A stretch of 58,368 nucleotides of DNA from IMG/VR virus record IMGVR_UViG_3300046171_000264, positions 1 through 58,368 of that record. One strand, given 5' to 3'. Of the stretch, positions 1 to 58,368 are shown piece after piece. Every line of letters begins with the position of its first letter. The first letter of the stretch is position 1. Under the pieces are notes generated by a model that was not told where the DNA came from, did no database searches, and saw only the letters and a list, made by a program, of their open reading frames with translations. Source of the stretch: a virus. The position numbers and the translations under genes are program-made.

Positions 1-2430
1 ATTGCCTGGACTTCCGGTAAGCCTGGACGCCGTCAGATCTTCTATCAAGTTCCTCCTCACTTAGTCCTCGAACTCGAGCATGTGAAGACCTTGATCCTTC
101 GGACTGAGGATGGCAAGTGGCATTTGGGGCATGGGGACAAGAATCGTGGAGCAGGTGGTGAAGTCGCTGCCGCCGGCAATGGTTCTTATGAAGAAGTCGT
201 GCTGCGGTTCAACGCCTGCCAAAGTGTTGTCCCAGGCTCACCACATCCAGATACCAAGCTCCCTTACCGTTTTTTAAATTACAACGCAGGAAAGGTTGCA
301 CCAATACCTTCCTGGCTACTGGACGTTCTTAGAGAACACCGTAAGCCTGTTCAGTGGTTATCAGAAGCGCAGCAACGTGAAATTATTGAAGAAATTGGGG
401 GGCAAACTGTTGTACCTCCACGTCAGATTCGTGGCTGGTTTTTTAAAGATGAAGTTCAGCGGCTATTACAACCACGGTTAGCTGATCTCATCTTTAAACA
501 TGAGGTATTCGACGAATACGGCTGGAAGGAAAGAGGCGGAGAAAAGCCTCAAAGAATGAGTGGCTGCCCATGGCACGGAGGCCAAAGTGGGACCACGTTC
601 CAATACGCGGCCGAAACAGGATGCTGGGACTGCAAAGCGTGCGGGGTAGGTGGTGACGTCCTCGATTTCGTACACAAAGTCCGCACGAACGATATGCATG
701 CGGGTCGGCCGACCGGCTTGGACCTGGAAACCTATGTCGCTGAGATAGCAGGGCAGCTCGGGTATGACTACCCAGCGTGCGCTACAGCCACTGAAGTCAC
801 AAATAAAGATGCGCCTTTAAAACGCCTGAGTGGCGGTGACTTCTTTGATTCAGTCGAGAAAATCGTCAATGGTTACGACAACGCTGAGCTAGCGCACTAC
901 CACCTCATGGAGCTGGTGCGGGATGCCGGGCTAACGCACGTCTACAAGTCGGGGCCTCAGGTCGAATCGGCGCTCGAGAGGTACTTGCTGCACCAGCAAC
1001 AGGTGGAAGAAGATCCCGAGTGGCAAGAGAAAGTTCGGAATCAGCGAGATTTTCTGATCCCAGACTTCATGTCAGCGCCTAGCTCGATCCTTCTGCATGC
1101 CCGGGGCGGCATGGGCAAAACACGTATTGCTGTGCTTCTCAGCAAGATCGTGGGGCAGAAACTCCCAATGAAAGTGAGGGGTTTGACTGTTGAGCCGACG
1201 ATCTCGGGGAATGTGCTGTTCATTGGGAATGACATGTCAATGACCGATTACGCCGAGTATCTCGATCAGCAGGGAATCGACACCACAGGGGTTGATAAGT
1301 GGTTTCGATTTAAGCCGCAATGGCAACAGAGTCAATATCGCGTGCTACTGCGGTGGCTTCAGGAAATTAAGCCGGTACTCGTTGTCGTGGACTCCTTGAC
1401 ATCGGTGAGCACCATGATTGCGGCGAAGGAATACGAGAAGGAGTACTCCAACACGCTCTACCGCTTGGCGAGGGAGAACGGGACCGCGTTCCCGCCGACA
1501 ACCTTCTTATGGATCCACCACAACACCAAAGACGGAAGCAAGTTCAGAGGCACAGACACCCTCAGAAATGCAGTGCATGAAACCTGGGAGCTTAAAGAGC
1601 TCAGTGATGAGGAACGGGCGCAGTACGGCGACACAGCCATGGTTCTCGAAATCGACAAAAGCCGCGGCATGAGAGGTGGTGACCGCTTCCTGGTGCAGGA
1701 AGACATCGAGGAAGCGCTGAGCATCGAAGACCTCACACCAACGGTGACGCGGGAGAACCAGGGCCAGGGCGATGAAACCCCTCGAACTCTTGTTCTCGGG
1801 ATCCTCAAGGCTGCGGAGGCTCCGATGACAGCCAAAGATCTCCGGTACGCCCTCAACGCGAAGCTGGCAGGGCTTCGGGGGCCGGGAGTGCTGGTCAGTG
1901 AGAAGACCGTGAAGCGATGGGCCAAGAGGTGGGTGGTGGCCGGCCTCGTGGAGGAATCGTCTGTGAGACAGACGGGATCTAAAGGGGGGCGCCCTCAGAA
2001 GGGATTTTCCATAAAAATGCCTATATACGAGCCAAAGAATGTCCAAAACCTCCCCTCTTTCTTTGAAGACCCTTCTGTCGGAGGGACTTTGAGTTTTGGA
2101 CAGGGTTCGGACAAAAGTGTCCAAAACCCCGAAATGTCCAAAACCCTAGAGGACGAAGTGACTCAAGAGGGCACTGTCGCAGCTGAGACGCGTGAGAATG
2201 ACCCAGCTGGGGAAAACTTGGGGAAAAGCGCCCCTCAAAGTGGCTCTGAGGTTTTGGACATTTCGGACAGATCAGAGGGGGTGTCCGAAACCTCTAAGGC
2301 TGAAACCCTCTCCAGCACAGTAATTCCCGAGAACGAACCAGAGGTTTTGGACAATTCCTCAGGCATTAAGGGAGACCCCCCTTCTACGGAGTACTACGGA
2401 GATTGGGACTCTGAGTGCTGGGGCGCCTAG
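1..2430 (+). CDS. Primase-polymerase/helicase, C-terminal 809 residues
   Basis: This is a replication protein that primes and unwinds DNA. The frame is open from base 1 and is the continuation of the frame starting at 58042, giving about 918 residues in all. In order it shows the end of a prim-pol domain (SGKPGRRQIFYQVP near bases 13-54, PGSPHPDTKLPYRF near 230-270), a CHC2-like zinc ribbon (CPWHGG at 565, then CWDCKAC near 622-642), and a RepA/RecA-like ATPase with Walker A GGMGKT (about 1105-1122) and Walker B VLVVVDS (about 1375-1395). A winged-helix region follows near 1790-1980, then a low-complexity acidic tail. A start inside the window at GTG 82 would delete half the prim-pol domain, so it is unlikely. 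The tail codons carry a repeated 9-mer described separately. The domain calls are from motif recognition. Confidence 0.88.
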   Translation: MAWTSGKPGRRQIFYQVPPHLVLELEHVKTLILRTEDGKWHLGHGDKNRGAGGEVAAAGNGSYEEVVLRFNACQSVVPGSPHPDTKLPYRFLNYNAGKVAPIPSWLLDVLREHRKPVQWLSEAQQREIIEEIGGQTVVPPRQIRGWFFKDEVQRLLQPRLADLIFKHEVFDEYGWKERGGEKPQRMSGCPWHGGQSGTTFQYAAETGCWDCKACGVGGDVLDFVHKVRTNDMHAGRPTGLDLETYVAEIAGQLGYDYPACATATEVTNKDAPLKRLSGGDFFDSVEKIVNGYDNAELAHYHLMELVRDAGLTHVYKSGPQVESALERYLLHQQQVEEDPEWQEKVRNQRDFLIPDFMSAPSSILLHARGGMGKTRIAVLLSKIVGQKLPMKVRGLTVEPTISGNVLFIGNDMSMTDYAEYLDQQGIDTTGVDKWFRFKPQWQQSQYRVLLRWLQEIKPVLVVVDSLTSVSTMIAAKEYEKEYSNTLYRLARENGTAFPPTTFLWIHHNTKDGSKFRGTDTLRNAVHETWELKELSDEERAQYGDTAMVLEIDKSRGMRGGDRFLVQEDIEEALSIEDLTPTVTRENQGQGDETPRTLVLGILKAAEAPMTAKDLRYALNAKLAGLRGPGVLVSEKTVKRWAKRWVVAGLVEESSVRQTGSKGGRPQKGFSIKMPIYEPKNVQNLPSFFEDPSVGGTLSFGQGSDKSVQNPEMSKTLEDEVTQEGTVAAETRENDPAGENLGKSAPQSGSEVLDISDRSEGVSETSKAETLSSTVIPENEPEVLDNSSGIKGDPPSTEYYGDWDSECWGA
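2040..2352. repeat. Six copies of GTCCAAAAC in both orientations (iteron-like)
   Basis: Exact copies of GTCCAAAAC lie at 2041, 2119 and 2136. The reverse complement GTTTTGGAC lies at 2093, 2251 and 2344. One-base variants occur at 2283 (GTCCGAAAC) and partial variants at about 2105 and 2261. They sit in the codons of the disordered primase tail, in three reading frames. This argues that the DNA word, not the peptide, is what is conserved. Binding sites for a replication initiator or a regulator are possible; I cannot tell which. Confidence 0.7.
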
Positions 2431-2644
2431 CTCCCCTTGCATTTGACTCTCTAACCCCCCGCTTACCGGCCCCGAAACACCAACTTCCGATTTTTCGGTC
2501 AAGCTCCGGTCGCCCAGTACAAAGAGGCTCCCCTCTGCGTCCTGGGCTCGCTACACCCCGAGGTCGGGAGCAGTCCACCGACCTTTTAACTAGATGAACT
2601 GATGAGCCTGTTAGCCTGGTCGGCGATCTTGTTGCTCAGCTTGA
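2431..2644. other. Intergenic stretch after the primase gene
   Basis: About 215 bases separate the primase stop from the stop of the small minus-strand gene. Both flanking genes end here, so the stretch is convergent. I see a short hairpin around CCGATTTTTCGG (about 2487-2498), C-rich sequence, and no reading frame with credible coding character. It may hold a weak terminator, but there is no strong hairpin followed by a T-run. Confidence 0.4.
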
Positions 2645-2836
2645 CTAAGACCAGCTATCGCGGAGCGTGCCGTCTTTGTGCAGTGACGGCAGAATTAACT
2701 GCTCTATATAGTCACGGGCTTGAAAGTTAGAAGCTAAAAGCGTTTTTGCTAAAGCTTTTAGCTCGTCTATATTGGTGCAGTTATCGATTTGCCTAAAAGT
2801 AGCTTCTTTAGTAAAGTTACGTGTAAAATCGTCCAT
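2645..2836 (-). CDS. Small conserved-type phage protein, 63 aa
   Basis: The 63-residue protein has an amphipathic helical core (NIDELKALAKTLLASNFQ) resembling small helical proteins that I have seen in cyanophages. No function can be assigned. It is transcribed away from the polymerase gene, whose ATG lies 22 bases from its own start, so the two probably share a divergent promoter region. The polymerase frame extends upstream through this gene, but that extension is the antisense of this protein and is unlikely to be translated. Confidence 0.6.
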   Translation of the reverse strand: MDDFTRNFTKEATFRQIDNCTNIDELKALAKTLLASNFQARDYIEQLILPSLHKDGTLRDSWS

Positions 2837-2858
2837 CTCAAAACTGCGTTATCTCAGT

Positions 2859-4808
2859 ATGCCATCGCTAGCAACACTAGACCACATCAAAGCACTGCAG
2901 AATGTCGATTTCGACTTTATACGTAATGGACGACCTGTGGCTCTGCTAAAGCGGCGTCTCACCGAGCTCGGGGAAGTTGAGGGTCCGTTAGGTATTGATA
3001 CAGAGACCACAGGCCTTGATCCACTAGTCAATCAAGTGCGCTTGGTGCAAGTGGCAAGTAAGGATTACGCCTTGATTGTGGATTTGGATGGTTGGCGAGA
3101 GGAAGGTAAGCGCGACCTTCCTTGGGCTGCACCCGGTCTTGCGCAGCTTAAAGAACTACTGGAAAGTTCTAAGCCGAAAGTATTACAGAACGCCGCTTTT
3201 GATTTGAACTTCTTAGCTGCAGAGGGTCTTAAACTGGGTGGTTCTTTTTTTGACACCATGATTGCTGCCAAGATCGTTAATAACGGTACAGGCGCCAAAA
3301 ACGATCTTGGTAGCATTGTGCACCGTGTGCTCAAAACACCGCTTTCCAAGGAGCTACAGAAAGCTGATTGGTCGGGAGATATTTCTGATGAGATGGCCCG
3401 CTACGCTGCGCGTGACGCGCTCTGCCTCCCGCGGTTGACCCTACCTTTGGTTACCGCACTCAAAGAAGCTGATACCCCGAGCCCGGGGAAGTTGTGGCGC
3501 GTCTTTGAGCTTGAAATGAAAGCACTCAAACCTATTGCCAGTATGCAGCGGAACGGGTTCGGGTTTGACACCGCGGCGGCTAGTACGTTGTACACTTCGC
3601 TGTCTGAGCAGGCTGAGACACTTAAACTGGCATTCTTGCAATCTTTAGATGCGGCGATTAAAAAAGAGAACCCAGATGACCCAACTTTATGGTTACCGCG
3701 TGACAAAGACAATTCTTTTAACACCCGTGCAAAAGATTCAGGAGCTATTCGATTAGGGACAAAGCTTTACAAAGGTTTCAATCCGCGTTCGCCTAAACAA
3801 ATGGCGCTTAGGTTTGAGCAAGCTGGTATTTTACTACCGCCGGATAAAAAAGGTTTACCAAGTTTGGATCAAAACTTGCTCGCATTTTTAAAGTCGGAGT
3901 ACGAGCTAATTGCTATGTACCTCGAGTGGAAAAATGCTGTAACTCGTGTGTCACATATAGAGACACTCCTTGGTTCCGTAGCCTCTGATGGACGTATCCA
4001 TGCGAACTACCGGCAGATGGGTACGGAGACTGGTCGTCTCAGCTGCGCGGGGCCGAACCTACAGCAAGTACCTCGTGGAAAGGAGTTTCGACAGCTATTC
4101 CGAGCTCGGGAGGGGTACAAACTGGTTGTGGCCGACTTCGCACAGAAGGAGCTGCGGGTAGCTGCTGAACTGTCTGGAGAAAAAAAGATGTTGGATGCTT
4201 ACCGGGCAGGTAGGGATTTACATATAGAGACCGCTGCTTTGGTAACTGGTAAAGATGCTGAAAGTGTTACTAAGGAAGAACGTACCTCAGCTAAACTTTG
4301 TAATTTTGGCCTTTTGTATGGGGCGGGTGCCGCTACTTTGCGTAAGCAAGCTGTTTCACAGTATGGTATTGACATGACGCTAGAAGAAGCGCAGACGCTT
4401 GTTACTGGATTTCGTTTGGCATACCCAAGGTTATATGAGTGGCAACAAGAAGAAGGTACAAAAACAACGACATCTGTATTTACTAAATACGGTAGACGTA
4501 GAGTTTTGGTAGGCTTTAACGACAAATATACTACTAGAATTAACACACAAGTTCAGGGTACAGCTGGTGACATTGCCAAAATTGCTATTGCCATGATCTG
4601 GGATTGCATACAGGCGGCCGAAGCAGCCGAAGCCTTTCTCATTGCCATGGTGCATGACGAGATCGTCCTTGAGGTCAGAGAAGGTACAGAAGACCGTTGG
4701 ATGAAGTTATTAGCCGACGTTATGCAGCGTGCTGGTTCACTTGTTTGCTGTCAAGCTCCTATTGAGGCCGACGCGTCTTTTGGTTACACATGGGCGGATG
4801 CCAAATAG
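2859..4808 (+). CDS. polA: Family A DNA polymerase with 3'-5' exonuclease
   Basis: This replicative polymerase is 649 residues from ATG 2859. That start avoids the 29-codon extension antisense to the neighbouring gene. The N-terminal exonuclease shows Exo I GIDTETTGLDP (about residue 45), Exo II QNAAFDLNFL and Exo III YAARDAL. The palm motifs are A with DFAQKELR (D426), B with R475, K479, F483 and Y487 (RTSAK then FGLLYG), and C with HDE (D600). There is no 5' nuclease domain, as usual for phage versions. Motif A differs from the usual DYSQIELR at three positions while keeping the catalytic Asp, Gln, Glu, Leu and Arg. Phe at the position matching E. coli F762 is the common form. Confidence 0.95.
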   Translation: MPSLATLDHIKALQNVDFDFIRNGRPVALLKRRLTELGEVEGPLGIDTETTGLDPLVNQVRLVQVASKDYALIVDLDGWREEGKRDLPWAAPGLAQLKELLESSKPKVLQNAAFDLNFLAAEGLKLGGSFFDTMIAAKIVNNGTGAKNDLGSIVHRVLKTPLSKELQKADWSGDISDEMARYAARDALCLPRLTLPLVTALKEADTPSPGKLWRVFELEMKALKPIASMQRNGFGFDTAAASTLYTSLSEQAETLKLAFLQSLDAAIKKENPDDPTLWLPRDKDNSFNTRAKDSGAIRLGTKLYKGFNPRSPKQMALRFEQAGILLPPDKKGLPSLDQNLLAFLKSEYELIAMYLEWKNAVTRVSHIETLLGSVASDGRIHANYRQMGTETGRLSCAGPNLQQVPRGKEFRQLFRAREGYKLVVADFAQKELRVAAELSGEKKMLDAYRAGRDLHIETAALVTGKDAESVTKEERTSAKLCNFGLLYGAGAATLRKQAVSQYGIDMTLEEAQTLVTGFRLAYPRLYEWQQEEGTKTTTSVFTKYGRRRVLVGFNDKYTTRINTQVQGTAGDIAKIAIAMIWDCIQAAEAAEAFLIAMVHDEIVLEVREGTEDRWMKLLADVMQRAGSLVCCQAPIEADASFGYTWADAK

Positions 4809-4851
4809 CTTAGTGCGTGGTATGTTGTATGAGCGCACTGCTTTTTAGCTA

Positions 4852-5247
4852 ATGTTGACAGGTCAAGAGTTGCTTTCTTTCGTGGAATCCAATAAAGATA
4901 TGAATCACTACGATATTGCGCGTGCTACAGGCTACTCGCGCACGACGGTAGGACAAAAGGAACGTGTGCTTATTACCAAGTTTATGAGAGCTTTGCTGGA
5001 AGCTCAGGGCTTGACGCTCAAAAGTGGTGCAAAGCCCGGTAAAACTGCGAAATATCTGACTACGGTGCATAGCACCGGAGGTGTTTTACTAGGCAAAACC
5101 TACGTGGAGCAGTTCGGGATGGAGCCTGGTGACAAGCTACGCATTGCTGTCGATGACGATTGCATTCGTCTGATGCCGGCACCGGTTGAGCCAGTAACTA
5201 TCTCCGATACATCTGCCTCTACTGAAGCCTGCAGCGTCGCCACATGA
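4852..5247 (+). CDS. cyAbrB-type transcription regulator
   Basis: The 131-residue protein matches the architecture of cyanobacterial AbrB regulators. The N-terminal helical part has the LLSFVES...ARATGYS pattern and FMRALLEAQGL. A swapped-hairpin AbrB DNA-binding domain follows at about residues 70-110, with GGVLLGKTYVEQFGMEPGDK as its core. In cyanobacteria these proteins control carbon and nitrogen genes. A phage copy could bind host or phage promoters. The gene is on the same strand as the polymerase, 43 bases after it, and its TGA overlaps the next ATG (ATGA). Family assignment is by recognition of the motif pattern; targets are unknown. Confidence 0.8.
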   Translation: MLTGQELLSFVESNKDMNHYDIARATGYSRTTVGQKERVLITKFMRALLEAQGLTLKSGAKPGKTAKYLTTVHSTGGVLLGKTYVEQFGMEPGDKLRIAVDDDCIRLMPAPVEPVTISDTSASTEACSVAT

Positions 5248-5417
5248 CGAGCGCAAGTGAACTCCGAGCTCGGTTGTTGAAACGGTTGAACCTGCTCGCA
5301 GAACGCTTGCCTAATGGGCTCCTCCACCGTTTGGTAGAGGATGCCCAGTTTTTTTATGACTGGAATTTAAAAAAGAAGAAAGCTAGGTCGTCTTCACGGC
5401 TGTCTAGGTATGAGTAA
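5244..5417 (+). CDS. Small basic protein downstream of cyAbrB, 57 aa
   Basis: ATG 5244 overlaps the stop of the regulator gene by four bases. The 57-residue product has a helical core (LPNGLLHRLVEDAQFFYDW) and a Lys/Arg/Ser-rich tail. This resembles small proteins that accompany regulators in cyanobacterial and cyanophage genomes. The ATGA coupling suggests co-translation. The gene is convergent with the dCTP deaminase gene, 13 bases away, and no terminator hairpin is visible between them. Confidence 0.7.
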   Translation: MTSASELRARLLKRLNLLAERLPNGLLHRLVEDAQFFYDWNLKKKKARSSSRLSRYE

Positions 5418-5430
5418 AAAAAAAGACCAC

Positions 5431-5949
5431 CTACCCTTTACTGCCCTGGACCCCTACGTCGCCGTTATAGCGCCCCGTTTTCGAGTAACTTTTCAGAGGA
5501 ACCTCGCTCATCCTCATAAAGATGATCTGCCCTATTTTCAAACCAGGGTACAGTGGAAGGTCGTAATGACGCCTTGCGTTTACTAATTCGAGGGTTAATT
5601 TGCTGTTACAGAAGCCTGGATCGATCCACCCGGCAAGAAGAGCATCGTAGCCCTCCCTAGCCCTGCTTGATTTCAGCGCAAACTGAGCGCAAATGTGATC
5701 AGGTATTTTTTTAAAAGTCTCGTGAGTCTCGGCCAAGACTAACTCGCCTGGGGTCAAACGATAAGGGTTCTTTTCTGTCCGGCTGGAGATGTCAACATGG
5801 AGCAGGTCTTTCTGCCCTGCGACTTCAATCATCAATCCACTGCCCAGCCTTACATCAAGCGAGGCCGGGTTGATCAGATCTTCAGACCAATCTTCGATCG
5901 CTCCACTGGAGCACAGTGAAATAATCTCAAGATCAGAAAGCACAGTCAT
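5431..5949 (-). CDS. dcd: dCTP deaminase
   Basis: The enzyme deaminates dCTP to dUTP, feeding dTMP synthesis by ThyX. The 172 residues carry the family landmarks: LINPASLDVRLG near the N-terminus, the substrate-binding SSRAREG, GWIDPGF, and TLELVN with the catalytic Glu. KIGQIIF and a Gly-rich C-terminus follow. The length is slightly shorter than cellular enzymes, mostly at the tail. It is the last gene of the large minus-strand block. A bifunctional dCTP deaminase/dUTPase cannot be excluded by eye. Confidence 0.9.
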   Translation of the reverse strand: MTVLSDLEIISLCSSGAIEDWSEDLINPASLDVRLGSGLMIEVAGQKDLLHVDISSRTEKNPYRLTPGELVLAETHETFKKIPDHICAQFALKSSRAREGYDALLAGWIDPGFCNSKLTLELVNARRHYDLPLYPGLKIGQIIFMRMSEVPLKSYSKTGRYNGDVGVQGSKG

Positions 5950-5961
5950 GAACGCAGTGAA

Positions 5962-6015
5962 TCAGTAGTCCCAACGTACTCTTGGACCGCCTTTTCGTAC
6001 GCCATCGATGAACAC
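5962..6015 (-). pseudogene. Leftover second copy of the M15 peptidase C-terminus
   Basis: Directly after the stop of the M15 peptidase gene, a 17-codon frame reads V-F-I-D-G-V-R-K-G-G-P-R-V-R-W-D-Y-stop. This aligns with the end of the peptidase itself, G-F-I-H-L-G-R-R-E-G-G-L-W-V-R-W-D-Y-stop. The leftover is nearer to the usual family ending (RPRVRWDY type) than the in-frame copy is. It looks like the 3' end of a related gene left behind by recombination. Confidence 0.65.
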
Positions 6016-6381
6016 TCAGTAATCCCACCGGACCCACAGCCCCCCCTCTCTGCGCCCTAAATGTATGAAACCCCTTGATGCGGCACGGCCAACACTATGG
6101 GGCCAATGCTCCTCGCAGTACGACTGAACCGCCCAGATGTCAGAATCCTTCACGTAGAAGTCCACGGCCCCAACGCCTTTTTGATCGTATAGATGCTCGC
6201 TGCGGAATGCACCGCCAACCTCGCGATTAATTGCCGGGGGTCTGTAGCCAGACGTGATGATGACCGGCTTGCCGCCAAATTTGACGCGGACACGCTCAAG
6301 GAATGCCGCCAGCTCAGCGGCCATATCAACCTGATGTTGATGCTCAAAACGCCTGCGCCTCTTGACCCAGCGCAAACTCAC
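6016..6381 (-). CDS. M15 (D-Ala-D-Ala carboxypeptidase-like) endolysin domain
   Basis: This is a zinc peptidase domain that cleaves peptidoglycan stem peptides. Motifs are ITSGYRPPAINREVGG, the metal site SEHLYDQKGVGAVDF (His and Asp), and GFIHLG (third ligand). GTG 6381 is the only available start and gives 121 residues with a basic, atypical N-terminus. The preceding glucosaminidase frame overlaps by 38 bases. Related proteins are continuous through this junction (ALGQEARRF type), and moving the frame by one base near 6350-6356 restores that sequence. The gene is therefore probably the C-terminal half of a split or frame-broken endolysin. Confidence 0.85.
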   Translation of the reverse strand: MSLRWVKRRRRFEHQHQVDMAAELAAFLERVRVKFGGKPVIITSGYRPPAINREVGGAFRSEHLYDQKGVGAVDFYVKDSDIWAVQSYCEEHWPHSVGRAASRGFIHLGRREGGLWVRWDY

Positions 6382-7069
6382 CGAGCGTGATGTGTGGCGT
6401 TAGCCTGCTGCTGAATGGTGAGCCGGGCCTTAACTTCGCAATCTCGCGTGGTTTCTCTTCTGCAGGCTTACTCTTGACTGCAGCTCTATCCATGATTGAG
6501 ATCAGCTTGCTGGCGTATTCAGGGTCGGTGGCGTAGCCCTCGCTCACAAGCAGTTGCGCACATTCATCGCGTGTCATGGCTCGGTTCACGCCATGATGCT
6601 GCTGATAGTCCTGATACCAGCGCGACACAAGATACTCGACGCAGGCCGCCAGCGATGGAAAGTCGATGAACGTGTCGGTGATCGTGACCCATTGCCCGCC
6701 CAAAAACTCCCGTGTGGTTGCGGCTGTGCCGGATCCCTTCAATCCGAAGTAATTGTGCTTCCCCGATGTGTGTTCGCCCCATCCACTTTCAAGCGCCCAT
6801 TGAGCTGCTGCGACATCGGGAAACTTTGCCCCGGCATACCTGGCCGCAGCGAGAACTCCGTCCCAAGCGTTGTCAAATGCCTGTGGTGGATCTGGTTGCT
6901 TTCCAGACTGGCTCCATGTTGCAAACCAGCCTCGATCGCGACGCATGGCAATCTCATAGCCATGTTTGCTTAGATCTGCTTCTAACTCCTGAACCGCCGC
7001 GGCCTGATGTGGAAGCGCTTTGTAGTACCGAAAAAGCTGTTCAAGGCTGATCGGCTTATTGTTCGTCAT
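6344..7069 (-). CDS. Glucosaminidase (FlgJ/LytG-like) endolysin domain
   Basis: This peptidoglycan hydrolase cuts the glycan chain. The core from about residue 85 reads AAAQWALESGWGEHTSGKHN, with the catalytic Glu after the alanine helix, followed by NYFGLKG, the signature of the family. The C-terminal linker (RPGSPFSSRLTPHITLGEFAL) normally leads into an M15 domain, which here lies in the next frame. No signal peptide is visible, so export would depend on a holin. The N-terminus (about 60 residues) is charged and of unknown role. Confidence 0.87.
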   Translation of the reverse strand: MTNNKPISLEQLFRYYKALPHQAAAVQELEADLSKHGYEIAMRRDRGWFATWSQSGKQPDPPQAFDNAWDGVLAAARYAGAKFPDVAAAQWALESGWGEHTSGKHNYFGLKGSGTAATTREFLGGQWVTITDTFIDFPSLAACVEYLVSRWYQDYQQHHGVNRAMTRDECAQLLVSEGYATDPEYASKLISIMDRAAVKSKPAEEKPREIAKLRPGSPFSSRLTPHITLGEFALGQEAQAF

Positions 7070-7160
7070 TCCAGGGTGATTTGATGTGCAGGTCTTCGAT
7101 TTCGGGTAGTGGCATAGCTGGCGGTTGAGATTTGTGCCACCACCCGTCGGCAGGGATCAG
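7056..7160 (-). CDS. Possible 34-aa peptide with CTG start
   Basis: Between the holin-like gene and the glucosaminidase, a 34-codon frame begins at CTG 7160. This CTG overlaps the TGA of the previous gene as CTGA. It ends at TAA inside the glucosaminidase start region. The peptide is Trp/Pro-rich (ADGWWHKSQPPAMPLPEI) and not typical of random sequence. An internal ATG (codon 16) would leave only 19 residues. Support is the gene-junction geometry only. Confidence 0.35.
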   Translation of the reverse strand: MIPADGWWHKSQPPAMPLPEIEDLHIKSPWNDEQ

Positions 7161-7306
7161 CCCTTTTTTGCTTTCAACGCTCGCAGCGCATGAAAAATAA
7201 CCTGAATTACGCTGTTGTCTCTCATCGGGGATAGCGCGATCACCTCAGATGCAGCCGCAACGATGATCCACGTGATTGGGGATGCCAAGATTTCTTCAAT
7301 GCCCAT
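7157..7306 (-). CDS. Holin-like small membrane protein, 49 aa
   Basis: ATG 7306 gives 49 residues: a short acidic start, a hydrophobic segment (SPITWIIVAAASEVIAL, residues 9-25), then SPMRDNSVIQVIFHALRALK and a basic tail. One membrane helix plus a basic C-terminus next to endolysin genes fits a holin or holin accessory protein. I recognise the MRDNSVIQ pattern from short cyanobacterial/cyanophage proteins but not an experimentally defined role. Confidence 0.65.
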   Translation of the reverse strand: MGIEEILASPITWIIVAAASEVIALSPMRDNSVIQVIFHALRALKAKKG

Positions 7307-7333
7307 CGGTCACGTCATCAGCTGAAATAAATT

Positions 7334-7612
7334 CTAATCCTTCCCGGCTTCTAGGGCCGTAATTCGGTTCCCCTGTTCGTTCAGCAATTTGTAAATCGTG
7401 GCACGATCAGTTTTCATGTCTAGATGAAGCTCCTGCAGCGCAGTCCCGATCTGCTCGACAGCACCAGTGAGTTTTGCGAGCGCAATCATCGTTTCTTTCA
7501 GCTCGTCACGAGAGCGTTGATTGTTGTTTTGCTCTCGATTTTGACGGCTTAATGCTCGATCTCCCACAACCGCTAGGGATGCTGCGGCGAGGGGCGCAAT
7601 AATGTCGATCAC
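7334..7612 (-). CDS. Lysis-region coiled-coil protein with N-terminal hydrophobic segment, 92 aa
   Basis: The first 18 residues (IIAPLAAASLAVVGDRAL) can form a membrane anchor. The rest is a charged heptad-rich coiled coil (RDELKETMIALAKLTGAVEQ onward). It lies between fibre/LamG genes and the holin-like gene, where phages often encode a second holin or a spanin-like product. The single anchor plus long soluble coil is compatible with either. No family is recognised. Confidence 0.65.
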   Translation of the reverse strand: MIDIIAPLAAASLAVVGDRALSRQNREQNNNQRSRDELKETMIALAKLTGAVEQIGTALQELHLDMKTDRATIYKLLNEQGNRITALEAGKD

Positions 7613-7635
7613 TGCTTAAGGTGCCCCTGGTCTTG

Positions 7636-7764
7636 TCATTTTAGCGGGTCTGGTCTTCCAGACAAAATGGCTACCGCACGCCGGTAAAACATGCAATCGG
7701 TCTTACCGGCCTCTCGGAGGGCTTGTTCTATGGCCTTCCAATTTTCCAGCGTGCGGGAATCCAT
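7636..7764 (-). CDS. Small protein, 42 aa
   Basis: ATG 7764 to TGA 7636 encodes 42 residues with a compact helical sequence (TLENWKAIEQALREAGKTD then FYRRAVAILSGRPDPL). The composition is natural, and the gene fills the gap between the LamG-like gene (start of the gap at 7767) and the coiled-coil gene. Function is unknown. Similar short LENWKAIEQAL proteins occur in phage lysis/tail regions to my knowledge, but I cannot name a family. Confidence 0.55.
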   Translation of the reverse strand: MDSRTLENWKAIEQALREAGKTDCMFYRRAVAILSGRPDPLK

Positions 7765-7767
7765 TGG

Positions 7768-8580
7768 CTAGCTGAAACGACCGTTGCCGCGTGCCCAGTC
7801 GGCATCCCAGACCTGTTCAGGGGTGCGACCGGAGACGGAGAGGTTTTCGACGTACAGGCGATAAATGCTTGGGCTGTCACTAGACCAAGCGGCACCACCA
7901 TTGCCAAACAAACCACCTGACCACGCAGATTGATCCTGCACGCCGTCTGATCCAGTGCCAAAAGTAGAGTTTACCCAAGCGCTTGGCGCGCCATTGTTTA
8001 TGCTTCCTTTGTGTTGCCAGTTTCCGCTGTTTTTCTGCCATGTGTATCCGAGCCGTACAACACTATCTGTGGTCACGGTCTCGACATAAGAATTCTGGAA
8101 AGTTGTAGAATCAGTTGATGCTGGTCTAAAAAACTTGACCCTGCTAGGAGTAGTGCCAGTATTTACAAGCAGCGAAAAATTCGGGTTATTCCCACCGGTG
8201 CCCGCTCCTAGTCGCAATACACCTTGAGCATCGGCCATAGTGGCTGGAATATAAACCCAAATTGAAATGCAGTACGATGCGGTTGTGTCAGCAAAGACGC
8301 GATTGCTCGCATCTTGAATCGGCATTTCGCTGATGCTTGTAGTGGATACGCGGCCTGTCGCTGGGTCGTATTGCTTGCTGGCGTCTCCAGTAAAAGTTGG
8401 CCAGTTATTGTTTACCATCGAATCGTAGGAACCAATAGCTCCTGCTGCGCCTGAATAAGTGGCTACATTCTTAAAGTCATAGAGTAATACACCGCCTGCG
8501 TTTGGGATAACGGGATCTTTCTGCAAAATCGGCAGGCTGGTGTCCGTAAATGCTTGGCTGAGCCTAGTGATGAGGGTCAT
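7768..8580 (-). CDS. LamG/concanavalin-like tail surface protein, 270 aa
   Basis: The sequence is Gly/Ser/Thr-rich with beta-strand pattern. Features such as YCISIWVYIPATMADAQGVL, RLGYTWQKNSGNWQHKGSIN and IYRLYVENLSVSGR are typical of LamG-like sandwich domains that bind glycans. The first 40 residues (LSQAFTDTSLP...) probably attach it to the virion. It sits between the esterase fibre and the lysis genes, so it is likely a receptor-binding or fibre-decorating protein. Calls are by fold-like pattern and position. Confidence 0.65.
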   Translation of the reverse strand: MTLITRLSQAFTDTSLPILQKDPVIPNAGGVLLYDFKNVATYSGAAGAIGSYDSMVNNNWPTFTGDASKQYDPATGRVSTTSISEMPIQDASNRVFADTTASYCISIWVYIPATMADAQGVLRLGAGTGGNNPNFSLLVNTGTTPSRVKFFRPASTDSTTFQNSYVETVTTDSVVRLGYTWQKNSGNWQHKGSINNGAPSAWVNSTFGTGSDGVQDQSAWSGGLFGNGGAAWSSDSPSIYRLYVENLSVSGRTPEQVWDADWARGNGRFS

Positions 8581-8628
8581 GGCGGAACCTGATGAAGGGG
8601 ATGGAGCTGGTGGCCAGGCCGGGGGCTG

Positions 8629-10974
8629 TTATTCTTTTGCCTCCAGCACTGTCATCTTAAAGTGCGGGCATACGTGATATAGTTGATACAACTCGCCGTC
8701 AATCGTGACCGCGTCCGGGGTGCTGTCTCTTAGATTGCCGGTGGCACCATTGTTGATTATGACGCCGGAGGCTAGGTAGTCCAAGGCGTATCTAAGGGTA
8801 ACGGCACCGCTCACCGAACGAGATAACGTGAAGACTAGTTCATTTCCGATTGAGTCTTCGTTGATGGCGATGGAGGAAATCCCAACAGTTCCTGCGTCAT
8901 CTACAATCCTGAAGCCCTGATCTTGGGCTGGGCGAATGTTGACGGAATCAAGAACCAGCGGCAGCGATGGCACGTCAAAGCGAGCTATGATTTTCCCGTT
9001 CCTAAGATACGCCGACAATGGGTTTATGAAATCAGGCTTTCGCCTGTCGAATACAATTTGCTTATAGGCTCTACCAGTGTAGGCCCCCAAGAGCTTTCTA
9101 CCTAGTGCGCTGAAATGAATCTGATCAGGTAAGTGAGGGATGTGATAAACCGGCGTAGAGAGGCAAATCAGTTCACTGCTTCTGACGGCATCGAGCTGTT
9201 GCAGTGTTGCATATGCAGTTGCCGTAGAGGCTCCAGAAACCGTTTGATAGGTGATCATGTAGACCGGTGAAGTCTGTCCAGTAATCGCTTGGATGTCTGT
9301 TTCAAGGTCGCTACGGATCTGGGTTAATTGTGATCCGTAGTCGATTGTTCCGCTATTCGCTTCACCTTGTATCCATGCAATAGCGTGGACCGCATAGTTG
9401 GAGTCCAATGCTTCCGCGCCATTAACATGATCGAGAAGCAGGTTGTAAGTCGTTTTCCCTTGTGCGAAGTTATCAATACTTGCGCCGCCTTTTCCTACAG
9501 CAGACGCCAGAATTACGTGATTTGCCGGGTCAAGACCGTTCTCAACTATAGAGAGAGTTGATGCGTAATTTGCAGCGCCTGAGCAAGGCGTTTCGCCCAG
9601 CGTCGTAGTTCCGCTTGTGTTGTAAACCTCTCCGCTTTCGACAAGAGGCTTAAAGGAGGAATAGTCGAAGCTTGTGCCGTCGTATGCGCGTGCGCCCCCG
9701 TTAAAGGTGATATTACTGTAAGGCTGCGTAGCGCTAATTACTTGACCGCCCGTATATCCAAGAGCATTTGACTGTCCATAGACAATAAGATGGTTGACAG
9801 CTTTGGCGATTGGAGGGCTGGATAGTGGTTGAATTGTTTTTGTTCTATCAAACGGAGATACCGTGCCTCCTCCAACCCTTAGTTCTGTAGTGCTCGCGGT
9901 ATTGATTTCTGCTTTTGTAATCTCTAATTCACCTGCTTTGGCTTTTGGGAAATACTGCGCACCGTCTGGATATACGCCTCGCGTTATCCTGTCGTTTTTG
10001 TCAACCTCGATTTGAACGTAAAAGTCATAATCAAAGACTTCTTTGATCTCGTTATCGCCCAGAGCCGTCAGCTGCGCTGCTCGTGTTGCTTCACCTTCAA
10101 TTTGCTTACTGAACTGGACAGTGCCATCAGGCCGCACGCCGTAGGCAATGCGATCGGCGCTGTCGAGCACTACGTGGCTGTAAAACTCTTGGAAGACAAA
10201 ATCGCCAGACTGTGCGCCACCTTCCAGGATGTTCAGCAGTTGCGTGTTGACGCTGTCCAGGTCGATGGTGCCGCTAGAGGCGATCAGCTTGTTGATGACG
10301 ATCGAGCCGTCCGCCTTCACGCCCCACGCGATGCGCCCGGCTGCATCAACTTCGACTCGTGCATACCCAGATCCATCTGTATAGCTGTCATCACCTTGAA
10401 CTTTTTCGTCGTCTAAGTTAATGTTGCCGCCTGGAACATCAAAAGCGCCGTCATTTTTAACCCCATACCCAATACGACCAGAAGAATCAACGACAGCATG
10501 GCTGTATCCTGAACCGTCTGCGTAGCTGCTATCATCTTCAACCTCGGCACTACCAATCCGCAGCGGATTAAACGTATCATTCAGGAATGCAGCCGCAAAT
10601 CGCGTCCCAAGCGCAAAAGTAACGTCACTTGTATAGCTTTGATTTGAAACAAATGAATAAGTGCTACCGCTGCGACTTAGCGTTCCATACACCGTACCGA
10701 GCACGCCTGTGATGCTGGTGCCGTCTGTCAGATAGCTACTATCAGCAACGCTAACGGTGATCGGGCCGGTGCTGCCAGCGGTAAGCGTTGCCGGTGCTGT
10801 CAGCAGAACAGATGCGGTGCCTTCGACTAGCTCAAAAACACGCTGCACTTCGGCGACCACCTCGTTCCACAGCGCTCCACCCATCAGCGTGCTGGTGATC
10901 GTGCCCCAGCCCAGTGCGTAGTTACCCGCGCCGGTCTTATACAGCACCTGCTGCGTATCCCCACCCGGCAGCAT
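8629..10974 (-). CDS. Tail fibre with SASA-type carbohydrate esterase domain, 781 aa
   Basis: This is a fibre that probably binds and deacetylates surface glycans. At least four copies of a beta module (V-x-D-x-x-x-R-I-x-x-G-V-x-x-D-G) lie between residues 150 and 350, for example GRIGYGVKNDG and DRIAYGVRPDG. An SGNH/SASA hydrolase follows: GQSNALG (nucleophile Ser) near residue 400, AWIQGEANSG, and DQIHFSALGRKLLG with the Asp and His. The end is a beta-rich domain. The open frame starts at ATG 10974, but relatives begin about 45 residues earlier. That region (10975-11120) is present but broken by two frame changes. Confidence 0.82.
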   Translation of the reverse strand: MLPGGDTQQVLYKTGAGNYALGWGTITSTLMGGALWNEVVAEVQRVFELVEGTASVLLTAPATLTAGSTGPITVSVADSSYLTDGTSITGVLGTVYGTLSRSGSTYSFVSNQSYTSDVTFALGTRFAAAFLNDTFNPLRIGSAEVEDDSSYADGSGYSHAVVDSSGRIGYGVKNDGAFDVPGGNINLDDEKVQGDDSYTDGSGYARVEVDAAGRIAWGVKADGSIVINKLIASSGTIDLDSVNTQLLNILEGGAQSGDFVFQEFYSHVVLDSADRIAYGVRPDGTVQFSKQIEGEATRAAQLTALGDNEIKEVFDYDFYVQIEVDKNDRITRGVYPDGAQYFPKAKAGELEITKAEINTASTTELRVGGGTVSPFDRTKTIQPLSSPPIAKAVNHLIVYGQSNALGYTGGQVISATQPYSNITFNGGARAYDGTSFDYSSFKPLVESGEVYNTSGTTTLGETPCSGAANYASTLSIVENGLDPANHVILASAVGKGGASIDNFAQGKTTYNLLLDHVNGAEALDSNYAVHAIAWIQGEANSGTIDYGSQLTQIRSDLETDIQAITGQTSPVYMITYQTVSGASTATAYATLQQLDAVRSSELICLSTPVYHIPHLPDQIHFSALGRKLLGAYTGRAYKQIVFDRRKPDFINPLSAYLRNGKIIARFDVPSLPLVLDSVNIRPAQDQGFRIVDDAGTVGISSIAINEDSIGNELVFTLSRSVSGAVTLRYALDYLASGVIINNGATGNLRDSTPDAVTIDGELYQLYHVCPHFKMTVLEAKE

Positions 10975-11120
10975 GGTGACACGGTTGACCGTGCCATCAG
11001 TCTTTTTCAGGTAGATATGACCGTCAGCCGCTTGAATCGCGATTGAGCCAAGATCGACTCTCGGATGCTGACGGGATGTCGCCAGGTGTGATCGAATAGC
11101 TTATGGATGATTTCGGTCAT
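10975..11120 (-). pseudogene. Frame-broken N-terminus of the tail fibre gene
   Basis: ATG 11120 starts MTEIIHK, a plausible fibre N-terminus. One base must be skipped near 11099 to reach TPGDIPSASE in the second frame. Another must be skipped near 11057 to reach LGSIAIQAADGHIYLKKTDG in the frame that runs into the main fibre. Read this way the segment is a continuous tail-attachment domain (the LGSIAIQAADG-IYLK motif is widespread at fibre N-termini). As given, no frame covers it. Sequence error, mutation or recoding are all possible. Confidence 0.6.
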
Positions 11121-11163
11121 TCTAGGCCCTGGTCCTGCCTGTGAGATGCCTTCATTCTACTTA

Positions 11164-11402
11164 TCAAATCCCTTCAAGAAGCTCAACATCCCGCACCGTG
11201 ACGAACGAGGCTGATCCAGTGATAACGTCAGTTGCAGCCGCGCTAATCGCATTTGATGTAATGATGATTTTTGCTCGGTAAAACAAATCCCCAGGTTCTT
11301 TTACAACGTTTGAGCTGCTCCCTGATCGCGTCTTCCTCAGAGATCATCCAAAACTCTGCATCAGCCTCTGCTTGATCTCTGAGTTTCGAGCAACAAGCCT
11401 CA
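11164..11402 (-). pseudogene. Frame-broken C-terminal part of the minor tail protein
   Basis: The preceding gene stops at 11403, but sequence of the same protein family continues in two shifted frames. AEADAEFWMISEEDA lies at roughly 11310-11375. EPGDLFYRAKIIITSNAI then runs to VELLEGI and a TGA at 11164. Skipping one base at about 11406 and one at about 11303 joins all three. The last part, an FYRAK-ITS-A...D-I-GS beta pattern, is typical of the C-terminus of siphophage tail tube proteins. Confidence 0.6.
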
Positions 11403-12212
11403 TCAAGTTACTGGTTCCTGATCGTGCGGCTTCTTCGCATAATGCCTCGGGGCAGGCTCGACGCCCGAAACGGAAGCATTGTCATAATTGCCGCCTGAAT
11501 TAGAGCCTTCGGTAATACTGCCGTTGATCAGCGTCGTCCCATCGTTCGGTCCAGTCCAAAGAACAGCGTTTTGATAATTAGGAAGGCTGATGATAGTGCT
11601 ATTTTTTGGATCAATTGTTTCGCGTTCGACTAAGAAATCGAACGTACCACCCCCTTTGATAATAGATTTTACTCCGTTAAAGAACTTGTCTCCTAGTCCC
11701 GTTGTATCAATTTCAGCTGAATCAATATTTAGCGCCCACTTTGTCATGCCGCATTCAATGCGCCAGTCATTCACAAGGCGAAATTCAAGCGTGTCTGATG
11801 CACTAATAGCGTCAAGACTTTCGCGATCTGCCCTAACGTTTTGTAGAGCTGAACTTCTGCTTCGATAAAACGCAACGCGGTTAAGCTGATCAACGCTGAT
11901 ATAAAGTTGATTTTTATATGGAGTGCTCCCCAGCGCCGCTGGGTATGGCTCGGTGTAATCAACCATTTCCAAGTTGTTGCGCCATTCATAGGGGATGTCC
12001 GCAACATAAGCAGGAACCAACCCAACATCTGATGGTGATGCGTTTGGCCAGTTAGTTGTTGATGCAATCTCTACAAGATCGCCGTTTCTATACCCTGCTT
12101 GAGTCAGTGTGTACATTTTTTGCGTTTTATTTATTGCGCTAAAGTCCATTACCTCAGGTTGAGGGGCAGAGCGTTTAATTGCAATACGCCCAAACGTTCC
12201 TAAAACTGCCAT
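11403..12212 (-). CDS. Minor tail/tail tube-like protein, 269 aa in the main frame
   Basis: The N-terminus (MAVLGTFGRIAIKRSAPQPE) and the region GGGTFDFLVERET match the pattern of siphophage tail proteins in which FDFLV-R precedes the C-terminal subdomain. The start ATG overlaps the stop of the upstream gene by one base (12212). The frame ends early, in a sequence (HYAKKPHDQEPVT) that does not look like a natural terminus. Homologous C-terminal sequence lies just beyond in other frames. The gene is therefore either truncated or frame-broken. Confidence 0.7.
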   Translation of the reverse strand: MAVLGTFGRIAIKRSAPQPEVMDFSAINKTQKMYTLTQAGYRNGDLVEIASTTNWPNASPSDVGLVPAYVADIPYEWRNNLEMVDYTEPYPAALGSTPYKNQLYISVDQLNRVAFYRSRSSALQNVRADRESLDAISASDTLEFRLVNDWRIECGMTKWALNIDSAEIDTTGLGDKFFNGVKSIIKGGGTFDFLVERETIDPKNSTIISLPNYQNAVLWTGPNDGTTLINGSITEGSNSGGNYDNASVSGVEPAPRHYAKKPHDQEPVT

Positions 12213-12598
12213 TACGTCGAGGAGATAGTCAAGTCACCAGTAAACGTAAATGCAACATCTGTGCTTGTAACGTCACCGACAGTCACGGTTGAACCAACAC
12301 TGGTAATCAACACACTGCCTGAAATCGTCTTGCCTGTGGTCAGCGTCAGCGTTGCGGTGATGCTACCTTGCGAATCAGTATTGATTTTGGCGTAAACATC
12401 ATCAAGCAGACTGTTTTCGTAGAGCAAAGTTGCACTACCTGATGCACCACGCAACCCCGTTGCGTACACCCTGCTTGATTCACCTAAGTTTGTGGTCTCC
12501 AGTGTGTCGCGTGAAATATCAATGCTTGCGTCACGAACCACAACCGTTGAGTCGAGCCCAGTGATCGCAAAGTTGCCTGTTGTGCTGGTGACTGCCAT
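12212..12598 (-). CDS. Small tail structural protein, 128 aa
   Basis: This Thr/Ser/Gly-rich beta protein carries the pattern DTLETTNLGESSRVYATGLRG, then SGSATLLYENSL. That pattern is seen in phage tail tube and tube-capping proteins, where a strand pair leads into G-x-x-G-SG. It lies between two other tail genes; the start of the next gene overlaps its stop. A role as a tube or distal tail component is inferred from position and pattern. Confidence 0.65.
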   Translation of the reverse strand: MAVTSTTGNFAITGLDSTVVVRDASIDISRDTLETTNLGESSRVYATGLRGASGSATLLYENSLLDDVYAKINTDSQGSITATLTLTTGKTISGSVLITSVGSTVTVGDVTSTDVAFTFTGDLTISST

Positions 12599-12610
12599 TT
12601 TGTACTCCTG

Positions 12611-13018
12611 TTAGCTCATTCTAAGCTCTGCCGTCAATTCAACGGTCACATTGGAACGACCAGGGGCGACGCTTTCAACTTGTGGTGACGACCCTTCACT
12701 AAAAGACCACAATAATCCGGCCCCTGTCGCGCTGGCGTTCAGCCAGCTTTTTAAGGTGGCATCCGCTCCAGCAAATATTTGCGTCGGCAAAGTCAGACTA
12801 TCGACTGAACCTTTTGCGCTGTTGTATGCGCTGAGGATTGCTGTTGTGTTGGTGTCGTTGACGTTGCCAAATGTCAAGCTAAGTTTTGCACTACTTGGTC
12901 TGCTGCCCCAGAGCCTACGGGTGATCACGCCGGATTGAGAAGTTTGCGTTTTAGTGGGCCATGTTGGTGCAACAAATCTGCGTCTTGTTGGTGCAATGCT
13001 GGGAAATGTTGTCGCCAT
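12611..13018 (-). CDS. Distal tail-type protein, 135 aa
   Basis: The pattern FVAPTWPTKTQTSQSGVITR followed by LWGSRPSSAKLSLTFGNV and DTNTTAILSAYNSAKG is familiar from cyanobacterial siphophage tail proteins. A distal-tail or tip-assembly role fits its place directly after (downstream of) the host-specificity gene. The start codon shares one base with the stop of that gene (13018). No enzymatic motif is visible. Confidence 0.65.
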   Translation of the reverse strand: MATTFPSIAPTRRRFVAPTWPTKTQTSQSGVITRRLWGSRPSSAKLSLTFGNVNDTNTTAILSAYNSAKGSVDSLTLPTQIFAGADATLKSWLNASATGAGLLWSFSEGSSPQVESVAPGRSNVTVELTAELRMS

Positions 13019-16000
13019 CAGTCTTGAATGCTCCAGTTACCAGCGGTGTCGAAGCCATCGGCTAGCTCAAGGATGTCTGAGCTGTTGGTTGGCATGTGCA
13101 CTGCGTCAATTGTAAACGTGCCCTCTTCAGTTGGCGTTATGCGCTCAATCTGGTAGGTGCGAACCTGTGTGCTGGGAAGCTTAACTGTGAATACAACTCC
13201 CGTAGGTGTCGCTGTCTTGCCGCTGTTGCTAACAACCAGCGTGGTGTCAGCTGGTGCTGTATCAGCGTCACCGTTCCAAGCAATTACGGCATAGGAACCG
13301 TCAGCTAATGATGTTGTACTGACCAATGCACCCTCAGGAGTTACGACTCCGTTATTGAACTCGTCGTACTCAGTAGCGTCCATCCCGACTTTGATGTAAT
13401 CGCCTGGTGCCATTGCCATCAAAACGCCTTCATGCGTCGTTGTAAACGAAACAGTATGAGTCGGGATGCGCCTCATCCTGATAACGAATTTTGCTGCATC
13501 AATGGCATGTTGTCGGCTGGTGCAATAGTCAGACATATCAATGGTTTCTAGAGATACCGTCTCGCTCGCTGATGATTCACGCACCAACACTTCGCGAACG
13601 GTCGGGAACATTCCTGGATTATCCAGGTTTGTGCTTGCGCGTTCTTCGCGGTAACGAACCGACACCTGGATCGGGTCGCGTTCTTCAGGATCAAAATACT
13701 GAAGCTTGAAGCTATTTTCGACGATATTGCCTGCAGTAAACAGGCCCGTGATTGCCACAGCATCGAACTGCAGAGCTGGACGCAGGAAAAACTTGCCGTC
13801 AGACTCGCCAAAAATTAACAGGTGTGTTGCTGCAACATCAGCGCACCATTGACGGATGTTAATCTTGTCAGCTATTACACCGTCAAAGAAATATTTGCGG
13901 GAGTAACACCAGTTAGCTGCAGCTGTAAACTCAGGGAAATTCACCATGTCGTCAGTAATTAAATCGCCTCTCCCATAGGTGCTGTTGGTCATTAAATCCA
14001 GCACAATATCTGGAAGCAAATGCGTTGCTCCTACAGCTAAGCTGCTTCGCAGTTGACGGCAGGTTTTACCGCCAGTCACGTAACAACTAAATTGATTGAA
14101 TTGTTGCCATTCCACTGACGAATTTATGTTGACGCCTACTAATGCGAGGTTGTCGTAATTTGCTTGAGTAGAGTTTGGTACTATCTCATTAATGTAAACA
14201 ATTTCATGTTCTGGCCCTGTCTCGGCAGAAGATGTAATTTCTTCATACACAAAACTTTCAGCCAATTTGCCCCAAGTGTCTATTAACGAAGTATCGCCGT
14301 TGCTGAAATCTGCATCTGTTTGTGGGTAGTTTAATTGCCCCTCAGCGGATGGTCTGCGGCCAATGCTGATCGCAAACGTGTCTGCACTTTTTGTGATTTG
14401 TATGCCTGTAAACAGCACGCTAATGCCACCTGTTTCCGAAACCAGTTGGGTAGTTCCAAATATGTAACTTGCGTCTAAAACGTATAAATTACTTGTTACA
14501 TGATTGCGAACTTCGTATCCCGTAAGCGGTTCAATCTGGAACTCCCATTGCTTGACGCTAGGCATATCAAGCTGAATGTAATTAAATATTTGTTGTGACG
14601 TTGCGCCCCGAATCCCGTATGCGTTATTTAGGCGGGTAAATGCTCCAGAAGTTCCGGCAACTCGATAGCTAATGTAGAAAAAACTATACCGTTCAGTAGT
14701 TGTTGAGACAAGGTTTGAAGAATGTATGTCAGTGTATAAAACCGTGCCTTCGTTTAAAATATTTCCTTTGTAATCCAAGCACGCGCGGTTATCGCACTCG
14801 TCATAACCTTTGGAAGTGTCAAAATTAGTTAGCCCGTTAATGCGTGTGCCTAAGGTAGATCTGATGCCAAACTCAACTGTTTTACACGGCCTTGTTGTTG
14901 ATACGCTTGCAATAGCACAACGCATAATATGGCCATCAGTTGTTGCGACATTACGAGGCTCAGGACCACTACCAGCAAGCAACTGGTTAAGCCATGTGTC
15001 GCCGTCTTTTTCTATTTGTGATTGACTATTTGTGGTAACGACTCCGGTACGGACTGTTTTGAATGTTGCCTCAACAGTTAGTGTCGCTCCGTCAACTTCA
15101 GACTTAAATGGTCCATTGGTTCTGTTAGTACAAATTGCCAATCCAGTACCAATTTTATACAACTCTCCTACAACAATAGAATCATCCCAGCTTTGTTGAC
15201 GGCCTGCGACGACAGAGGCAATGTCCTTGCATTTCTCGACATATGCGTCTTTAATAGAAAACCAACTTACAAAAGTGAATGAGTTGCTAGTCGTCCCTGG
15301 ACCCTGCCAAGTCGCAGTATTACGATCAAATTTAAACTTTGGATACACCTGAGATGTTGTAACGTCAAGCTGTGGAAACGTAACAGAAGTAAGAACAGTT
15401 GTCCCGTCAATGCTTGTTGTGCTTGTAGAAGGAGCTGTAAGCCCGATTTCTTGCTGGGTGTCGTCTTCTATAAGGATTTTGTGAAACTGAACTACTTTTA
15501 TGTCATCTTCGGGATCGTCAGCGGTAAGATCATTTTTAAATCTAAGCTTAAACTTACTTGCCTTGAGTAATTCAAGCTCTGTGTCAACTGCGTCGTTGTT
15601 ACTAATGCTGTCCAGACCGCTGCTATTAAAAGAAATATTCACGGCAATATATGCCTTATTTGATCCTCCTACGTTTGTGGGGTCAATTCTGGTAGTTCCC
15701 GGCCATGCAACAGTAACGCTATTGCCTACAACTACTGTAGTAATGCTTACACTCAGCCTGTTTAGAAGGCTTTGAGCTAAATTTTCAATGTTGCTGCTTT
15801 TGAAACGAGAAACAGCCTTTTTGTTGGAGCCCGATCCTGTATCAAACTGCTTTACATAACCCGCTGGAGTTTCTGCAGTAATTAGCTCTTTTTCGATTAC
15901 CCATGAACCTGTATTTGTAAGATCTTCAATGTCACGACTAAAAATAGTGTCCTTGTCACTTGAAGAAAAAAGCTTATAAGTGGTTGTGCCACCGATAGCT

Positions 16001-16638
16001 CCCAGCCCTGAAGACGTGATCCCGCTGCGCGATCCATAAAATGCTTGAGCCTTTTTGCGGCTTGCGTATTTTGCCTCGTCTAATACGCATTTAACTTCAG
16101 TCTTTCCCTCGTCGCCTTCAGGTAGCAGCTGTGCCCGTACCTGCGGCTCAAACGTCGGGTTAGGACGCATCCCAAAATCATTGCCGCAAAAAGCGTACAC
16201 ACCAAATGTTGTCTGGTTAGCTGGCTTCTGAGTCGCGGAAAAATGCTGAGTTATATTATTTCCGACACGAACGCCAAACACTTCTGAACCGGCTAAGTTG
16301 CTGCTATTTCCTATGTCTTCGCTTGCACTTCGCCCGTAAACGTGATCTCCTGGTGCAATACGAGTTGTAAGACCACTTGCATATCTTGCGTATACTGCCA
16401 TCCTCGAACCAATCTGGTTGGCAGTTGTATTGCCAAAGTCATAGCTAGTTAAAGTATTGCCACCAGACGCAAAATTGCTGGGCTCAATAGCGGCTATTGG
16501 TCCCTCACCGACCAGAAAGATCGCCCGTAGCATCTGCGATCCACCCAGGCTATAAATCTGCGACCAGAGCAGCTGCGTATTAACTCGAACGCCACCATAG
16601 ACAATAGGATGCAATCGTTTCTTTGTTTGTATAAACAA
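13018..16638 (-). CDS. Host-specificity/tail tip protein J-like, main 1206-aa frame
   Basis: This is a large tail-tip protein. The segment GGVRVNTQLLWSQIYSLGGSQ followed by AIFLVGEGPI is the characteristic early part of lambda J-like tip proteins. The body is beta-rich with a late region (EERDPIQVSVRYREER, then IRMRRIPTHTVSFTTTHEG) matching the conserved tip-hub domain. The apparent start at 16638 is artificial. The true N-terminus (MSSLLPSDKYLASML from ATG 17009) is upstream in two other frames, with one-base skips needed near 16715 and 16620-16640. It follows NlpC/P60 and gpL-like genes as in lambda. Confidence 0.8.
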   Translation of the reverse strand: MFIQTKKRLHPIVYGGVRVNTQLLWSQIYSLGGSQMLRAIFLVGEGPIAAIEPSNFASGGNTLTSYDFGNTTANQIGSRMAVYARYASGLTTRIAPGDHVYGRSASEDIGNSSNLAGSEVFGVRVGNNITQHFSATQKPANQTTFGVYAFCGNDFGMRPNPTFEPQVRAQLLPEGDEGKTEVKCVLDEAKYASRKKAQAFYGSRSGITSSGLGAIGGTTTYKLFSSSDKDTIFSRDIEDLTNTGSWVIEKELITAETPAGYVKQFDTGSGSNKKAVSRFKSSNIENLAQSLLNRLSVSITTVVVGNSVTVAWPGTTRIDPTNVGGSNKAYIAVNISFNSSGLDSISNNDAVDTELELLKASKFKLRFKNDLTADDPEDDIKVVQFHKILIEDDTQQEIGLTAPSTSTTSIDGTTVLTSVTFPQLDVTTSQVYPKFKFDRNTATWQGPGTTSNSFTFVSWFSIKDAYVEKCKDIASVVAGRQQSWDDSIVVGELYKIGTGLAICTNRTNGPFKSEVDGATLTVEATFKTVRTGVVTTNSQSQIEKDGDTWLNQLLAGSGPEPRNVATTDGHIMRCAIASVSTTRPCKTVEFGIRSTLGTRINGLTNFDTSKGYDECDNRACLDYKGNILNEGTVLYTDIHSSNLVSTTTERYSFFYISYRVAGTSGAFTRLNNAYGIRGATSQQIFNYIQLDMPSVKQWEFQIEPLTGYEVRNHVTSNLYVLDASYIFGTTQLVSETGGISVLFTGIQITKSADTFAISIGRRPSAEGQLNYPQTDADFSNGDTSLIDTWGKLAESFVYEEITSSAETGPEHEIVYINEIVPNSTQANYDNLALVGVNINSSVEWQQFNQFSCYVTGGKTCRQLRSSLAVGATHLLPDIVLDLMTNSTYGRGDLITDDMVNFPEFTAAANWCYSRKYFFDGVIADKINIRQWCADVAATHLLIFGESDGKFFLRPALQFDAVAITGLFTAGNIVENSFKLQYFDPEERDPIQVSVRYREERASTNLDNPGMFPTVREVLVRESSASETVSLETIDMSDYCTSRQHAIDAAKFVIRMRRIPTHTVSFTTTHEGVLMAMAPGDYIKVGMDATEYDEFNNGVVTPEGALVSTTSLADGSYAVIAWNGDADTAPADTTLVVSNSGKTATPTGVVFTVKLPSTQVRTYQIERITPTEEGTFTIDAVHMPTNSSDILELADGFDTAGNWSIQD

Positions 16639-17009
16639 GCGGAATAACTGATCCTAAAGTTGAAATCTCTTGCGTTGAATTGAAGCCGTATCTTGGTGCA
16701 TAGCGTTGGTTCTGTGTTGTTGTTTGGCCGCCGCTGCTTGTCGCCCTTAGTTCGGGTGGTCTGCCCTGGTTCGTTTTGATCAAATGACGGCTTGGGTCTT
16801 AGCAGCGTCGAAACAACAACAGTGCCGACGCCAATCACTAAATTAACGATTGCAATCGCTAAAGCAACATCAAAAGTCCCCGCCACTACGGCAGGTTCAG
16901 GAGCTTCTGCGCTGCGCTTTCGCACCTCAGCCTTAAACCAGGAATACTCCTCATCCGTTAGCCCCAGCATTGAGGCAAGATACTTATCAGATGGAAGTAG
17001 GCTGCTCAT
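16494..17009 (-). CDS. N-terminal piece of the J-like tip protein (frame-broken)
   Basis: ATG 17009 overlaps the stop of the NlpC/P60 gene as ATGA and starts MSSLLPSDKYLASML. A membrane-like helix (VALAIAIVNLVIGVGTVVVSTLL) and a basic KGDKQRR segment follow. Both are usual at the N-terminus of J-like proteins. From about 16715 the family sequence (NQRYAPRYGFNSTQEISTLG, VIPLVYTNKE) is in a second frame (about 16625-16715). It then moves to the frame of the main gene. The residues this frame encodes after about 16715 are therefore probably not natural. Confidence 0.65.
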   Translation of the reverse strand: MSSLLPSDKYLASMLGLTDEEYSWFKAEVRKRSAEAPEPAVVAGTFDVALAIAIVNLVIGVGTVVVSTLLRPKPSFDQNEPGQTTRTKGDKQRRPNNNTEPTLCTKIRLQFNARDFNFRISYSACLYKQRNDCILLSMVAFELIRSCSGRRFIAWVDRRCYGRSFWSVRDQ

Positions 17010-17388
17010 TTCACAAATCGACGATACTGAGATTCTCGCATGGCTCGTGGCGGCAACCAGCACACGCCACGCTTGTGATGGACAACTAAAACGCCGTTCT
17101 CTACTACGATACCGACACCAAGACCGCTTGCGCCATTTTCAAACATGCAAACTGCATGCTCTTCCATTTCTGGCAATACCTCCGTTGCTTCATTCCATAG
17201 CGCCTGCAATTCTTCCCATTTACCTGCAGTTGCTAATTCCATCCACTTGTAATCAAACGGTGGGTGATAAACACCAACTGAATCCAATATCGCCCAGACC
17301 ATGACCACACAATCAGCACCCCGAGCCATGCTTCGGGTGCTCACCGAATGCATGAGGCAGGCCAACCCACGGGCTTCCAATCAATCAT
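17006..17388 (-). CDS. NlpC/P60-like tail peptidase (gpK-like), frame-broken N-terminus
   Basis: The C40 peptidase signature is GADCVVMVWAILDSVGVYHP with the catalytic Cys, and a later His in VVHHKRGV. These tail proteins cut peptidoglycan during DNA entry. The long frame starts near 17380, but its first 20 residues are unlike the family. ATG 17388 (sharing a base with the upstream TGA) starts MIDWKPVG. Skipping one base near 17365 gives LPHAFGEHPKHGS, and another near 17327 joins GADCVV. The order gpL-like, gpK-like, J-like matches lambda. Confidence 0.72.
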
Positions 17389-17567
17389 CAGCTAACGACC
17401 AACGAACCAGATGTTGGTAACGCCCCAACAAGTTTGGTGTTCAAGACACGCCTTGGAACGTCTGACGCAACAGCATCCAGCGGTGAAGTTAGTTTCAACA
17501 GCACTTCTCTGTATCCATGTCGTAACTAGCGACACGCCATAGCTCAGATCGAATCAGTGCAACATCA
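17388..17567 (-). pseudogene. Frame-broken C-terminal half of the gpL-like tail protein
   Basis: After the stop of the 97-residue frame, family-like sequence continues. First comes LKTVSLDVTNFSDVALIRSE then LWRVASYDMDTEK, in a frame one base ahead. It then continues as VLLKLTSPLDAVASDVPRRV then LNTKLVGALPTSGSLVVS, ending at TGA 17388. The second junction (about 17491) looks like one missing base, the only break of that sign in the region. The repaired protein would be about 157 residues and would end in a TGATG junction with the peptidase gene. Confidence 0.6.
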
Positions 17568-17861
17568 CTAAAGTTCGTCACATCGAGGCTGACAGTTTTT
17601 AGATCCAACTAGCCATCTGCTTTGAACGGCTTCTGCAAATATGTTTACGCTGATTTCGTTAGTGGCAGCGCCTAGCACTGCTTCGGATCGGTCGCCGCCT
17701 TTACTGCCTGCACCAGTCGAAACAGCAAAGGGCATAAAGCTATATGTGACTCCGCTGTAAGTTCTTGTTAAATTGACTGAAAAATTCTGATAAGCGTAAA
17801 CGGTTGGCGTCGAAGAATCCTCCATAAACCGTGCATAGTTGACAAAGGCAAATGTGCTCAT
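17568..17861 (-). CDS. gpL-like minor tail protein, N-terminal 97 aa
   Basis: The sequence YSGVTYSFMPFAVSTGAG followed by GGDRSEAVLG and ISVNIFAEAVQSRWLV matches a minor tail protein family found between the tape measure and the NlpC/P60 peptidase. The last residues (GSKNCQPRCDEL) do not fit; the natural continuation is in the next frame. The ATG shares a base with the tape measure stop (17861). It probably links the tape measure end to the tail tip. Confidence 0.65.
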   Translation of the reverse strand: MSTFAFVNYARFMEDSSTPTVYAYQNFSVNLTRTYSGVTYSFMPFAVSTGAGSKGGDRSEAVLGAATNEISVNIFAEAVQSRWLVGSKNCQPRCDEL

Positions 17862-20800
17862 TAGCTAAGTCCTACTTTTTTTCTTGTCTTAACACTACCT
17901 TGTAAAGCCGAAAGTGTCAGCGATCTGCCGCGTTCAGCCGCCTGAGCCATGCCCTGACGATGCTGTTCTGCTGTAACGTATTCAACATTATTGATAACAG
18001 TGGATTCATACCTCACGTCAATCGGAGCTGAATTTGACAACATCATTTCGGTCATGCGTTCTGTTTCGCGGGTGCTGTTGGTAATCATTGTGTTTCTTTG
18101 CGTGTTCAGCTGCTGACGGGCCGCTTCAGTGCTACGCATTGCAGAATCTTGTTGCGTTAGCTGCTTACGAGTATCGCTATTAGACAGTACCGTACCTGAA
18201 GTTTGTGGAACAAAAAGCTCCATTCCACGTTCGCCAACGATATACGGCTTATTTGCGCTAACTGGGCCGCCGTTGGCTCTAGGTGATAAAAAGTTGTTCA
18301 GCGCCGAAGTTGCCGCTGCTCCCGTCTTTGGGGTCACGTCCAATGCTCTCTGGATTCCGGGGCTGCTGCCGCCGCCACTTAAACCTGCAAAAGCTTTGGC
18401 CAGACCAATAGCTATGTACGTTGCGATCATCTTCGCAGCTTCCCTAAGCAGGATCTGCCCTATGTCTTTCAAAAAGTCAGAAAAGACTTCTTGAGCTGTC
18501 TTTGTGCCTTCAATCAGACCCACAACGCCATCTGTGAGAGCGCTACCCACAGCATTTCCAATACTCTGTGAGACCCGAATTGACAGCGCCTCAAGATCTT
18601 CAAGCTCCCGTTTGGCGTCCCCTATGAAATTGGCAATCTTGACGCCAGGCTCGAGCGCTGCTTGAGCACGAGCATCCACAGCAGTTGCTTGACTCTCAGC
18701 AGCAGCGCTGATAGCTACCTGCTGTTCGGGAGTCGCTTGCTTCAACAAGCGGTTCCTTTCCCGCAGAATTTCGAGCTTTTTAAGCTCGGCTTGAATCAGC
18801 TCGGGAGCGACTCCTTCAGCTTGCAACCTGTTACGTAATTTAAGATTTTCAATTTCGCTCTCGATGTCCCTTACTTGAAGCGCGCTTTGCTGAATGAACT
18901 GCGTGGCTTCCTCCACGCCAAGCCTCTCGCGCTTTAGCTCGTTGATTCTCTCGAGCTTGGTCATATACACCTCACTCTGCTTCAGCACGGCATCCATCGC
19001 ACGCTTGCGCTCGCTTTCACTTAACTGCTCGCGGTTATTGATCCCTGCTTTGATCTCATCCAGCTCGCGGGCGGAAATTGCGATCTGAGCTAGGTTCGCT
19101 GCTTCAAGAGCGGTGCGCGCTGGAGTGAAAGCAGCATCAGCGTTGGTTGAAACTGCGTCGTAAGTGAATTTGAGCTCTGCAAGCTGATCCTCGTACTGCT
19201 CAACTGCGACTTTTGGGAACGCTGCTTTGGCGATGCGCTCAAAGGCTTCCACAGTCTGTGCTTCGGTGATTGCGACCTGCAACAAACGTACGCGGTCCAT
19301 GGCGCTAGCCACGTTGCTCACAGCTTCGGCGTAGCGTTGCGTAGTCGCAGCTGCGTCAGGAAGCTCAGTATTTGCAGTGGAAGCTGCCTGGTTTTCGCTA
19401 GCACGAGCAGCTTGTGGCCCAGTTGGGCTCGCTGTCGACGCTCGGCTCCCGTGAAGGAAAATATTGCCTGTTTTAAGAGAAGTGGCTTGGACGCCGACCG
19501 CACCACCTAAGGAAGGCGTACCTACAGGTGTAGGGACGAGCGTGCCAGCAGGTACAGCAATGTCAATAGCACCACCACCAGAGCGCCTGCCGTGCACTTC
19601 CTGCTCTCGAGCCAGTGCTTTACGCAGCTCGGCTTCGTCAAACATATTCTTGACATCGATCTTGGCATTGCTCAGCTGGATGTACTCGAGTCCCTGACCT
19701 TGCCAAGCCTTGATGATGGCGGTTGCCTCATCAACGACAGCCTGCTTATTGCCGGTGGGGCTTCGTATGTCAAGGTGAGGTCCGGTGCTACGCCCTGTGC
19801 TTCCAACCAAGAAACCAGCAGATACACCAGAGGCAGCGGGTGTAGTACCGCCGGCAGCCCGTTGCCGCGCATCGGCAGAGTCCTTCTCATAATCCGCGGA
19901 CTTTTTGCGAAGGTCTGCGATCTTCTTCTCAGTCTCGTAGCGATAGTCGCTGACGTTTTTTTCTAAATTCGCAAGCTCAATGACAAGTGTCTTCTTGGCC
20001 GCCTCGATCTGAAGCTCTCCACGCTCTCGGGTGGCGATGTAGTTGTCGAGGGCTTCCAGAGCAGCACGAGAAGCACCTTCTTCTCCTTCGAGAAGCTTGG
20101 CGTTGGCCTTTTCGATCTGCTTGATGCGCATCTCGCCGGCGAGGCGGAAAATTTGGACTTCTTTTTGGGCTAGAGACTGGCGCTGTCCGAATAGGTCGTT
20201 GTCGAACTTGCGGCGGAGCTCAAAAATCTGTTTTTCGAGATTTTTACGTTTGTTGGCCAGGAGCTTGACATCTTTTTCAGCTTGTTCACGATCACGCAGA
20301 GCGTCTACACCCCTGAGCTGCGCTGTAATCGCGGCTTCTTCTTTTCCTAGCTTTTTCAGTTTTTCCCGGGCGCGTTCCTCAAAACGTCCTATTTCGGCGC
20401 CAGATACGGCGGATAGGAACTCACCAAAACTTTGAATACCGGGTTTGAGCTCTTCCTTTACTTTTTTTATTTTCTCTCTTACTTCATCTAACTCCTTTAT
20501 ATTACGACTATAATTAGAATTAACAATAGCTTGCTCAAAATCACGAGCTGCTTTAGTGGCACTGCTAGCTTCATCCCCCACGTCTTTGTACGTGGTCTGC
20601 AAACGACGTAACGCTTCAGCTGCTCGCTCGTTCGATCTTTGATTTTCTTGAACGCGGCGAAAACGTCCAAAAAGGTCTATAAGGACGGATAGGCCCACCT
20701 GAATGACAGCTATCCAGCCCAGCGATTTAAGAATGGATAAACCGGCGGCTTTAGCACTGGCTCCAAGGCCACGGAAGCTAGCAGCAGTTACGTTTAATTT

Positions 20801-22618
20801 AGTGCCTGAACTTACTGCTTGTTTACCAACAGTAACTAGTTCGACGCTTAATGCCTTAAGTGCAACGGCCACAGCTGGAATAAGCGTAGCCGGGCCTACA
20901 AGTGCTGTAGCCAGTCCGGCAAGCACAAGTATTAGTTTACCTAACGCTACAACTACTGCCGCAATAGAGGCTACAAGTACACCTAGCGTAGTACCTAAAC
21001 CACCTACAGCAGGTATTACACTACTTAAAATAAACTTACCGAATAGTGCTAACTGAGTTAGCGCGTCGAATCCTACGCGCTTGAGGAGACCAAGAACAGC
21101 AGCGACCTCGGAGAAATACTGGACGAGGGGCGTGTTAAGGAAACGCGCATAGAGGTTGAATACGGTCGCAAGGCTCGGGGCAAGCGCGCCCACTACGCTG
21201 GCGATATTGGCAAGGGCAGATGCAAGCGCCTCAAAGGTGCCGACTTTGATCCTGACGAAAGCTTCGGCAATGTTCTTGAAAGCGTCGACAAGGATTAGCG
21301 CGGTGGGTTTTAAAGCCTCAATTGCTTGAGCCAGTGCACCGACGGTGCGTTGAGCCACTTCTTCAAGCTTCGTAAACCCAAGCTCCGCCACCTTGGCGGC
21401 GGACGCTGCCGCTTTGCTTGGATCACCGGAGCCTATACCTGTGCGGCCGGCAGTGAGCCCGACAATGAGGCGACCAGAAGTCCCAACAGCCTTCCCAGCC
21501 GCAGAAGCAATATCAAAAAGCTGCTTGCGAATGCGGAATAGCGATTCAAAGACAGAGGACAGGCCAGCAAGCAGGGGATCGAGTAGCCCGCGCCCGAAGT
21601 TTTGCCCGATCAGCTCACCGAGGTCAGCGATGTTAGAGACAACACCCGAAAATCCCTCAGCAGCGATCCTTTGGCCTGCTACGGCAGCAGAAAGACGCTC
21701 TTCGAGGAACTTGACTACACCACCGGAAGCTGTTTTTGCTTTTGTAATATCGTCGTTTGTAATACCTAGTGCTTTAGCTAGGTACGAATCCAGGGTGATG
21801 TCAGCACGAAGAATAGAACCAATTTCTTGACGAGCCTGATAAAGAGGGATACCAAAAGTACCAAGTGCCGCAGCAAAGTTAATCGCCAGATCTTCAGCTT
21901 CTTTTAGGCCGCCTCCAATTATACCGACTTGCGCAGCAACAATACCAAAGACTTCAATAACCTCATTTGAGGTCACGCCAGCTAAGGCGATAGACCGTTC
22001 TCGGATGGAATCAATATTCTTTTTTACCGCGCCTGTGAGCGTTAGGATCTTTTGGTAGGGATCTGTAATCTCTTTACCATCAGCAAATACTTTATTAGTA
22101 GATGCAAGTGTTGTCTGTGTTTTAAGAATAGTCTCGCGCAGCTTTATCTCACGACCTATTGTGTTATTAAAAAAGCCGTTCCATGCTGACTGTAGTATGT
22201 TTACAGCTTCTTTTATTGCGAATGTAGCAAGACCTAATTTAGCTAATACTGTAATTAGCTGGTTACCTTTAGATGCAGCTAGCTGAAAGCTAGTGGCAAG
22301 AATGCCGCCTGCTTTTGAGGTCTCCTTTAAGGCAGCACCTGTTTTGGCTGCTTCTGCGGAGCTTTTAGCTAGCTTTTCAAATTGGTCAACTTTGTCACCT
22401 ATACCCGGGATATTTTTACTTACTCTGTAAAATGTTTTAATATTGTTTGTTGCTGATTTTATATCACCGCTGATATTGCTTAGCCCTTTATTAAGCGCGC
22501 GTAAGTCGATATTAAGTTTGCGTTCTCTTGTGGCTTTATCTGCTACCTGCGCTACTTGCTTTAGCCCACGTTCAGCGGCCTTAGTATCAGCTATTACGTT
22601 GAGCCGAAAATCAGACAC
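17861..22618 (-). CDS. Tail tape measure protein, 1585 aa
   Basis: This protein sets tail length and helps DNA cross the cell envelope. It has the expected layout: an N-terminal helical region (FRLNVIADTKAAERGLKQVA), long coiled coils, and a strongly hydrophobic block near residues 530-600 (VIPAVGGLGTTLGVLVASIA and following). Further coiled coils lie at about 650-880, with a C-terminal GGPVSANKPYIVGERGMELF motif typical of tape measures. Around residues 930-1060 lies a peptidase-like module (GSTGRSTGPHLDIRSP, then HGRRSGGGAIDIAVPAG) resembling M23/lysozyme-type domains. Its metal ligands are incomplete, so activity is doubtful. It is the longest gene and is intact. Confidence 0.93.
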   Translation of the reverse strand: MSDFRLNVIADTKAAERGLKQVAQVADKATRERKLNIDLRALNKGLSNISGDIKSATNNIKTFYRVSKNIPGIGDKVDQFEKLAKSSAEAAKTGAALKETSKAGGILATSFQLAASKGNQLITVLAKLGLATFAIKEAVNILQSAWNGFFNNTIGREIKLRETILKTQTTLASTNKVFADGKEITDPYQKILTLTGAVKKNIDSIRERSIALAGVTSNEVIEVFGIVAAQVGIIGGGLKEAEDLAINFAAALGTFGIPLYQARQEIGSILRADITLDSYLAKALGITNDDITKAKTASGGVVKFLEERLSAAVAGQRIAAEGFSGVVSNIADLGELIGQNFGRGLLDPLLAGLSSVFESLFRIRKQLFDIASAAGKAVGTSGRLIVGLTAGRTGIGSGDPSKAAASAAKVAELGFTKLEEVAQRTVGALAQAIEALKPTALILVDAFKNIAEAFVRIKVGTFEALASALANIASVVGALAPSLATVFNLYARFLNTPLVQYFSEVAAVLGLLKRVGFDALTQLALFGKFILSSVIPAVGGLGTTLGVLVASIAAVVVALGKLILVLAGLATALVGPATLIPAVAVALKALSVELVTVGKQAVSSGTKLNVTAASFRGLGASAKAAGLSILKSLGWIAVIQVGLSVLIDLFGRFRRVQENQRSNERAAEALRRLQTTYKDVGDEASSATKAARDFEQAIVNSNYSRNIKELDEVREKIKKVKEELKPGIQSFGEFLSAVSGAEIGRFEERAREKLKKLGKEEAAITAQLRGVDALRDREQAEKDVKLLANKRKNLEKQIFELRRKFDNDLFGQRQSLAQKEVQIFRLAGEMRIKQIEKANAKLLEGEEGASRAALEALDNYIATRERGELQIEAAKKTLVIELANLEKNVSDYRYETEKKIADLRKKSADYEKDSADARQRAAGGTTPAASGVSAGFLVGSTGRSTGPHLDIRSPTGNKQAVVDEATAIIKAWQGQGLEYIQLSNAKIDVKNMFDEAELRKALAREQEVHGRRSGGGAIDIAVPAGTLVPTPVGTPSLGGAVGVQATSLKTGNIFLHGSRASTASPTGPQAARASENQAASTANTELPDAAATTQRYAEAVSNVASAMDRVRLLQVAITEAQTVEAFERIAKAAFPKVAVEQYEDQLAELKFTYDAVSTNADAAFTPARTALEAANLAQIAISARELDEIKAGINNREQLSESERKRAMDAVLKQSEVYMTKLERINELKRERLGVEEATQFIQQSALQVRDIESEIENLKLRNRLQAEGVAPELIQAELKKLEILRERNRLLKQATPEQQVAISAAAESQATAVDARAQAALEPGVKIANFIGDAKRELEDLEALSIRVSQSIGNAVGSALTDGVVGLIEGTKTAQEVFSDFLKDIGQILLREAAKMIATYIAIGLAKAFAGLSGGGSSPGIQRALDVTPKTGAAATSALNNFLSPRANGGPVSANKPYIVGERGMELFVPQTSGTVLSNSDTRKQLTQQDSAMRSTEAARQQLNTQRNTMITNSTRETERMTEMMLSNSAPIDVRYESTVINNVEYVTAEQHRQGMAQAAERGRSLTLSALQGSVKTRKKVGLS

Positions 22619-22642
22619 GAGAAACTATGCGCTACTCGTATG

Positions 22643-23119
22643 TTACGCAGAATCGGAAGCGCTAGCTGCTAAGGCGGCGTAGACATGCAAAGGAATCTGG
22701 CGTTTACGGACGAGCTCGGAAAGAACAAACTTGGTGGGCGCGTCGGGGCCGTCGGCAGTAGCAGCCTCAGGCTTCCAATCAGGGAAGGGGAGAAACTCAC
22801 GGGGCTGGGTCTTGGGTGCAGGTCGTTTGGACCCGGAAAACCCATGAGCAACCTGTATAAGCACACCGGTGAGGCGCGCTGCGGTCACGCTATGTGTATT
22901 GGCATGTGCACAGTCATGGTCGTCGATCTGCCGCAGCAACCAGCGAATTGTGCTGATTGGAGTGCGAAGAAAGCGCTCGGGGGTGAAATCACCTCCGATG
23001 ACAGAGGACCTAACTCGGAAATAGACCGTGTCCCAGTCCACCAGTGGAGCCCGGAGCGTGTCCTCGGCATTCTTCAGTATTTGCTCGGGGCTCAGCTCGG
23101 CTCTTCGAGCTTCGGGGCG
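22643..23119 (-). CDS. Tail assembly chaperone T-part, made by -1 frameshift
   Basis: This frame has an ATG-like start only at 23041 but is open upstream through the slippery site at 23119-23125. Translation entering by a -1 shift reads G-K-R-P-E-A-R-R-A-E-L-S-P-E-Q-I-L-K and then the VDWDTVYFRVRSS body. The fusion would be about 331 residues (173 from the upstream frame plus 158). This is the gpG-gpT arrangement of lambda, where the fusion recruits tail tube subunits to the tape measure, which is the next gene. Confidence 0.75.
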   Translation of the reverse strand, partial: RPEARRAELSPEQILKNAEDTLRAPLVDWDTVYFRVRSSVIGGDFTPERFLRTPISTIRWLLRQIDDHDCAHANTHSVTAARLTGVLIQVAHGFSGSKRPAPKTQPREFLPFPDWKPEAATADGPDAPTKFVLSELVRKRQIPLHVYAALAASASDSA

Positions 23120-23637
23120 TTTCCCTCCGACAAGGTTTCACTTGGCCAACCATCGCGCTCCCAGGTAACCATCTCGAAGACCTTCTCCATTAAGCGTCTA
23201 GGAATGGCCTCGGTGTCGGCCTCAGTCCAATCGGAGAGCTTTTGCCAATCTTTCGTACGAGTGCCTGAACTTCCGGGTAGTTTTGCTTCACCGCGATATT
23301 GCATGAAAAGCGTAACAAAAGAGATTTGCTGCTCTACTGCACCTACCGAATCACGCTGTAACTCTTCAAGTTCGCTGGCATAATCGTACAGGAGCTCCTG
23401 ATTCTCTTCATCGGAACTACCAAGAAGATCAATTGCTTCTTTTGTTGTGATTTTTTTATCATGTGCAATACGCTTAGCGAGTTTAAGCGAACGGAATGTC
23501 GATTTGGATTGTTTACGACCTATCTCTTCAATACCCTTAGCTTCACCCGGGACGAGGTCGCGGTACACCGGAAATCGGAAAGGACCAATTTCGTGGTACT
23601 TCTCAGGAGAAAAGAGCAGAGACGCGTACTTAGACAT
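23092..23637 (-). CDS. Tail assembly chaperone G-like, 181 aa
   Basis: Located just upstream of the tape measure, this acidic helical protein (STFRSLKLAKRIAHDKKITT, then AIDLLGSSDEENQELLYDYA) has the position and composition of gpG-type chaperones. It terminates at 23092. Seventeen bases inside its 3' end lies GGGAAAC, read as G GGA AAC, from which ribosomes can slip back into the next frame. The start ATG 23637 overlaps the stop of the preceding gene. Confidence 0.75.
   Translation of the reverse strand: MSKYASLLFSPEKYHEIGPFRFPVYRDLVPGEAKGIEEIGRKQSKSTFRSLKLAKRIAHDKKITTKEAIDLLGSSDEENQELLYDYASELEELQRDSVGAVEQQISFVTLFMQYRGEAKLPGSSGTRTKDWQKLSDWTEADTEAIPRRLMEKVFEMVTWERDGWPSETLSEGNAPKLEEPS
23119..23125 (-). 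other. Programmed -1 frameshift heptamer GGGAAAC
   Basis: The heptamer fits the X XXY YYZ rule in the chaperone frame (GAG GGA AAC). It differs only at the last base from the GGGAAAG used by lambda G/GT. The -1 frame is open from here to the next gene's body. Downstream sequence is GC-rich and could form stimulatory structure. Confidence 0.75.
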
Positions 23638-23863
23638 GGGCTAAAGGAAGATCAATGGACCACGACCTAAAAGGCTCGGGTTGATTAACGAGCTCGGTAG
23701 GCAATTCAACCATAACGCTAGCAGTTTCATACGCTAGGCGTATAGACTTGAAGGGGATCAGGGGTTCCAGGAACAGGGCGCCGCAGTGCAGTGCGTCGTC
23801 TTGTTCTTGGCAATTCACTGCATACACCATGTGGGCAGCGTCCATCAGAAGGTCGTGTTGCAT
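23630..23863 (-). CDS. Small protein between major tail protein and chaperones, 77 aa
   Basis: The 77-residue acidic protein (DALHCGALFLEPLIPFKSIR, then YETASVMVELPTEL) is not recognised. It overlaps the next gene start by eight bases and starts just after a terminator, so part of its expression may come from readthrough. Size and place suggest a tail assembly helper. Confidence 0.6.
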   Translation of the reverse strand: MQHDLLMDAAHMVYAVNCQEQDDALHCGALFLEPLIPFKSIRLAYETASVMVELPTELVNQPEPFRSWSIDLPLAHV

Positions 23864-23873
23864 CGGATTGTCT

Positions 23874-23901
23874 AAAAAAAAAGCCCCGCAAAAGCAGGGC
23901 T
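23874..23901 (-). terminator. Rho-independent terminator after the major tail gene
   Basis: On the minus strand AGCCCTGC and GCGGGGCT pair across a TTTT loop and are followed by nine T. It lies 30 bases after the major tail protein stop. A strong hairpin here would set a high ratio of capsid/major tail transcripts over tape measure and tip genes. Confidence 0.85.
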
Positions 23902-23930
23902 AAAGGATTGGCTCCTCCTCAGTCTGACTG

Positions 23931-24950
23931 CTAAGCGGTTTTGAAGAGGCTTGTGAAGCCTTCAAGTGAGAAAAGCACACCAGATGCAGAAGGGTTACCG
24001 CTGCCGTCGAGGGCCTGCTTGATGGCGCCGTCTGCCACACGGAGGCGGTAGATGGTGTCAGCAGCCAGGTCGGCAGTGGGGTTGATAGTGATCACGTTGC
24101 TCCCCACACCGCCCAAGGTGACAGTGGCAGGTGCAAGGACACCGGTGTCTGCGACCTCGAGGCGGAAGCCCCCTCCATCGGTTTGGCCCAGGTTGAGCTG
24201 CGCGAGGGCGGCCGCACCGTCGCTGGTGTAAGTGACAGTGAGGTTATCGGTCACATCAATCGAGTCCGCATTGGCTGCGGGAACCACGGCGTAGCGGCGA
24301 TCACCGGAGTTGGCTGCGGTGAACAGCAAGCTGGACTGCACCCCACCAAAGGCGAGCTGCGTGGAGCCAGCGTCATAGAGGCCGAACACTGGACTCCCTC
24401 GAGACATGAGGTCGAAGGACACCTCAGTGAGACCTTCAGCTGTAAGGTTTTCGTTGTAGTTCATCACCACGGCGTTGAAGCCGGTGAAGTCATACATGTA
24501 GTTGCCGGATTGACCGTAAGTCTGCCCGAGCTCCTTCAGAAACTCAACGTAGATCTCGTAATCCTTGTTGTAGCGAGCTTTTTCGATGAGGCTGAAACCT
24601 TCTTCGTAAGCACCACGGAACTGGGGGCAGTTCTGCCCGGCAGGGGTTTCTGTGTTCTTCAGGAAGTAGGCAGTCACAGATGCCTGCACCGTAGAACTGG
24701 TGATCAGCGAATCACCCCAGCCATCGTCGCCCAGAAGACGGAACTCCTGGTTGTTGTCGTTGATGGCGAAGGAGGTGTTGCTCACACCTTGCATTTCGAC
24801 GTATCTGGAGCCGGCGTCAAGGGAGGGCAGGGTAATCAGGCCGGCGGTGTCGCGCGTAGCGAAATAACGGCAGGGTGGGGTCAAGTCCACGGCGCGGACA
24901 AGGGTCCGGTGAGCCTTGTGGAAAGACAGCCCGATGGCGTAATCAGCCAT
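23931..24950 (-). CDS. Major tail protein with C-terminal Ig/Big-like domain, 339 aa
   Basis: The N-terminal 220 residues have the pattern of a tail tube protein used many times per virion (TLPSLDAGSRYVEMQGVSNT; FLKELGQTYGQSGNYMYDF). The C-terminal 110 residues form a separate beta domain (SIDVTDNLTVTYTSDGAAAL, then TVTLGGVGSNVITINPTADL) resembling Big_5/Ig-like decorations on tails. A clear ribosome site (AAGGAG) lies upstream of ATG 24950, and a terminator follows. Identity is inferred from order: after connector genes and before the chaperones. Confidence 0.75.
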   Translation of the reverse strand: MADYAIGLSFHKAHRTLVRAVDLTPPCRYFATRDTAGLITLPSLDAGSRYVEMQGVSNTSFAINDNNQEFRLLGDDGWGDSLITSSTVQASVTAYFLKNTETPAGQNCPQFRGAYEEGFSLIEKARYNKDYEIYVEFLKELGQTYGQSGNYMYDFTGFNAVVMNYNENLTAEGLTEVSFDLMSRGSPVFGLYDAGSTQLAFGGVQSSLLFTAANSGDRRYAVVPAANADSIDVTDNLTVTYTSDGAAALAQLNLGQTDGGGFRLEVADTGVLAPATVTLGGVGSNVITINPTADLAADTIYRLRVADGAIKQALDGSGNPSASGVLFSLEGFTSLFKTA

Positions 24951-24962
24951 GGTTTGTACTCC

Positions 24963-25436
24963 TTAGGGGATCGGGGGATTGAGAACGGGTCCAAGAACGG
25001 ATACCGTCAAGGCCTCATAGGTGGCCTCAGTCCGGGGCGTGGGGGTAGCACGGTCCCGGGGGAAAACGCGAGCCAAACGTCTGCTGATGTCCAGCAATGT
25101 AGTTGCCATACGTGTTCCCTTTTGCGTGCCGTAGTTGGTAAAACGAATCGGCCAGCGCTCGAAGGACACAACGGCTCCGACAGAGCCAGGTGAAGTGATC
25201 TCAGGCATGTCCGAAATCGTGCACTCGATACCGGTGACTACCCAGTCAGAAGGCACCATGTAGACCCCGACGACGTAAACCGCTGGGATACGAGTGCCAT
25301 CAGGCAGTGAGTAGTACCCCGGCCAGTCGGCTTCAGGACGCAAGGTGGTTCCGTCGCTCTCGTAAAGGTTCAGGATGTAGCGCTCGATGGTCGTGCGTAC
25401 ATCTCGGACCTGAGGGCATGCGGTGATGGCAGTCAC
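24963..25436 (-). CDS. Tail completion/connector protein, 157 aa
   Basis: GTG 25436 overlaps the upstream TGA as GTGA and gives 157 residues. A longer frame from 25514 would read through the end of the upstream gene and is unlikely. The sequence RDVRTTIERYILNLYESDGT, then GYYSLPDGTRIPAVYVVG, is a mixed alpha/beta pattern. By position it is the tail terminator or head-tail connector just before the major tail protein. Confidence 0.65.
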   Translation of the reverse strand: MTAITACPQVRDVRTTIERYILNLYESDGTTLRPEADWPGYYSLPDGTRIPAVYVVGVYMVPSDWVVTGIECTISDMPEITSPGSVGAVVSFERWPIRFTNYGTQKGTRMATTLLDISRRLARVFPRDRATPTPRTEATYEALTVSVLGPVLNPPIP

Positions 25437-25804
25437 TGTTGCTGCCTCCTCAGCGCTTCTTGTGCAAAACGCTGAAACTGTGCGGGGGCCTCCTCCAGAG
25501 GAGCTTTCGTCCAAGGGCGCCCGGGGAACCGGAGCCCAGAGGTAGAAACTCCGCCCTCGTGGACTTGCGCGGCGTACTCCACAGGCCAGGTGAACGTGAT
25601 CGAGCCATCTGGATTGATGACGCGCGTCTGGCTGGCGCGAAGGCGGCCGGTGTCAACGATGTCCCGCACTTGTGGCGGGGTGGGGTAGCTCCACTTGGCG
25701 GCGGAAATCTCCTCCGTGAAGCGGGTATCGAGCCAGCTGGCGAGTTGCTGCGTGGCCTGGGCAGCGGCAGCGCGGAGCTGGTTGTTGAGCGGACGCTTAG
25801 CCAT
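25433..25804 (-). CDS. HK97 gp10-like head-tail connector, 123 aa
   Basis: ATG 25804 is preceded by GGAGGT at good distance; a TTG at 25819 is the alternative. The protein starts with a basic helix (RPLNNQLRAAAAQATQQLAS). Its core YAAQVHEGGVSTSGLRFPGR is typical of gp10-like connectors, in which the Y-A-x-x-V-H-G segment precedes an R-P-W motif. It overlaps both neighbours by a few bases. Confidence 0.72.
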   Translation of the reverse strand: MAKRPLNNQLRAAAAQATQQLASWLDTRFTEEISAAKWSYPTPPQVRDIVDTGRLRASQTRVINPDGSITFTWPVEYAAQVHEGGVSTSGLRFPGRPWTKAPLEEAPAQFQRFAQEALRRQQQ

Positions 25805-26201
25805 TGCTCGGACCTCCAATTACACGAAATGTGCCTTGAATAGATTGCCGAATATCCTGATAAGCAGCGTTGTCCATATTGAGCTCAAAAACGAGCTCAA
25901 AACGGCCGTGATAACCGTTAATGACGGCTTCAGCTTGACTGCCATTGGTAATCCGCGTGTCTAAACGCGCAGGATTTAGTAACCGACCACTGCAGTTGTA
26001 ACTAGAGTTGTCAGCACCTGACTGCCCATTCCAAGAAGGGGCTTCAAGGTTTAAAGCTGCCAGGTATTCGACAGTCTCAGACGTTTGAATCGTGTTTCCG
26101 GTAGCTGGATCCACGCTGAGCTGGGTTCCACCGACCTCGAAAGCCAGCTGAGCATTCCCCCAAGGGGCGTAGTTGGCAATAGTGGTGGCGGAAATAGCCA
26201 T
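25797..26201 (-). CDS. Head-tail joining protein, 134 aa
   Basis: This is a beta-rich protein (GTFRVIGGPSNG at the end; VEYLAALNLEAPSWNGQSG in the middle) with no enzyme motif. It lies in the connector block between the DUF4054-like adaptor and the gp10-like gene. Function is inferred from order only. Confidence 0.6.
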   Translation of the reverse strand: MAISATTIANYAPWGNAQLAFEVGGTQLSVDPATGNTIQTSETVEYLAALNLEAPSWNGQSGADNSSYNCSGRLLNPARLDTRITNGSQAEAVINGYHGRFELVFELNMDNAAYQDIRQSIQGTFRVIGGPSNG

Positions 26202-26203
26202 AG

Positions 26204-26512
26204 CTACAGCGCGAAGCCAGATAAAGGCAATGTGTCTTTCAGCCGTTCATACTCCTGTCCATAAAGACTGGCTTTGAAACCGGTGCCGAAAGGTTGTCCT
26301 GATTGACTGCCGACCTGAAGGCCGACTTGCATCACCCGGGTGGAGAGGCTATGGGCTGCCAGATAGCTGACAGCCTCGGTGTGGACTTCGCCCCATTGAG
26401 TTTCTGGGGTGGCACGCCCCGCCTCTGCGATCGCTCCCTCGACAATGGTGAGAGTGAGCTCACCGAACTCGGGGAACCGAGCCAGGAAATCGCTTGAGGT
26501 GGGGACAGCCAT
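26204..26512 (-). CDS. DUF4054-like head-tail adaptor, 102 aa
   Basis: The sequence DFLARFPEFGELTLTIVEGA, then WGEVHTEAVSYLAAHSL, and the loop GSQSGQPFGTGFKASLYGQE match the DUF4054 adaptor pattern (helical bundle bound under the portal). The ATG shares one base with the upstream stop. This is a well supported position-plus-motif call. Confidence 0.75.
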   Translation of the reverse strand: MAVPTSSDFLARFPEFGELTLTIVEGAIAEAGRATPETQWGEVHTEAVSYLAAHSLSTRVMQVGLQVGSQSGQPFGTGFKASLYGQEYERLKDTLPLSGFAL

Positions 26513-26925
26513 CAGCCCTTGCCTTCCGAAATGGCCGCGACGCGCTTGTTAATCGCGTTGATGACGCGGATGCGTTGCTCACCTCCCTCCCAGCGGCGAA
26601 GCTGGGTGACGTCGAAGCTGTTCTCCACAAGACTCATGGCCTGAGTTACAGGCATATCGGCAAGGGAGTCCGTTTCAGCTGGGGAAGCTTCAGCAACCAC
26701 AGCTTTCTCCTCTTCCTCGACGCGGAGTGCACCGAGTTTGAGCAGGGACTTGACGTAATCGTAGTTCTTGATTTTCTCCCAAATGGCTTCGGGGAAAGCA
26801 CGATTGACTCCAGACGTGACCTTGATGTTAGATGGCTGTCCCTTCTCTTCAATGAAAGAGAAGCTAATCGTGCACTCTTTGTCCATCGGAGGACTTTCGA
26901 GTTCAGGTCGATAAACGAGAATCAT
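26512..26925 (-). CDS. Head-region protein of unknown function, 137 aa
   Basis: The first half is beta-like (MDKECTISFSFIEEKGQPSN). The second is acidic and helical, ending in a short segment SFDVTQLRRWEGGEQRIRVI. The internal ATG at codon 14 is an alternative start. It follows the major capsid gene after a 52-base gap. No family is recognised; a virion assembly role is inferred from place. Confidence 0.6.
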   Translation of the reverse strand: MILVYRPELESPPMDKECTISFSFIEEKGQPSNIKVTSGVNRAFPEAIWEKIKNYDYVKSLLKLGALRVEEEEKAVVAEASPAETDSLADMPVTQAMSLVENSFDVTQLRRWEGGEQRIRVINAINKRVAAISEGKG

Positions 26926-26977
26926 TACTACAGAGGTGAAAGAGCCAAAAAAGCAAGCATCAGCTTACCGACCTTTA

Positions 26978-27895
26978 TCAGGCCTTTTCGAGCACAAGTG
27001 CGCTCTTGGGGTAGTAGAGGGACATGCCGCCGGTGCGAGCATGAGCTGCCACGGTGAACTCAAGCTCCTGCCGCACAGGGGGGAAGAACTCGAGAGGCTG
27101 CGGAATGTGCAGCTGCAGCTTGTCGGGGCTGCGGTCGTAGCAGATGATCCGGTCCTTGGACAAGAAGCCGCCAGACTTGGAAGCCTCGAGCTCGTTGATG
27201 GGCTCGATGGCGGTGATCATCGGGTTCGTACGCAGGAAGAACTCCATCACCGTGGTGTCGGAGGTAGTGCTGCGTGGGGTTGTAGAGATGACGCGATACA
27301 CGTCGTAGGGCACCAACATCGTGTTGGGCATCTCCTTCATGTTGCTGTTCTGCACAAGACGAGTGGGAGCCTCGTTGAGCAGCTGCAGCATCTCATCGGT
27401 GGTGATGTCAGAAGTGTCGAACCAATGATCCGGCACAAGCTTGTCCACCTGATCGTTATTGAAGAAGCCCTTCATGCCTGAAGGAGCCTCGCCAAAATAG
27501 GCGATCTCTTGAACTTTTTCCTCGTAAGCACGCCGCACAGCGTTGGCGCGGCGTTGCTCGAGGTTCATACCCGGCACCATGGCGGCGGCGCGGGTTTCCT
27601 GCACGGTGTAGGCGAAAGAACCACCCAGGGAGCGGATCGGGTGCGTGACCTCCTTACGGAGCACGTCTGCCCGAGGCAGATCCTTGGCCTTGTCGCCAAT
27701 CACCTTCATCGAGCCTTGCTTGTCGAAGACGCGATAGGTGTAGGAATCAGCGCCATTGCCCACCTCGGATGAGACGGGGATGATCGCGCTGTATTTGATG
27801 TCGGCGTACTCAACCTCGAAGGTGCGAGCCAGGATGGTTTCCAGTTCGCGGGCGAGAAAGAGACCGACCTCGTCATTACGGATTTCTGAAGTCAT
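26978..27895 (-). CDS. Major capsid protein (DUF2184 type), 305 aa
   Basis: This HK97-fold shell protein fits the DUF2184 family. The N-terminus is RELETILARTFEVEYADIKY, then YRVFDKQGSMKVIGDKAKDL. The arm FAYTVQETRAAAMVPGMNLE is followed by RRAYEEKVQEIAYFG, and the C-terminal motif LELFPPVRQ-like region is ARTGGMSLYYPKSALVLEKA. Length is normal. It lies between the decoration protein and connector genes and is preceded by GGAG-type ribosome sites. Confidence 0.88.
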   Translation of the reverse strand: MTSEIRNDEVGLFLARELETILARTFEVEYADIKYSAIIPVSSEVGNGADSYTYRVFDKQGSMKVIGDKAKDLPRADVLRKEVTHPIRSLGGSFAYTVQETRAAAMVPGMNLEQRRANAVRRAYEEKVQEIAYFGEAPSGMKGFFNNDQVDKLVPDHWFDTSDITTDEMLQLLNEAPTRLVQNSNMKEMPNTMLVPYDVYRVISTTPRSTTSDTTVMEFFLRTNPMITAIEPINELEASKSGGFLSKDRIICYDRSPDKLQLHIPQPLEFFPPVRQELEFTVAAHARTGGMSLYYPKSALVLEKA

Positions 27896-27911
27896 TGGAG
27901 GGGCTCCGTGA

Positions 27912-28532
27912 TCAAGTGTCGGCGGTGAAAGTTACCCCGGGGATGTCGATCTCCAGGAGTACCAGACCTGCGCCACTGGTTTCCGACAGCCAACGAGCTC
28001 CGCCGGTCAAAGCGAAGGTCTTGTTAGCTACGGCGGTGTCAGTAAAGCGGCCTACGTAGGCGCCATCCACAGTGCCGGAATGGTCAACACCGAAGAAACG
28101 CACGGCATCACCGAGCGCGATGGCAGCGGTGCTGTACACCCAAACAACACCCTTGGACAGCACGTTGACGGTCTGAGTGTCGGGGTAGCCAACACGGGAG
28201 GAACCGTCAGCGATGATGTTGGTGGGGTTGGGGGTGTAGGCGGAAGAACCGCTGACGCCCTCGAAGGTCATGCCGTCGATGGCAAGGCCCACAACGCCAG
28301 TGCCGCTGGTGGCCAGGGCGACCGCGAACGGATCGTTCGAGGTGGGGGTGTTATCGGTGGCAACCAGGGAGCCGAAAGGAATAGCGGCACCGGACTGGTT
28401 GTAGTAGCTGCGGGACACATAAGCCTGCAGATCAGCGAGCATGCCTTCGTGACCAGCGGTCAGTTCGAGCGGATAGCTGCCTTGTGCACCAGAAGGACTG
28501 GTGACAGTGGTAGGGGTGAAAGTTACGGCCAT
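27912..28532 (-). CDS. Capsid decoration/cement-like protein, 206 aa
   Basis: This small beta-rich protein (AIPFGSLVATDN, then LATSGTGVVGLAIDGMTFEG and SRVGYPDTQTVNVLSKGVVW) resembles structural cement proteins that stabilise capsids. Position between the protease/scaffold gene and the major capsid gene is the usual one. No catalytic residues are apparent. Confidence 0.72.
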   Translation of the reverse strand: MAVTFTPTTVTSPSGAQGSYPLELTAGHEGMLADLQAYVSRSYYNQSGAAIPFGSLVATDNTPTSNDPFAVALATSGTGVVGLAIDGMTFEGVSGSSAYTPNPTNIIADGSSRVGYPDTQTVNVLSKGVVWVYSTAAIALGDAVRFFGVDHSGTVDGAYVGRFTDTAVANKTFALTGGARWLSETSGAGLVLLEIDIPGVTFTADT

Positions 28533-28544
28533 TGAAGGGACTCC

Positions 28545-29810
28545 TTACTTGGTGGCGGTGAGGGGACGTTTCCAAGCCTCAACCTGCTTGGCCCGGTAGG
28601 CAGAAACAGGGTCGGCGGCACCGCGACCGGCACCTTTCAGTGCGTTACGAAGAACGTTGGTGCTGTCTTCGCGGTCAGCGGAGTCCTGATTGATGGTTTC
28701 GCTCTCGGAGTCCTCTTCCTCTTCGTCGTGTTCCTCTGCGGAATCAACGTGAGCAGCGAGGATGCCTTCGACCACGCCTTGGATGTAGGCGGGCTCGGCG
28801 TCTTCGCGAGGTGCGGAACCGGTCAGGTTCTCGTAAGCCTGGGTGTAGAGCGTGGCGTCGTCGATGCCGTCGAACGTGAAGTCCTCGGCAAAAGCGGGAG
28901 CCAGACGCTGCAGGGTATCCAGGCGCGCCGCGACGAGCTGGTCGAGCTCGGCGGTATCGATGCGCGGGGTGTCGGAAGACGCGAGCTCTTCTTCAAGAGC
29001 GTCGGCACGACCTTCGGCGGCTTCTTTTTCGAGAGCCAGGGAATCGAAGTCGGCCTGCAGAGAATCAAGCTTGTTGGAAAGCTCATCGCGCTCGGTGGCG
29101 AAAGCCTCCAGCTGGCGCCCCATGTCCCGGGAGTAGGACTGGACCGCACTAGCTGTTTCTGCGGGCAAATCGATCTCCAGGCCGTCGAGTTTGACGGTTG
29201 CCATAACGGGAGATGCAGTTGAACTGGACTGGGGCGCCATTTCTTGCTCGGTGGGGTTGGCTACAGCATCAGCTGCATCCATACGATCAAGCAAGAGTCG
29301 AACCTCCGGGCCAGCCCGGCCGCGGGGGACGATGGCGATGTGGTTCACACGGATGTTGCGCTGAACGCCGGCATACTCTTCGCCCTCAGGGGTAACCCCG
29401 GGGGTCGGGTCGAAATCGACCTTGTAACCGGCAGATACCTGGCTGGCATCCTTTCTCTTGATCTTTTCAATTGCTTCGTCGTCTGTGACAAGGAGCGCAA
29501 CTTCTACAAAACCATCGTTGTACCTAACTTGACTACCGGAATAGCCAACTTGGAACTTCTTAGTGTTTAGAGAATCGAGAAGAACAGGAGGGTGACCCCA
29601 CGTTGCGGGTTTCATCCCGAACGTAGATAAAGAATCCGGGTTACTGACCTCTTCAGGAGGTCGGTACTCGCGGACCTGGGAACCATCAGCACGACGATAG
29701 AGTTGTGTACCTACACGGGCGGCGCGGGACCACACTCGGAGATAACCCTCCGGTGTGATCTCGCTTCCCGTTATGGGCGCAAAATCGTATCGGGTTACTG
29801 ATGTTTCCAT
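28545..29810 (-). CDS. DUF2213 prohead protease fused to scaffold, 421 aa
   Basis: The N-terminal 200 residues carry the DUF2213 pattern: TPEGYLRVWSRAARVGTQLY, then WGHPPVLL, KKFQVGYSGSQVRYNDGFVE, SAGYKVDF and VNHIAIVPRGRAG. These proteins are phage maturation proteases. From about residue 215 the chain becomes an acidic coiled coil (ATERDELSNKLDSLQADFDS and following) that would act as the scaffold. A fused protease-scaffold is common in siphophages. Confidence 0.85.
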   Translation of the reverse strand: METSVTRYDFAPITGSEITPEGYLRVWSRAARVGTQLYRRADGSQVREYRPPEEVSNPDSLSTFGMKPATWGHPPVLLDSLNTKKFQVGYSGSQVRYNDGFVEVALLVTDDEAIEKIKRKDASQVSAGYKVDFDPTPGVTPEGEEYAGVQRNIRVNHIAIVPRGRAGPEVRLLLDRMDAADAVANPTEQEMAPQSSSTASPVMATVKLDGLEIDLPAETASAVQSYSRDMGRQLEAFATERDELSNKLDSLQADFDSLALEKEAAEGRADALEEELASSDTPRIDTAELDQLVAARLDTLQRLAPAFAEDFTFDGIDDATLYTQAYENLTGSAPREDAEPAYIQGVVEGILAAHVDSAEEHDEEEEDSESETINQDSADREDSTNVLRNALKGAGRGAADPVSAYRAKQVEAWKRPLTATK

Positions 29811-29839
29811 GCGTTAAATCTTACCTGTTACTGTGAAAT

Positions 29840-30088
29840 TTGGTAGCTTTATACGAAGAACGGCTACCGCAGTTGGCAATTCACAGACAGTTGACGCTGT
29901 GCCGGCGCATCCGCGCATTGCGTGAGTACCGAGGGTTTACTCAGTTAAGAGTGGCTGGGGAATTGGGAATAAGTCAAGCGGCTTATTCGCGGTTTGAAAA
30001 AGGAGAAGTGGAAATATCAGTAATGAAGCTCATAGCTTTATGTGAAATTTACGATATTACTTTTCAATCACTGCTAAGAGACATCTAG
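29840..30088 (+). CDS. XRE-family HTH regulator, 82 aa
   Basis: This is a Cro/CI-type helix-turn-helix: LREYRGFTQLRVAGELGISQ then AAYSRFEKGEVEIS. The start is uncertain (TTG 29840 is the first possible). It lies on the plus strand inside the minus-strand structural block, divergent from the protease/scaffold gene with only 29 bases between. It overlaps the 3' end of the convergent structural gene. The location suggests control of the adjacent head gene promoter. Confidence 0.8.
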   Translation: MVALYEERLPQLAIHRQLTLCRRIRALREYRGFTQLRVAGELGISQAAYSRFEKGEVEISVMKLIALCEIYDITFQSLLRDI

Positions 30089-31353
30089 ATTACTTCTACC
30101 CAAGAAGTATCTAAGAACAGTTTTCCGCCGTCATTAGTAGGTGTAGCGGCAATAAGGAAAACGTCACTGACACCAGCTATGGTTCGCCCGAGTTGAAAAT
30201 TAAAATTATTAATGTCACCTAAGTCAAGTTTAGTCGCGCTAGTTAAATAACCGCTAATAAGCTCATCACCTCCTAAGTAGCTTGTTATGCCTGTGTTGTA
30301 TTGCACTAAATTAGCGGGGTGCGTGCTCCATGAGCCGCCAGTAATCGATGTGGGATTCAAAATTAGATGAAACTCCACAATATCGAGCTTGTTATTGGTG
30401 GTTTGCTCTACTGCTGCACTAATACTAGCTGGAATTACAACACTATCAATGCGTGCGCTATTGAGGCGTAAAGCAATAATAGGATAAGTAGTGCCTGCAG
30501 TTGTAAGGGTGACTGGTGTAGACCCAGTGGATACGCTGCGCTGCCGCGAAAAACCTTGATAACCGCCCTCGGATGCAACGGTGTTGCAAATTTGTTTGGC
30601 AGTCGCTTCTGTAGTGAGGACTCCGGTGTTCTCTATTTCCTGTCTCAACGGTAAGACAGCGGTGGTCATATAGGTAGTGCTGTTGATATTGTCGCTGTGA
30701 AATGTGTGCGCCAGGTTAAAGCGCCCCTCCACGATGAAGCCGCAACGAACATCACCGACACCTAACCATTCGAGATCGAACCAAACAATTTGAGCTGTAG
30801 CCAGGTCTAAATCGCGCCCCGATAAACCTGTCCCATCAAACGTATCGAAGTTCCAGTTACTTTGAGCGATACGGGTATTCACCACACTGCCACTGACAGA
30901 GCTGCGAAGAACAAAGTAAACGGTGTCTCCGTCTTGCTCGAGATATACGCCGTTCTCGGTGCCGAAATATCCGATGCGCTGTCGAAGGTTTGTTTGGGCA
31001 GTTGCGCAAACAAAGGAAGACATAGCGAGTAGCGACTTACCGGGCTGGTAAGGAAACACACGCCTGGTCTCGCGATAGACGTAGGCCCCGGACGTAACCG
31101 GCACTGTTAAATTTACGCAGCTTTCATTAGCGACGTAAGTAGTTGAACCGCCTGCATTGACTGCGGTGTCCCACTTATCATTTTCTTGATACCTGTGTTG
31201 GCTATCAAACAGAGTAAAGGGCGCACTGATACGTAAACGACCAAAAGCATCTCCGTCCGTACCGGTGCCGCCTTGTACGGATAACGGGTGCTCAGCATCA
31301 TTGCGCACCCAAACGAGCGCGTAGCGGTCATTGTCAATAATGCGTTGGCCCAT
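30085..31353 (-). CDS. Virion structural protein, 422 aa
   Basis: The motif FGRLRISAPFTLFDSQHRYQ with YQENDKWDT is a signature that I recognise from structural proteins of many cyanophages and other environmental phages. The remainder is beta-rich (NNFNFQLGRTIAGVSDVFLI near the end). It probably decorates the head or collar. Its stop overlaps the convergent regulator gene by four bases. Confidence 0.72.
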   Translation of the reverse strand: MGQRIIDNDRYALVWVRNDAEHPLSVQGGTGTDGDAFGRLRISAPFTLFDSQHRYQENDKWDTAVNAGGSTTYVANESCVNLTVPVTSGAYVYRETRRVFPYQPGKSLLAMSSFVCATAQTNLRQRIGYFGTENGVYLEQDGDTVYFVLRSSVSGSVVNTRIAQSNWNFDTFDGTGLSGRDLDLATAQIVWFDLEWLGVGDVRCGFIVEGRFNLAHTFHSDNINSTTYMTTAVLPLRQEIENTGVLTTEATAKQICNTVASEGGYQGFSRQRSVSTGSTPVTLTTAGTTYPIIALRLNSARIDSVVIPASISAAVEQTTNNKLDIVEFHLILNPTSITGGSWSTHPANLVQYNTGITSYLGGDELISGYLTSATKLDLGDINNFNFQLGRTIAGVSDVFLIAATPTNDGGKLFLDTSWVEVI

Positions 31354-31356
31354 TAG

Positions 31357-32211
31357 TCAATCCTCATCGCGGCGGCTGGTCTTCCCCGAGCACTTCCATT
31401 TCGTCCTCGAGAGGCAGAGCGGTGTATTGCGGTCCTTGCCAGCGCAGTTTTTGTTGTGGGACTTCATATCGCCAAAGCTGCGGGCGCAGTAGCGGTCACC
31501 TTTGGCAGTGCCTGGGGCGATCTTGTACCCCTTGGCACCGTAGCGGACAGTACGAGTGCGGCCGGTCGTGGGGTTGCGGACCTTCTTGCTGTATTTCTTG
31601 CCGTCTTTAGTGTCACGGCGCGTCGGGAGCTGCAGCTGGACCGGCGCGTAATATTGAATGAGGCTGTCACGGCGCGGCTTACGGTAGCCAGGTTCATAGC
31701 GGCGGCGGAGTTTCTCCACGGTGAGTCGGTGAGAACGCACGCCACTGCGGAGGGAGGCGCGCCCGGCTTTGCCTGCGGCATACATGGCCTGACCAACAGC
31801 CATGCCGCGTTCGATCTCAGATTGAGCTGCCCTGCGCATGGCCTTCTCAGCTTTCACATTGGCGGAGCGCGCGGCCCGGCCAAGGCGCTCGGTCTTGGAA
31901 AGAGGTCTGATCTGCTCAAAAGCACCAAGGGTCAGCCGCATCGAGGGTTTCCGAGCTGTAGCCCGGTGCACAACCTCTGTTACGTCGCGCTGCGCCGCCC
32001 GTCGCATCGTTGTGGGACTGGTGAGAATTGCTTTGCGACTGCCTTTGTGTAGAAGGGCCGCGCCCACAACGCCGGCAGTCAGCCCGACTGCAGCAGCTTG
32101 GCCTCCCGAGCCCGCTCCTGTTTTGCGGCATGTCTTGGCAGGGGCGATGTGGCTCTGCCCGCAGGGGCGGCCCTTGCTATCAGCACGGAGTAAGGCTGAA
32201 GTAATAGTCAT
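31357..32211 (-). CDS. Basic virion protein with PCG-SHI-CRK module, 284 aa
   Basis: The protein starts with a cysteine module (GRPCGQSHIAPAKTCRKTG), then a Gly/Ala hydrophobic segment (AAAVGLTAGVVGAALL), a long Arg/Ala-rich helical region, and a C-terminal Cys-containing domain (GDRYCARSFGDMKSHNKNC, then CLSRTKWKCSG). The same N-terminal module occurs inside the 1161-residue neighbour. Charge and position suggest a DNA-associated or ejected head protein. No enzyme motif is recognised. Confidence 0.65.
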   Translation of the reverse strand: MTITSALLRADSKGRPCGQSHIAPAKTCRKTGAGSGGQAAAVGLTAGVVGAALLHKGSRKAILTSPTTMRRAAQRDVTEVVHRATARKPSMRLTLGAFEQIRPLSKTERLGRAARSANVKAEKAMRRAAQSEIERGMAVGQAMYAAGKAGRASLRSGVRSHRLTVEKLRRRYEPGYRKPRRDSLIQYYAPVQLQLPTRRDTKDGKKYSKKVRNPTTGRTRTVRYGAKGYKIAPGTAKGDRYCARSFGDMKSHNKNCAGKDRNTPLCLSRTKWKCSGKTSRRDED

Positions 32212-32221
32212 GGTGAAAGTG

Positions 32222-32662
32222 CTACTGGTGAAAGCCCACTGCCCAAGTGTCGGCCTTGGAGCTCACCATCACCGGGGCGCCGCTGCGCTCCTTGCGAGGG
32301 TCTTCGCGCCGCTTGCGGGAGACCAGGCGGCGGCGTTCAGCGGGGGAAAGCGACATGGCCTTGGCGGCTGGTAGGCATTTAGGCTTACCTTCACCCTTGG
32401 AGCGGTCACCGCAGGGGCCGAGGATCCGGCCGCTGCTGCTCATGCGGACCCATTTCTCCTTGAACCACTTGTCCAGACCGTCATTGCGGAACTTGCCGCC
32501 GCGCTTTTTGTACTCGCGCACCATCCAGGCGTTGGCGTACGCACTCGGGTAGATCTTGAACTTGCGCTTGGCCGCGGCTTTTACCGCGGCGTGGAGCTCT
32601 TTGTTGACGAAGATGGTTTTGCCGGTTGCATCACTGTGAAGTGAGGCAGGAGTCAGAGTCAT
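32222..32662 (-). CDS. DUF5872-like protein, 146 aa
   Basis: The pattern YPSAYANAWMVREYKKRGGK, then LDKWFKEKWVRMSSSG and GPCGDRSKGEGKPKCLPAAK, matches the DUF5872 family. That family occurs in phages and giant viruses. It is basic and has a conserved Cys pair. The role is unknown; a packaged nucleic-acid-binding protein is plausible from composition. Its stop lies 10 bases before the next start. Confidence 0.72.
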   Translation of the reverse strand: MTLTPASLHSDATGKTIFVNKELHAAVKAAAKRKFKIYPSAYANAWMVREYKKRGGKFRNDGLDKWFKEKWVRMSSSGRILGPCGDRSKGEGKPKCLPAAKAMSLSPAERRRLVSRKRREDPRKERSGAPVMVSSKADTWAVGFHQ

Positions 32663-33555
32663 GGTTCAAAACCCTCAGCCCAGATGGAGTCACGACGAGA
32701 GGGACGGATGGCAGAAGGTTTACGGAAAGCGCGTTCCAGAGACCTACGACGACGACGAGTTTGCAGCGCTGTGCGACCCCTACGCAGTCCGCTGGCTATT
32801 TCACCAGTCTTAGCTTCGCGAAGCATTGTGGCTGCACCAACAGACAGTGCCGCGTTGGCAAGTATTTGTTTGCTTTCTTTCTTAAGGCCCATACCACGTG
32901 CCCCGGCTGCAGTTAATGCCTGCCCAGCTCCTGCAATTTGGAAAGCACGGGCTGCTCCAGCAGTATCACCACTGAGTGATTTACCTAGTCCGACGCCAGT
33001 GGCACCAGCTTGAAGGGCTAGCCCCCCGAGAACAGCACCGCTTGACGCTGCTTGTCTCAGTCCCGATTTGGGCTTCTTAGGCCTGACTTTGGTAGCAGGG
33101 CCTTTAGTACACTTTTCACCCTCGGAAATGGCACCTTTACCGCACTTCAGGTCGTTGCGAGCTTCAGCGACGTCCAACCGAGCTCGGATGTAGGTCGCGC
33201 CGCGGTCCTGGATACCCATCTCACAGGCGGTCAGGTATTCCTGCGGAGTGAGGGAGTCGCTGCGCTTACGCATAGATCCGCAGCTGCCGTCGCACTTGCG
33301 GCCTTTTTTCTTACCGCAGCCGCACTCGGCATCCATGGGCTTCTTGCCATACATGTCGCCATCCATGGGCTTCTTCATGCCGTAGCCGTCGGCGGCCGGT
33401 TTGCGCCGCTTACGAGAGTGGCCGGGCTTCATGCCCATGTCCATCTCCTCTTCCTCAGTAGGCTTATTACCGCGGGAGCGTTTGGCCATCGCCATGCCCT
33501 CGCGGATGCCCTTCTCGTAGGCTTTTGGCTTGGAGCGGCGGGCGGCGGCAGGCAT
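32659..33555 (-). CDS. Lys/Cys-rich virion protein with KCGKGAIS module, 298 aa
   Basis: The N-terminal 100 residues are extremely basic, with a Cys cluster (DAECGCGKKKGRKCDGSCGS) that could bind metal. A domain around SLTPQEYLTACEMGIQDRGA follows, then the module DLKCGKGAISEGEKCTKGPA with a Lys/Pro linker and a long Gly/Ala hydrophobic stretch. The end is Arg-rich. The KCGKGAIS module recurs in the 1161-residue protein encoded upstream. It overlaps the DUF5872-like gene start by four bases. Function is unknown. Confidence 0.65.
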   Translation of the reverse strand: MPAAARRSKPKAYEKGIREGMAMAKRSRGNKPTEEEEMDMGMKPGHSRKRRKPAADGYGMKKPMDGDMYGKKPMDAECGCGKKKGRKCDGSCGSMRKRSDSLTPQEYLTACEMGIQDRGATYIRARLDVAEARNDLKCGKGAISEGEKCTKGPATKVRPKKPKSGLRQAASSGAVLGGLALQAGATGVGLGKSLSGDTAGAARAFQIAGAGQALTAAGARGMGLKKESKQILANAALSVGAATMLREAKTGEIASGLRRGRTALQTRRRRRSLERAFRKPSAIRPSRRDSIWAEGFEP

Positions 33556-33599
33556 GCTAACGGCCTTTACATGGGCTTTTCCAGGATAGCTACTTTGTG

Positions 33600-34469
33600 T
33601 TATTGCGTATCAAAAGGTTGCGGGGCTAACTGCTCAAATACTGCAGCTCTGTTGAGATCAGCGGGGCCTACAGTTGCCACTTTCGTCACTTCTTCACGGT
33701 GGCGCCGAGGTAACGCAGCGTAGGTGTCATCAATTGCTGCGATCTCGGGATCCCAGGGAGCTAGATAACATCGACACCTCGGATGGCAAGGAGCTTTTGC
33801 AATGACACGCTTGTAGATACGACCAGCGCGGGCATTACAGATAGGACACGTACGGTCATCACTGGTGGCGTACCACATCACTAAGTCAATTCCATTCACT
33901 GCGTAATACTGACTGCTGGCGCTGTTGTAAGCACGCAGTGATTCTGTGCGGGCAATAACATCAGCGCGAGATTTGACTACACCAAGCCGAAGACGCAGAT
34001 CCTTTGTAATAGCATCCGTAGGACGACCTTCTGCCACACCTTGTGCAACGAGTTCGGTGGCAGTCTCTGCGAAGGTCTGACCGTGACGCCGGAGGTATCC
34101 CTTTGACTGGGCCGCGGCGGCGACGGTTGCTTCGATAGGGATCGAGACGTCGATGCGCCGGCGAGAGGGAGTGAGCTCACGCATGGAGTCGCTCGCCACG
34201 CCGATGCCCTTCTGGTGGGAGCTACGGAGCAGGCCACGTAGAACTCGGTCGTAGGCGTCCGTACGCTGCGGGTTGAACGCAGGCACAAGCTGGCGAAACT
34301 CTTGCAGCAGAGCCACATTGCGATCCGCGGCAGGCTTGCCACTGCGAATCTGGATGCGGGTGCGGCGGATTAAACGGTTGAAGCTGCGGTCGAGAATACG
34401 ATTGAGCTGAGTGACTGTGACGTCCTCGGAGCGGCGGAGGGCGGCGTTGTAGCGCTCAAAGAGTTGCAT
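33600..34469 (-). CDS. SPP1 gp7-like minor head protein, 289 aa
   Basis: This is a head morphogenesis protein bound to the portal and probably ejected with DNA. The diagnostic C-terminal part is SRADVIARTESLRAYNSASS, then a zinc-binding set: DDRTCPICNARAG followed by APCHPRCRCYLAPW. The N-terminal half is helical. Its start shares one base with the stop of the upstream kinase-bearing gene, so the two are co-translated. Confidence 0.86.
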   Translation of the reverse strand: MQLFERYNAALRRSEDVTVTQLNRILDRSFNRLIRRTRIQIRSGKPAADRNVALLQEFRQLVPAFNPQRTDAYDRVLRGLLRSSHQKGIGVASDSMRELTPSRRRIDVSIPIEATVAAAAQSKGYLRRHGQTFAETATELVAQGVAEGRPTDAITKDLRLRLGVVKSRADVIARTESLRAYNSASSQYYAVNGIDLVMWYATSDDRTCPICNARAGRIYKRVIAKAPCHPRCRCYLAPWDPEIAAIDDTYAALPRRHREEVTKVATVGPADLNRAAVFEQLAPQPFDTQ

Positions 34470-37400
34470 TAGGAGGCACGACGTAAGTCTTTGCGCACTG
34501 CTTCGTGGAACTCCAGCAGGTCTTTTTGGTTAAGCGCTTTGCCTTGACTGATCTTGGTCTGTAGTGCCTTTCTGCGGTTTGTCATAGCTGTGAAAAGAGG
34601 AGCATTAGTGTCTTTTGCGGCACTTATCAAGTTATTTATATCAGAGATGCCGTTCTTAGTCACAGGTCCGGCAGTGCCGAAATCAATCAGTTTTATGTCG
34701 TTGCCTTTAGTTAGAACATTTCCCATGTGAAGATCACCATGGGAGTAACCGAGCCTGTGCATCTTTTCTACTTCGCGTAGTGCGCTTTGAACCGCTATGC
34801 CTTGCTGTTTCGGTGTAAGTGACTTAACAGTATTGTAGTTTTTTAGATAATCCATTATTACTACGCCTTTCTTAGGATCAGCGTTGTATATTTTGGGAAC
34901 GCTTATACCCGCAGCATGCAACGCATTCTGCGTATTTACTTCGTTAGCGAACGCTCCTTTGTTTACTTTGCCTTTTGGGGTCTTAATTACATACTTCTCG
35001 TCTTGTGAGATCCAGGTGCGACCGCTAACGCCCTCAGTGAGGTATGTGGCTCCCTGAGGGGGGTTGTTCTTGTCGAACGGCTTCGCGTTATTGCGTATGC
35101 GTTGGGCAGCTGGCGTCCATTTTGGAGCGGTGATCGCCAGGGCAGTGCCACCAATAGCAGCAGCAGCCAGTGCTAAGCGCTTAGTGCGTTTACCTGTTTG
35201 CGGCGCACCCGTGTTTACTTTAGTTGCTGGGCCGACATGGCACTTTTCGCCTTTAGAGATAGCGCCTTTGCCACACTTGAGATCAACACGGGTATCAGCT
35301 GAGTCGCCGCGAATGAGTTTGGCGACATAATCGGCTTGCTCATCTGGGATTTCAGTGAGTTTACCCATGTTTTTAAGTGCCCACATATTCCCACCGCGAA
35401 CACCCTTAAGCTCTTTAAAGCCGAACTTCCTGTAAATAGCATTACGCTTGTTGCCTAAACCATCATCTTTATATGGGTTGTTGAATAAAACTGCATTTTC
35501 AGGCATTTCATTGAGCTGCGCTTTAAACATAGACTTAACTTGCTTTGCAACACCTAATCCCTGTGCTCTGCTAAGCCCTTCTTTCTGATCAAAACTTAGA
35601 TCCGTTTGAAACGCGATACCAAACTTGTCAAAAGAACCCGCTTTACCACTAGGGGTAGATACAAATGTGACAAGTGTGTCATCGACAGCCCCGACACTCA
35701 TGACATGCCCGGTTTGAGGATTTTTAAATGTACTGAAATTATTAGTAGGATCTACTTTTGTCAGCTTAAGACCTTGAGCGTCTGCGGCGACAACAGCCAA
35801 ACCTACTTTGGCTTTACCTAATAGTTTACTGGCCGGTCCTTGGTATTTTTCAGGAAGCTTACTAATCGTGTCCCTAACTTTTTTAGAAGACATCTTCTGT
35901 ATTCCAGTGTTGATATGTTTTGCCGAGGTTTTGTACAAAGGTATATTCTGCCTATTTTTAAACGCCGCCCTTCCGCCTACAACAGCCGCTCCTGTAATAG
36001 CCGCGGCTCCTGCAGCAAGCGCCAGTTTCTTACCGCGGCTGCTGGACTTAGAGGATTTACTTTTAGAAGCAGAGTTTCCGCTTGCTGTTTTTCTGCACTC
36101 ATGCGCCTTCGGAATGTGCGAGGCCCCACAGGGCTTTCCCCGCAAGTCCGCCCTTACAGCTAAGTACGCATCAATGCGCGCTTGTTGGAGCTCATCTTTC
36201 CGCATGCGCTTCAAAGCGGCCTCGGCAGCTTCGCGGGTGGCGTACCGAGGTGTCCCATCCTTGTTCTTCTGTCGCATCAAATCAGCAATACGCTGAGCAT
36301 TAGAGCGCCGACGAGCGGGGCGGTCTGGCTTCTCTGGTGAAGGTGTGCTTGACCGGACTCGGGTTTGAGAGCTTCGCAGAGTGGTCAAACGTTCAAAGCC
36401 ATTGCTCCGCAAATAGTCAGCCGCAGGAGCTGTAGTGCTGAAGCTGCGCCCTGAGAGCTCGGATGCTGCGAGCCGGATCTCTCGATCTGTGGCTGTGAAC
36501 GTAGGGCTACCAATGACCTTGCTGGAGTAGTACTCCTTAGCTACCAAATCACTAAGGCCCTGCCCCATCTTGGTTCCGACTGCTTCAGGCTTGTTCAAGC
36601 TCTTGGCTAAATAGCGCGATTGCCCGATACGTGCGCTAGTCAACAGCTCGCTGTAACCAGCTTTGCGTGACTCAGCTGAAAGCGCGGCACCCGCAGGTTG
36701 ACGAACTTCATCAGCGATTCTTCCGAAATATCGGTCAAAACCATCACGAGTATCTCTGTAAAACGTGTCTGCAAGCTGCTTACGGCTGACTGCAGTCGAT
36801 CGACCTCTGGGGGCATCTCCGATAATCCTGTCGAGGTTGCTGACTGCACGCGCTCGGGCCTCATCGGAGAAATTAGCTGTGCCAGGTCCTACAACCCGAT
36901 TTAAAAACGCATTGCGAGAATCAGCATCTTTAAGATTTACACCTTCTTGTCGCGCTAACGCTTGTAAGTTAAACGCTTCACGGTTTAGTGCAGTAGCAAC
37001 AGAGCGCCGTACAGCTGTAGCATCATCACCTTTTTTAAGTTTAAAGCCAAACTGACGAGATAAATACTGATTTGTAGCTGGCTCGGAAAAAGTACTTCCA
37101 TCACCTGCGCCCCCCGCGTTAGTACGAGTAGCTCCCCAAAAAGTTTCTAGGTTTTTCTGCCTCCACGTAGAAGCATTCATATTCAACTCTTTAGCTTCAA
37201 TATCTAACGCTTTTATCTTATTCTCTAGTACTTTTGCATTTCCATACTCTGTTGCGCGACGTTCTAGCTGAGTAGGCGTACTAAGTAAGGCACCTCGCAT
37301 AGCCTCAGGGCCTCTAGCCGATTCTCCTGCTGCTCTAGCTACTACCTCACCGGCAGCAGAACTACCAGCAGCACGTCGCTCTGCCCTCGCTCTACGAATT

Positions 37401-37954
37401 ACAGGAGTTGCATCCAGTACACGATTAATCCCAGCCGCTACCGCGTCATCGATCTGTCGACCCACTCCATCTCGGTAGAAGGATGCTCGCTTCAGTTGAT
37501 TGTGACTGAATAAACCAAAGCCAACAACTGCAAGACCAGCAGCGATTCCTCCAGCACGACGCTCAAGATCAGCCTGCAGTTTCTTCTTGCGTTGGATGTC
37601 ACCAGGAGTGGCTTTCACAACCCCGCGAACGATGGCACGCTTGCCACCTTCGATCTCAGAAAAGCTCCCTTTACGCACACCTTTAGATATACGCTTAACC
37701 CCACGCTCAATGTTGGCCAACCCACTAATTGGATCTGTACGAACTGCCCTGAGATGTGAATCCGGGCCTTTACCTTTTAACCGGCAATCCCAGTTTGGAG
37801 GAATGCACCGGCCACCACACTTCACATTGGGCGGTGTGCACGTCACCTGACGTCTAGTCTTGCCAGAGCGGCTCCGCGCAGCATCCATCCGGGCCTTGGT
37901 TTCCAGGTACGCCGCGGTGCGAAAACCTTGAGGTGTGATGTTGGGTTGTGTCAT
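34469..37954 (-). CDS. 1161-aa multidomain protein with C-terminal kinase-like domain
   Basis: A large, probably virion-carried protein. In order: a cysteine motif near residues 40-60 (CTPPNVKCGGRCIPPNWDC); a hydrophobic segment; and a long helical region to about 600. Then come the module GKPCGASHIPKAHECRK with a TM-like stretch (LALAAGAAAITGAAVVGG), and an acetyltransferase-like segment (GLGVAKQVKSMFKAQL, then RNAIYRKFGFKEL). Next are the module DLKCGKGAISKGEKC with another TM-like stretch, and a protein-kinase-like domain from about 974. The kinase shows YVIKTPKG (K991), a Glu at 1005, HGDLHMGNVL (D1074, N1079) and LIDFG (D1091). All catalytic positions are present. The resemblance is to small RIO/Bud32/APH-like kinases. 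Substrate is unknown. Confidence 0.75.
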   Translation of the reverse strand: MTQPNITPQGFRTAAYLETKARMDAARSRSGKTRRQVTCTPPNVKCGGRCIPPNWDCRLKGKGPDSHLRAVRTDPISGLANIERGVKRISKGVRKGSFSEIEGGKRAIVRGVVKATPGDIQRKKKLQADLERRAGGIAAGLAVVGFGLFSHNQLKRASFYRDGVGRQIDDAVAAGINRVLDATPVIRRARAERRAAGSSAAGEVVARAAGESARGPEAMRGALLSTPTQLERRATEYGNAKVLENKIKALDIEAKELNMNASTWRQKNLETFWGATRTNAGGAGDGSTFSEPATNQYLSRQFGFKLKKGDDATAVRRSVATALNREAFNLQALARQEGVNLKDADSRNAFLNRVVGPGTANFSDEARARAVSNLDRIIGDAPRGRSTAVSRKQLADTFYRDTRDGFDRYFGRIADEVRQPAGAALSAESRKAGYSELLTSARIGQSRYLAKSLNKPEAVGTKMGQGLSDLVAKEYYSSKVIGSPTFTATDREIRLAASELSGRSFSTTAPAADYLRSNGFERLTTLRSSQTRVRSSTPSPEKPDRPARRRSNAQRIADLMRQKNKDGTPRYATREAAEAALKRMRKDELQQARIDAYLAVRADLRGKPCGASHIPKAHECRKTASGNSASKSKSSKSSSRGKKLALAAGAAAITGAAVVGGRAAFKNRQNIPLYKTSAKHINTGIQKMSSKKVRDTISKLPEKYQGPASKLLGKAKVGLAVVAADAQGLKLTKVDPTNNFSTFKNPQTGHVMSVGAVDDTLVTFVSTPSGKAGSFDKFGIAFQTDLSFDQKEGLSRAQGLGVAKQVKSMFKAQLNEMPENAVLFNNPYKDDGLGNKRNAIYRKFGFKELKGVRGGNMWALKNMGKLTEIPDEQADYVAKLIRGDSADTRVDLKCGKGAISKGEKCHVGPATKVNTGAPQTGKRTKRLALAAAAIGGTALAITAPKWTPAAQRIRNNAKPFDKNNPPQGATYLTEGVSGRTWISQDEKYVIKTPKGKVNKGAFANEVNTQNALHAAGISVPKIYNADPKKGVVIMDYLKNYNTVKSLTPKQQGIAVQSALREVEKMHRLGYSHGDLHMGNVLTKGNDIKLIDFGTAGPVTKNGISDINNLISAAKDTNAPLFTAMTNRRKALQTKISQGKALNQKDLLEFHEAVRKDLRRAS

Positions 37955-37957
37955 CGA

Positions 37958-39805
37958 TCAGTACCCTTCGTTGTAGGCCCGGAAAGCATCGGCCTCGTTA
38001 TCGGGCACCGGTGAAAGCCCTACTACATTCTGCCCGGGAAACAGTTTCTGCACCGCAGCCCTTGCAGCGCGGAGTGCGTTGAATCCTGTGGTGTAAGGGC
38101 CGTCCGTAATAGCACTATCAAGGCTGAAGCGCGCTCGGTAAAGCTTCCGTGCTCGAGTGCGGTGGGGTCCAATGATCAGGATCGGAGCTGCAGAGCCACT
38201 ATCGATGCGCTGCCCGTCAGGGCCGACAAGCGGGCCAGCGACGACATCATCAACACGATGGGTGATACGAATGCGGAGTCCTTCAGCGGAATCGAAGTGC
38301 GTGTCCCCGCGGTTGGGCGGCAAGATGCCTTGCTCCCCGCGGTTGGGCGGCAAGATGCCTTGCTCCCCGTCCTCGGAAGCTGTCGGCCGCTCAGCTGCGG
38401 CTTCAGCTGGCTGCACCGCTTGCTTCTGCGCTTGGTAGCCGGCCATCTGCGATTGGAATTGAGCGTCCGCGGAGATAGCGAGCCGCTCGGTGATCACTTC
38501 ATTGAGTTTTGTATCGATGCTGTAATCTGTGCCGCTGAAGCGGGACTCACGGACCTCTAGAGCGTTGAGCACCCCATATTGCAGGTACTGAATGTCGGAA
38601 GCTGCCGTGAGCTGTCTCAGCTCGGCCTTCTCCTTGTCGGTCTGCGTAAAGACCGAGGGAAACTGGACCGACCAGGACTCGGGGACACGGCCTCGGGTTG
38701 GTCCTTCGCTCGAGGCCAGGATGTAATTGAAGACTTCTGTGATAGGCGTGCGGCAGTAAACCTCTTGCCACTGCTCCACCAATGAGGCCCACATGCGCTC
38801 CTCGAAGCGGCCTTCCTTACCCAAGCCACCAGGGCTGTCGCCCATCAGGATGGAAGCCGGCCAACCCGTGGAAGCCTGCAGATCCTTCACGAAGGGGTCC
38901 GTAGCCGTAGCGATATTGCTCAGTGCTCGGTTGAGGAAGCTCAGTTCCTCTTCGGTGTCGACCACCATGCCGCCATAGAGGCTACGGCTGAGGCTGTTGG
39001 CCTCCAGCCGTTTGCGCAGGTCGCTTTCGTGGCCAGCGGCGATACGGTTGAAAAGCCCGGGGATCTTGTGTACGAACAGGTCGGCATCCGACGCCATAGC
39101 TTCGAGGCCTGATATTGCGGTCTCATAGCGTTTGAATGATTCCCAGATCAGCTGCAGCACAGACTGTCCCCACCCTGTGTTGCGGGAGCGCATGTTCCAT
39201 GGCAGGTACAGACCGTCGAAGCGGGCTACGCGAGAGCTGTGCACGCGAATATTGACGTAGCCGCTGGTCTGCTCTGGCGTGATGCGCTGACTGGTGGTGA
39301 TCCGGTAGTGCGAAGGACGGGAGTAGTCCGTAATGGAGAAGTCTTCGGGGATCAGTTCGTGCCGCGAAAGCGGGATATACCCGCGCACTCCGCGGATGCG
39401 CTTGTTTTCGACCGGGTCCTCAGGCTGCCCACCGTCATCGACGAGCAGGACCAGGCCGGCGCCTCCATAAAGGCGTTGCAGCTTAACAACCTCAGAAAGT
39501 GCGAAGTGAAACTGTGTTGTCTGGAGATATTGATTAAACGAGGCGCGCAAGTCAGCACTATCGGCCGCTGCGTCCCCACCTAAAGAGATGGTAGGTACAT
39601 GACGCAGGATCTCGTCACTGATGGCATCAACGTAGCGACGTGGGATGCCACTGGTGTATAGAGATTCGAGTTCAGCTTCAGTAAGAAGCGTGTTAAAGCG
39701 TACGTTTGTGCTAACTGTTTTGTCTTTCTTAGCTACGCCTAAACCTGTAAGTGCATTAATTAACGCACCATCATTCCGGTAGTCTTCTGATGTTGAATTG
39801 GCCAT
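37958..39805 (-). CDS. Portal protein (DUF1073 type) with C-terminal extension, 615 aa
   Basis: The dodecameric portal core spans about residues 30-460: SGIPRRYVDAISDEILRHVP, RLYGGAGLVLLVDDGG, STGWPASILMGDSPGGLG and RTPITEVFNYILASSEGPTR are typical of DUF1073 portals. After residue 470 comes a Glu/Ala linker, two perfect copies of GEQGILPPNR, then a basic C-terminal domain (GPHRTRARKLYRARFSLDSA). That last domain is not part of the core. It follows terminase and precedes the minor head genes, as expected. Confidence 0.9.
   Translation of the reverse strand: MANSTSEDYRNDGALINALTGLGVAKKDKTVSTNVRFNTLLTEAELESLYTSGIPRRYVDAISDEILRHVPTISLGGDAAADSADLRASFNQYLQTTQFHFALSEVVKLQRLYGGAGLVLLVDDGGQPEDPVENKRIRGVRGYIPLSRHELIPEDFSITDYSRPSHYRITTSQRITPEQTSGYVNIRVHSSRVARFDGLYLPWNMRSRNTGWGQSVLQLIWESFKRYETAISGLEAMASDADLFVHKIPGLFNRIAAGHESDLRKRLEANSLSRSLYGGMVVDTEEELSFLNRALSNIATATDPFVKDLQASTGWPASILMGDSPGGLGKEGRFEERMWASLVEQWQEVYCRTPITEVFNYILASSEGPTRGRVPESWSVQFPSVFTQTDKEKAELRQLTAASDIQYLQYGVLNALEVRESRFSGTDYSIDTKLNEVITERLAISADAQFQSQMAGYQAQKQAVQPAEAAAERPTASEDGEQGILPPNRGEQGILPPNRGDTHFDSAEGLRIRITHRVDDVVAGPLVGPDGQRIDSGSAAPILIIGPHRTRARKLYRARFSLDSAITDGPYTTGFNALRAARAAVQKLFPGQNVVGLSPVPDNEADAFRAYNEGY
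38305..38364. repeat. Perfect 30-bp tandem duplication inside the portal gene
   Basis: Two identical 30-base units, 38305-38334 and 38335-38364, encode a doubled ten-residue linker (GEQGILPPNR). A third partial unit (five bases) follows. Exact identity points to a recent duplication or slippage. Confidence 0.95.
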
Positions 39806-39848
39806 GGAATGAAGGGCTCAAGGGAGCTGTGTTGATCCTAGCGCTACT

Positions 39849-39942
39849 GTTACCAGATACAGATTGCTCCGGTAACTGACTTGAGTATCTGGTAACACGC
39901 AGCTGGATCTGGTAATGCATATTGGTATCTGGTAACTGACTT
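39849..39942. promoter_or_regulatory. 20-bp-phased GGTAAC repeat array between portal and HNH genes
   Basis: GGTAA(C/T) starts at 39871, 39891, 39911 and 39931, exactly 20 bases apart. Three copies extend to (G/A)TCTGGTAA, with GTATCTGGTAAC at 39885 and 39925. A full inverted copy, GTTACCAGATAC, lies at 39849-39860. Copies one and four share GGTAACTGACTT. Phasing near two helical turns suggests cooperative protein binding on one face, as in operators, initiator iterons or a packaging site. It occupies the divergent gap of 191 bases that holds no gene. Confidence 0.75.
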
Positions 39943-39996
39943 CTAGGCGTGCACTACGGTTCAGACAGTTAAACTGATTAAGCCACCCAAAAAGGA

Positions 39997-40326
39997 ATGG
40001 TTGACCATCAAATCGATGGGTCGAGTCTCCTAACCAAGCGGCAAGCCAAGCAGCAATTTCGCGAAGGGATCCTCAATAGCTGGGGGTCCCTTTGTGCTTA
40101 TTGCGGTCGCCCAGGAGACACGCTGGACCATGTGCGCCCTCGGAGTCGAGGCGGGCCTACCGACAGGCACAACCTTGTGTGCTGCTGCATCTGCTGCAAC
40201 CAAGCAAAAGGAAGCGAAGGCGACTGGCGCCATTGGTTCAGACAACAGAAATGGTGGTCTCCATACAGAGAGCACGCAATCCAGGTTTGGTTAAATACAG
40301 AGACTCAAGACTGGGCTACGGTCTAA
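39997..40326 (+). CDS. HNH endonuclease, 109 aa
   Basis: The zinc-HNH core is complete: CAYCGRPG, then LDHVRPRSRGGPTDRHNLV with the catalytic His, and CCICCNQAKGS with the second Cys pair. HNH proteins beside terminase often assist DNA packaging cuts; homing activity is the alternative. It lies on the plus strand, convergent with the large terminase gene (four-base overlap) and downstream of the phased repeat array. AAGGA precedes the ATG. Confidence 0.88.
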   Translation: MVDHQIDGSSLLTKRQAKQQFREGILNSWGSLCAYCGRPGDTLDHVRPRSRGGPTDRHNLVCCCICCNQAKGSEGDWRHWFRQQKWWSPYREHAIQVWLNTETQDWATV

Positions 40327-41726
40327 ATGTTGTCGAAGAAACCTGCTGTAGCTGGAGTGTCTGGAATTAAAGAGCAAGCAAACGCCAGCGCCATCACAGT
40401 GTCGTCGTGCGCTCCACTAGCAGCCTGCCGAGCACCGTTCTCCTGCTGTTGAAACGCTCGTAGCTCGTCTGCAATAATGCCCGAGGGAAAGATCAACTCA
40501 TCGCGCTCGAGGATATAAAGAATGCGATCTGTGGCTACGGTTTTGGACGCCCTGCTCGTATTGAAAGTCTCAATGGCGTAATTAGGTAATATGTGCTGCA
40601 ATGCTTCAGCTATAACAGCACCCATCGCTTGTTTCTCGACAATTACACGTTGAGGCATATAATCCTTTATTAGCTCACTTACATGCTTCAAGCTGTAATC
40701 AGTGCTCTTGCCATTCTCTCGGTACATACCAACGATCTCGTAGGGCGTGGACGTTATGTCCATCACCATTGCTACGAAATAGTCGTTCCCTCCGGCATTG
40801 GGATCAATTCCTATGACATAACTACGGTTAATCGACCCACACTCGCGCCAGTGACCCCTCGCGGCTTTATTAATCAGCTCATTGGGGTAGATCTGGGTAT
40901 CAGTGGCCCCAAACTGAAGCTCGTACTCGGAGTTCCATGCCGCCGTGGTCATGCGGCGAGACTCACGAGTCTTACGCGCCCAGCTGGGGTCAGCCCCGTA
41001 GATCGGGTGCTGCGAGTAGTGAATGGTGACCTTGTTCCAGTTACCTTCGTCGGTGTGCCAGAGCTGGCCAAACCAGTCCTGTTCGGTGTCGGGCGTGGAG
41101 ACCACGATCACCTTGGCGGCGTCACCCACCATGGAGAGTGTGGGCATGGCGCCGCGGTAGATCTCTGCAGCGCCCTCAAGAAAGGCGGCCTCATCCATAA
41201 ACAGGACGGAGCAGCTCGGGATGCCCCGGGCAGCGCGGGGTGAGGCCGGCAGGAAATACAGCGTACCCCGGCCTTCAAACGCTAACTGTGTAGTGCTATC
41301 AGTGAGGTAGCGAATGGTCTCGCCCCGCAGGCTGTTCGCCATTGCACGCACACGTCGACCGAGCTCGGAGGCGTCCGTCTGCGTCTTGCTGAAGACAACC
41401 GCGGCGAAGCCTCGTTCTGTCAGCGCGCGGTCGAGCAGGTAATTGCAGACAGTTTCGGAAACACCGGTCTGGCGTGACTTGTTGACGAGTGTATTGGGGT
41501 TTGCGTTGATGGACCGGACCAGATCTTCCTGGTACACGTACGGGTCAAAAGGTGCCACCGTCCCGCTGGTGCGAATCCAGGTGCGGCGCGCGAAATCAGG
41601 CCAGTTTGCGACTGTGGGCAACGTGGAGGCTACACCAGACTCGTAATTGGCAGCCCGCGCTTTACGTCGCTCCAGCTCTGTCTGCAGTCGTTCTACACGC
41701 TTGCGGAGGGCAGAAACAGAAGCCAT
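40323..41726 (-). CDS. terL: Terminase large subunit, 467 aa
   Basis: This is the packaging motor ATPase and nuclease. Walker A-like NKSRQTGVSETVCNYLL near residue 80, Walker B VLFMDEAAF near 175 and coupling motif VIVVSTPD lie in the N-terminal half. The RNase H-like nuclease has GIDPNAGGNDY, VIVEKQAMG and AHDDTVMALA. Its ATG shares a base with the small subunit stop. Length and motif spacing are normal. The packaging mechanism (cos or headful) cannot be read from the sequence. Confidence 0.95.
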   Translation of the reverse strand: MASVSALRKRVERLQTELERRKARAANYESGVASTLPTVANWPDFARRTWIRTSGTVAPFDPYVYQEDLVRSINANPNTLVNKSRQTGVSETVCNYLLDRALTERGFAAVVFSKTQTDASELGRRVRAMANSLRGETIRYLTDSTTQLAFEGRGTLYFLPASPRAARGIPSCSVLFMDEAAFLEGAAEIYRGAMPTLSMVGDAAKVIVVSTPDTEQDWFGQLWHTDEGNWNKVTIHYSQHPIYGADPSWARKTRESRRMTTAAWNSEYELQFGATDTQIYPNELINKAARGHWRECGSINRSYVIGIDPNAGGNDYFVAMVMDITSTPYEIVGMYRENGKSTDYSLKHVSELIKDYMPQRVIVEKQAMGAVIAEALQHILPNYAIETFNTSRASKTVATDRILYILERDELIFPSGIIADELRAFQQQENGARQAASGAHDDTVMALAFACSLIPDTPATAGFFDNI

Positions 41727-42178
41727 CAGATGTCAATGGCGTCGTCAGTCTCGGAAACGAGCTCAAGTCCGTCGGAGTCGTTGTACGCCGTGAGGCGAAG
41801 TAGCTGGCGCTCCAGATCCTGGATCTGACGCTCGAGGATCCGACGTTCCTGATAAGCCTGTGCTCCACTCATCAGGGTCCGAGCCGCCGCGATGCGATCA
41901 GCTGCCCGGGCGTTTTCGTCGTTAATGATGGCGTCCAGCATGTTGATGGCGTCAGGGATCGTGCTGATGTTCATGCCACCGGTCTCGGAAAGCATGTCTT
42001 GTTGGATGCGCGAGATGGCCTGCTGGACTGGGGCTCGCTGACGCCAGGTGTAGATCGATTTCTCGCTGACACCGATCTTGCGAGCTGTCTCGCGGATGGT
42101 GGTGCCCCGAGCAAGGTAGTTGGCGGCGATGCGCTGCCGTTCATTCAGTCCGTCGGGGCCATAGACACGATCTACCAC
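41726..42178 (-). CDS. terS: Terminase small subunit, 150 aa
   Basis: The N-terminal helix-turn-helix (LNERQRIAANYLARGTTIRE, then TARKIGVSEKSIYTWRQR) binds the packaging site. The C-terminal half forms coiled coil (RRILERQIQDLERQLLRL) for oligomerisation. It is directly upstream of and coupled to terL. Confidence 0.88.
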   Translation of the reverse strand: MVDRVYGPDGLNERQRIAANYLARGTTIRETARKIGVSEKSIYTWRQRAPVQQAISRIQQDMLSETGGMNISTIPDAINMLDAIINDENARAADRIAAARTLMSGAQAYQERRILERQIQDLERQLLRLTAYNDSDGLELVSETDDAIDI

Positions 42179-42232
42179 GAAGCTTCTATTGTGTTCAGAC
42201 AGGTTCAGACTAACAGGTAAGAGTACGGCTTA

Positions 42233-42421
42233 TTATGAAGTAGGCAACATCTGATCCAGGTAGATCGCTGCTTGATGCAGGTTGGTGGAATAGCGGCACA
42301 TACCGACAGCGCAGCTTAGGTAACAAGTACTGCCGTCCTCGGTGGTAAAGACTTCGATGGTGCCTCGGCCTTTTATGAGGCACCGGTGGGGTTTATTTAC
42401 TGCTAGAGGACGCGGCTGCAT
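42233..42421 (-). CDS. Small protein with Cys motif, 62 aa
   Basis: The 62 residues contain CLIKGRGTIEVFTTEDGSTC and then YLSCAVGMCRYSTNLHQAAI. The four Cys could bind a metal, though spacing is irregular. It is located between terS and thyX-linked genes with overlap to the upstream gene (42393). No family is recognised. Confidence 0.6.
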   Translation of the reverse strand: MQPRPLAVNKPHRCLIKGRGTIEVFTTEDGSTCYLSCAVGMCRYSTNLHQAAIYLDQMLPTS

Positions 42422-42611
42422 GCTCTGCCTGGTCGATGGCGACTAAATACCGGATGCGTTCTTGATAGAGCCCGGTGTAAAGGCCGTTGGTACGCCCGCT
42501 GTTGATGTAAAGGCGGTGGATGTAGTCAGCGCGGGCTTGCTGCTCATGTGGATTTAGTGCTGGATGCATGCTGAAAGGTACTCCGTGGTCATGGCGTGAT
42601 TCTTTTGTCAT
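42393..42611 (-). CDS. Small helical protein downstream of thyX, 72 aa
   Basis: ATG 42611 overlaps the thyX stop (ATGA), which decides this start over the longer frame from 42704. The sequence HEQQARADYIHRLYINSGRT, then GLYTGLYQERIRYLVAIDQA, is a helical hairpin. Function is unknown. Translational coupling to thyX suggests stoichiometric expression. Confidence 0.65.
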   Translation of the reverse strand: MTKESRHDHGVPFSMHPALNPHEQQARADYIHRLYINSGRTNGLYTGLYQERIRYLVAIDQAEHAAASSSSK

Positions 42612-43345
42612 GGCGCTAAACGAGCTTTGCCCCAGCGATTTTTTGTGTACCAGTCGTGAACTGGCGCGATCCACTCTGCGAAATGCGGCATCATCAACTG
42701 GCACATCTGATGAATTTCTATCTGCGCATCCGCCTTGCCCCGCAGGTCGAGGAAGTGCATAAGGCTGCGCAGGTTGAACGTTACGACAAAATGCTGTCGG
42801 TAATCAAACGGCAGCACTCCTCTAGCGTGCTCCTCCGAAATACCAGCATCTAGCGCCTCTTTATAACGCCGAGCAGAGTCCTCGCAGTGCTGCAGATCCT
42901 TGGCCCGTAGCCGCTCGTCGTATGTGTATCGCTTGCCCTGGCGATTGGTGTAATCACCAACAGGTCGCAGGTAGAACGCCTCTTCGACATCAACAATGCC
43001 CTCAGCCACAGCAGCGATTCGCTGGCCGGTGTAGCGCATGGACTGAACGTCCCAGCTGGTGCCCACCCTGTGAGTCCGAGCTTGTTGGATTACCGAGTGA
43101 GGGAAATAGCCAACAGCAAATGTGATACTGGCGTGTTCCAGTGGGCCGTAATGGCCGCGACCTCCCAAAAGCAGGTGCTTTACGATTCGATCACCAGCTT
43201 CTGACTCGATCCGTAGTTGGTCAAAACACCGTTCAAGAAAAATCCAAGACTCTGAATAGTCCTGGTGCATGGCCTGCCAGCAAAGCGTGGCTGGCTCCCT
43301 GGTCTGGCTTAAAACGCCAACCTGAAAGCGCGGGTCAATTTGCAT
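42608..43345 (-). CDS. thyX: Flavin-dependent thymidylate synthase, 245 aa
   Basis: The enzyme converts dUMP to dTMP using FAD and methylene-folate. The ThyX motif is present as RTHRVGTSWDVQSMRYTGQ (R-H-R...S...S-R-Y pattern), followed by a C-terminal segment NLRSLMHFLDLRGKADAQIE that positions the substrate. Relatives are common in cyanobacteria and cyanophages. It works with the dCTP deaminase and dNMP kinase also encoded here. Confidence 0.94.
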   Translation of the reverse strand: MQIDPRFQVGVLSQTREPATLCWQAMHQDYSESWIFLERCFDQLRIESEAGDRIVKHLLLGGRGHYGPLEHASITFAVGYFPHSVIQQARTHRVGTSWDVQSMRYTGQRIAAVAEGIVDVEEAFYLRPVGDYTNRQGKRYTYDERLRAKDLQHCEDSARRYKEALDAGISEEHARGVLPFDYRQHFVVTFNLRSLMHFLDLRGKADAQIEIHQMCQLMMPHFAEWIAPVHDWYTKNRWGKARLAP

Positions 43346-43502
43346 CGTTCATCTCCTGTAATAATTTTTTTAGTTCTTCGTCTTCCATTGAATCTACAGC
43401 TGACAGGAAGCCAGCTGTTATAGCTTGCACAAGACGTTGAGGGCTAACAATGGCTAGCAGCGCAAACTGCAAGCGAGTGTAAACGCCAAATTTAATTTTC
43501 AT
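43335..43502 (-). CDS. Small protein upstream of thyX, 55 aa
   Basis: ATG 43502 to TGA 43335 gives 55 residues, with a hydrophobic helix (VYTRLQFALLAIVSP) and an acidic C-terminal helix (VDSMEDEELKKLLQEMND). It overlaps the thyX start by 11 bases and the upstream gene end. Junction geometry and natural composition support it; function is unknown. Confidence 0.6.
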   Translation of the reverse strand: MKIKFGVYTRLQFALLAIVSPQRLVQAITAGFLSAVDSMEDEELKKLLQEMNDAN

Positions 43503-43743
43503 TGGTCGTTCTTCTGTGGGTCAAGTTCATTTGCAATATTGGGTCAAGTTCATTTGCAACGTCACGTAGATGTGCAGCTAATTCTCGCCTGCCTTCTCCA
43601 CACAATAGGCCCAAATCGACTGTAGTGTCGTTAGCGGTAACTTCAACCATAAGAATCTGGTTCACACCATCTGATATTTTGTCAGCAAGGCTTCGGAAAG
43701 CATAAGGAAGACGCTTGGTTTGGATAGTTAGCGGGCGAGCCAT
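43492..43743 (-). CDS. Small protein, 83 aa, with duplicated 3' end
   Basis: The conserved-looking part is MARPLTIQTKRLPYAF, then RSLADKISDGVNQILMVEVT and GEGRRELAAHLRDVANELDP. The last 17 residues come from a 23-bp tandem duplication that changes the frame. Without it the protein would end PQKNDQ with an ATGA overlap to the next ATG at 43502. Function is unknown. Confidence 0.6.
   Translation of the reverse strand: MARPLTIQTKRLPYAFRSLADKISDGVNQILMVEVTANDTTVDLGLLCGEGRRELAAHLRDVANELDPILQMNLTHRRTTNEN
43518..43559. repeat. 23-bp tandem duplication
   Basis: GGGTCAAGTTCATTTGCAA occurs at 43518-43536 and 43541-43559, a period of 23 bases. Because 23 is not a multiple of three, the copies are read in different frames at the 3' end of the 83-residue gene. 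Confidence 0.92.
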
Positions 43744-43919
43744 TATTTTTCAAATGCAAGGCAAATAGATTGGGCAAGAATGTTGTCGTAAAGACGCCCA
43801 CATGCTTGCCATTTTTGAGGTATCCACCAAACACCAATAATCACCGCAGCGACCATAAGGGCAATCATCTCCCAAACAGGTAGTTTGGCAGAATTGTTTT
43901 TAGTTTTGCAATCAGTCAT
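43743..43919 (-). CDS. Small membrane protein, 58 aa
   Basis: ATG 43919 overlaps the upstream TGA (ATGA), and the TAA overlaps the next ATG by one base. The product has one transmembrane helix (WEMIALMVAAVIIGVWWIP, residues 16-34) and a short Cys-containing tail. It could be an inner membrane modifier, but there is no family evidence. Confidence 0.65.
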   Translation of the reverse strand: MTDCKTKNNSAKLPVWEMIALMVAAVIIGVWWIPQKWQACGRLYDNILAQSICLAFEK

Positions 43920-44731
43920 GAATTTTCCTCCAGTGTGATTGGGGCTTCCTTGATCAGCTTCAGCAAAGTGTCTCGCTGTCTCCGTCGCGCAAGGATGGGG
44001 TCGCCGTCGGCTAGTGCGGTGGCTTGGAAAGCGCGGGCGGCGAAGGTGGCGGAGTCGGCGGCCAGTTCGGCGGCCAGTTCGGCGTAGTTGGTGGCTAGTG
44101 CGGCGTCGTCGGCCCAGTCAGCGCAGGCAGCGGCGGCGTAGGCGGACCAGGCAGCGGCGGAGTCGGCGTGGGCGGCCCAGGCAGCGGTGGCGGCGTCGGC
44201 GGCGGAGGCCCTGGTAATGGCGTAGGCGTAGGCGGCGGCGGCTTTTGACGCGGACTCGGCTTCGTGAGCAGGCCATCCTAATCCGTTGGCTAATCGATCC
44301 ATCCCTGCGATAACAGGGGCGACAACAGCCTGGGTTTCAGCGAGAACAGTAGGCAGTGCTCGCAACTCTGCAGCAAGGAATTTCCACCCGATGCGGCTGA
44401 GGTCTTTCCCGTTGCATTCAATAGCGCCCAGTAATGCAGCCAAGAACTCAGGAGCTTCGCCCGGAGGTAGCCCTTCAAAAATTGATTCAGCGATGCGGCT
44501 GATCATTCGTGGGATCCCATATTCCCGCTCGATGCATGCGGGGTTGTCCACCCCGCCAGAAAGACAATCGATAAAGCAGGTTAAGTAACCCCCCTGCTCG
44601 ACACGAACAGCTTCAACGTGGCGCTGGACTTCAGCTTTCAGTTGGTGAAAATTCTTAGTGATCATTAGCTGTTCTCCTGTGGGCGCATTGCTTTTCTTAG
44701 GTTGTTGATCATTAGCTGGTGGGTGAGTCAC
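43916..44731 (-). CDS. Ala-rich repeat protein, 271 aa
   Basis: The first 150 residues form an ordinary acidic helical domain (IPRMISRIAESIFEGLPPGE, then APEFLAALLGAIECNGKD). Residues about 160-240 are an alanine/aspartate/tryptophan repeat (AAWAAHADSAAAWSAYAAAA pattern), likely a helical solenoid, as seen in various phage proteins. ATG 44731 overlaps the upstream TGA. Function is unknown. Confidence 0.65.
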   Translation of the reverse strand: MTHPPANDQQPKKSNAPTGEQLMITKNFHQLKAEVQRHVEAVRVEQGGYLTCFIDCLSGGVDNPACIEREYGIPRMISRIAESIFEGLPPGEAPEFLAALLGAIECNGKDLSRIGWKFLAAELRALPTVLAETQAVVAPVIAGMDRLANGLGWPAHEAESASKAAAAYAYAITRASAADAATAAWAAHADSAAAWSAYAAAACADWADDAALATNYAELAAELAADSATFAARAFQATALADGDPILARRRQRDTLLKLIKEAPITLEENS

Positions 44732-45165
44732 GAGTTGCCCTCCGGCTCTGAAGAGTCTTCAACCGTATCTTCACATTGCTCTTCAAGAGCTTTGATCGTG
44801 AAACGTTGCGCCTCTATTTCATTGCGAAGACGCTTGATGGTTTCGTCAAACTTTTCCTTTTGCCTGGCGAAAGAAACCAAGACTTCGGGAGCGCAAATTT
44901 CAAACGACTTGTAAAGAACGGCATCGCTAGGCGGGACGACCATGAACTCAGGGTTCTCTGAGCGACCCTCAAACTTAACCTTATCAGCCAACAAAACAGT
45001 CATCTCAGGCTCGACTACCTCAGGCCGGTTCCATGAGTCTTGGTAAAAAATCGCATTGTTTTCCAGCATTAGCGCCAACTGCTGCAGCGAATCGGAGCAG
45101 CTGTCGTCGCTAGGAATATGGATAGCGATATGCGTTGCGCCATTTGTTTTAATGAGTGCAAACAT
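44728..45165 (-). CDS. Coiled-coil protein, 145 aa
   Basis: An N-terminal alpha/beta part (MFALIKTNGATHIAIHIPSD) is followed by a C-terminal coiled coil (RQKEKFDETIKRLRNEIEAQ and onward) and an acidic tail. Start 45165 is the first ATG after a 40-base gap. No family is recognised. Confidence 0.6.
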   Translation of the reverse strand: MFALIKTNGATHIAIHIPSDDSCSDSLQQLALMLENNAIFYQDSWNRPEVVEPEMTVLLADKVKFEGRSENPEFMVVPPSDAVLYKSFEICAPEVLVSFARQKEKFDETIKRLRNEIEAQRFTIKALEEQCEDTVEDSSEPEGNS

Positions 45166-45205
45166 TTGTTTGATTAGTTAGGTGAACAGTAGTGCGGGAC
45201 TAAGG

Positions 45206-45514
45206 TTAACGAGTCTCCATTTTTTTGTAGGCAATGGCTAATAATTCGTTTACAGAGTAAGATTCGATATTACGAAAAAGTTCTAAGCCCTCATTGAACG
45301 ATATACCTTTAACTGACGTAGCCTCTATGCAGAGCGTGACACGCTCTTGGACAGGAGCGGACAATGTTTCGCCAAAACTTGTAGCATCAACGCAATCTAG
45401 CTGTACGTCTAGTTGACTTAAATAGTAATTCTCTACAAGGTAAAAGCTATCATTGAAGCGAACAGCCATTCGCTCGCCGTCTGCGAAAACTGTAGGACTA
45501 TTACTTAGAAACAT
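45206..45514 (-). CDS. Hypothetical protein, 102 aa
   Basis: Acidic, mixed alpha/beta sequence (ERMAVRFNDSFYLVENYYLS, then QLDVQLDCVDATSFGETL). The gene starts inside the end of the upstream gene (14-base overlap). No motif allows a function call. Confidence 0.58.
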   Translation of the reverse strand: MFLSNSPTVFADGERMAVRFNDSFYLVENYYLSQLDVQLDCVDATSFGETLSAPVQERVTLCIEATSVKGISFNEGLELFRNIESYSVNELLAIAYKKMETR

Positions 45515-45749
45515 AACCTTCGCTCAACATAAGGATTCCTGACTGGTCATGTGCGAGCAAATCAGCTAATTCTGTTTTGGCTCTTTCTAGCATAATTTCA
45601 AGCCGTTTGATTTCAAGCAATCTATCTTTAATGACGCTCTTTGCTTTGTCGTATTCGTCAACTTCAAGCTCTGCCATTGCCTTGTTAAGCAATGCGGTGC
45701 TTTCATTGGACAACTGCAGATTGGAAAAAGTGGTTTTGAGTGTGCTCAT
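45501..45749 (-). CDS. Coiled-coil protein, 82 aa
   Basis: Almost the whole chain is heptad-like (LNKAMAELEVDEYDKAKSVI, then LLEIKRLEIMLERAKTELAD). This suggests a helical dimer. It begins a short run of small genes. Function is unknown. Confidence 0.6.
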   Translation of the reverse strand: MSTLKTTFSNLQLSNESTALLNKAMAELEVDEYDKAKSVIKDRLLEIKRLEIMLERAKTELADLLAHDQSGILMLSEGYVSK

Positions 45750-45823
45750 GAAGATTCAGGGTTAGTTGATAGTTATAAGATTGGGTGTGGCTCTTACGGG
45801 CCGCGGGATGAGAAAACTAGAAG

Positions 45824-45907
45824 TTACGCAAGCATAAGCGCAATAGAGAAACCAAACACAACAAAAATAATGCAAAGCTCTCCGCTCGAAATAGGGCGCT
45901 GAGTCAT
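45824..45907 (-). CDS. Membrane peptide, 27 aa
   Basis: ATG 45907 lies three bases past the stop of the upstream gene. The product MTQRPISSG followed by ELCIIFVVFGFSIALMLA is a single transmembrane helix. The coding case rests on tight spacing and on the clean hydrophobic helix. It could be a small inhibitor of a membrane complex, which is speculation. Confidence 0.45.
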   Translation of the reverse strand: MTQRPISSGELCIIFVVFGFSIALMLA

Positions 45908-45910
45908 AGC

Positions 45911-46156
45911 TCAATCTGAGCGAAGCAGGCGTGACAATCTTCGTGCGAACTTTTTGATCTGTAACTTGTTGTACTTAGTAACATGCCAGTTACCACATAA
46001 AGGACAGTGATAAGGCGTGCCTGGATAACCACCACGACGTAAATGCGCCGTGGCAGATTGACGATTGATGTGCGGTATTTTGGACGCACACATCATGCGG
46101 GCACGTTCAAGGAATTGATCGTCACCCAAAGTGAGTGGATCAGTGTGCTTATTCAA
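45911..46156 (-). CDS. Small zinc-finger-like protein, 81 aa
   Basis: The core ATAHLRRGGYPGTPYHCPLC then GNWHVTKY carries a C-P-x-C-x-x-W-H unit. This arrangement appears in short phage proteins that I have seen before. A basic C-terminus follows (KKFARRLSRLLRSD). Nucleic acid binding is likely but the role is unknown. Confidence 0.65.
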   Translation of the reverse strand: MNKHTDPLTLGDDQFLERARMMCASKIPHINRQSATAHLRRGGYPGTPYHCPLCGNWHVTKYNKLQIKKFARRLSRLLRSD

Positions 46157-46165
46157 AAGAGTCGC

Positions 46166-46339
46166 TTAATCGCCCTCATAAATGGGGAGCTTCGCGCGGG
46201 AAGGTGGACGCTCATCGCTTGAGGCACGGTAGATAGCGTCGGCAGTCTCGCTGGCAGCACTGAGCAGGGGGCCGACAACAGGAGCTAACTCGCTGCAATA
46301 GCGAGCAACTGAACTCCAGATGTTTTCGGTTTTAGGCAT
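46166..46339 (-). CDS. Small protein, 57 aa
   Basis: ATG 46339 overlaps the end of the upstream HTH gene (46332). The 57 residues (IWSSVARYCSELAPVVGPLL, then SAASETADAIYRASSDERPP) form an amphipathic helix region with a Pro-rich end. Supported by spacing and composition only. Confidence 0.58.
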   Translation of the reverse strand: MPKTENIWSSVARYCSELAPVVGPLLSAASETADAIYRASSDERPPSRAKLPIYEGD

Positions 46340-46727
46340 CGATGATTTTGCGGTAGTGGGTAAAAGCAGCGTTGATCAAATCGCCGCGAGTGGTGCCTTG
46401 TGAACTGGCGGCAAGCTTGCGCTCGAGCCATGCGTGATTGTCAGGAAGAAGCGTCAGCGTAATGCGATGCTTCTCCTGCTCTCGGCGCAAGGCCTCATTA
46501 GTGCGGGCTAGCGCTCGGCGGGAGTCGGGCGAGCGATACCGCTCGAGATCCTTGGCTGTGATGATCCCGTGTTCGATAGCTCGCTGCATCATTTGATGCA
46601 CGCACTGTCGAGATACCCCGAGCTCGTGGGCAAGATCGGTCCACTTAGCAAAGCCGCGGCGTTGGTACTGCGCTTCGGCGTGTTCGATGAGTTCGGTGTA
46701 ACGACCGATAAGAAGTGGTTTAGGCAT
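46332..46727 (-). CDS. HTH/ribbon-helix-type DNA-binding protein, 131 aa
   Basis: ATG 46727 lies within the end of the upstream gene (46720); a TTG four codons earlier is the alternative. The N-terminal part has a winged-helix-like pattern (WTDLAHELGVSRQCVHQMMQ). The C-terminal part (RITLTLLPDNHAWLERKLAA, then GTTRGDLINAAFTHY) resembles a ribbon-helix-helix. It probably regulates early phage genes. Confidence 0.65.
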   Translation of the reverse strand: MPKPLLIGRYTELIEHAEAQYQRRGFAKWTDLAHELGVSRQCVHQMMQRAIEHGIITAKDLERYRSPDSRRALARTNEALRREQEKHRITLTLLPDNHAWLERKLAASSQGTTRGDLINAAFTHYRKIIDA

Positions 46728-46929
46728 ATGGAAGCTCAATAGTGACGACAGTCAAGCCGCTCCACCCCAGCTCTTCCAAAGCGGCGGCACGGCGATGTGC
46801 CGTAACGGACTCGGTAAAGCGTGTGGCTCGGATGGCGTCTTCGACTAGAGCAATCGGAGGGCCTTCAGGTCCGTGATTTGCCGCGAGGTAGTCACCACCC
46901 TTAGTGCGGATCGTGTAAGCAAGGCGCAT
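46720..46929 (-). CDS. Small protein, 69 aa
   Basis: ATG 46929 has a GGGAC-type upstream site. A longer frame exists, but its extra residues overlap the neighbouring gene. The product MRLAYTIRTKGGDYLAANHG, then HRRAAALEELGWSGLTVVTI, is a compact alpha/beta sequence. It is coupled to the HTH gene by overlap. Function is unknown. Confidence 0.55.
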   Translation of the reverse strand: MRLAYTIRTKGGDYLAANHGPEGPPIALVEDAIRATRFTESVTAHRRAAALEELGWSGLTVVTIELPYA

Positions 46930-47086
46930 TGAAGGTCCCTGCTGGGTAGTAACGGCTGTTGAATCCAAAAGTGCGAAGTCTGGCATTAGCGTGAAGAATC
47001 TCAGTGGCTGAAGCACATGTGCAATAAAGCACTGTGCCTGTAGTGGTATTGCAAAGCTCGTAAAGCTCAAATGCAGGCAAAGACAT
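46901..47086 (-). CDS. Small protein with Cys residues, 61 aa
   Basis: The conserved-looking part is MSLPAFELYELCNTTTGTVL, then YCTCASATEILHANARLRTF. ATG 47086 is chosen because the longer frame (to 47248) overlaps the upstream gene heavily and its first 50 residues look unnatural. Start uncertain; function unknown. Confidence 0.5.
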   Translation of the reverse strand: MSLPAFELYELCNTTTGTVLYCTCASATEILHANARLRTFGFNSRYYPAGTFNAPCLHDPH

Positions 47087-47171
47087 GCAAAAAGCAACGG
47101 AAATTCCGTAGTCGATAAGCGCGGCGGGCTCGGAGAATCTTGCTCCGTCCCGTACGCTCAGTCTGCCAAGC

Positions 47172-47582
47172 TCAGGGGGCGCTGTGCGCGCTAAAGTGAT
47201 AAGTACTACCACCTCCTTTGTGTAAGATACACTCAGGGACTGCATCATACAGATTTAAGCACGCATCAATGAATTGATTGACACGCGCTGCGGCTGTATG
47301 ACTATTTACACACTCTATAGAGACTTCATCCCTATTGCTCTCAACTAAATCTAATAGTTGCAGACAAGCTGCGCGATTAAAGTAGCCCCACAGATGCGTT
47401 GATAGACTTATTGTTTCCATGAATGTCTCATCGTTCAGCTGACCTTTTGTCAACTCAGTATGAAAAACCTGCACGATTTTTCTTTGAGTAGATGAAAGAC
47501 TATCGAAGTTTGGAAACAGCTCTCGGATTGTTTCGTCCCCGAGCTGCTCAAACAGCTGCTCAGGGGTATCAGGGATGTTCAT
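47172..47582 (-). CDS. Hypothetical acidic protein, 136 aa
   Basis: ATG 47582 (MNIPDTPEQLFEQLGDETIR) is preferred to a start at 47699 that would overlap the DUF932 gene. The sequence is helical (STHLWGYFNRAACLQLLDLV) and ends GGGSTYHFSAHSAP. No family is recognised. Confidence 0.58.
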   Translation of the reverse strand: MNIPDTPEQLFEQLGDETIRELFPNFDSLSSTQRKIVQVFHTELTKGQLNDETFMETISLSTHLWGYFNRAACLQLLDLVESNRDEVSIECVNSHTAAARVNQFIDACLNLYDAVPECILHKGGGSTYHFSAHSAP

Positions 47583-47635
47583 TAGAGGAAAAAAGTAAAA
47601 AGAAGGCCGGGGGTGCCGACCACTTGGGTGCATGC

Positions 47636-48712
47636 TCACACCAACGCCAGGCAAGCCTCCCGAGCTCGTTCGATGCGTTTCGCTGATGTGCCGCCCCAAA
47701 GAGACTCGAGGCGAGCACGCGCACGCTCGGTGGAGTCCTTCGCACGGCCTCCGTCGTGGGTGGCCTGCTGAGTGATGGCGTTGAACAGGGCGTACGCAGT
47801 CCCCCGGACGCCGGGGATGTCATTAATCCCCAGCCCGGTGTTGCCGGAGTAGTGGCTGCGAATTGTGCCGATCTCGGGTAGGTCGTTCAGCTCACGGAGG
47901 CGCTTGTCCCCAGTCCGCTTGTCACGGATTGGGGTGGCGAGCTTGTCGGAGTAGGTCTGCTTCAACACCAGGATGGCGATCTCTGGGGTGAGCGTCACCT
48001 TCGTAAGCTCACGCAGCTCATCCACGGATTGAGCGAAGGTGCGCCGCTCGATGTCGATCAGCTGTGGCAGCTTCTGAGTAAAGTCTGTGACGCTGCTGGT
48101 GTGACGCCGGCGCAGGCCGGCACCCTCCTTCACTGCGCTGCTCGCAGCACGGCCAGTCAAAAAGTTGAGCTGATTGGCGCAGGCCAGGCGGACATCACTG
48201 AAGAACACGCCGAAGCCGCTGGAGCCATCATGAGAATTGAAGATGTGGAGGTAGCGGCGGACCCGGTCACCGGGGAGCACTTCGTCCTCGGTGTTGATGG
48301 CGGCGGTGGCGTAGACACGGCGCCCATTGCGGATCGACAGGACAGTCTCGAGATGGATGTCCTCTCGCAAGTAGTCGAGGAGGTTCACCAGGGCGTTGTT
48401 CTGTACAGGGGTGTAACCAGTGCCGTGGATACCGAGCAGCCCGTCGTTGTCGCTACGGACAATGGCGACGTGGTCAGGGGACTGAAGCGGGCCGTCGGCA
48501 CCCATGAAGGTGACCGGTCGACGCTCCGCGGTCCAGTTGAGCCCGGCGATCTGGAAGGCTTCAGCGGCGGAAGCGCGCTCGGGGACGAAGGTGCCCAGCT
48601 GGGCGGTGAGGGGGTTCACCGCGTAGCCGTGCTCGCGGTACTTGCCATAGACCATGGGGCCGGTGCCGTCAGCAGCGTAAGCAGTGGAAACGGCGTTGAG
48701 GCTTTTTTGCAT
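47636..48712 (-). CDS. DUF932 (TIGR03299-type) phage/plasmid protein, 358 aa
   Basis: Widespread in phages and plasmids, with unknown biochemical role. The diagnostic region is HVAIVRSDNDGLLGIHGTGY then TPVQNNALVNLLDYL. Next comes LHIFNSHDGSSGFGVFFSDV then RLACANQLNFLTGRA, and a final part with RGTAYALFNAITQQATHDGG. Length is standard. It begins a cluster of small genes on the same strand. Confidence 0.85.
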   Translation of the reverse strand: MQKSLNAVSTAYAADGTGPMVYGKYREHGYAVNPLTAQLGTFVPERASAAEAFQIAGLNWTAERRPVTFMGADGPLQSPDHVAIVRSDNDGLLGIHGTGYTPVQNNALVNLLDYLREDIHLETVLSIRNGRRVYATAAINTEDEVLPGDRVRRYLHIFNSHDGSSGFGVFFSDVRLACANQLNFLTGRAASSAVKEGAGLRRRHTSSVTDFTQKLPQLIDIERRTFAQSVDELRELTKVTLTPEIAILVLKQTYSDKLATPIRDKRTGDKRLRELNDLPEIGTIRSHYSGNTGLGINDIPGVRGTAYALFNAITQQATHDGGRAKDSTERARARLESLWGGTSAKRIERAREACLALV

Positions 48713-48781
48713 GGAAGGAGTGAGGTTGGTGTAAACATCCGCGTTGATAAAGGAGACGCAGCCCTCCGGGGTGTTGTTTAC

Positions 48782-49048
48782 TTAATAACTAATAAGTTGA
48801 ACTTTTGTAATGCGCTTGCCGTCTAGGCGTAACGTGGTGTTAATCCTGTTAAAAGGAAAGCCTGTAGAACTGCACATAGAGACATAGCTAAGCTCAACAT
48901 CAAGATGTTGCCCGGTAGCCAGCACATAGCGTAGATGTTCGGTGTCTTGGTGCAGGGGGTCCCCTACGCCTCCGAGGCCTTTTTTGTATCGCTGGCAGGC
49001 TTGTTCGACAATTGAAGTGATCTTGCCTGTAGGGATTGGTTCAGTCAT
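48782..49048 (-). CDS. Hypothetical protein, 88 aa
   Basis: ATG 49048 overlaps the upstream TGA (ATGA). The sequence MTEPIPTGKITSIVEQACQR, then LATGQHLDVELSYVSMCSST, ends in a short beta region (TLRLDGKRITKVQLISY). It starts with the same MTEP as its upstream neighbour. Function is unknown. Confidence 0.6.
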   Translation of the reverse strand: MTEPIPTGKITSIVEQACQRYKKGLGGVGDPLHQDTEHLRYVLATGQHLDVELSYVSMCSSTGFPFNRINTTLRLDGKRITKVQLISY

Positions 49049-49305
49049 TCTCCTAAGTGAATCAGGTGAGTTTCGAGGTACTTGTGGGCCTCGTGAAGTT
49101 TGCGGGCGGCCTCGTTGCGTTCAGTGGTGGCCTGCTGCCAGGCGCCGTCTGGTTGCACGTAGTAATCGCGCTGGTTGAACTCGACAGCGTTGAACGCGGT
49201 GATGGCTTCATTCAACCGGTTCCATGCATCTAAGTAGCCCTCAGAAAGCATCTTGCGGCTTGTGCCGTTGAGATGAACAGTGGGGAAAACAGTGGGTTCA
49301 GTCAT
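49045..49305 (-). CDS. Hypothetical helical protein, 86 aa
   Basis: The helical part (LDAWNRLNEAITAFNAVEFN, then TTERNEAARKLHEAHKYLET) suggests a small bundle. ATGA overlaps at both ends tie it to its neighbours. No family is recognised. Confidence 0.62.
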   Translation of the reverse strand: MTEPTVFPTVHLNGTSRKMLSEGYLDAWNRLNEAITAFNAVEFNQRDYYVQPDGAWQQATTERNEAARKLHEAHKYLETHLIHLGE

Positions 49306-49487
49306 ACGTCCTCGGTGTAGTGAATGCCTCCAGGCCCGTACTTCAGCAGATAATCAGGAAAGGCTTGCTCGATAGTTGCTCGGTTGCGGGTGTCGGCGCA
49401 TTGCCAGGTCTGCGCCAGCGATCTGCAGAAGCTGCCGCCGCAGCGGCGCATGGTCGCGAAGGTGTATTCCAGTTGCTTGGAGGTCAT
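49302..49487 (-). CDS. Hypothetical small protein, 61 aa
   Basis: The 61 residues (MTSKQLEYTFATMRRCGGSF, then DTRNRATIEQAFPDYLLKYG) overlap both neighbours by four bases. No motif beyond three Cys. Function unknown. Confidence 0.58.
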   Translation of the reverse strand: MTSKQLEYTFATMRRCGGSFCRSLAQTWQCADTRNRATIEQAFPDYLLKYGPGGIHYTEDV

Positions 49488-49822
49488 CGAAACTTGGTGG
49501 AAAGGGAGACATAAACAGTGGGGGAATCGGTGGCAATGCCCTCCTCCTGCTCGCGGCGCTGCAGCTGCTTGATGCGTTTTATCTCGGCTTCAAGCTCGGG
49601 GGAATATTCCCAGTTGTGGCGCACCTTGCGGCTCACCACCAGATCGCCGTGCTCGATGCAGTCGATATTCAGCCGCTGCATGCGTGCTGTCAGCCATTGC
49701 CTGTGACCGACCAACTCGGCAGTGAGCCGCTGGGCCTGCATCTGAAGCTGATGGGTTGCACTTAAGCGGCGGCCGATAGCACCTTCAGGGGAGTAGGTGC
49801 GGGTTTGTTTGGTTTTTTGCAT
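49484..49822 (-). CDS. Hypothetical basic protein, 112 aa
   Basis: Basic and helical in the first half (RRLSATHQLQMQAQRLTAEL), with a coiled-coil segment later (ELEAEIKRIKQLQRREQEEG). ATGA coupling to the downstream gene. Function unknown. Confidence 0.6.
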   Translation of the reverse strand: MQKTKQTRTYSPEGAIGRRLSATHQLQMQAQRLTAELVGHRQWLTARMQRLNIDCIEHGDLVVSRKVRHNWEYSPELEAEIKRIKQLQRREQEEGIATDSPTVYVSLSTKFR

Positions 49823-49873
49823 GGAATTGTGCGTTGTGTGTGGAGACTAGCAGGTGATCACAGGATTGTGCAA

Positions 49874-50149
49874 CTAACGGCAGGAAACACCGCAGATGAA
49901 CTCGGGCATGCGGAACACCCCAGCGGAGTGATCGTGAATGTCCGTGTAGTGCTGGGCATAAGCCAGCGCCGTGCGTTTGTTGGTGAAGTAGTGGCGGTCG
50001 CTTTCAAACCCGCGATGAAAGTCGCCGTAGTAGGCATCACGAGTGGTGATGACAGCCCACTTGCCTTCGGCTTGGGTGGCTTGTTTGTCGGAAAGCTCGT
50101 TGAAGCGGTCTACCCGTTGCTGGAAAGGGCGGTCGAAGTTGTACTGCAC
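49874..50149 (-). CDS. Hypothetical protein, 91 aa, GTG start
   Basis: GTG 50149 shares its first base with the TAG of the upstream gene. A longer frame to 50371 would lie across that gene and is rejected. The product (VQYNFDRPFQQRVDRFNELS, then AYYGDFHRGFESDRHYFTNK) has a natural alpha/beta composition and ends PEFICGVSCR. Function unknown. Confidence 0.6.
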   Translation of the reverse strand: MQYNFDRPFQQRVDRFNELSDKQATQAEGKWAVITTRDAYYGDFHRGFESDRHYFTNKRTALAYAQHYTDIHDHSAGVFRMPEFICGVSCR

Positions 50150-50424
50150 TAGATCAATGAAAGAGTTACAGGGCCAGTGGTTTGCCCGTATAAACGGGCA
50201 CCGCATGAGAGCGGTTTGGAGATGGAGTTGACGAACTCCACGCCCTCGTGAGCAATGGCGCTCTTGCAGGGGTGGGACTTGCCCTTGTACTGGACGGTGT
50301 AGGGGCACACGTCCTCGCCAGCTACGGCGCGGCGCAGCAGGTTCTGGTTGACATGGATGCGTTTGATGCATCCTGCGGGGAGGGTCTTAGTCAACCCCTC
50401 GGGGATGGCATTAGTCGAACTCAT
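50149..50424 (-). CDS. Conserved-type phage protein, 91 aa
   Basis: ATG 50424 gives MSSTNAIPEGLTKTLPAGCI, then RIHVNQNLLRRAVAGEDVCP and a C-terminal PLSCGARLYGQTTGPVTLSL. I recognise the RIHVNQ...SC-GAR pattern from short proteins of several actinobacterial and cyanobacterial phages. No function is established to my knowledge. Confidence 0.65.
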   Translation of the reverse strand: MSSTNAIPEGLTKTLPAGCIKRIHVNQNLLRRAVAGEDVCPYTVQYKGKSHPCKSAIAHEGVEFVNSISKPLSCGARLYGQTTGPVTLSLI

Positions 50425-50554
50425 GGCGCATCCAAAAACAGCAAAGTTGATCAACCTCTTTGAGAGGTTGTGTGGCATAAATGCCACCGGATCTTTTAAT
50501 GATCCAAGACGCACATCCGTGCGCGTCGTAAATGTCAGGCCATTGAAGGCCCAT
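50411..50554 (-). CDS. Small protein, 47 aa
   Basis: ATG 50554 to TAA 50411 fills what would otherwise be an empty 134-base gap. The peptide (MGLQWPDIYDAHGCASWIIK, then TQPLKEVDQLCCFWMRHEFD) reads like a real protein and overlaps the next gene start by 14 bases. The DNA also contains several short palindromes. Function unknown. Confidence 0.6.
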   Translation of the reverse strand: MGLQWPDIYDAHGCASWIIKRSGGIYATQPLKEVDQLCCFWMRHEFD

Positions 50555-50558
50555 GTAA

Positions 50559-50837
50559 TTAATTAGCTGGGTCAGTGTCATTAAATGTACCTAAGAGACG
50601 GATACATTTGGCGTAGCCTTGTTCAGCTACGGCAGCCTTATTTATGCGCTCCGCAATTACGGATTTGAGCGCATCCACGGTTCGGTAGACGAGTTCATTT
50701 TCATCGTCCTCGTCTGACACTGAGTGTTGAACTAAAGAAACAGCTGTGAACAGAGCCTGAAGCTCGCGGAAAGCGGCTTCATATTCACTCCTCGCGGAGT
50801 CGAGCTGAGAAACTAGCTGTGCGTGTCGAAGATCCAT
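50559..50837 (-). CDS. Coiled-coil protein, 92 aa
   Basis: ATG 50837 (MDLRHAQLVSQLDSARSEYE) starts a helical protein with an acidic stretch (DEDDENELVYRTVDALKSVI). The longer frame from 50894 adds a hydrophobic segment antisense to no gene but overlapping the membrane peptide frame, and is rejected. Function unknown. Confidence 0.6.
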   Translation of the reverse strand: MDLRHAQLVSQLDSARSEYEAAFRELQALFTAVSLVQHSVSDEDDENELVYRTVDALKSVIAERINKAAVAEQGYAKCIRLLGTFNDTDPAN

Positions 50838-50934
50838 GAGGTTCAGGTTCAGGTACAAAGAAAGGCTGAGCCAGAGCCCAGCCAAGGAAGACACCGACTG
50901 CCAGCAGGGCAGCCGGGTGAACGGGTCGAGTCAT
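50785..50934 (-). CDS. Small membrane or secreted peptide, 49 aa
   Basis: ATG 50934 overlaps the upstream TGA (ATGA). The product has one hydrophobic helix (AALLAVGVFLGWALAQPFF) then PEPEPHGSS and a Ser/Arg tail. It overlaps the next gene start by 53 bases in another frame. Coupling and helix support it; it could be a signal-anchored protein. Confidence 0.5.
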   Translation of the reverse strand: MTRPVHPAALLAVGVFLGWALAQPFFVPEPEPHGSSTRTASFSARLREE

Positions 50935-51632
50935 CAGTTGATTGAAGTAAACGCTTTACGACGTGTGCCATGCGCCGGTATGTAATACCCACCAGTGCTG
51001 CCGTCACATGCGTGGCAAGCGGCACAGGTTGTCTGGTGACCGGCCTGGGCTGAGGCAGGGCAGAGCGTCAGACCGGCGGGAGCGGGCTGGCCGGGCTCGG
51101 TGACGAGATAGGGCTGCCAGCTGTGTGCGGTTGCGTCGAGGTAGTCGCGCATTCCGTGGCAGGACGCTTGCAGGAAGTCGCGGTAAGGCTCGGCAGCCTT
51201 GCGACGCCATTGCGCGGTGTAGCCGGTGTGGTTGCGGACGCGGGACAGGCAGTCGCGCCAGACGTGCTCGGGGACGCAGAACGGGTCACCGGCGGAGCCG
51301 ATCCGCAGGTCGAACCCGGACAGCACGTCGTAGTCGTCCAGGTGGGCGTAGTTGCTGCGCCGGTAGCACTGCCAGACCGAGAGCGGAGCCTGATACCACC
51401 GGACGTAGCAGGTCTTTTGAACGAAGTGGGCGCAGCCGCCGCAGACGGACACGTTGGAACCGTCGCGGTAGCCGACGTTCGGGGCGACGTCCTGGCGCAA
51501 AATCCAGGTCTGAAGCATGTGGCCGGTCTTGTCGTTGGCGGATGCCTGCTCGAAGCCGGTGACGATGCAGACAATGGGAGCGCCGTCGATGGGCGAAGAG
51601 CCCTCCCAAAGGATGAGGCCGTTGTTATTCAT
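50934..51632 (-). CDS. Cys-rich conserved-type phage protein, 232 aa
   Basis: ATG 51632 gives MNNNGLILWEGSSPIDGAPI. The core (NDKTGHMLQTWILRQDVAPN, then VSVCGGCAHFVQKTCYVRWY and QAPLSVWQCYRRSNY) is a pattern that I recognise from phages of several hosts. The late part has more Cys (TLCPASAQAGHQTTCAACHA). A metal-binding domain is likely; function is unknown. Confidence 0.72.
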   Translation of the reverse strand: MNNNGLILWEGSSPIDGAPIVCIVTGFEQASANDKTGHMLQTWILRQDVAPNVGYRDGSNVSVCGGCAHFVQKTCYVRWYQAPLSVWQCYRRSNYAHLDDYDVLSGFDLRIGSAGDPFCVPEHVWRDCLSRVRNHTGYTAQWRRKAAEPYRDFLQASCHGMRDYLDATAHSWQPYLVTEPGQPAPAGLTLCPASAQAGHQTTCAACHACDGSTGGYYIPAHGTRRKAFTSIN

Positions 51633-51686
51633 GCCAGTAAGGATTAGTAAAGGGTCCACAGTTCATTGACTGATAACAGTCATGAC

Positions 51687-51848
51687 TCAAACGCGTTTGA
51701 TCACGTCAATAGCTGCGTCAGCAGGTGCGTCTACACCCCGGACATGATTAGCAAAGTGTTCAATTGCATCGTCTATATCGATGCACTCACTGATCTCGGT
51801 CCAGCCAAATAGGCCAGACTCGGTAGTCCATGTGATGCTGAAAGTCAT
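51687..51848 (-). CDS. Small protein, 53 aa
   Basis: ATG 51848 to TGA 51687 encodes MTFSITWTTESGLFGWTEIS, then ECIDIDDAIEHFANHVRGVD. It is acidic with Trp residues and has ATGA coupling to the preceding 30-residue frame. Natural composition and the overlap support it. Function unknown. Confidence 0.58.
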   Translation of the reverse strand: MTFSITWTTESGLFGWTEISECIDIDDAIEHFANHVRGVDAPADAAIDVIKRV

Positions 51849-51937
51849 TCGCCTGATGCCTCAATAGTGTTTTGGAGTGTTTCCACAATGTCCATGCAGT
51901 TGCAGAGCATCGTGATTGCAGGGAGTGAGACGTTCAT
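51845..51937 (-). CDS. Very small peptide, 30 aa
   Basis: ATG 51937 overlaps the upstream TGA and its own TGA overlaps the next ATG, giving ATGA at both ends. The product reads MNVSLPAITMLCNCMDIVET and ends EASGE. Continuous coupling is the main evidence. It may only serve to relay ribosomes to the next gene. Confidence 0.45.
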   Translation of the reverse strand: MNVSLPAITMLCNCMDIVETLQNTIEASGE

Positions 51938-52152
51938 TTGAGATTGGCGATGCGGGTTGCGAGCTGATCGATAGGGCCGTTCCATGCACGGCCTCGGTTG
52001 CCTTCCCTGAAGGCGGCCAAATACTGCTCCTGGTTGTCCTTGTCATAAGGCAGATCCGTTGTGTGCCAGTCGTTGTAGAACGACAGGGCGTTGACGATCG
52101 CCAGCTGTCCGGCCTCGGTGAGGATGGCGTGGACGCGGGTGGTGATAGGCAT
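51934..52152 (-). CDS. Hypothetical protein, 72 aa
   Basis: The 72 residues (RVHAILTEAGQLAIVNALSF, then NQEQYLAAFREGNRGRAWNG) look like a natural small globular protein. Six bases separate it from the upstream gene. Function unknown. Confidence 0.6.
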   Translation of the reverse strand: MPITTRVHAILTEAGQLAIVNALSFYNDWHTTDLPYDKDNQEQYLAAFREGNRGRAWNGPIDQLATRIANLK

Positions 52153-52158
52153 TGTTCA

Positions 52159-52443
52159 TTAGGAGAGATAAAGGATGTAGTCGGAGGATTCACGGCAGTT
52201 GCAAGCCCACGTCCAGAGGACGCGCTTGCGGTTCTCTTCGTGGTCACACAAGTCAGAGCTATCCCACGCACCGAAGCCGCTCAGGTACTCGCGGAACAGC
52301 CAGGCAGGCCCGTCAAAATCAAGATGGTCCACCCAATAGTTCACGTCCTCATCGCAGTCACCCTGATGGCTGCAATCAATGACGCACTCCAGGGGGAGTT
52401 GCCGCACAGCGGTACGGTCCATAAACCAGTCGTTTTTGTACAT
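52159..52443 (-). CDS. Acidic Cys/Trp-rich protein, 94 aa
   Basis: The sequence contains ECVIDCSHQGDCDEDVNYWV, then WDSSDLCDHEENRKRVLWTW. The spaced Cys/His suggest metal binding. I have seen related sequences in phage genomes but know no function. Confidence 0.63.
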   Translation of the reverse strand: MYKNDWFMDRTAVRQLPLECVIDCSHQGDCDEDVNYWVDHLDFDGPAWLFREYLSGFGAWDSSDLCDHEENRKRVLWTWACNCRESSDYILYLS

Positions 52444-52446
52444 GAT

Positions 52447-52716
52447 TTACATAGGAGCGAGGATTGAATAAGAACGGATGCGGGAACGTTTTTCGGATTG
52501 CGGACGCTGCCGAATCTTTATGGTCTGGCCCATGAACTCCATCCGGCGCATGAACCACCCAAGGTCACAGTCCTCTTCCAAATAGACGTACTCACTGCGC
52601 TCGTAGGAGAACGGTGAGAATTCAGAGCGCCAACGCGCTCCGAGGTGCTCACGCAGCACGGCAATGGGCACCTTGAGCCAGCCGTGGCTGGGGTCGGAAT
52701 AGAAGTCGAAAGTCAT
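52447..52716 (-). CDS. Hypothetical protein, 89 aa
   Basis: Natural mixed composition (HGWLKVPIAVLREHLGARWR, then SEYVYLEEDCDLGWFMRRME). Its start shares a base with the upstream stop at 52716. No family is recognised. Confidence 0.6.
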   Translation of the reverse strand: MTFDFYSDPSHGWLKVPIAVLREHLGARWRSEFSPFSYERSEYVYLEEDCDLGWFMRRMEFMGQTIKIRQRPQSEKRSRIRSYSILAPM

Positions 52717-52907
52717 CAGTTCACACAGTGGTGGTTGTTGTATTTGCGGAGCATCCGCATATAGCGGGTCTCCTCGACTTCGGCGGAAGCTCGCTTTGCT
52801 TCCAACTTCGCGAGATAGTCCCGGTCAAAGTTCGGGACTTGCTTGTACGTCTCGACGAGAGCCCGGGCGTGGCGGGCTTTTTCAAGAATTTGATCTCCGG
52901 TGTTCAT
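52716..52907 (-). CDS. Hypothetical helical protein, 63 aa
   Basis: A single long helix pattern (RDYLAKLEAKRASAEVEETR, then MRMLRKYNNHHCVN). It follows the upstream gene after two bases. Function unknown. Confidence 0.58.
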   Translation of the reverse strand: MNTGDQILEKARHARALVETYKQVPNFDRDYLAKLEAKRASAEVEETRYMRMLRKYNNHHCVN

Positions 52908-52909
52908 GG

Positions 52910-53143
52910 TCAGAGGCGAACTCGAAGTCCGGCGGGGAGGTCACGGTTGCGGCGGGTCAGTTCCATGCCATAGGTGCTCGCTTGATCGAGGTAGAAGCCC
53001 TCGCGAGAGGGATTCCAGCCACGCATAGCGTCAGCTGCCTTATGACAGTCGGCCACGATGTAGCGAAGGGAATAGGAGTCGAGCGTCTTGGCATGGCACT
53101 CCCATCGGTCGAAGTGCTCGGGTGTGGCGTGCTGCTGGATCAT
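52910..53143 (-). CDS. Hypothetical protein, 77 aa
   Basis: ATG 53143 overlaps the upstream TGA (ATGA), so the longer frame to 53236 is rejected. The product (MIQQHATPEHFDRWECHAKT, then RYIVADCHKAADAMRGWNPS) is natural in composition. Function unknown. Confidence 0.6.
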   Translation of the reverse strand: MIQQHATPEHFDRWECHAKTLDSYSLRYIVADCHKAADAMRGWNPSREGFYLDQASTYGMELTRRNRDLPAGLRVRL

Positions 53144-53376
53144 TGGCCGGCCTCGATGAGGGCGAACAGTTCTTGCTTGACAGCGGAGACGGTGGAACCT
53201 TCCACGGTGTGGATGCCGTAGATGCCGTAAAAGCACGGTTCGCCAGTGCTCAAATCCATCTCGGAAGTGATTAGTGCGATGGCTTGGGGGCGGACGCCCT
53301 CAGGACGGGGCACGTCTGTGCGCCAGATGAACTCCAGGTAGCCGTCCGCGTCAGCGCGGCGGGAGTTGAATTGCAT
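53140..53376 (-). CDS. Hypothetical protein, 78 aa
   Basis: The first gene of the minus-strand run after the tRNA-like element. Sequence: MQFNSRRADADGYLEFIWRT, then GEPCFYGIYGIHTVEGSTVS. It has beta-strand character. Function unknown. Confidence 0.6.
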   Translation of the reverse strand: MQFNSRRADADGYLEFIWRTDVPRPEGVRPQAIALITSEMDLSTGEPCFYGIYGIHTVEGSTVSAVKQELFALIEAGQ

Positions 53377-53426
53377 GGTGCTAAAACCTCAGCTAGGGGA
53401 CAAGCTCGGGGGAGAACCCGAGCAAT

Positions 53427-53518
53427 GGCGACCAGGGGGACTTGAACCCCCATACAGAAAGCCCACCCCCTAACAAGGGAGCGGGCAAACTGCGCCTTGC
53501 CACAGAAGTGGTGGTCGC
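53427..53518 (-). tRNA. tRNA-like element with elongated anticodon-like arm
   Basis: On the minus strand GCGACCA pairs with TGGTCGC over seven base pairs. A perfect T arm (GGGGG-TTCAAGT-CCCCC) lies directly before the 3' acceptor strand. Between them are a D-like arm (CTGT-GGCAAGGC-GCAG) and a 10-bp hairpin (GCCCGCTCCC and GGGGGTGGGC) with loop TTGTTA. A normal anticodon stem has five pairs, so this is not a standard tRNA. GTT in the loop would read as Asn. A single C in the discriminator position follows the acceptor and CCA is not fully encoded. Alternatives: a decayed tRNA or a tRNA-mimic RNA. Confidence 0.5.
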
Positions 53519-54368
53519 AAAATGCTTGTGGTGACTAATCCGTCAGAGCATTTCTGACACCTGTAAGGCTCGGACCCCACAGACCGGATGCATGAAGTGG
53601 CATTGCCGGGATCTATTCCGCTTGCGGCAGGAGGCCCAACCCCCCTGAGCAGTAGTACGTTTTACCTACCGCAACCCGCTACGGGTGCTACAACCGATAC
53701 TTTGCTGCGCGTCTGCCGGGCATACTCCTCTCGGTTTCACCGATCCCCTCCCTTGATCACTACTAGCAGCTCCGCTCCGTCAGCCAGGTGTTACCTGGGG
53801 AGCACGTCAAGCCCGTTCGCGTTAAGCGGCTCATACTCCGCTTTCGGTACAGGGACCGGGCCTATCGAGAGCTTTCTGCCCTTAGTCGGCGTCGGTCTAT
53901 CTATGGCGCAGCTACTATCGGCCGCGGTTTTCTTAATGCATGGGCTGGACTTCGTTCGATGTGACTATGGTTGCATCACTTGGCAAGTCTGTCAAGTGAT
54001 CGACCGGAAGTGATTCGGTGGGACGTCTAAGCGTCACAGGACCGTTACCTCTGGCCCTTCAATACTTGCATGAGCTAAAGGTGCTGTCAAGTATTAGGCA
54101 ACAAATAGGCTAAGTCTCGTGAGACTTAGCGCACGCTGAGGGAACCTCCTGAAGTAGAAAGGAACCGCGCACGCGCGGGTGTGCCTGACCCAGTATTGCA
54201 TGGCTTCGACCTAGCGTCAAGAGTATTGGGTGAGTCTCATGAGACGCACGAAGGGGCGGTGAGTCTCAGTGAGTCCCAAACTGAGATCAGACCCAGTGAA
54301 AACCCGAAGGGGGGTACATCTGTACATATCAGGGATAGGCCTACAAAAAATGTATATGTATGTAGTAA
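53519..54368. other. Hairpin-dense region without a convincing gene
   Basis: About 850 bases lie between the tRNA-like element and the sigma gene stop. Clear stem-loops: 53674-53686, 53784-53798, 53975-54000 (8 bp), 54061-54095 (8 bp, wide loop), 54109-54130 (10 bp), 54165-54178, and the palindrome GTCTCATGAGAC at 54234-54245. A plus-strand frame at 53588-54013 is open but has low-complexity, unnatural composition. The stretch may hold structured RNAs, operators or an origin. Confidence 0.55.
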
Positions 54369-55241
54369 TTAATCTTTAACAAGATTGCTATCATCGCATA
54401 GTCTTACACGCAGCTTACGGATTGACTTAGCATATATAGCGGAAGCTTTGTGGCGAGTGATCCCGAGTTCAGTAGATAATTCTTTAAGGGATTTGTTGTC
54501 AAAGAAATAACCGATCATCAGAGTGCGAGCGACGGGCTCCAGGGTGTCGAGTGCGACCTCGAGCTTCTCATCGCGCTCGGTGATCAGGGCGGCTAGCTCC
54601 GGGGACTCGAAACCGCTCGGATCGGGCGACGTCAACACTTGGTCTATCGAGCTGTCACTAAAGCGAGATAGCGCGTCAAGGGACAAACAATGAGCAGCGT
54701 CACAATTACTCAGCACGTCTCGGATGCGAGTAATTGATAATTTTGTCACTTTTGCTAAGTCTTGCACGGTAGGGTGTTCACCCGTCTTAGAATTGTATTC
54801 TGTTACTGCTCGCTGGATCGTGCGCATATCGTCCTGGACATTTATAGGTATGCGAATTGTTTGAGCTGTGTTGTAGATAGCGCGGGATATTGATTGACGG
54901 ATCCACCAATAGCTGTAAGTACTAAAGCTGTAGCCACGTGCAGGATCAAATAGCTCTAGACTACGCAGTAAACCTAAGTTACCTTCTTGAATTAGATCAC
55001 CTAAATCCAGTCCACGTTGTGTGTACTTCTTCGCAATGCTTATGACTAAACGAGCATTGGTCTCTACCATAAGACGCATAGATCGCTGACCACGCAGCTT
55101 GACACTGTGTGTTGCGTGCTTACGGCCTCCGGGCCAGTCAACGTACTCGCGGATACGTCGACAATGGTGGAGTTGTGCTTCTTTTGTTAGTACAGGGAAC
55201 CGCGTAATACTGTGCATATACGCGTCTAGCTCAGATGCCAT
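54369..55241 (-). CDS. Sigma-70 family factor (cyanobacterial group 2-like), 290 aa
   Basis: It directs host RNA polymerase to phage promoters. Region 2 is complete: LVISIAKKYTQRGLDLGDLI, then QEGNLGLLRSLELFDPARGY and SFSTYSYWWIRQSISRAIYN. Region 3 (YNSKTGEHPTVQDLAKVTKL) and region 4 (LKELSTELGITRHKASAIYA, the -35 reading helix) follow. Region 1.1 is missing, as in group 2 sigmas. No phage RNA polymerase is found, so this is probably the main switch for middle or late genes. A near copy of part of its region 2 coding sequence lies just upstream of its start. Confidence 0.92.
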   Translation of the reverse strand: MASELDAYMHSITRFPVLTKEAQLHHCRRIREYVDWPGGRKHATHSVKLRGQRSMRLMVETNARLVISIAKKYTQRGLDLGDLIQEGNLGLLRSLELFDPARGYSFSTYSYWWIRQSISRAIYNTAQTIRIPINVQDDMRTIQRAVTEYNSKTGEHPTVQDLAKVTKLSITRIRDVLSNCDAAHCLSLDALSRFSDSSIDQVLTSPDPSGFESPELAALITERDEKLEVALDTLEPVARTLMIGYFFDNKSLKELSTELGITRHKASAIYAKSIRKLRVRLCDDSNLVKD

Positions 55242-55254
55242 GCGTAGCGAGAGG

Positions 55255-55302
55255 TAGGTATGCGAATTGTTTGAGCTGTGCTGTAGCTAGCGCGGGGTAT
55301 TG
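55255..55302. repeat. Displaced near copy of 48 bp of the sigma gene
   Basis: Bases 55255-55302 match 54845-54892 at 45 of 48 positions, in the same orientation, 410 bases apart. The internal copy encodes the end of region 2 (SRAIYNTAQTIRI). The outer copy lies 14 bases before the sigma start codon, between that gene and the dNMP kinase gene. Confidence 0.9.
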
Positions 55303-55313
55303 GAGGCTCAGCA

Positions 55314-55889
55314 TTACGGTCGCAGGGAGTCGGTCAGCCTTAAACCCTCTAAGCGTAGCTGAGAGTGTAAATACCCTATAGAGCCATTGTTGTGTATGGT
55401 TCTGTTGAAGCTGAAACCTACTAAACCTCCATCAGAACGGTGTGTGCTCTTATGCGTGGCCTCGGCGTCTGAACGTCTAACTTCCCAAAGCTCACCTCCT
55501 TGTTCAATTATTAGTTCAGCTTCATTAGGAAAACGCACATCGTCAACTACGATAGGAAAAGCCGTAGTACTTTTTATTTGGTGATACCTAGCAAGCCAGC
55601 ATTTAAGCCACACATCAGGGTGCACATGATCACGGCCCCATTCAGTACCGAGAGTGCGTAACAGATCTCTAACGCTGATTGGAGGATAAATACCTTTAAC
55701 AGCGTCTGTTTTAGTCATTAAAGCTGCTTCAGCTTCTTCAGCATCGTACCCAAGAGACACAAGAAATGTAGTCACCATGGATTTAATAGGAGTAGCGAAG
55801 CTGTGCACCTTGAAGCCATACTGGGCTAAATACTGAGCTACAGTAGTCTTGCCACAACGAGGGGCACGTGAATAAATACCAATGAGCAT
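55314..55889 (-). CDS. Deoxynucleoside monophosphate kinase, 191 aa
   Basis: The P-loop IYSRAPRCGKTTVAQYLAQY at the N-terminus, the substrate region PPISVRDLLRTLGTEWGRDH, then WLKCWLARYHQIK and IVVDDVRFPNEAELI, are the signature of phage dNMP kinases (T4 gp1-like). It phosphorylates dNMPs to dNDPs, completing the path from ThyX. A three-base gap separates it from the upstream gene. Confidence 0.88.
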   Translation of the reverse strand: MLIGIYSRAPRCGKTTVAQYLAQYGFKVHSFATPIKSMVTTFLVSLGYDAEEAEAALMTKTDAVKGIYPPISVRDLLRTLGTEWGRDHVHPDVWLKCWLARYHQIKSTTAFPIVVDDVRFPNEAELIIEQGGELWEVRRSDAEATHKSTHRSDGGLVGFSFNRTIHNNGSIGYLHSQLRLEGLRLTDSLRP

Positions 55890-55891
55890 GA

Positions 55892-56296
55892 TTAAGGGTT
55901 AGACGTGGGAAAGCCTTTAGGATTAAGCATAAGTAGAAAGATTGTATACATGTGAAAAGCTGTGTCTTTGTATGCTTGCGGAGGTGTAGGTCCACCTCTT
56001 TCGGGATCACCTAAGCTAAGCCAAAGCGACATAGCTATAAGGCTTGAATTAACGTCTAGTACACTATCCTGACACATTAAATCGCAAATGCTGGCTAAAG
56101 CGTAGTAAGCTAATTCGTTCCAGTTAATGCCTAATGTATCACGCAGCATATCGGTTACTTCCACTGCTAAGGCTTGTATGTGGTCTGAATTTAACAAGTC
56201 CGCAGGATCTAAAACCTTGTGGCGCATGTAAGACTCTAAGAACGCTCCGTGCAGCGTCTTAGCCACATAATCTTGAATAGGACTGATGTGGGTCAT
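55892..56296 (-). CDS. Hypothetical helical protein, 134 aa
   Basis: An all-helical sequence (IQALAVEVTDMLRDTLGINW, then AYYALASICDLMCQDSVLDV). ATG 56296 overlaps the nuclease stop (ATGA). It lies between nuclease and dNMP kinase, so a replication or nucleotide role is possible, but no motif shows it. Confidence 0.62.
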   Translation of the reverse strand: MTHISPIQDYVAKTLHGAFLESYMRHKVLDPADLLNSDHIQALAVEVTDMLRDTLGINWNELAYYALASICDLMCQDSVLDVNSSLIAMSLWLSLGDPERGGPTPPQAYKDTAFHMYTIFLLMLNPKGFPTSNP

Positions 56297-56964
56297 GTGC
56301 GAGCTCGGGTAAATCGTTCTACACGTGCCTTAAAGTGCAGCATGTACTGAGTGAGCTGTGTGAGGTTGAGCTCCTGTATTTGGGGGGTTTCATCGGGAAT
56401 CGCAACCACAATAAAAGCTCTGGTTATGTTTAACCCTTGAGGTTTGTAGACATAGTTGGCAGCGGCAACATAGGCAGACACCTGCAAGTAGTACTCGTAC
56501 ATTTTGGCGGGATTGCGCAGACGGTCAGCCGTTTTCCAGTCCAGCAACGAGGGTTGATCATCATCGTCGTGCAAGTAAGCAATGCAATCAAACGCTCCGG
56601 CGTACCCTAGGGGGTGATACACAGCGCCTTCTGTTAAAAGCGTTTTGCGTATGCGATCCAGAAACGCCCGACTACTGTTCCAGTAGGGCGTATTTAGAAA
56701 GTCAAACTTAGGCTCTGTGCCGTCTAAGAGATATTTCTCAATGGAATCATGATGCCGATCACCGCGGAAACAGGCGAGTTTGCAAATAGCATCAGCGCGT
56801 TCTTCACCTACCGACTCACGCCATAGTTCAAGCCCTGTGTTATCTCTGGTGGCACCTAGGATTGTTGTGACAGAGCGGCACGCTCCGAGGGGAGTTATGT
56901 AAGTGCGTTCTCCGTCGACTTCGGCACGTACGGGCTCGTATTTAGGCAGTGCTTTAATTATCAT
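56293..56964 (-). CDS. PD-(D/E)XK nuclease, 223 aa
   Basis: The RecB/Cas4-like exonuclease core is HPLGYAGAFDCIAYLHDDDD, then SLLDWKTADRLRNPAKMYEY and YLQVSAYVAAANYVY, with the Asp of AFD, the D-x-K pair in DWKT, and the Q-x-x-x-Y motif. Cyanophages of several types carry this gene near polA, where it may degrade host DNA or process replication ends. ATGA links it to the next gene. Confidence 0.85.
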   Translation of the reverse strand: MIIKALPKYEPVRAEVDGERTYITPLGACRSVTTILGATRDNTGLELWRESVGEERADAICKLACFRGDRHHDSIEKYLLDGTEPKFDFLNTPYWNSSRAFLDRIRKTLLTEGAVYHPLGYAGAFDCIAYLHDDDDQPSLLDWKTADRLRNPAKMYEYYLQVSAYVAAANYVYKPQGLNITRAFIVVAIPDETPQIQELNLTQLTQYMLHFKARVERFTRART

Positions 56965-57209
56965 GCCACTTGACCTTCTTCTTCGTAAGGTACACCTTCA
57001 ATTGGCATCAGCAATGCGTTAGCATCGCAGTTAAAGACGCGCATTAAATCACTGATTAAGTTGGGGTCGATTAATCTAGTTTTACCGCTAGCTACGCGTC
57101 CAAGCGAATAGGCAGAAGCTCCTGTCTGCTTAGCTACAGAGGTTAAAGACAGATTCAAACGAAACAAATGAAAACGGATGTTGCGGCCTAGTAGTTTAGT
57201 GGTGTCCAT
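56961..57209 (-). CDS. XRE-family HTH regulator, 82 aa
   Basis: The helix-turn-helix is LTSVAKQTGASAYSLGRVAS followed by GKTRLIDPNLISDLMRVFNC. It is the first gene after a terminator and overlaps the nuclease start. It probably regulates the replication or nucleotide genes downstream of it. Confidence 0.82.
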   Translation of the reverse strand: MDTTKLLGRNIRFHLFRLNLSLTSVAKQTGASAYSLGRVASGKTRLIDPNLISDLMRVFNCDANALLMPIEGVPYEEEGQVA

Positions 57210-57218
57210 AGCGGTAGT

Positions 57219-57248
57219 AAAAAAAAAAGAGGGAAGCAGATGCTTCCC
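57219..57248 (-). terminator. Rho-independent terminator after the ssDNA-binding candidate
   Basis: GGGAAGCA and TGCTTCCC pair across a two-base loop and on the minus strand are followed by a run of about ten T. It lies 15 bases after the stop of the 175-residue gene. It would limit readthrough into the XRE/nuclease genes. Confidence 0.85.
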
Positions 57249-57262
57249 TTTTAGTAATTAGA

Positions 57263-57790
57263 TCAGGCAGTCGGCTGAGTGAAAGGATCTGTCCCGTCAA
57301 ACAAATTATTTAGGTTGCAATAAAAATCTTCATAGCGCTGTAATATACCTGAGGGCAGAGCTTTAGGTGGTGAAGCAATTAGCGTATATGTAGTGTCTTT
57401 TTTAACACCTGTTTTGCTGATTTTAATATCGTAATTGACTGGATCTCCATAATCTATGTCTTGGTAGTACTTAAAAAGTTGCTCCATCAAAGTTTTTTGG
57501 GTCACCTGAAGCACTTTAAAACTATCAGATTCGTAGCTATAAACAAGAGCAGCTAAAAAACGCTTGATAGGCTGATAGCCGTCTTGTACTTTAATGTTTG
57601 CTGGCAGTTTTTCTGGCTTAGTTTGCCAACGAACAGGTTTATTGTCGTCAGTCCAACCCTCGAAACCGGTAACACCGGCGCCGAGAATACGAAGACGAAC
57701 TTCTTCCGTAATTTTTGCCGGACTAATGTAGTTACTTTGAGACTCTTTCTTGATTTCTTCTACGTCGCTTAGGTTAAGAAAAGGGCTCAT
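57263..57790 (-). CDS. Possible ssDNA-binding/replication protein, 175 aa
   Basis: The sequence begins SPFLNLSDVEEIKKESQSNY, and contains RLRILGAGVTGFEGWTDDNK, then GDPVNYDIKISKTGVKKDTT. This matches an uncharacterised protein type common beside polymerase and nuclease genes in cyanophages. OB-fold-like strand spacing and its place support ssDNA binding. That role is inferred, not shown. It has its own terminator, so it is probably highly expressed. Confidence 0.65.
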   Translation of the reverse strand: MSPFLNLSDVEEIKKESQSNYISPAKITEEVRLRILGAGVTGFEGWTDDNKPVRWQTKPEKLPANIKVQDGYQPIKRFLAALVYSYESDSFKVLQVTQKTLMEQLFKYYQDIDYGDPVNYDIKISKTGVKKDTTYTLIASPPKALPSGILQRYEDFYCNLNNLFDGTDPFTQPTA

Positions 57791-58041
57791 GGGGCGATAC
57801 TTGGGGGAAAAGTGGAGGATGTGCCAAAGACCAGGGATTTACCTGGCCTAAGGTCCAGTGTATGGGGTAAAAGTGCGTGTGTCAAGCATGTCTGTGACTC
57901 CGCCCTAGATAGGACTAGGTTCGCGCAATCTTAGTGCACCGCTTGTGATTTCAAGCGGCTTTAGCTAGGCTTACAGAACGCTCCAGACAAAAAAAAACCC
58001 TGCCGTGGGCAGGGGGAGCGCATTCATACGCAACCAGCTTA
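57791..58041. promoter_or_regulatory. Divergent control region before the primase gene
   Basis: These 251 bases separate the ssDNA-binding candidate (minus) from the primase start (plus), so promoters for both should lie here. A hairpin CCGCTTG-TGATTT-CAAGCGG is at 57939-57958. The stretch ends with a terminator-like hairpin described separately. I cannot place -10/-35 boxes with confidence. Confidence 0.5.
57989..58014 (-). terminator. Terminator facing left, upstream of the primase gene
   Basis: CCCTGCC-GTG-GGCAGGG is preceded on the plus strand by nine A, so on the minus strand it is a hairpin followed by U residues. It would end transcripts coming from inside the primase gene on the antisense strand. 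On the plus strand it lacks a T-run. Confidence 0.7.
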
Positions 58042-58368
58042 ATGAAAAATCAAGAAAAAGGCAAGCCTATTGCCTTACTTGAAGGTAGCGCCATTGAACT
58101 CCTAAGGCGAGATGTCTTTCCTGACACTTGGGCTTTCGTACCCGTAGCAGGAAAGGCCACCTTCATCAAAGAGTGGACAACTAAGCCTCTCACTCGTGTT
58201 GAGTGCATGACGGCTTATCAACTAAGAAAAGACTATGTCGGCTTGGGTGTTGTCACGGGGGCTTTCTCGGGTGGTTTAATCGCGCTCGATATTGATGGTT
58301 TTCAGGCCGATTCTCGCTACATGGATGTAGCGGGCTCAGCCTACGAAGCTCCTGGGGATGAAACCACT
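58042..58368 (+). CDS. Primase-polymerase/helicase, N-terminal 109 residues (runs off window end)
   Basis: ATG 58042 opens a frame of exactly 109 codons to the last base, ending in a complete Thr codon. The motif GLIALDIDGF carries the DxD metal-binding pair typical of the prim-pol catalytic core (AEP superfamily). The sequence just before it, GLGVVTGAFSGG, is also characteristic of that domain. The frame joins codon 1 of the window without gain or loss of a base. Together the two pieces make a contiguous prim-pol domain, which is the main evidence that the molecule is closed. No clear Shine-Dalgarno precedes the ATG. Confidence 0.85.
   Translation, partial: MKNQEKGKPIALLEGSAIELLRRDVFPDTWAFVPVAGKATFIKEWTTKPLTRVECMTAYQLRKDYVGLGVVTGAFSGGLIALDIDGFQADSRYMDVAGSAYEAPGDETT

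Follow-up and report, generated by a model that had tools for sequence, protein, structure and literature searches.

What a large protein with a kinase-like domain at its end would be doing among the head genes of a phage is the question raised by the gene P0001, found in a stretch of viral DNA of 58,368 nucleotides (IMG/VR record IMGVR_UViG_3300046171_000264), here called the window. P0001 (positions 34469-37954; ATG at 37954, stop at 34469) encodes a modular virion-region protein of 1161 amino acids, its reading frame intact and uninterrupted across 1161 codons. Like the other genes of the head block and all of its own features described below, it is on the minus strand. It is directly flanked by the genes for a portal protein (37958-39805; Pfam PF06381, E 2e-53) and for a minor head protein of the MuF or SPP1 gp7-like type (33600-34469; PF04233 and TIGR01641, E 1.4e-20), and these matches bear out the position between portal and gp7-like genes proposed in a first-pass annotation of this DNA. 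The MuF domain PF04233 was not found in P0001 itself in a Pfam scan; it belongs to the adjoining gene. In 29 loci the gene order is kept as TerS, TerL, portal, P0001-like gene, MuF, one to four small genes carrying the sequence tag described below, a DUF2213 protein, g206 and the major capsid protein (MCP). The nearest named portal is that of cyanophage S-CBS4 (34%) and the nearest named TerL proteins are those of Cylindrospermopsis and Nodularia phages (29-32%). Since these relatives are from cyanophages, a cyanobacterial host is likely for the virus encoding P0001.

The P0001 family and its modules

The family is defined by a conserved N-terminal region (residues 1-560; 36275-37954), which in an alignment of 35 sequences contains an invariant four-cysteine knuckle, C39-x6-C46-G-x-R-C-I-P-P-x-W-x-C57 (37784-37840). 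None of the 35 members has a Pfam match in this region, and PHROGs and NCBIfam were likewise empty. The region is encoded on at least 160 IMG/VR contigs. In tblastn searches with P0001 and with the module-less protein of locus L054, the family was absent from 50,697 named phage records, a downstream kinase protein had no match among named phages, and a scan of GTDB genomes with the N-terminal alignment gave 82 pattern matches of which none was confirmed. No description of the family or of its CGxxxIxxxxxC tag was found in the literature searched, which took in few subscription papers. On these grounds P0001 appears to belong to a previously undescribed family. All its relatives are metagenomic contigs, in which sequencing errors and fragments are possible, and loci read more than once from a contig were de-duplicated by protein sequence and not by contig.

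Behind the N-terminal region there are between zero and two exchangeable C-terminal modules, which may be kinase, GNAT-like, LRAT/NlpC-P60, HExxH metallopeptidase-like or of unknown type. The 83 distinct complete proteins fall into 10 architectures: 24 end in a GNAT-like module, 23 end in an LRAT-type module, 12 have no module and 10, like P0001, have a GNAT-like module followed by a kinase, while the remainder combine these modules with two further types. Counts made with HMMs extending over the tag region called LRAT too often and were not used. Because 12 of the 83 carry no module, the N-terminal region would have a function of its own, perhaps a purely structural one. The LRAT/NlpC-P60 module matches Pfam LRAT (E 2.5e-8 and 2.5e-7), and a simple pattern search of it did not find the LRAT catalytic motif. 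The HExxH module is found at the same exchangeable position in the P0001-like proteins of L015, L129 and L061, in two of the three as HELGHAxH, and with its HExxHxxH pattern it is a putative zinc metallopeptidase.

The first of the two modules in P0001 (residues 720-890; 35285-35797) is of uncertain identity. It had been noted in the first-pass annotation as a GNAT-like segment, and our alignment shows it to be a conserved module present in many relatives of P0001. Its predicted structure is moderately confident (pLDDT 83), and its neighbours in a Foldseek search of the PDB are headed by ICL2 of M. tuberculosis, including structures with acetyl-CoA, together with several GNATs (E 0.01-0.1, TM approximately 0.3-0.4). 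Pfam gave no match in 25 members, a sequence-profile search of the PDB gave nothing credible and the best matches in a fold search of BFVD were uncharacterised phage proteins only. The acetyl-CoA motif R/Q-x-x-G-x-G/A is not conserved among 25 relatives, and the RxxGxG of P0001 is not kept. The module is conserved and at most weakly GNAT-like.

The kinase module

The second module (residues 965-1161; 34472-35062) is Bud32/RIO-like by Pfam, alignment and AlphaFold2 model. That the protein ends in a domain with all the catalytic positions of small protein kinases had been read from the DNA at the outset, and this is confirmed: K991, E1005, D1074, N1079 and D1091 stand where that reading put them, and H1072, a glycine loop (G975-x-x-G978) and a DFG motif are present as well. 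Among 24 aligned relatives from other contigs, in which identity in the domain drops to approximately 22%, H1072, D1074, N1079, D1091 and G1093 (of DFG) never vary, and K991 and E1005 are kept in at least 90%. In a Pfam scan of the whole of P0001, RIO1 (E 3.5e-9) and ABC1 (E 4.5e-8) are both over their gathering cut-offs, as is APH when the domain is scanned alone, and the APH, Kdo, ABC1 and Pkinase profiles match 24 of the 24 members. The kinase-domain signal is far beyond chance. NCBIfam gives a Bud32 match with an E of 5e-14; assignment as the Bud32 (KEOPS) equivalog was rejected, TIGR03724 scoring 52.2 bits against a trusted cut-off of 125. A profile made from the kinase alignment finds protein kinases from across the PDB, with PRPK/TP53RK among the top ones and an annotated non-specific serine/threonine kinase as the best.

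AlphaFold2 prediction of this region from the same alignment, a check suggested by the first-pass annotation, gave a confident bilobal kinase fold (pLDDT 93.6, pTM 0.87), in which the N-lobe has five strands and the short C-lobe three helices. The top Foldseek match is human PRPK (E 1.3e-9, probability 1.00, TM 0.62, in a loose superposition with an rmsd of approximately 7), followed by archaeal Rio2 and Kae1-Bud32. The geometry of the ATP pocket was judged from this fold match and from residue conservation. The module appears to be under purifying selection, with dN/dS values of approximately 0.06-0.16 against relatives at a dS near saturation. Conservation, predicted fold and dN/dS lead us to consider the C-terminal domain of P0001 a conserved and probably active kinase-fold enzyme.

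Folds of the RIO/APH type also cover small-molecule kinases and ATPases, and the domain may be a phosphotransferase of this sort (Kdo, APH, UbiB or Bud32-like) or an ATPase, not a protein kinase. The matches of the APH, Kdo and ABC1 profiles in every member would be in keeping with this, as would the closest structural match, to Bud32, which acts largely as an ATPase in KEOPS. We nevertheless consider it somewhat unlikely, as RIO1 is the best Pfam match of P0001 and the best PDB sequence match is annotated as a serine/threonine kinase.

Tags and cassette exchange in the head block

Each module carries an RxD element, a spacer and a tag of the form CGxxxIxxxxxC, usually followed by an Ala/Gly-rich hydrophobic segment. 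In the first module of P0001 the RxD element is R601-A-D603 (36146-36154), a possible processing site; the tag, CGASHIPKAHEC, spans C609-C620 (36095-36130) and the hydrophobic segment approximately residues 644-661 (35972-36025). In the kinase module R889-V-D891 just precedes the tag CGKGAISKGEKC (C894-C905; 35240-35275), and the segment is at approximately residues 927-943 (35126-35176). Each of the 83 proteins has as many tags as modules. An RxD lies no more than 32 amino acids upstream of 361 of 371 tags (the upstream frequency being 96%, against 5.6% in background windows), and a hydrophobic stretch follows within 80 residues of the tag in 83%, against 8% in background windows.

Within genomes the tag is confined to the head-gene block. 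In the window its matches in real genes are only in P0001 and two neighbours; in 12 records (approximately 645 kb) the 33 matches all fall on one strand and within a single short stretch of each record, while a reversed control pattern had no match in the same records. When all IMG/VR contigs were scanned with the strict tag, every assignable coding match was on a contig of the P0001 lineage.

The tag is also where modules are exchanged. From before the portal gene through to codon 620, which encodes the tag's second cysteine, the DNA of the window and of locus L016 is 99.6% identical; beyond this there is no comparable identity until codon 1161, where it resumes at 99.8%. With L015 (98.6%) the break is at codon 622 and the resumption at 1162. 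In near-identical phages, then, the exchange of modules starts precisely at the tag and the sequences come together again at the stop codon. L005 and L006 have no kinase module at all, the stretch between codons 882 and 1161 being absent, and the kinase module of L022 is 82% identical to that of the window although its N-terminal region is just 39% identical. These differences reflect recent cassette exchanges at the tag, and a search for homologues carrying a different effector domain in this position, also suggested in the first-pass annotation, has found many, with clean swapping of cassettes.

Such exchange raises the possibility that the tag is a mere leftover of recombination, a shared patch of homology and not a functional targeting or folding element. 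As this would predict, the breaks coincide exactly with the tag, whose DNA recurs within genes as well as between them, but the tag is kept at the protein level across relatives that are less than 40% identical, with RxD upstream and the hydrophobic segment downstream, and it is also present in genes that form single modules, so that we find this explanation improbable. The tag may serve in loading, form a disulphide hairpin or act as a folding cap, and it may partly be a recombination patch.

The two tagged neighbours are cargo-type genes encoding proteins of 298 amino acids (32659-33555; tag CGKGAISEGEKC at 33109-33144) and 284 amino acids (31357-32211; tag CGQSHIAPAKTC at 32128-32163). Between them is a gene for a DUF5872 protein (32222-32662) with a looser cysteine pair. 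A frequent ending of cargo genes is RRDS and then WAxGF or YAxGF, as in the C-terminal RRDSIWAEGFEP of the 298-residue protein and SKADTWAVGFHQ of the DUF5872 protein, and this ending is possibly a C-terminal binding or processing signal. In the 284-residue protein, residues 203-281 share 67-71% identity with short proteins from cyanophage S-TIM5 and from a Roseobacter phage, and its C-terminal 80 amino acids form a small, shared, basic, cysteine-containing domain. Other tagged genes of the block encode further kinases of the same superfamily; in L048 a cargo protein (13585-16773) has two kinase domains (residues 82-283 and 764-951), several tags and a g284-like part. A J domain with an intact HPD is found in tagged cargo-type genes of L030 (12623-13441), L048 (12710-13588) and L095 (10414-11214), and by their sequence these head-block proteins may recruit host Hsp70. 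Outside this group of genes, the window encodes what we take to be a primary-type sigma-70 family factor (54369-55241), close to the packaging genes, presumably a flavin-dependent, ThyX-like thymidylate synthase (42608-43345) and a very Ala-rich, repeat-like protein with no NCBIfam match (43916-44731).

Downstream of the tagged genes is the DUF2213 protein (28545-29810), a putative prohead protease with a scaffold-like C-terminal part. Immediately after its DUF2213 domain it reads RMDA (residue 176), which is conserved in 23 of 24. That RxD is a site for the prohead (maturation) protease agrees with this but remains a lead only, because RxD is also present at other conserved positions in g421 and inside portal, MuF and MCP.

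Proposed head-carried effectors and known systems

We propose, with a probability of roughly 0.6, that P0001 is a modular head cargo, whose interchangeable effectors are packaged in the head and ejected with the DNA, the kinase then acting on the host. We favour a head-carried effector because a constant carrier encoded in the head block is combined with exchangeable enzyme domains, of kinds known for modifying host proteins, that have no fixed role in assembly. The conserved N-terminal region would associate with the head or portal, and each C-terminal module would be a self-contained cassette of RxD, tag, linker with hydrophobic segment and effector domain. P0001 would be assembled into the virion and leave it together with the DNA, which would allow the effector to work inside the host from the outset of infection. 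The last effector here would be a small, active Bud32/RIO/ABC1-type kinase with host molecules as its substrates. Related phages would exchange effector modules by recombination at the tag, the arsenal changing while the head scaffold stays constant. It is also conceivable, and we suggest it tentatively, that a lineage of tailed phages uses RxD, tag and hydrophobic segment together as a general loading or delivery signal for interchangeable cassettes (kinases, J-domain proteins, metallopeptidases and LRAT-like hydrolases), a phage-head counterpart of a secretion signal, with possible release at RxD by the prohead protease.

The tagged proteins could also be expressed late without being packaged, or act in assembly. 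P0001 may be packaged and its kinase act in the assembling head, or on phage proteins (scaffold, MuF or capsid), to regulate maturation, instead of on host proteins. Its place in the head-assembly block beside the portal, MuF and DUF2213 genes is what this would lead one to expect, yet the modules are dispensable and are swapped for unrelated activities between phages whose portal and MuF are approximately 99% identical. It is difficult to square this with a fixed role in assembly, and the LRAT-, J-domain- and peptidase-like alternatives point to varied targets; we regard a role in assembly as quite unlikely. Less likely still is that the modules are superinfection-exclusion or anti-competitor effectors, expressed late or delivered against rival phages or cells, since, although a constant N-terminus, variable C-terminus and standalone downstream cassettes resemble polymorphic toxins, an unsystematic look at the loci revealed no immunity-gene pattern and the absence of relatives from GTDB genomes gives no hint of the prophages in which MuF toxins usually occur.

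Few ejected phage effectors are known, T4 Alt and the MuF toxins among them, and to our knowledge a mark of head cargo can rarely be read from the sequence of a protein. What is new here is an undescribed family, a tag and the swapping of modules at that tag. A compact tag that matches exchangeable effector modules one for one and occurs only in the head block makes the question of loading directly testable, and with it one can search for new effectors that act at the very beginning of infection. If head-borne, a kinase and a J-domain protein would suggest that such phages act on host phosphorylation and Hsp70 before phage gene expression.

The kinase of P0001 is closest in fold and sequence to the atypical kinases Bud32/PRPK and RIO, and differs from Bud32 in falling far below the equivalog cut-off and in being fused to a virion-region carrier. 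The T7 protein gp0.7 is likewise a phage kinase, but it is made after infection and is not a head-region protein, whereas P0001 is encoded in the head region. T4 Alt is a precedent for a head-carried enzyme; P0001 is a different enzyme, and we know of no modular cassettes or cysteine tag in Alt. In the parts of the account of Iyer et al. (2017, PMC5512222) available to us, gp0.7 is cited as phosphorylating host proteins and Alt is described as a packaged, protein-modifying ADP-ribosyltransferase that is ejected with the DNA. The same parts describe polyvalent proteins as multidomain, combining kinase, GNAT and peptidase domains; their genes lie close to those for virion proteins, injection is proposed and recombination of cassettes is suggested, and their kinases belong to a single clade, marked by loss of the C-lobe and by an insertion between H and D (PMC5512222). 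P0001 is similar in that a single polypeptide, encoded among virion genes, carries several domains of effector type, and to this extent only the suggestion in the first-pass annotation that it is a polyvalent effector holds. Its kinase, however, is not placed in the polyvalent clade, as it has a plain HGD without an insert, keeps three C-lobe helices in the model and matches Bud32/RIO, and we found no mention of the N-terminal family or of the CGxxxIxxxxxC tag in those parts of PMC5512222. Nor is P0001 a MuF fusion. MuF polymorphic toxins, in the portion of PMC12226406 available to us, have a constant head-associated N-terminus and a variable C-terminal enzyme, with delivery from the head proposed. 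P0001 shares the constant N-terminus encoded in the head block and the variable C-terminal enzyme, but it is without PF04233, MuF being a separate adjoining gene, its carrier N-terminus is a new family and no prophage context was found. As far as these sources extend, P0001 is concordant with the general proposal of delivery made for polyvalent proteins and MuF fusions (PMC5512222), but with another carrier, another type of kinase and a distinct tag.
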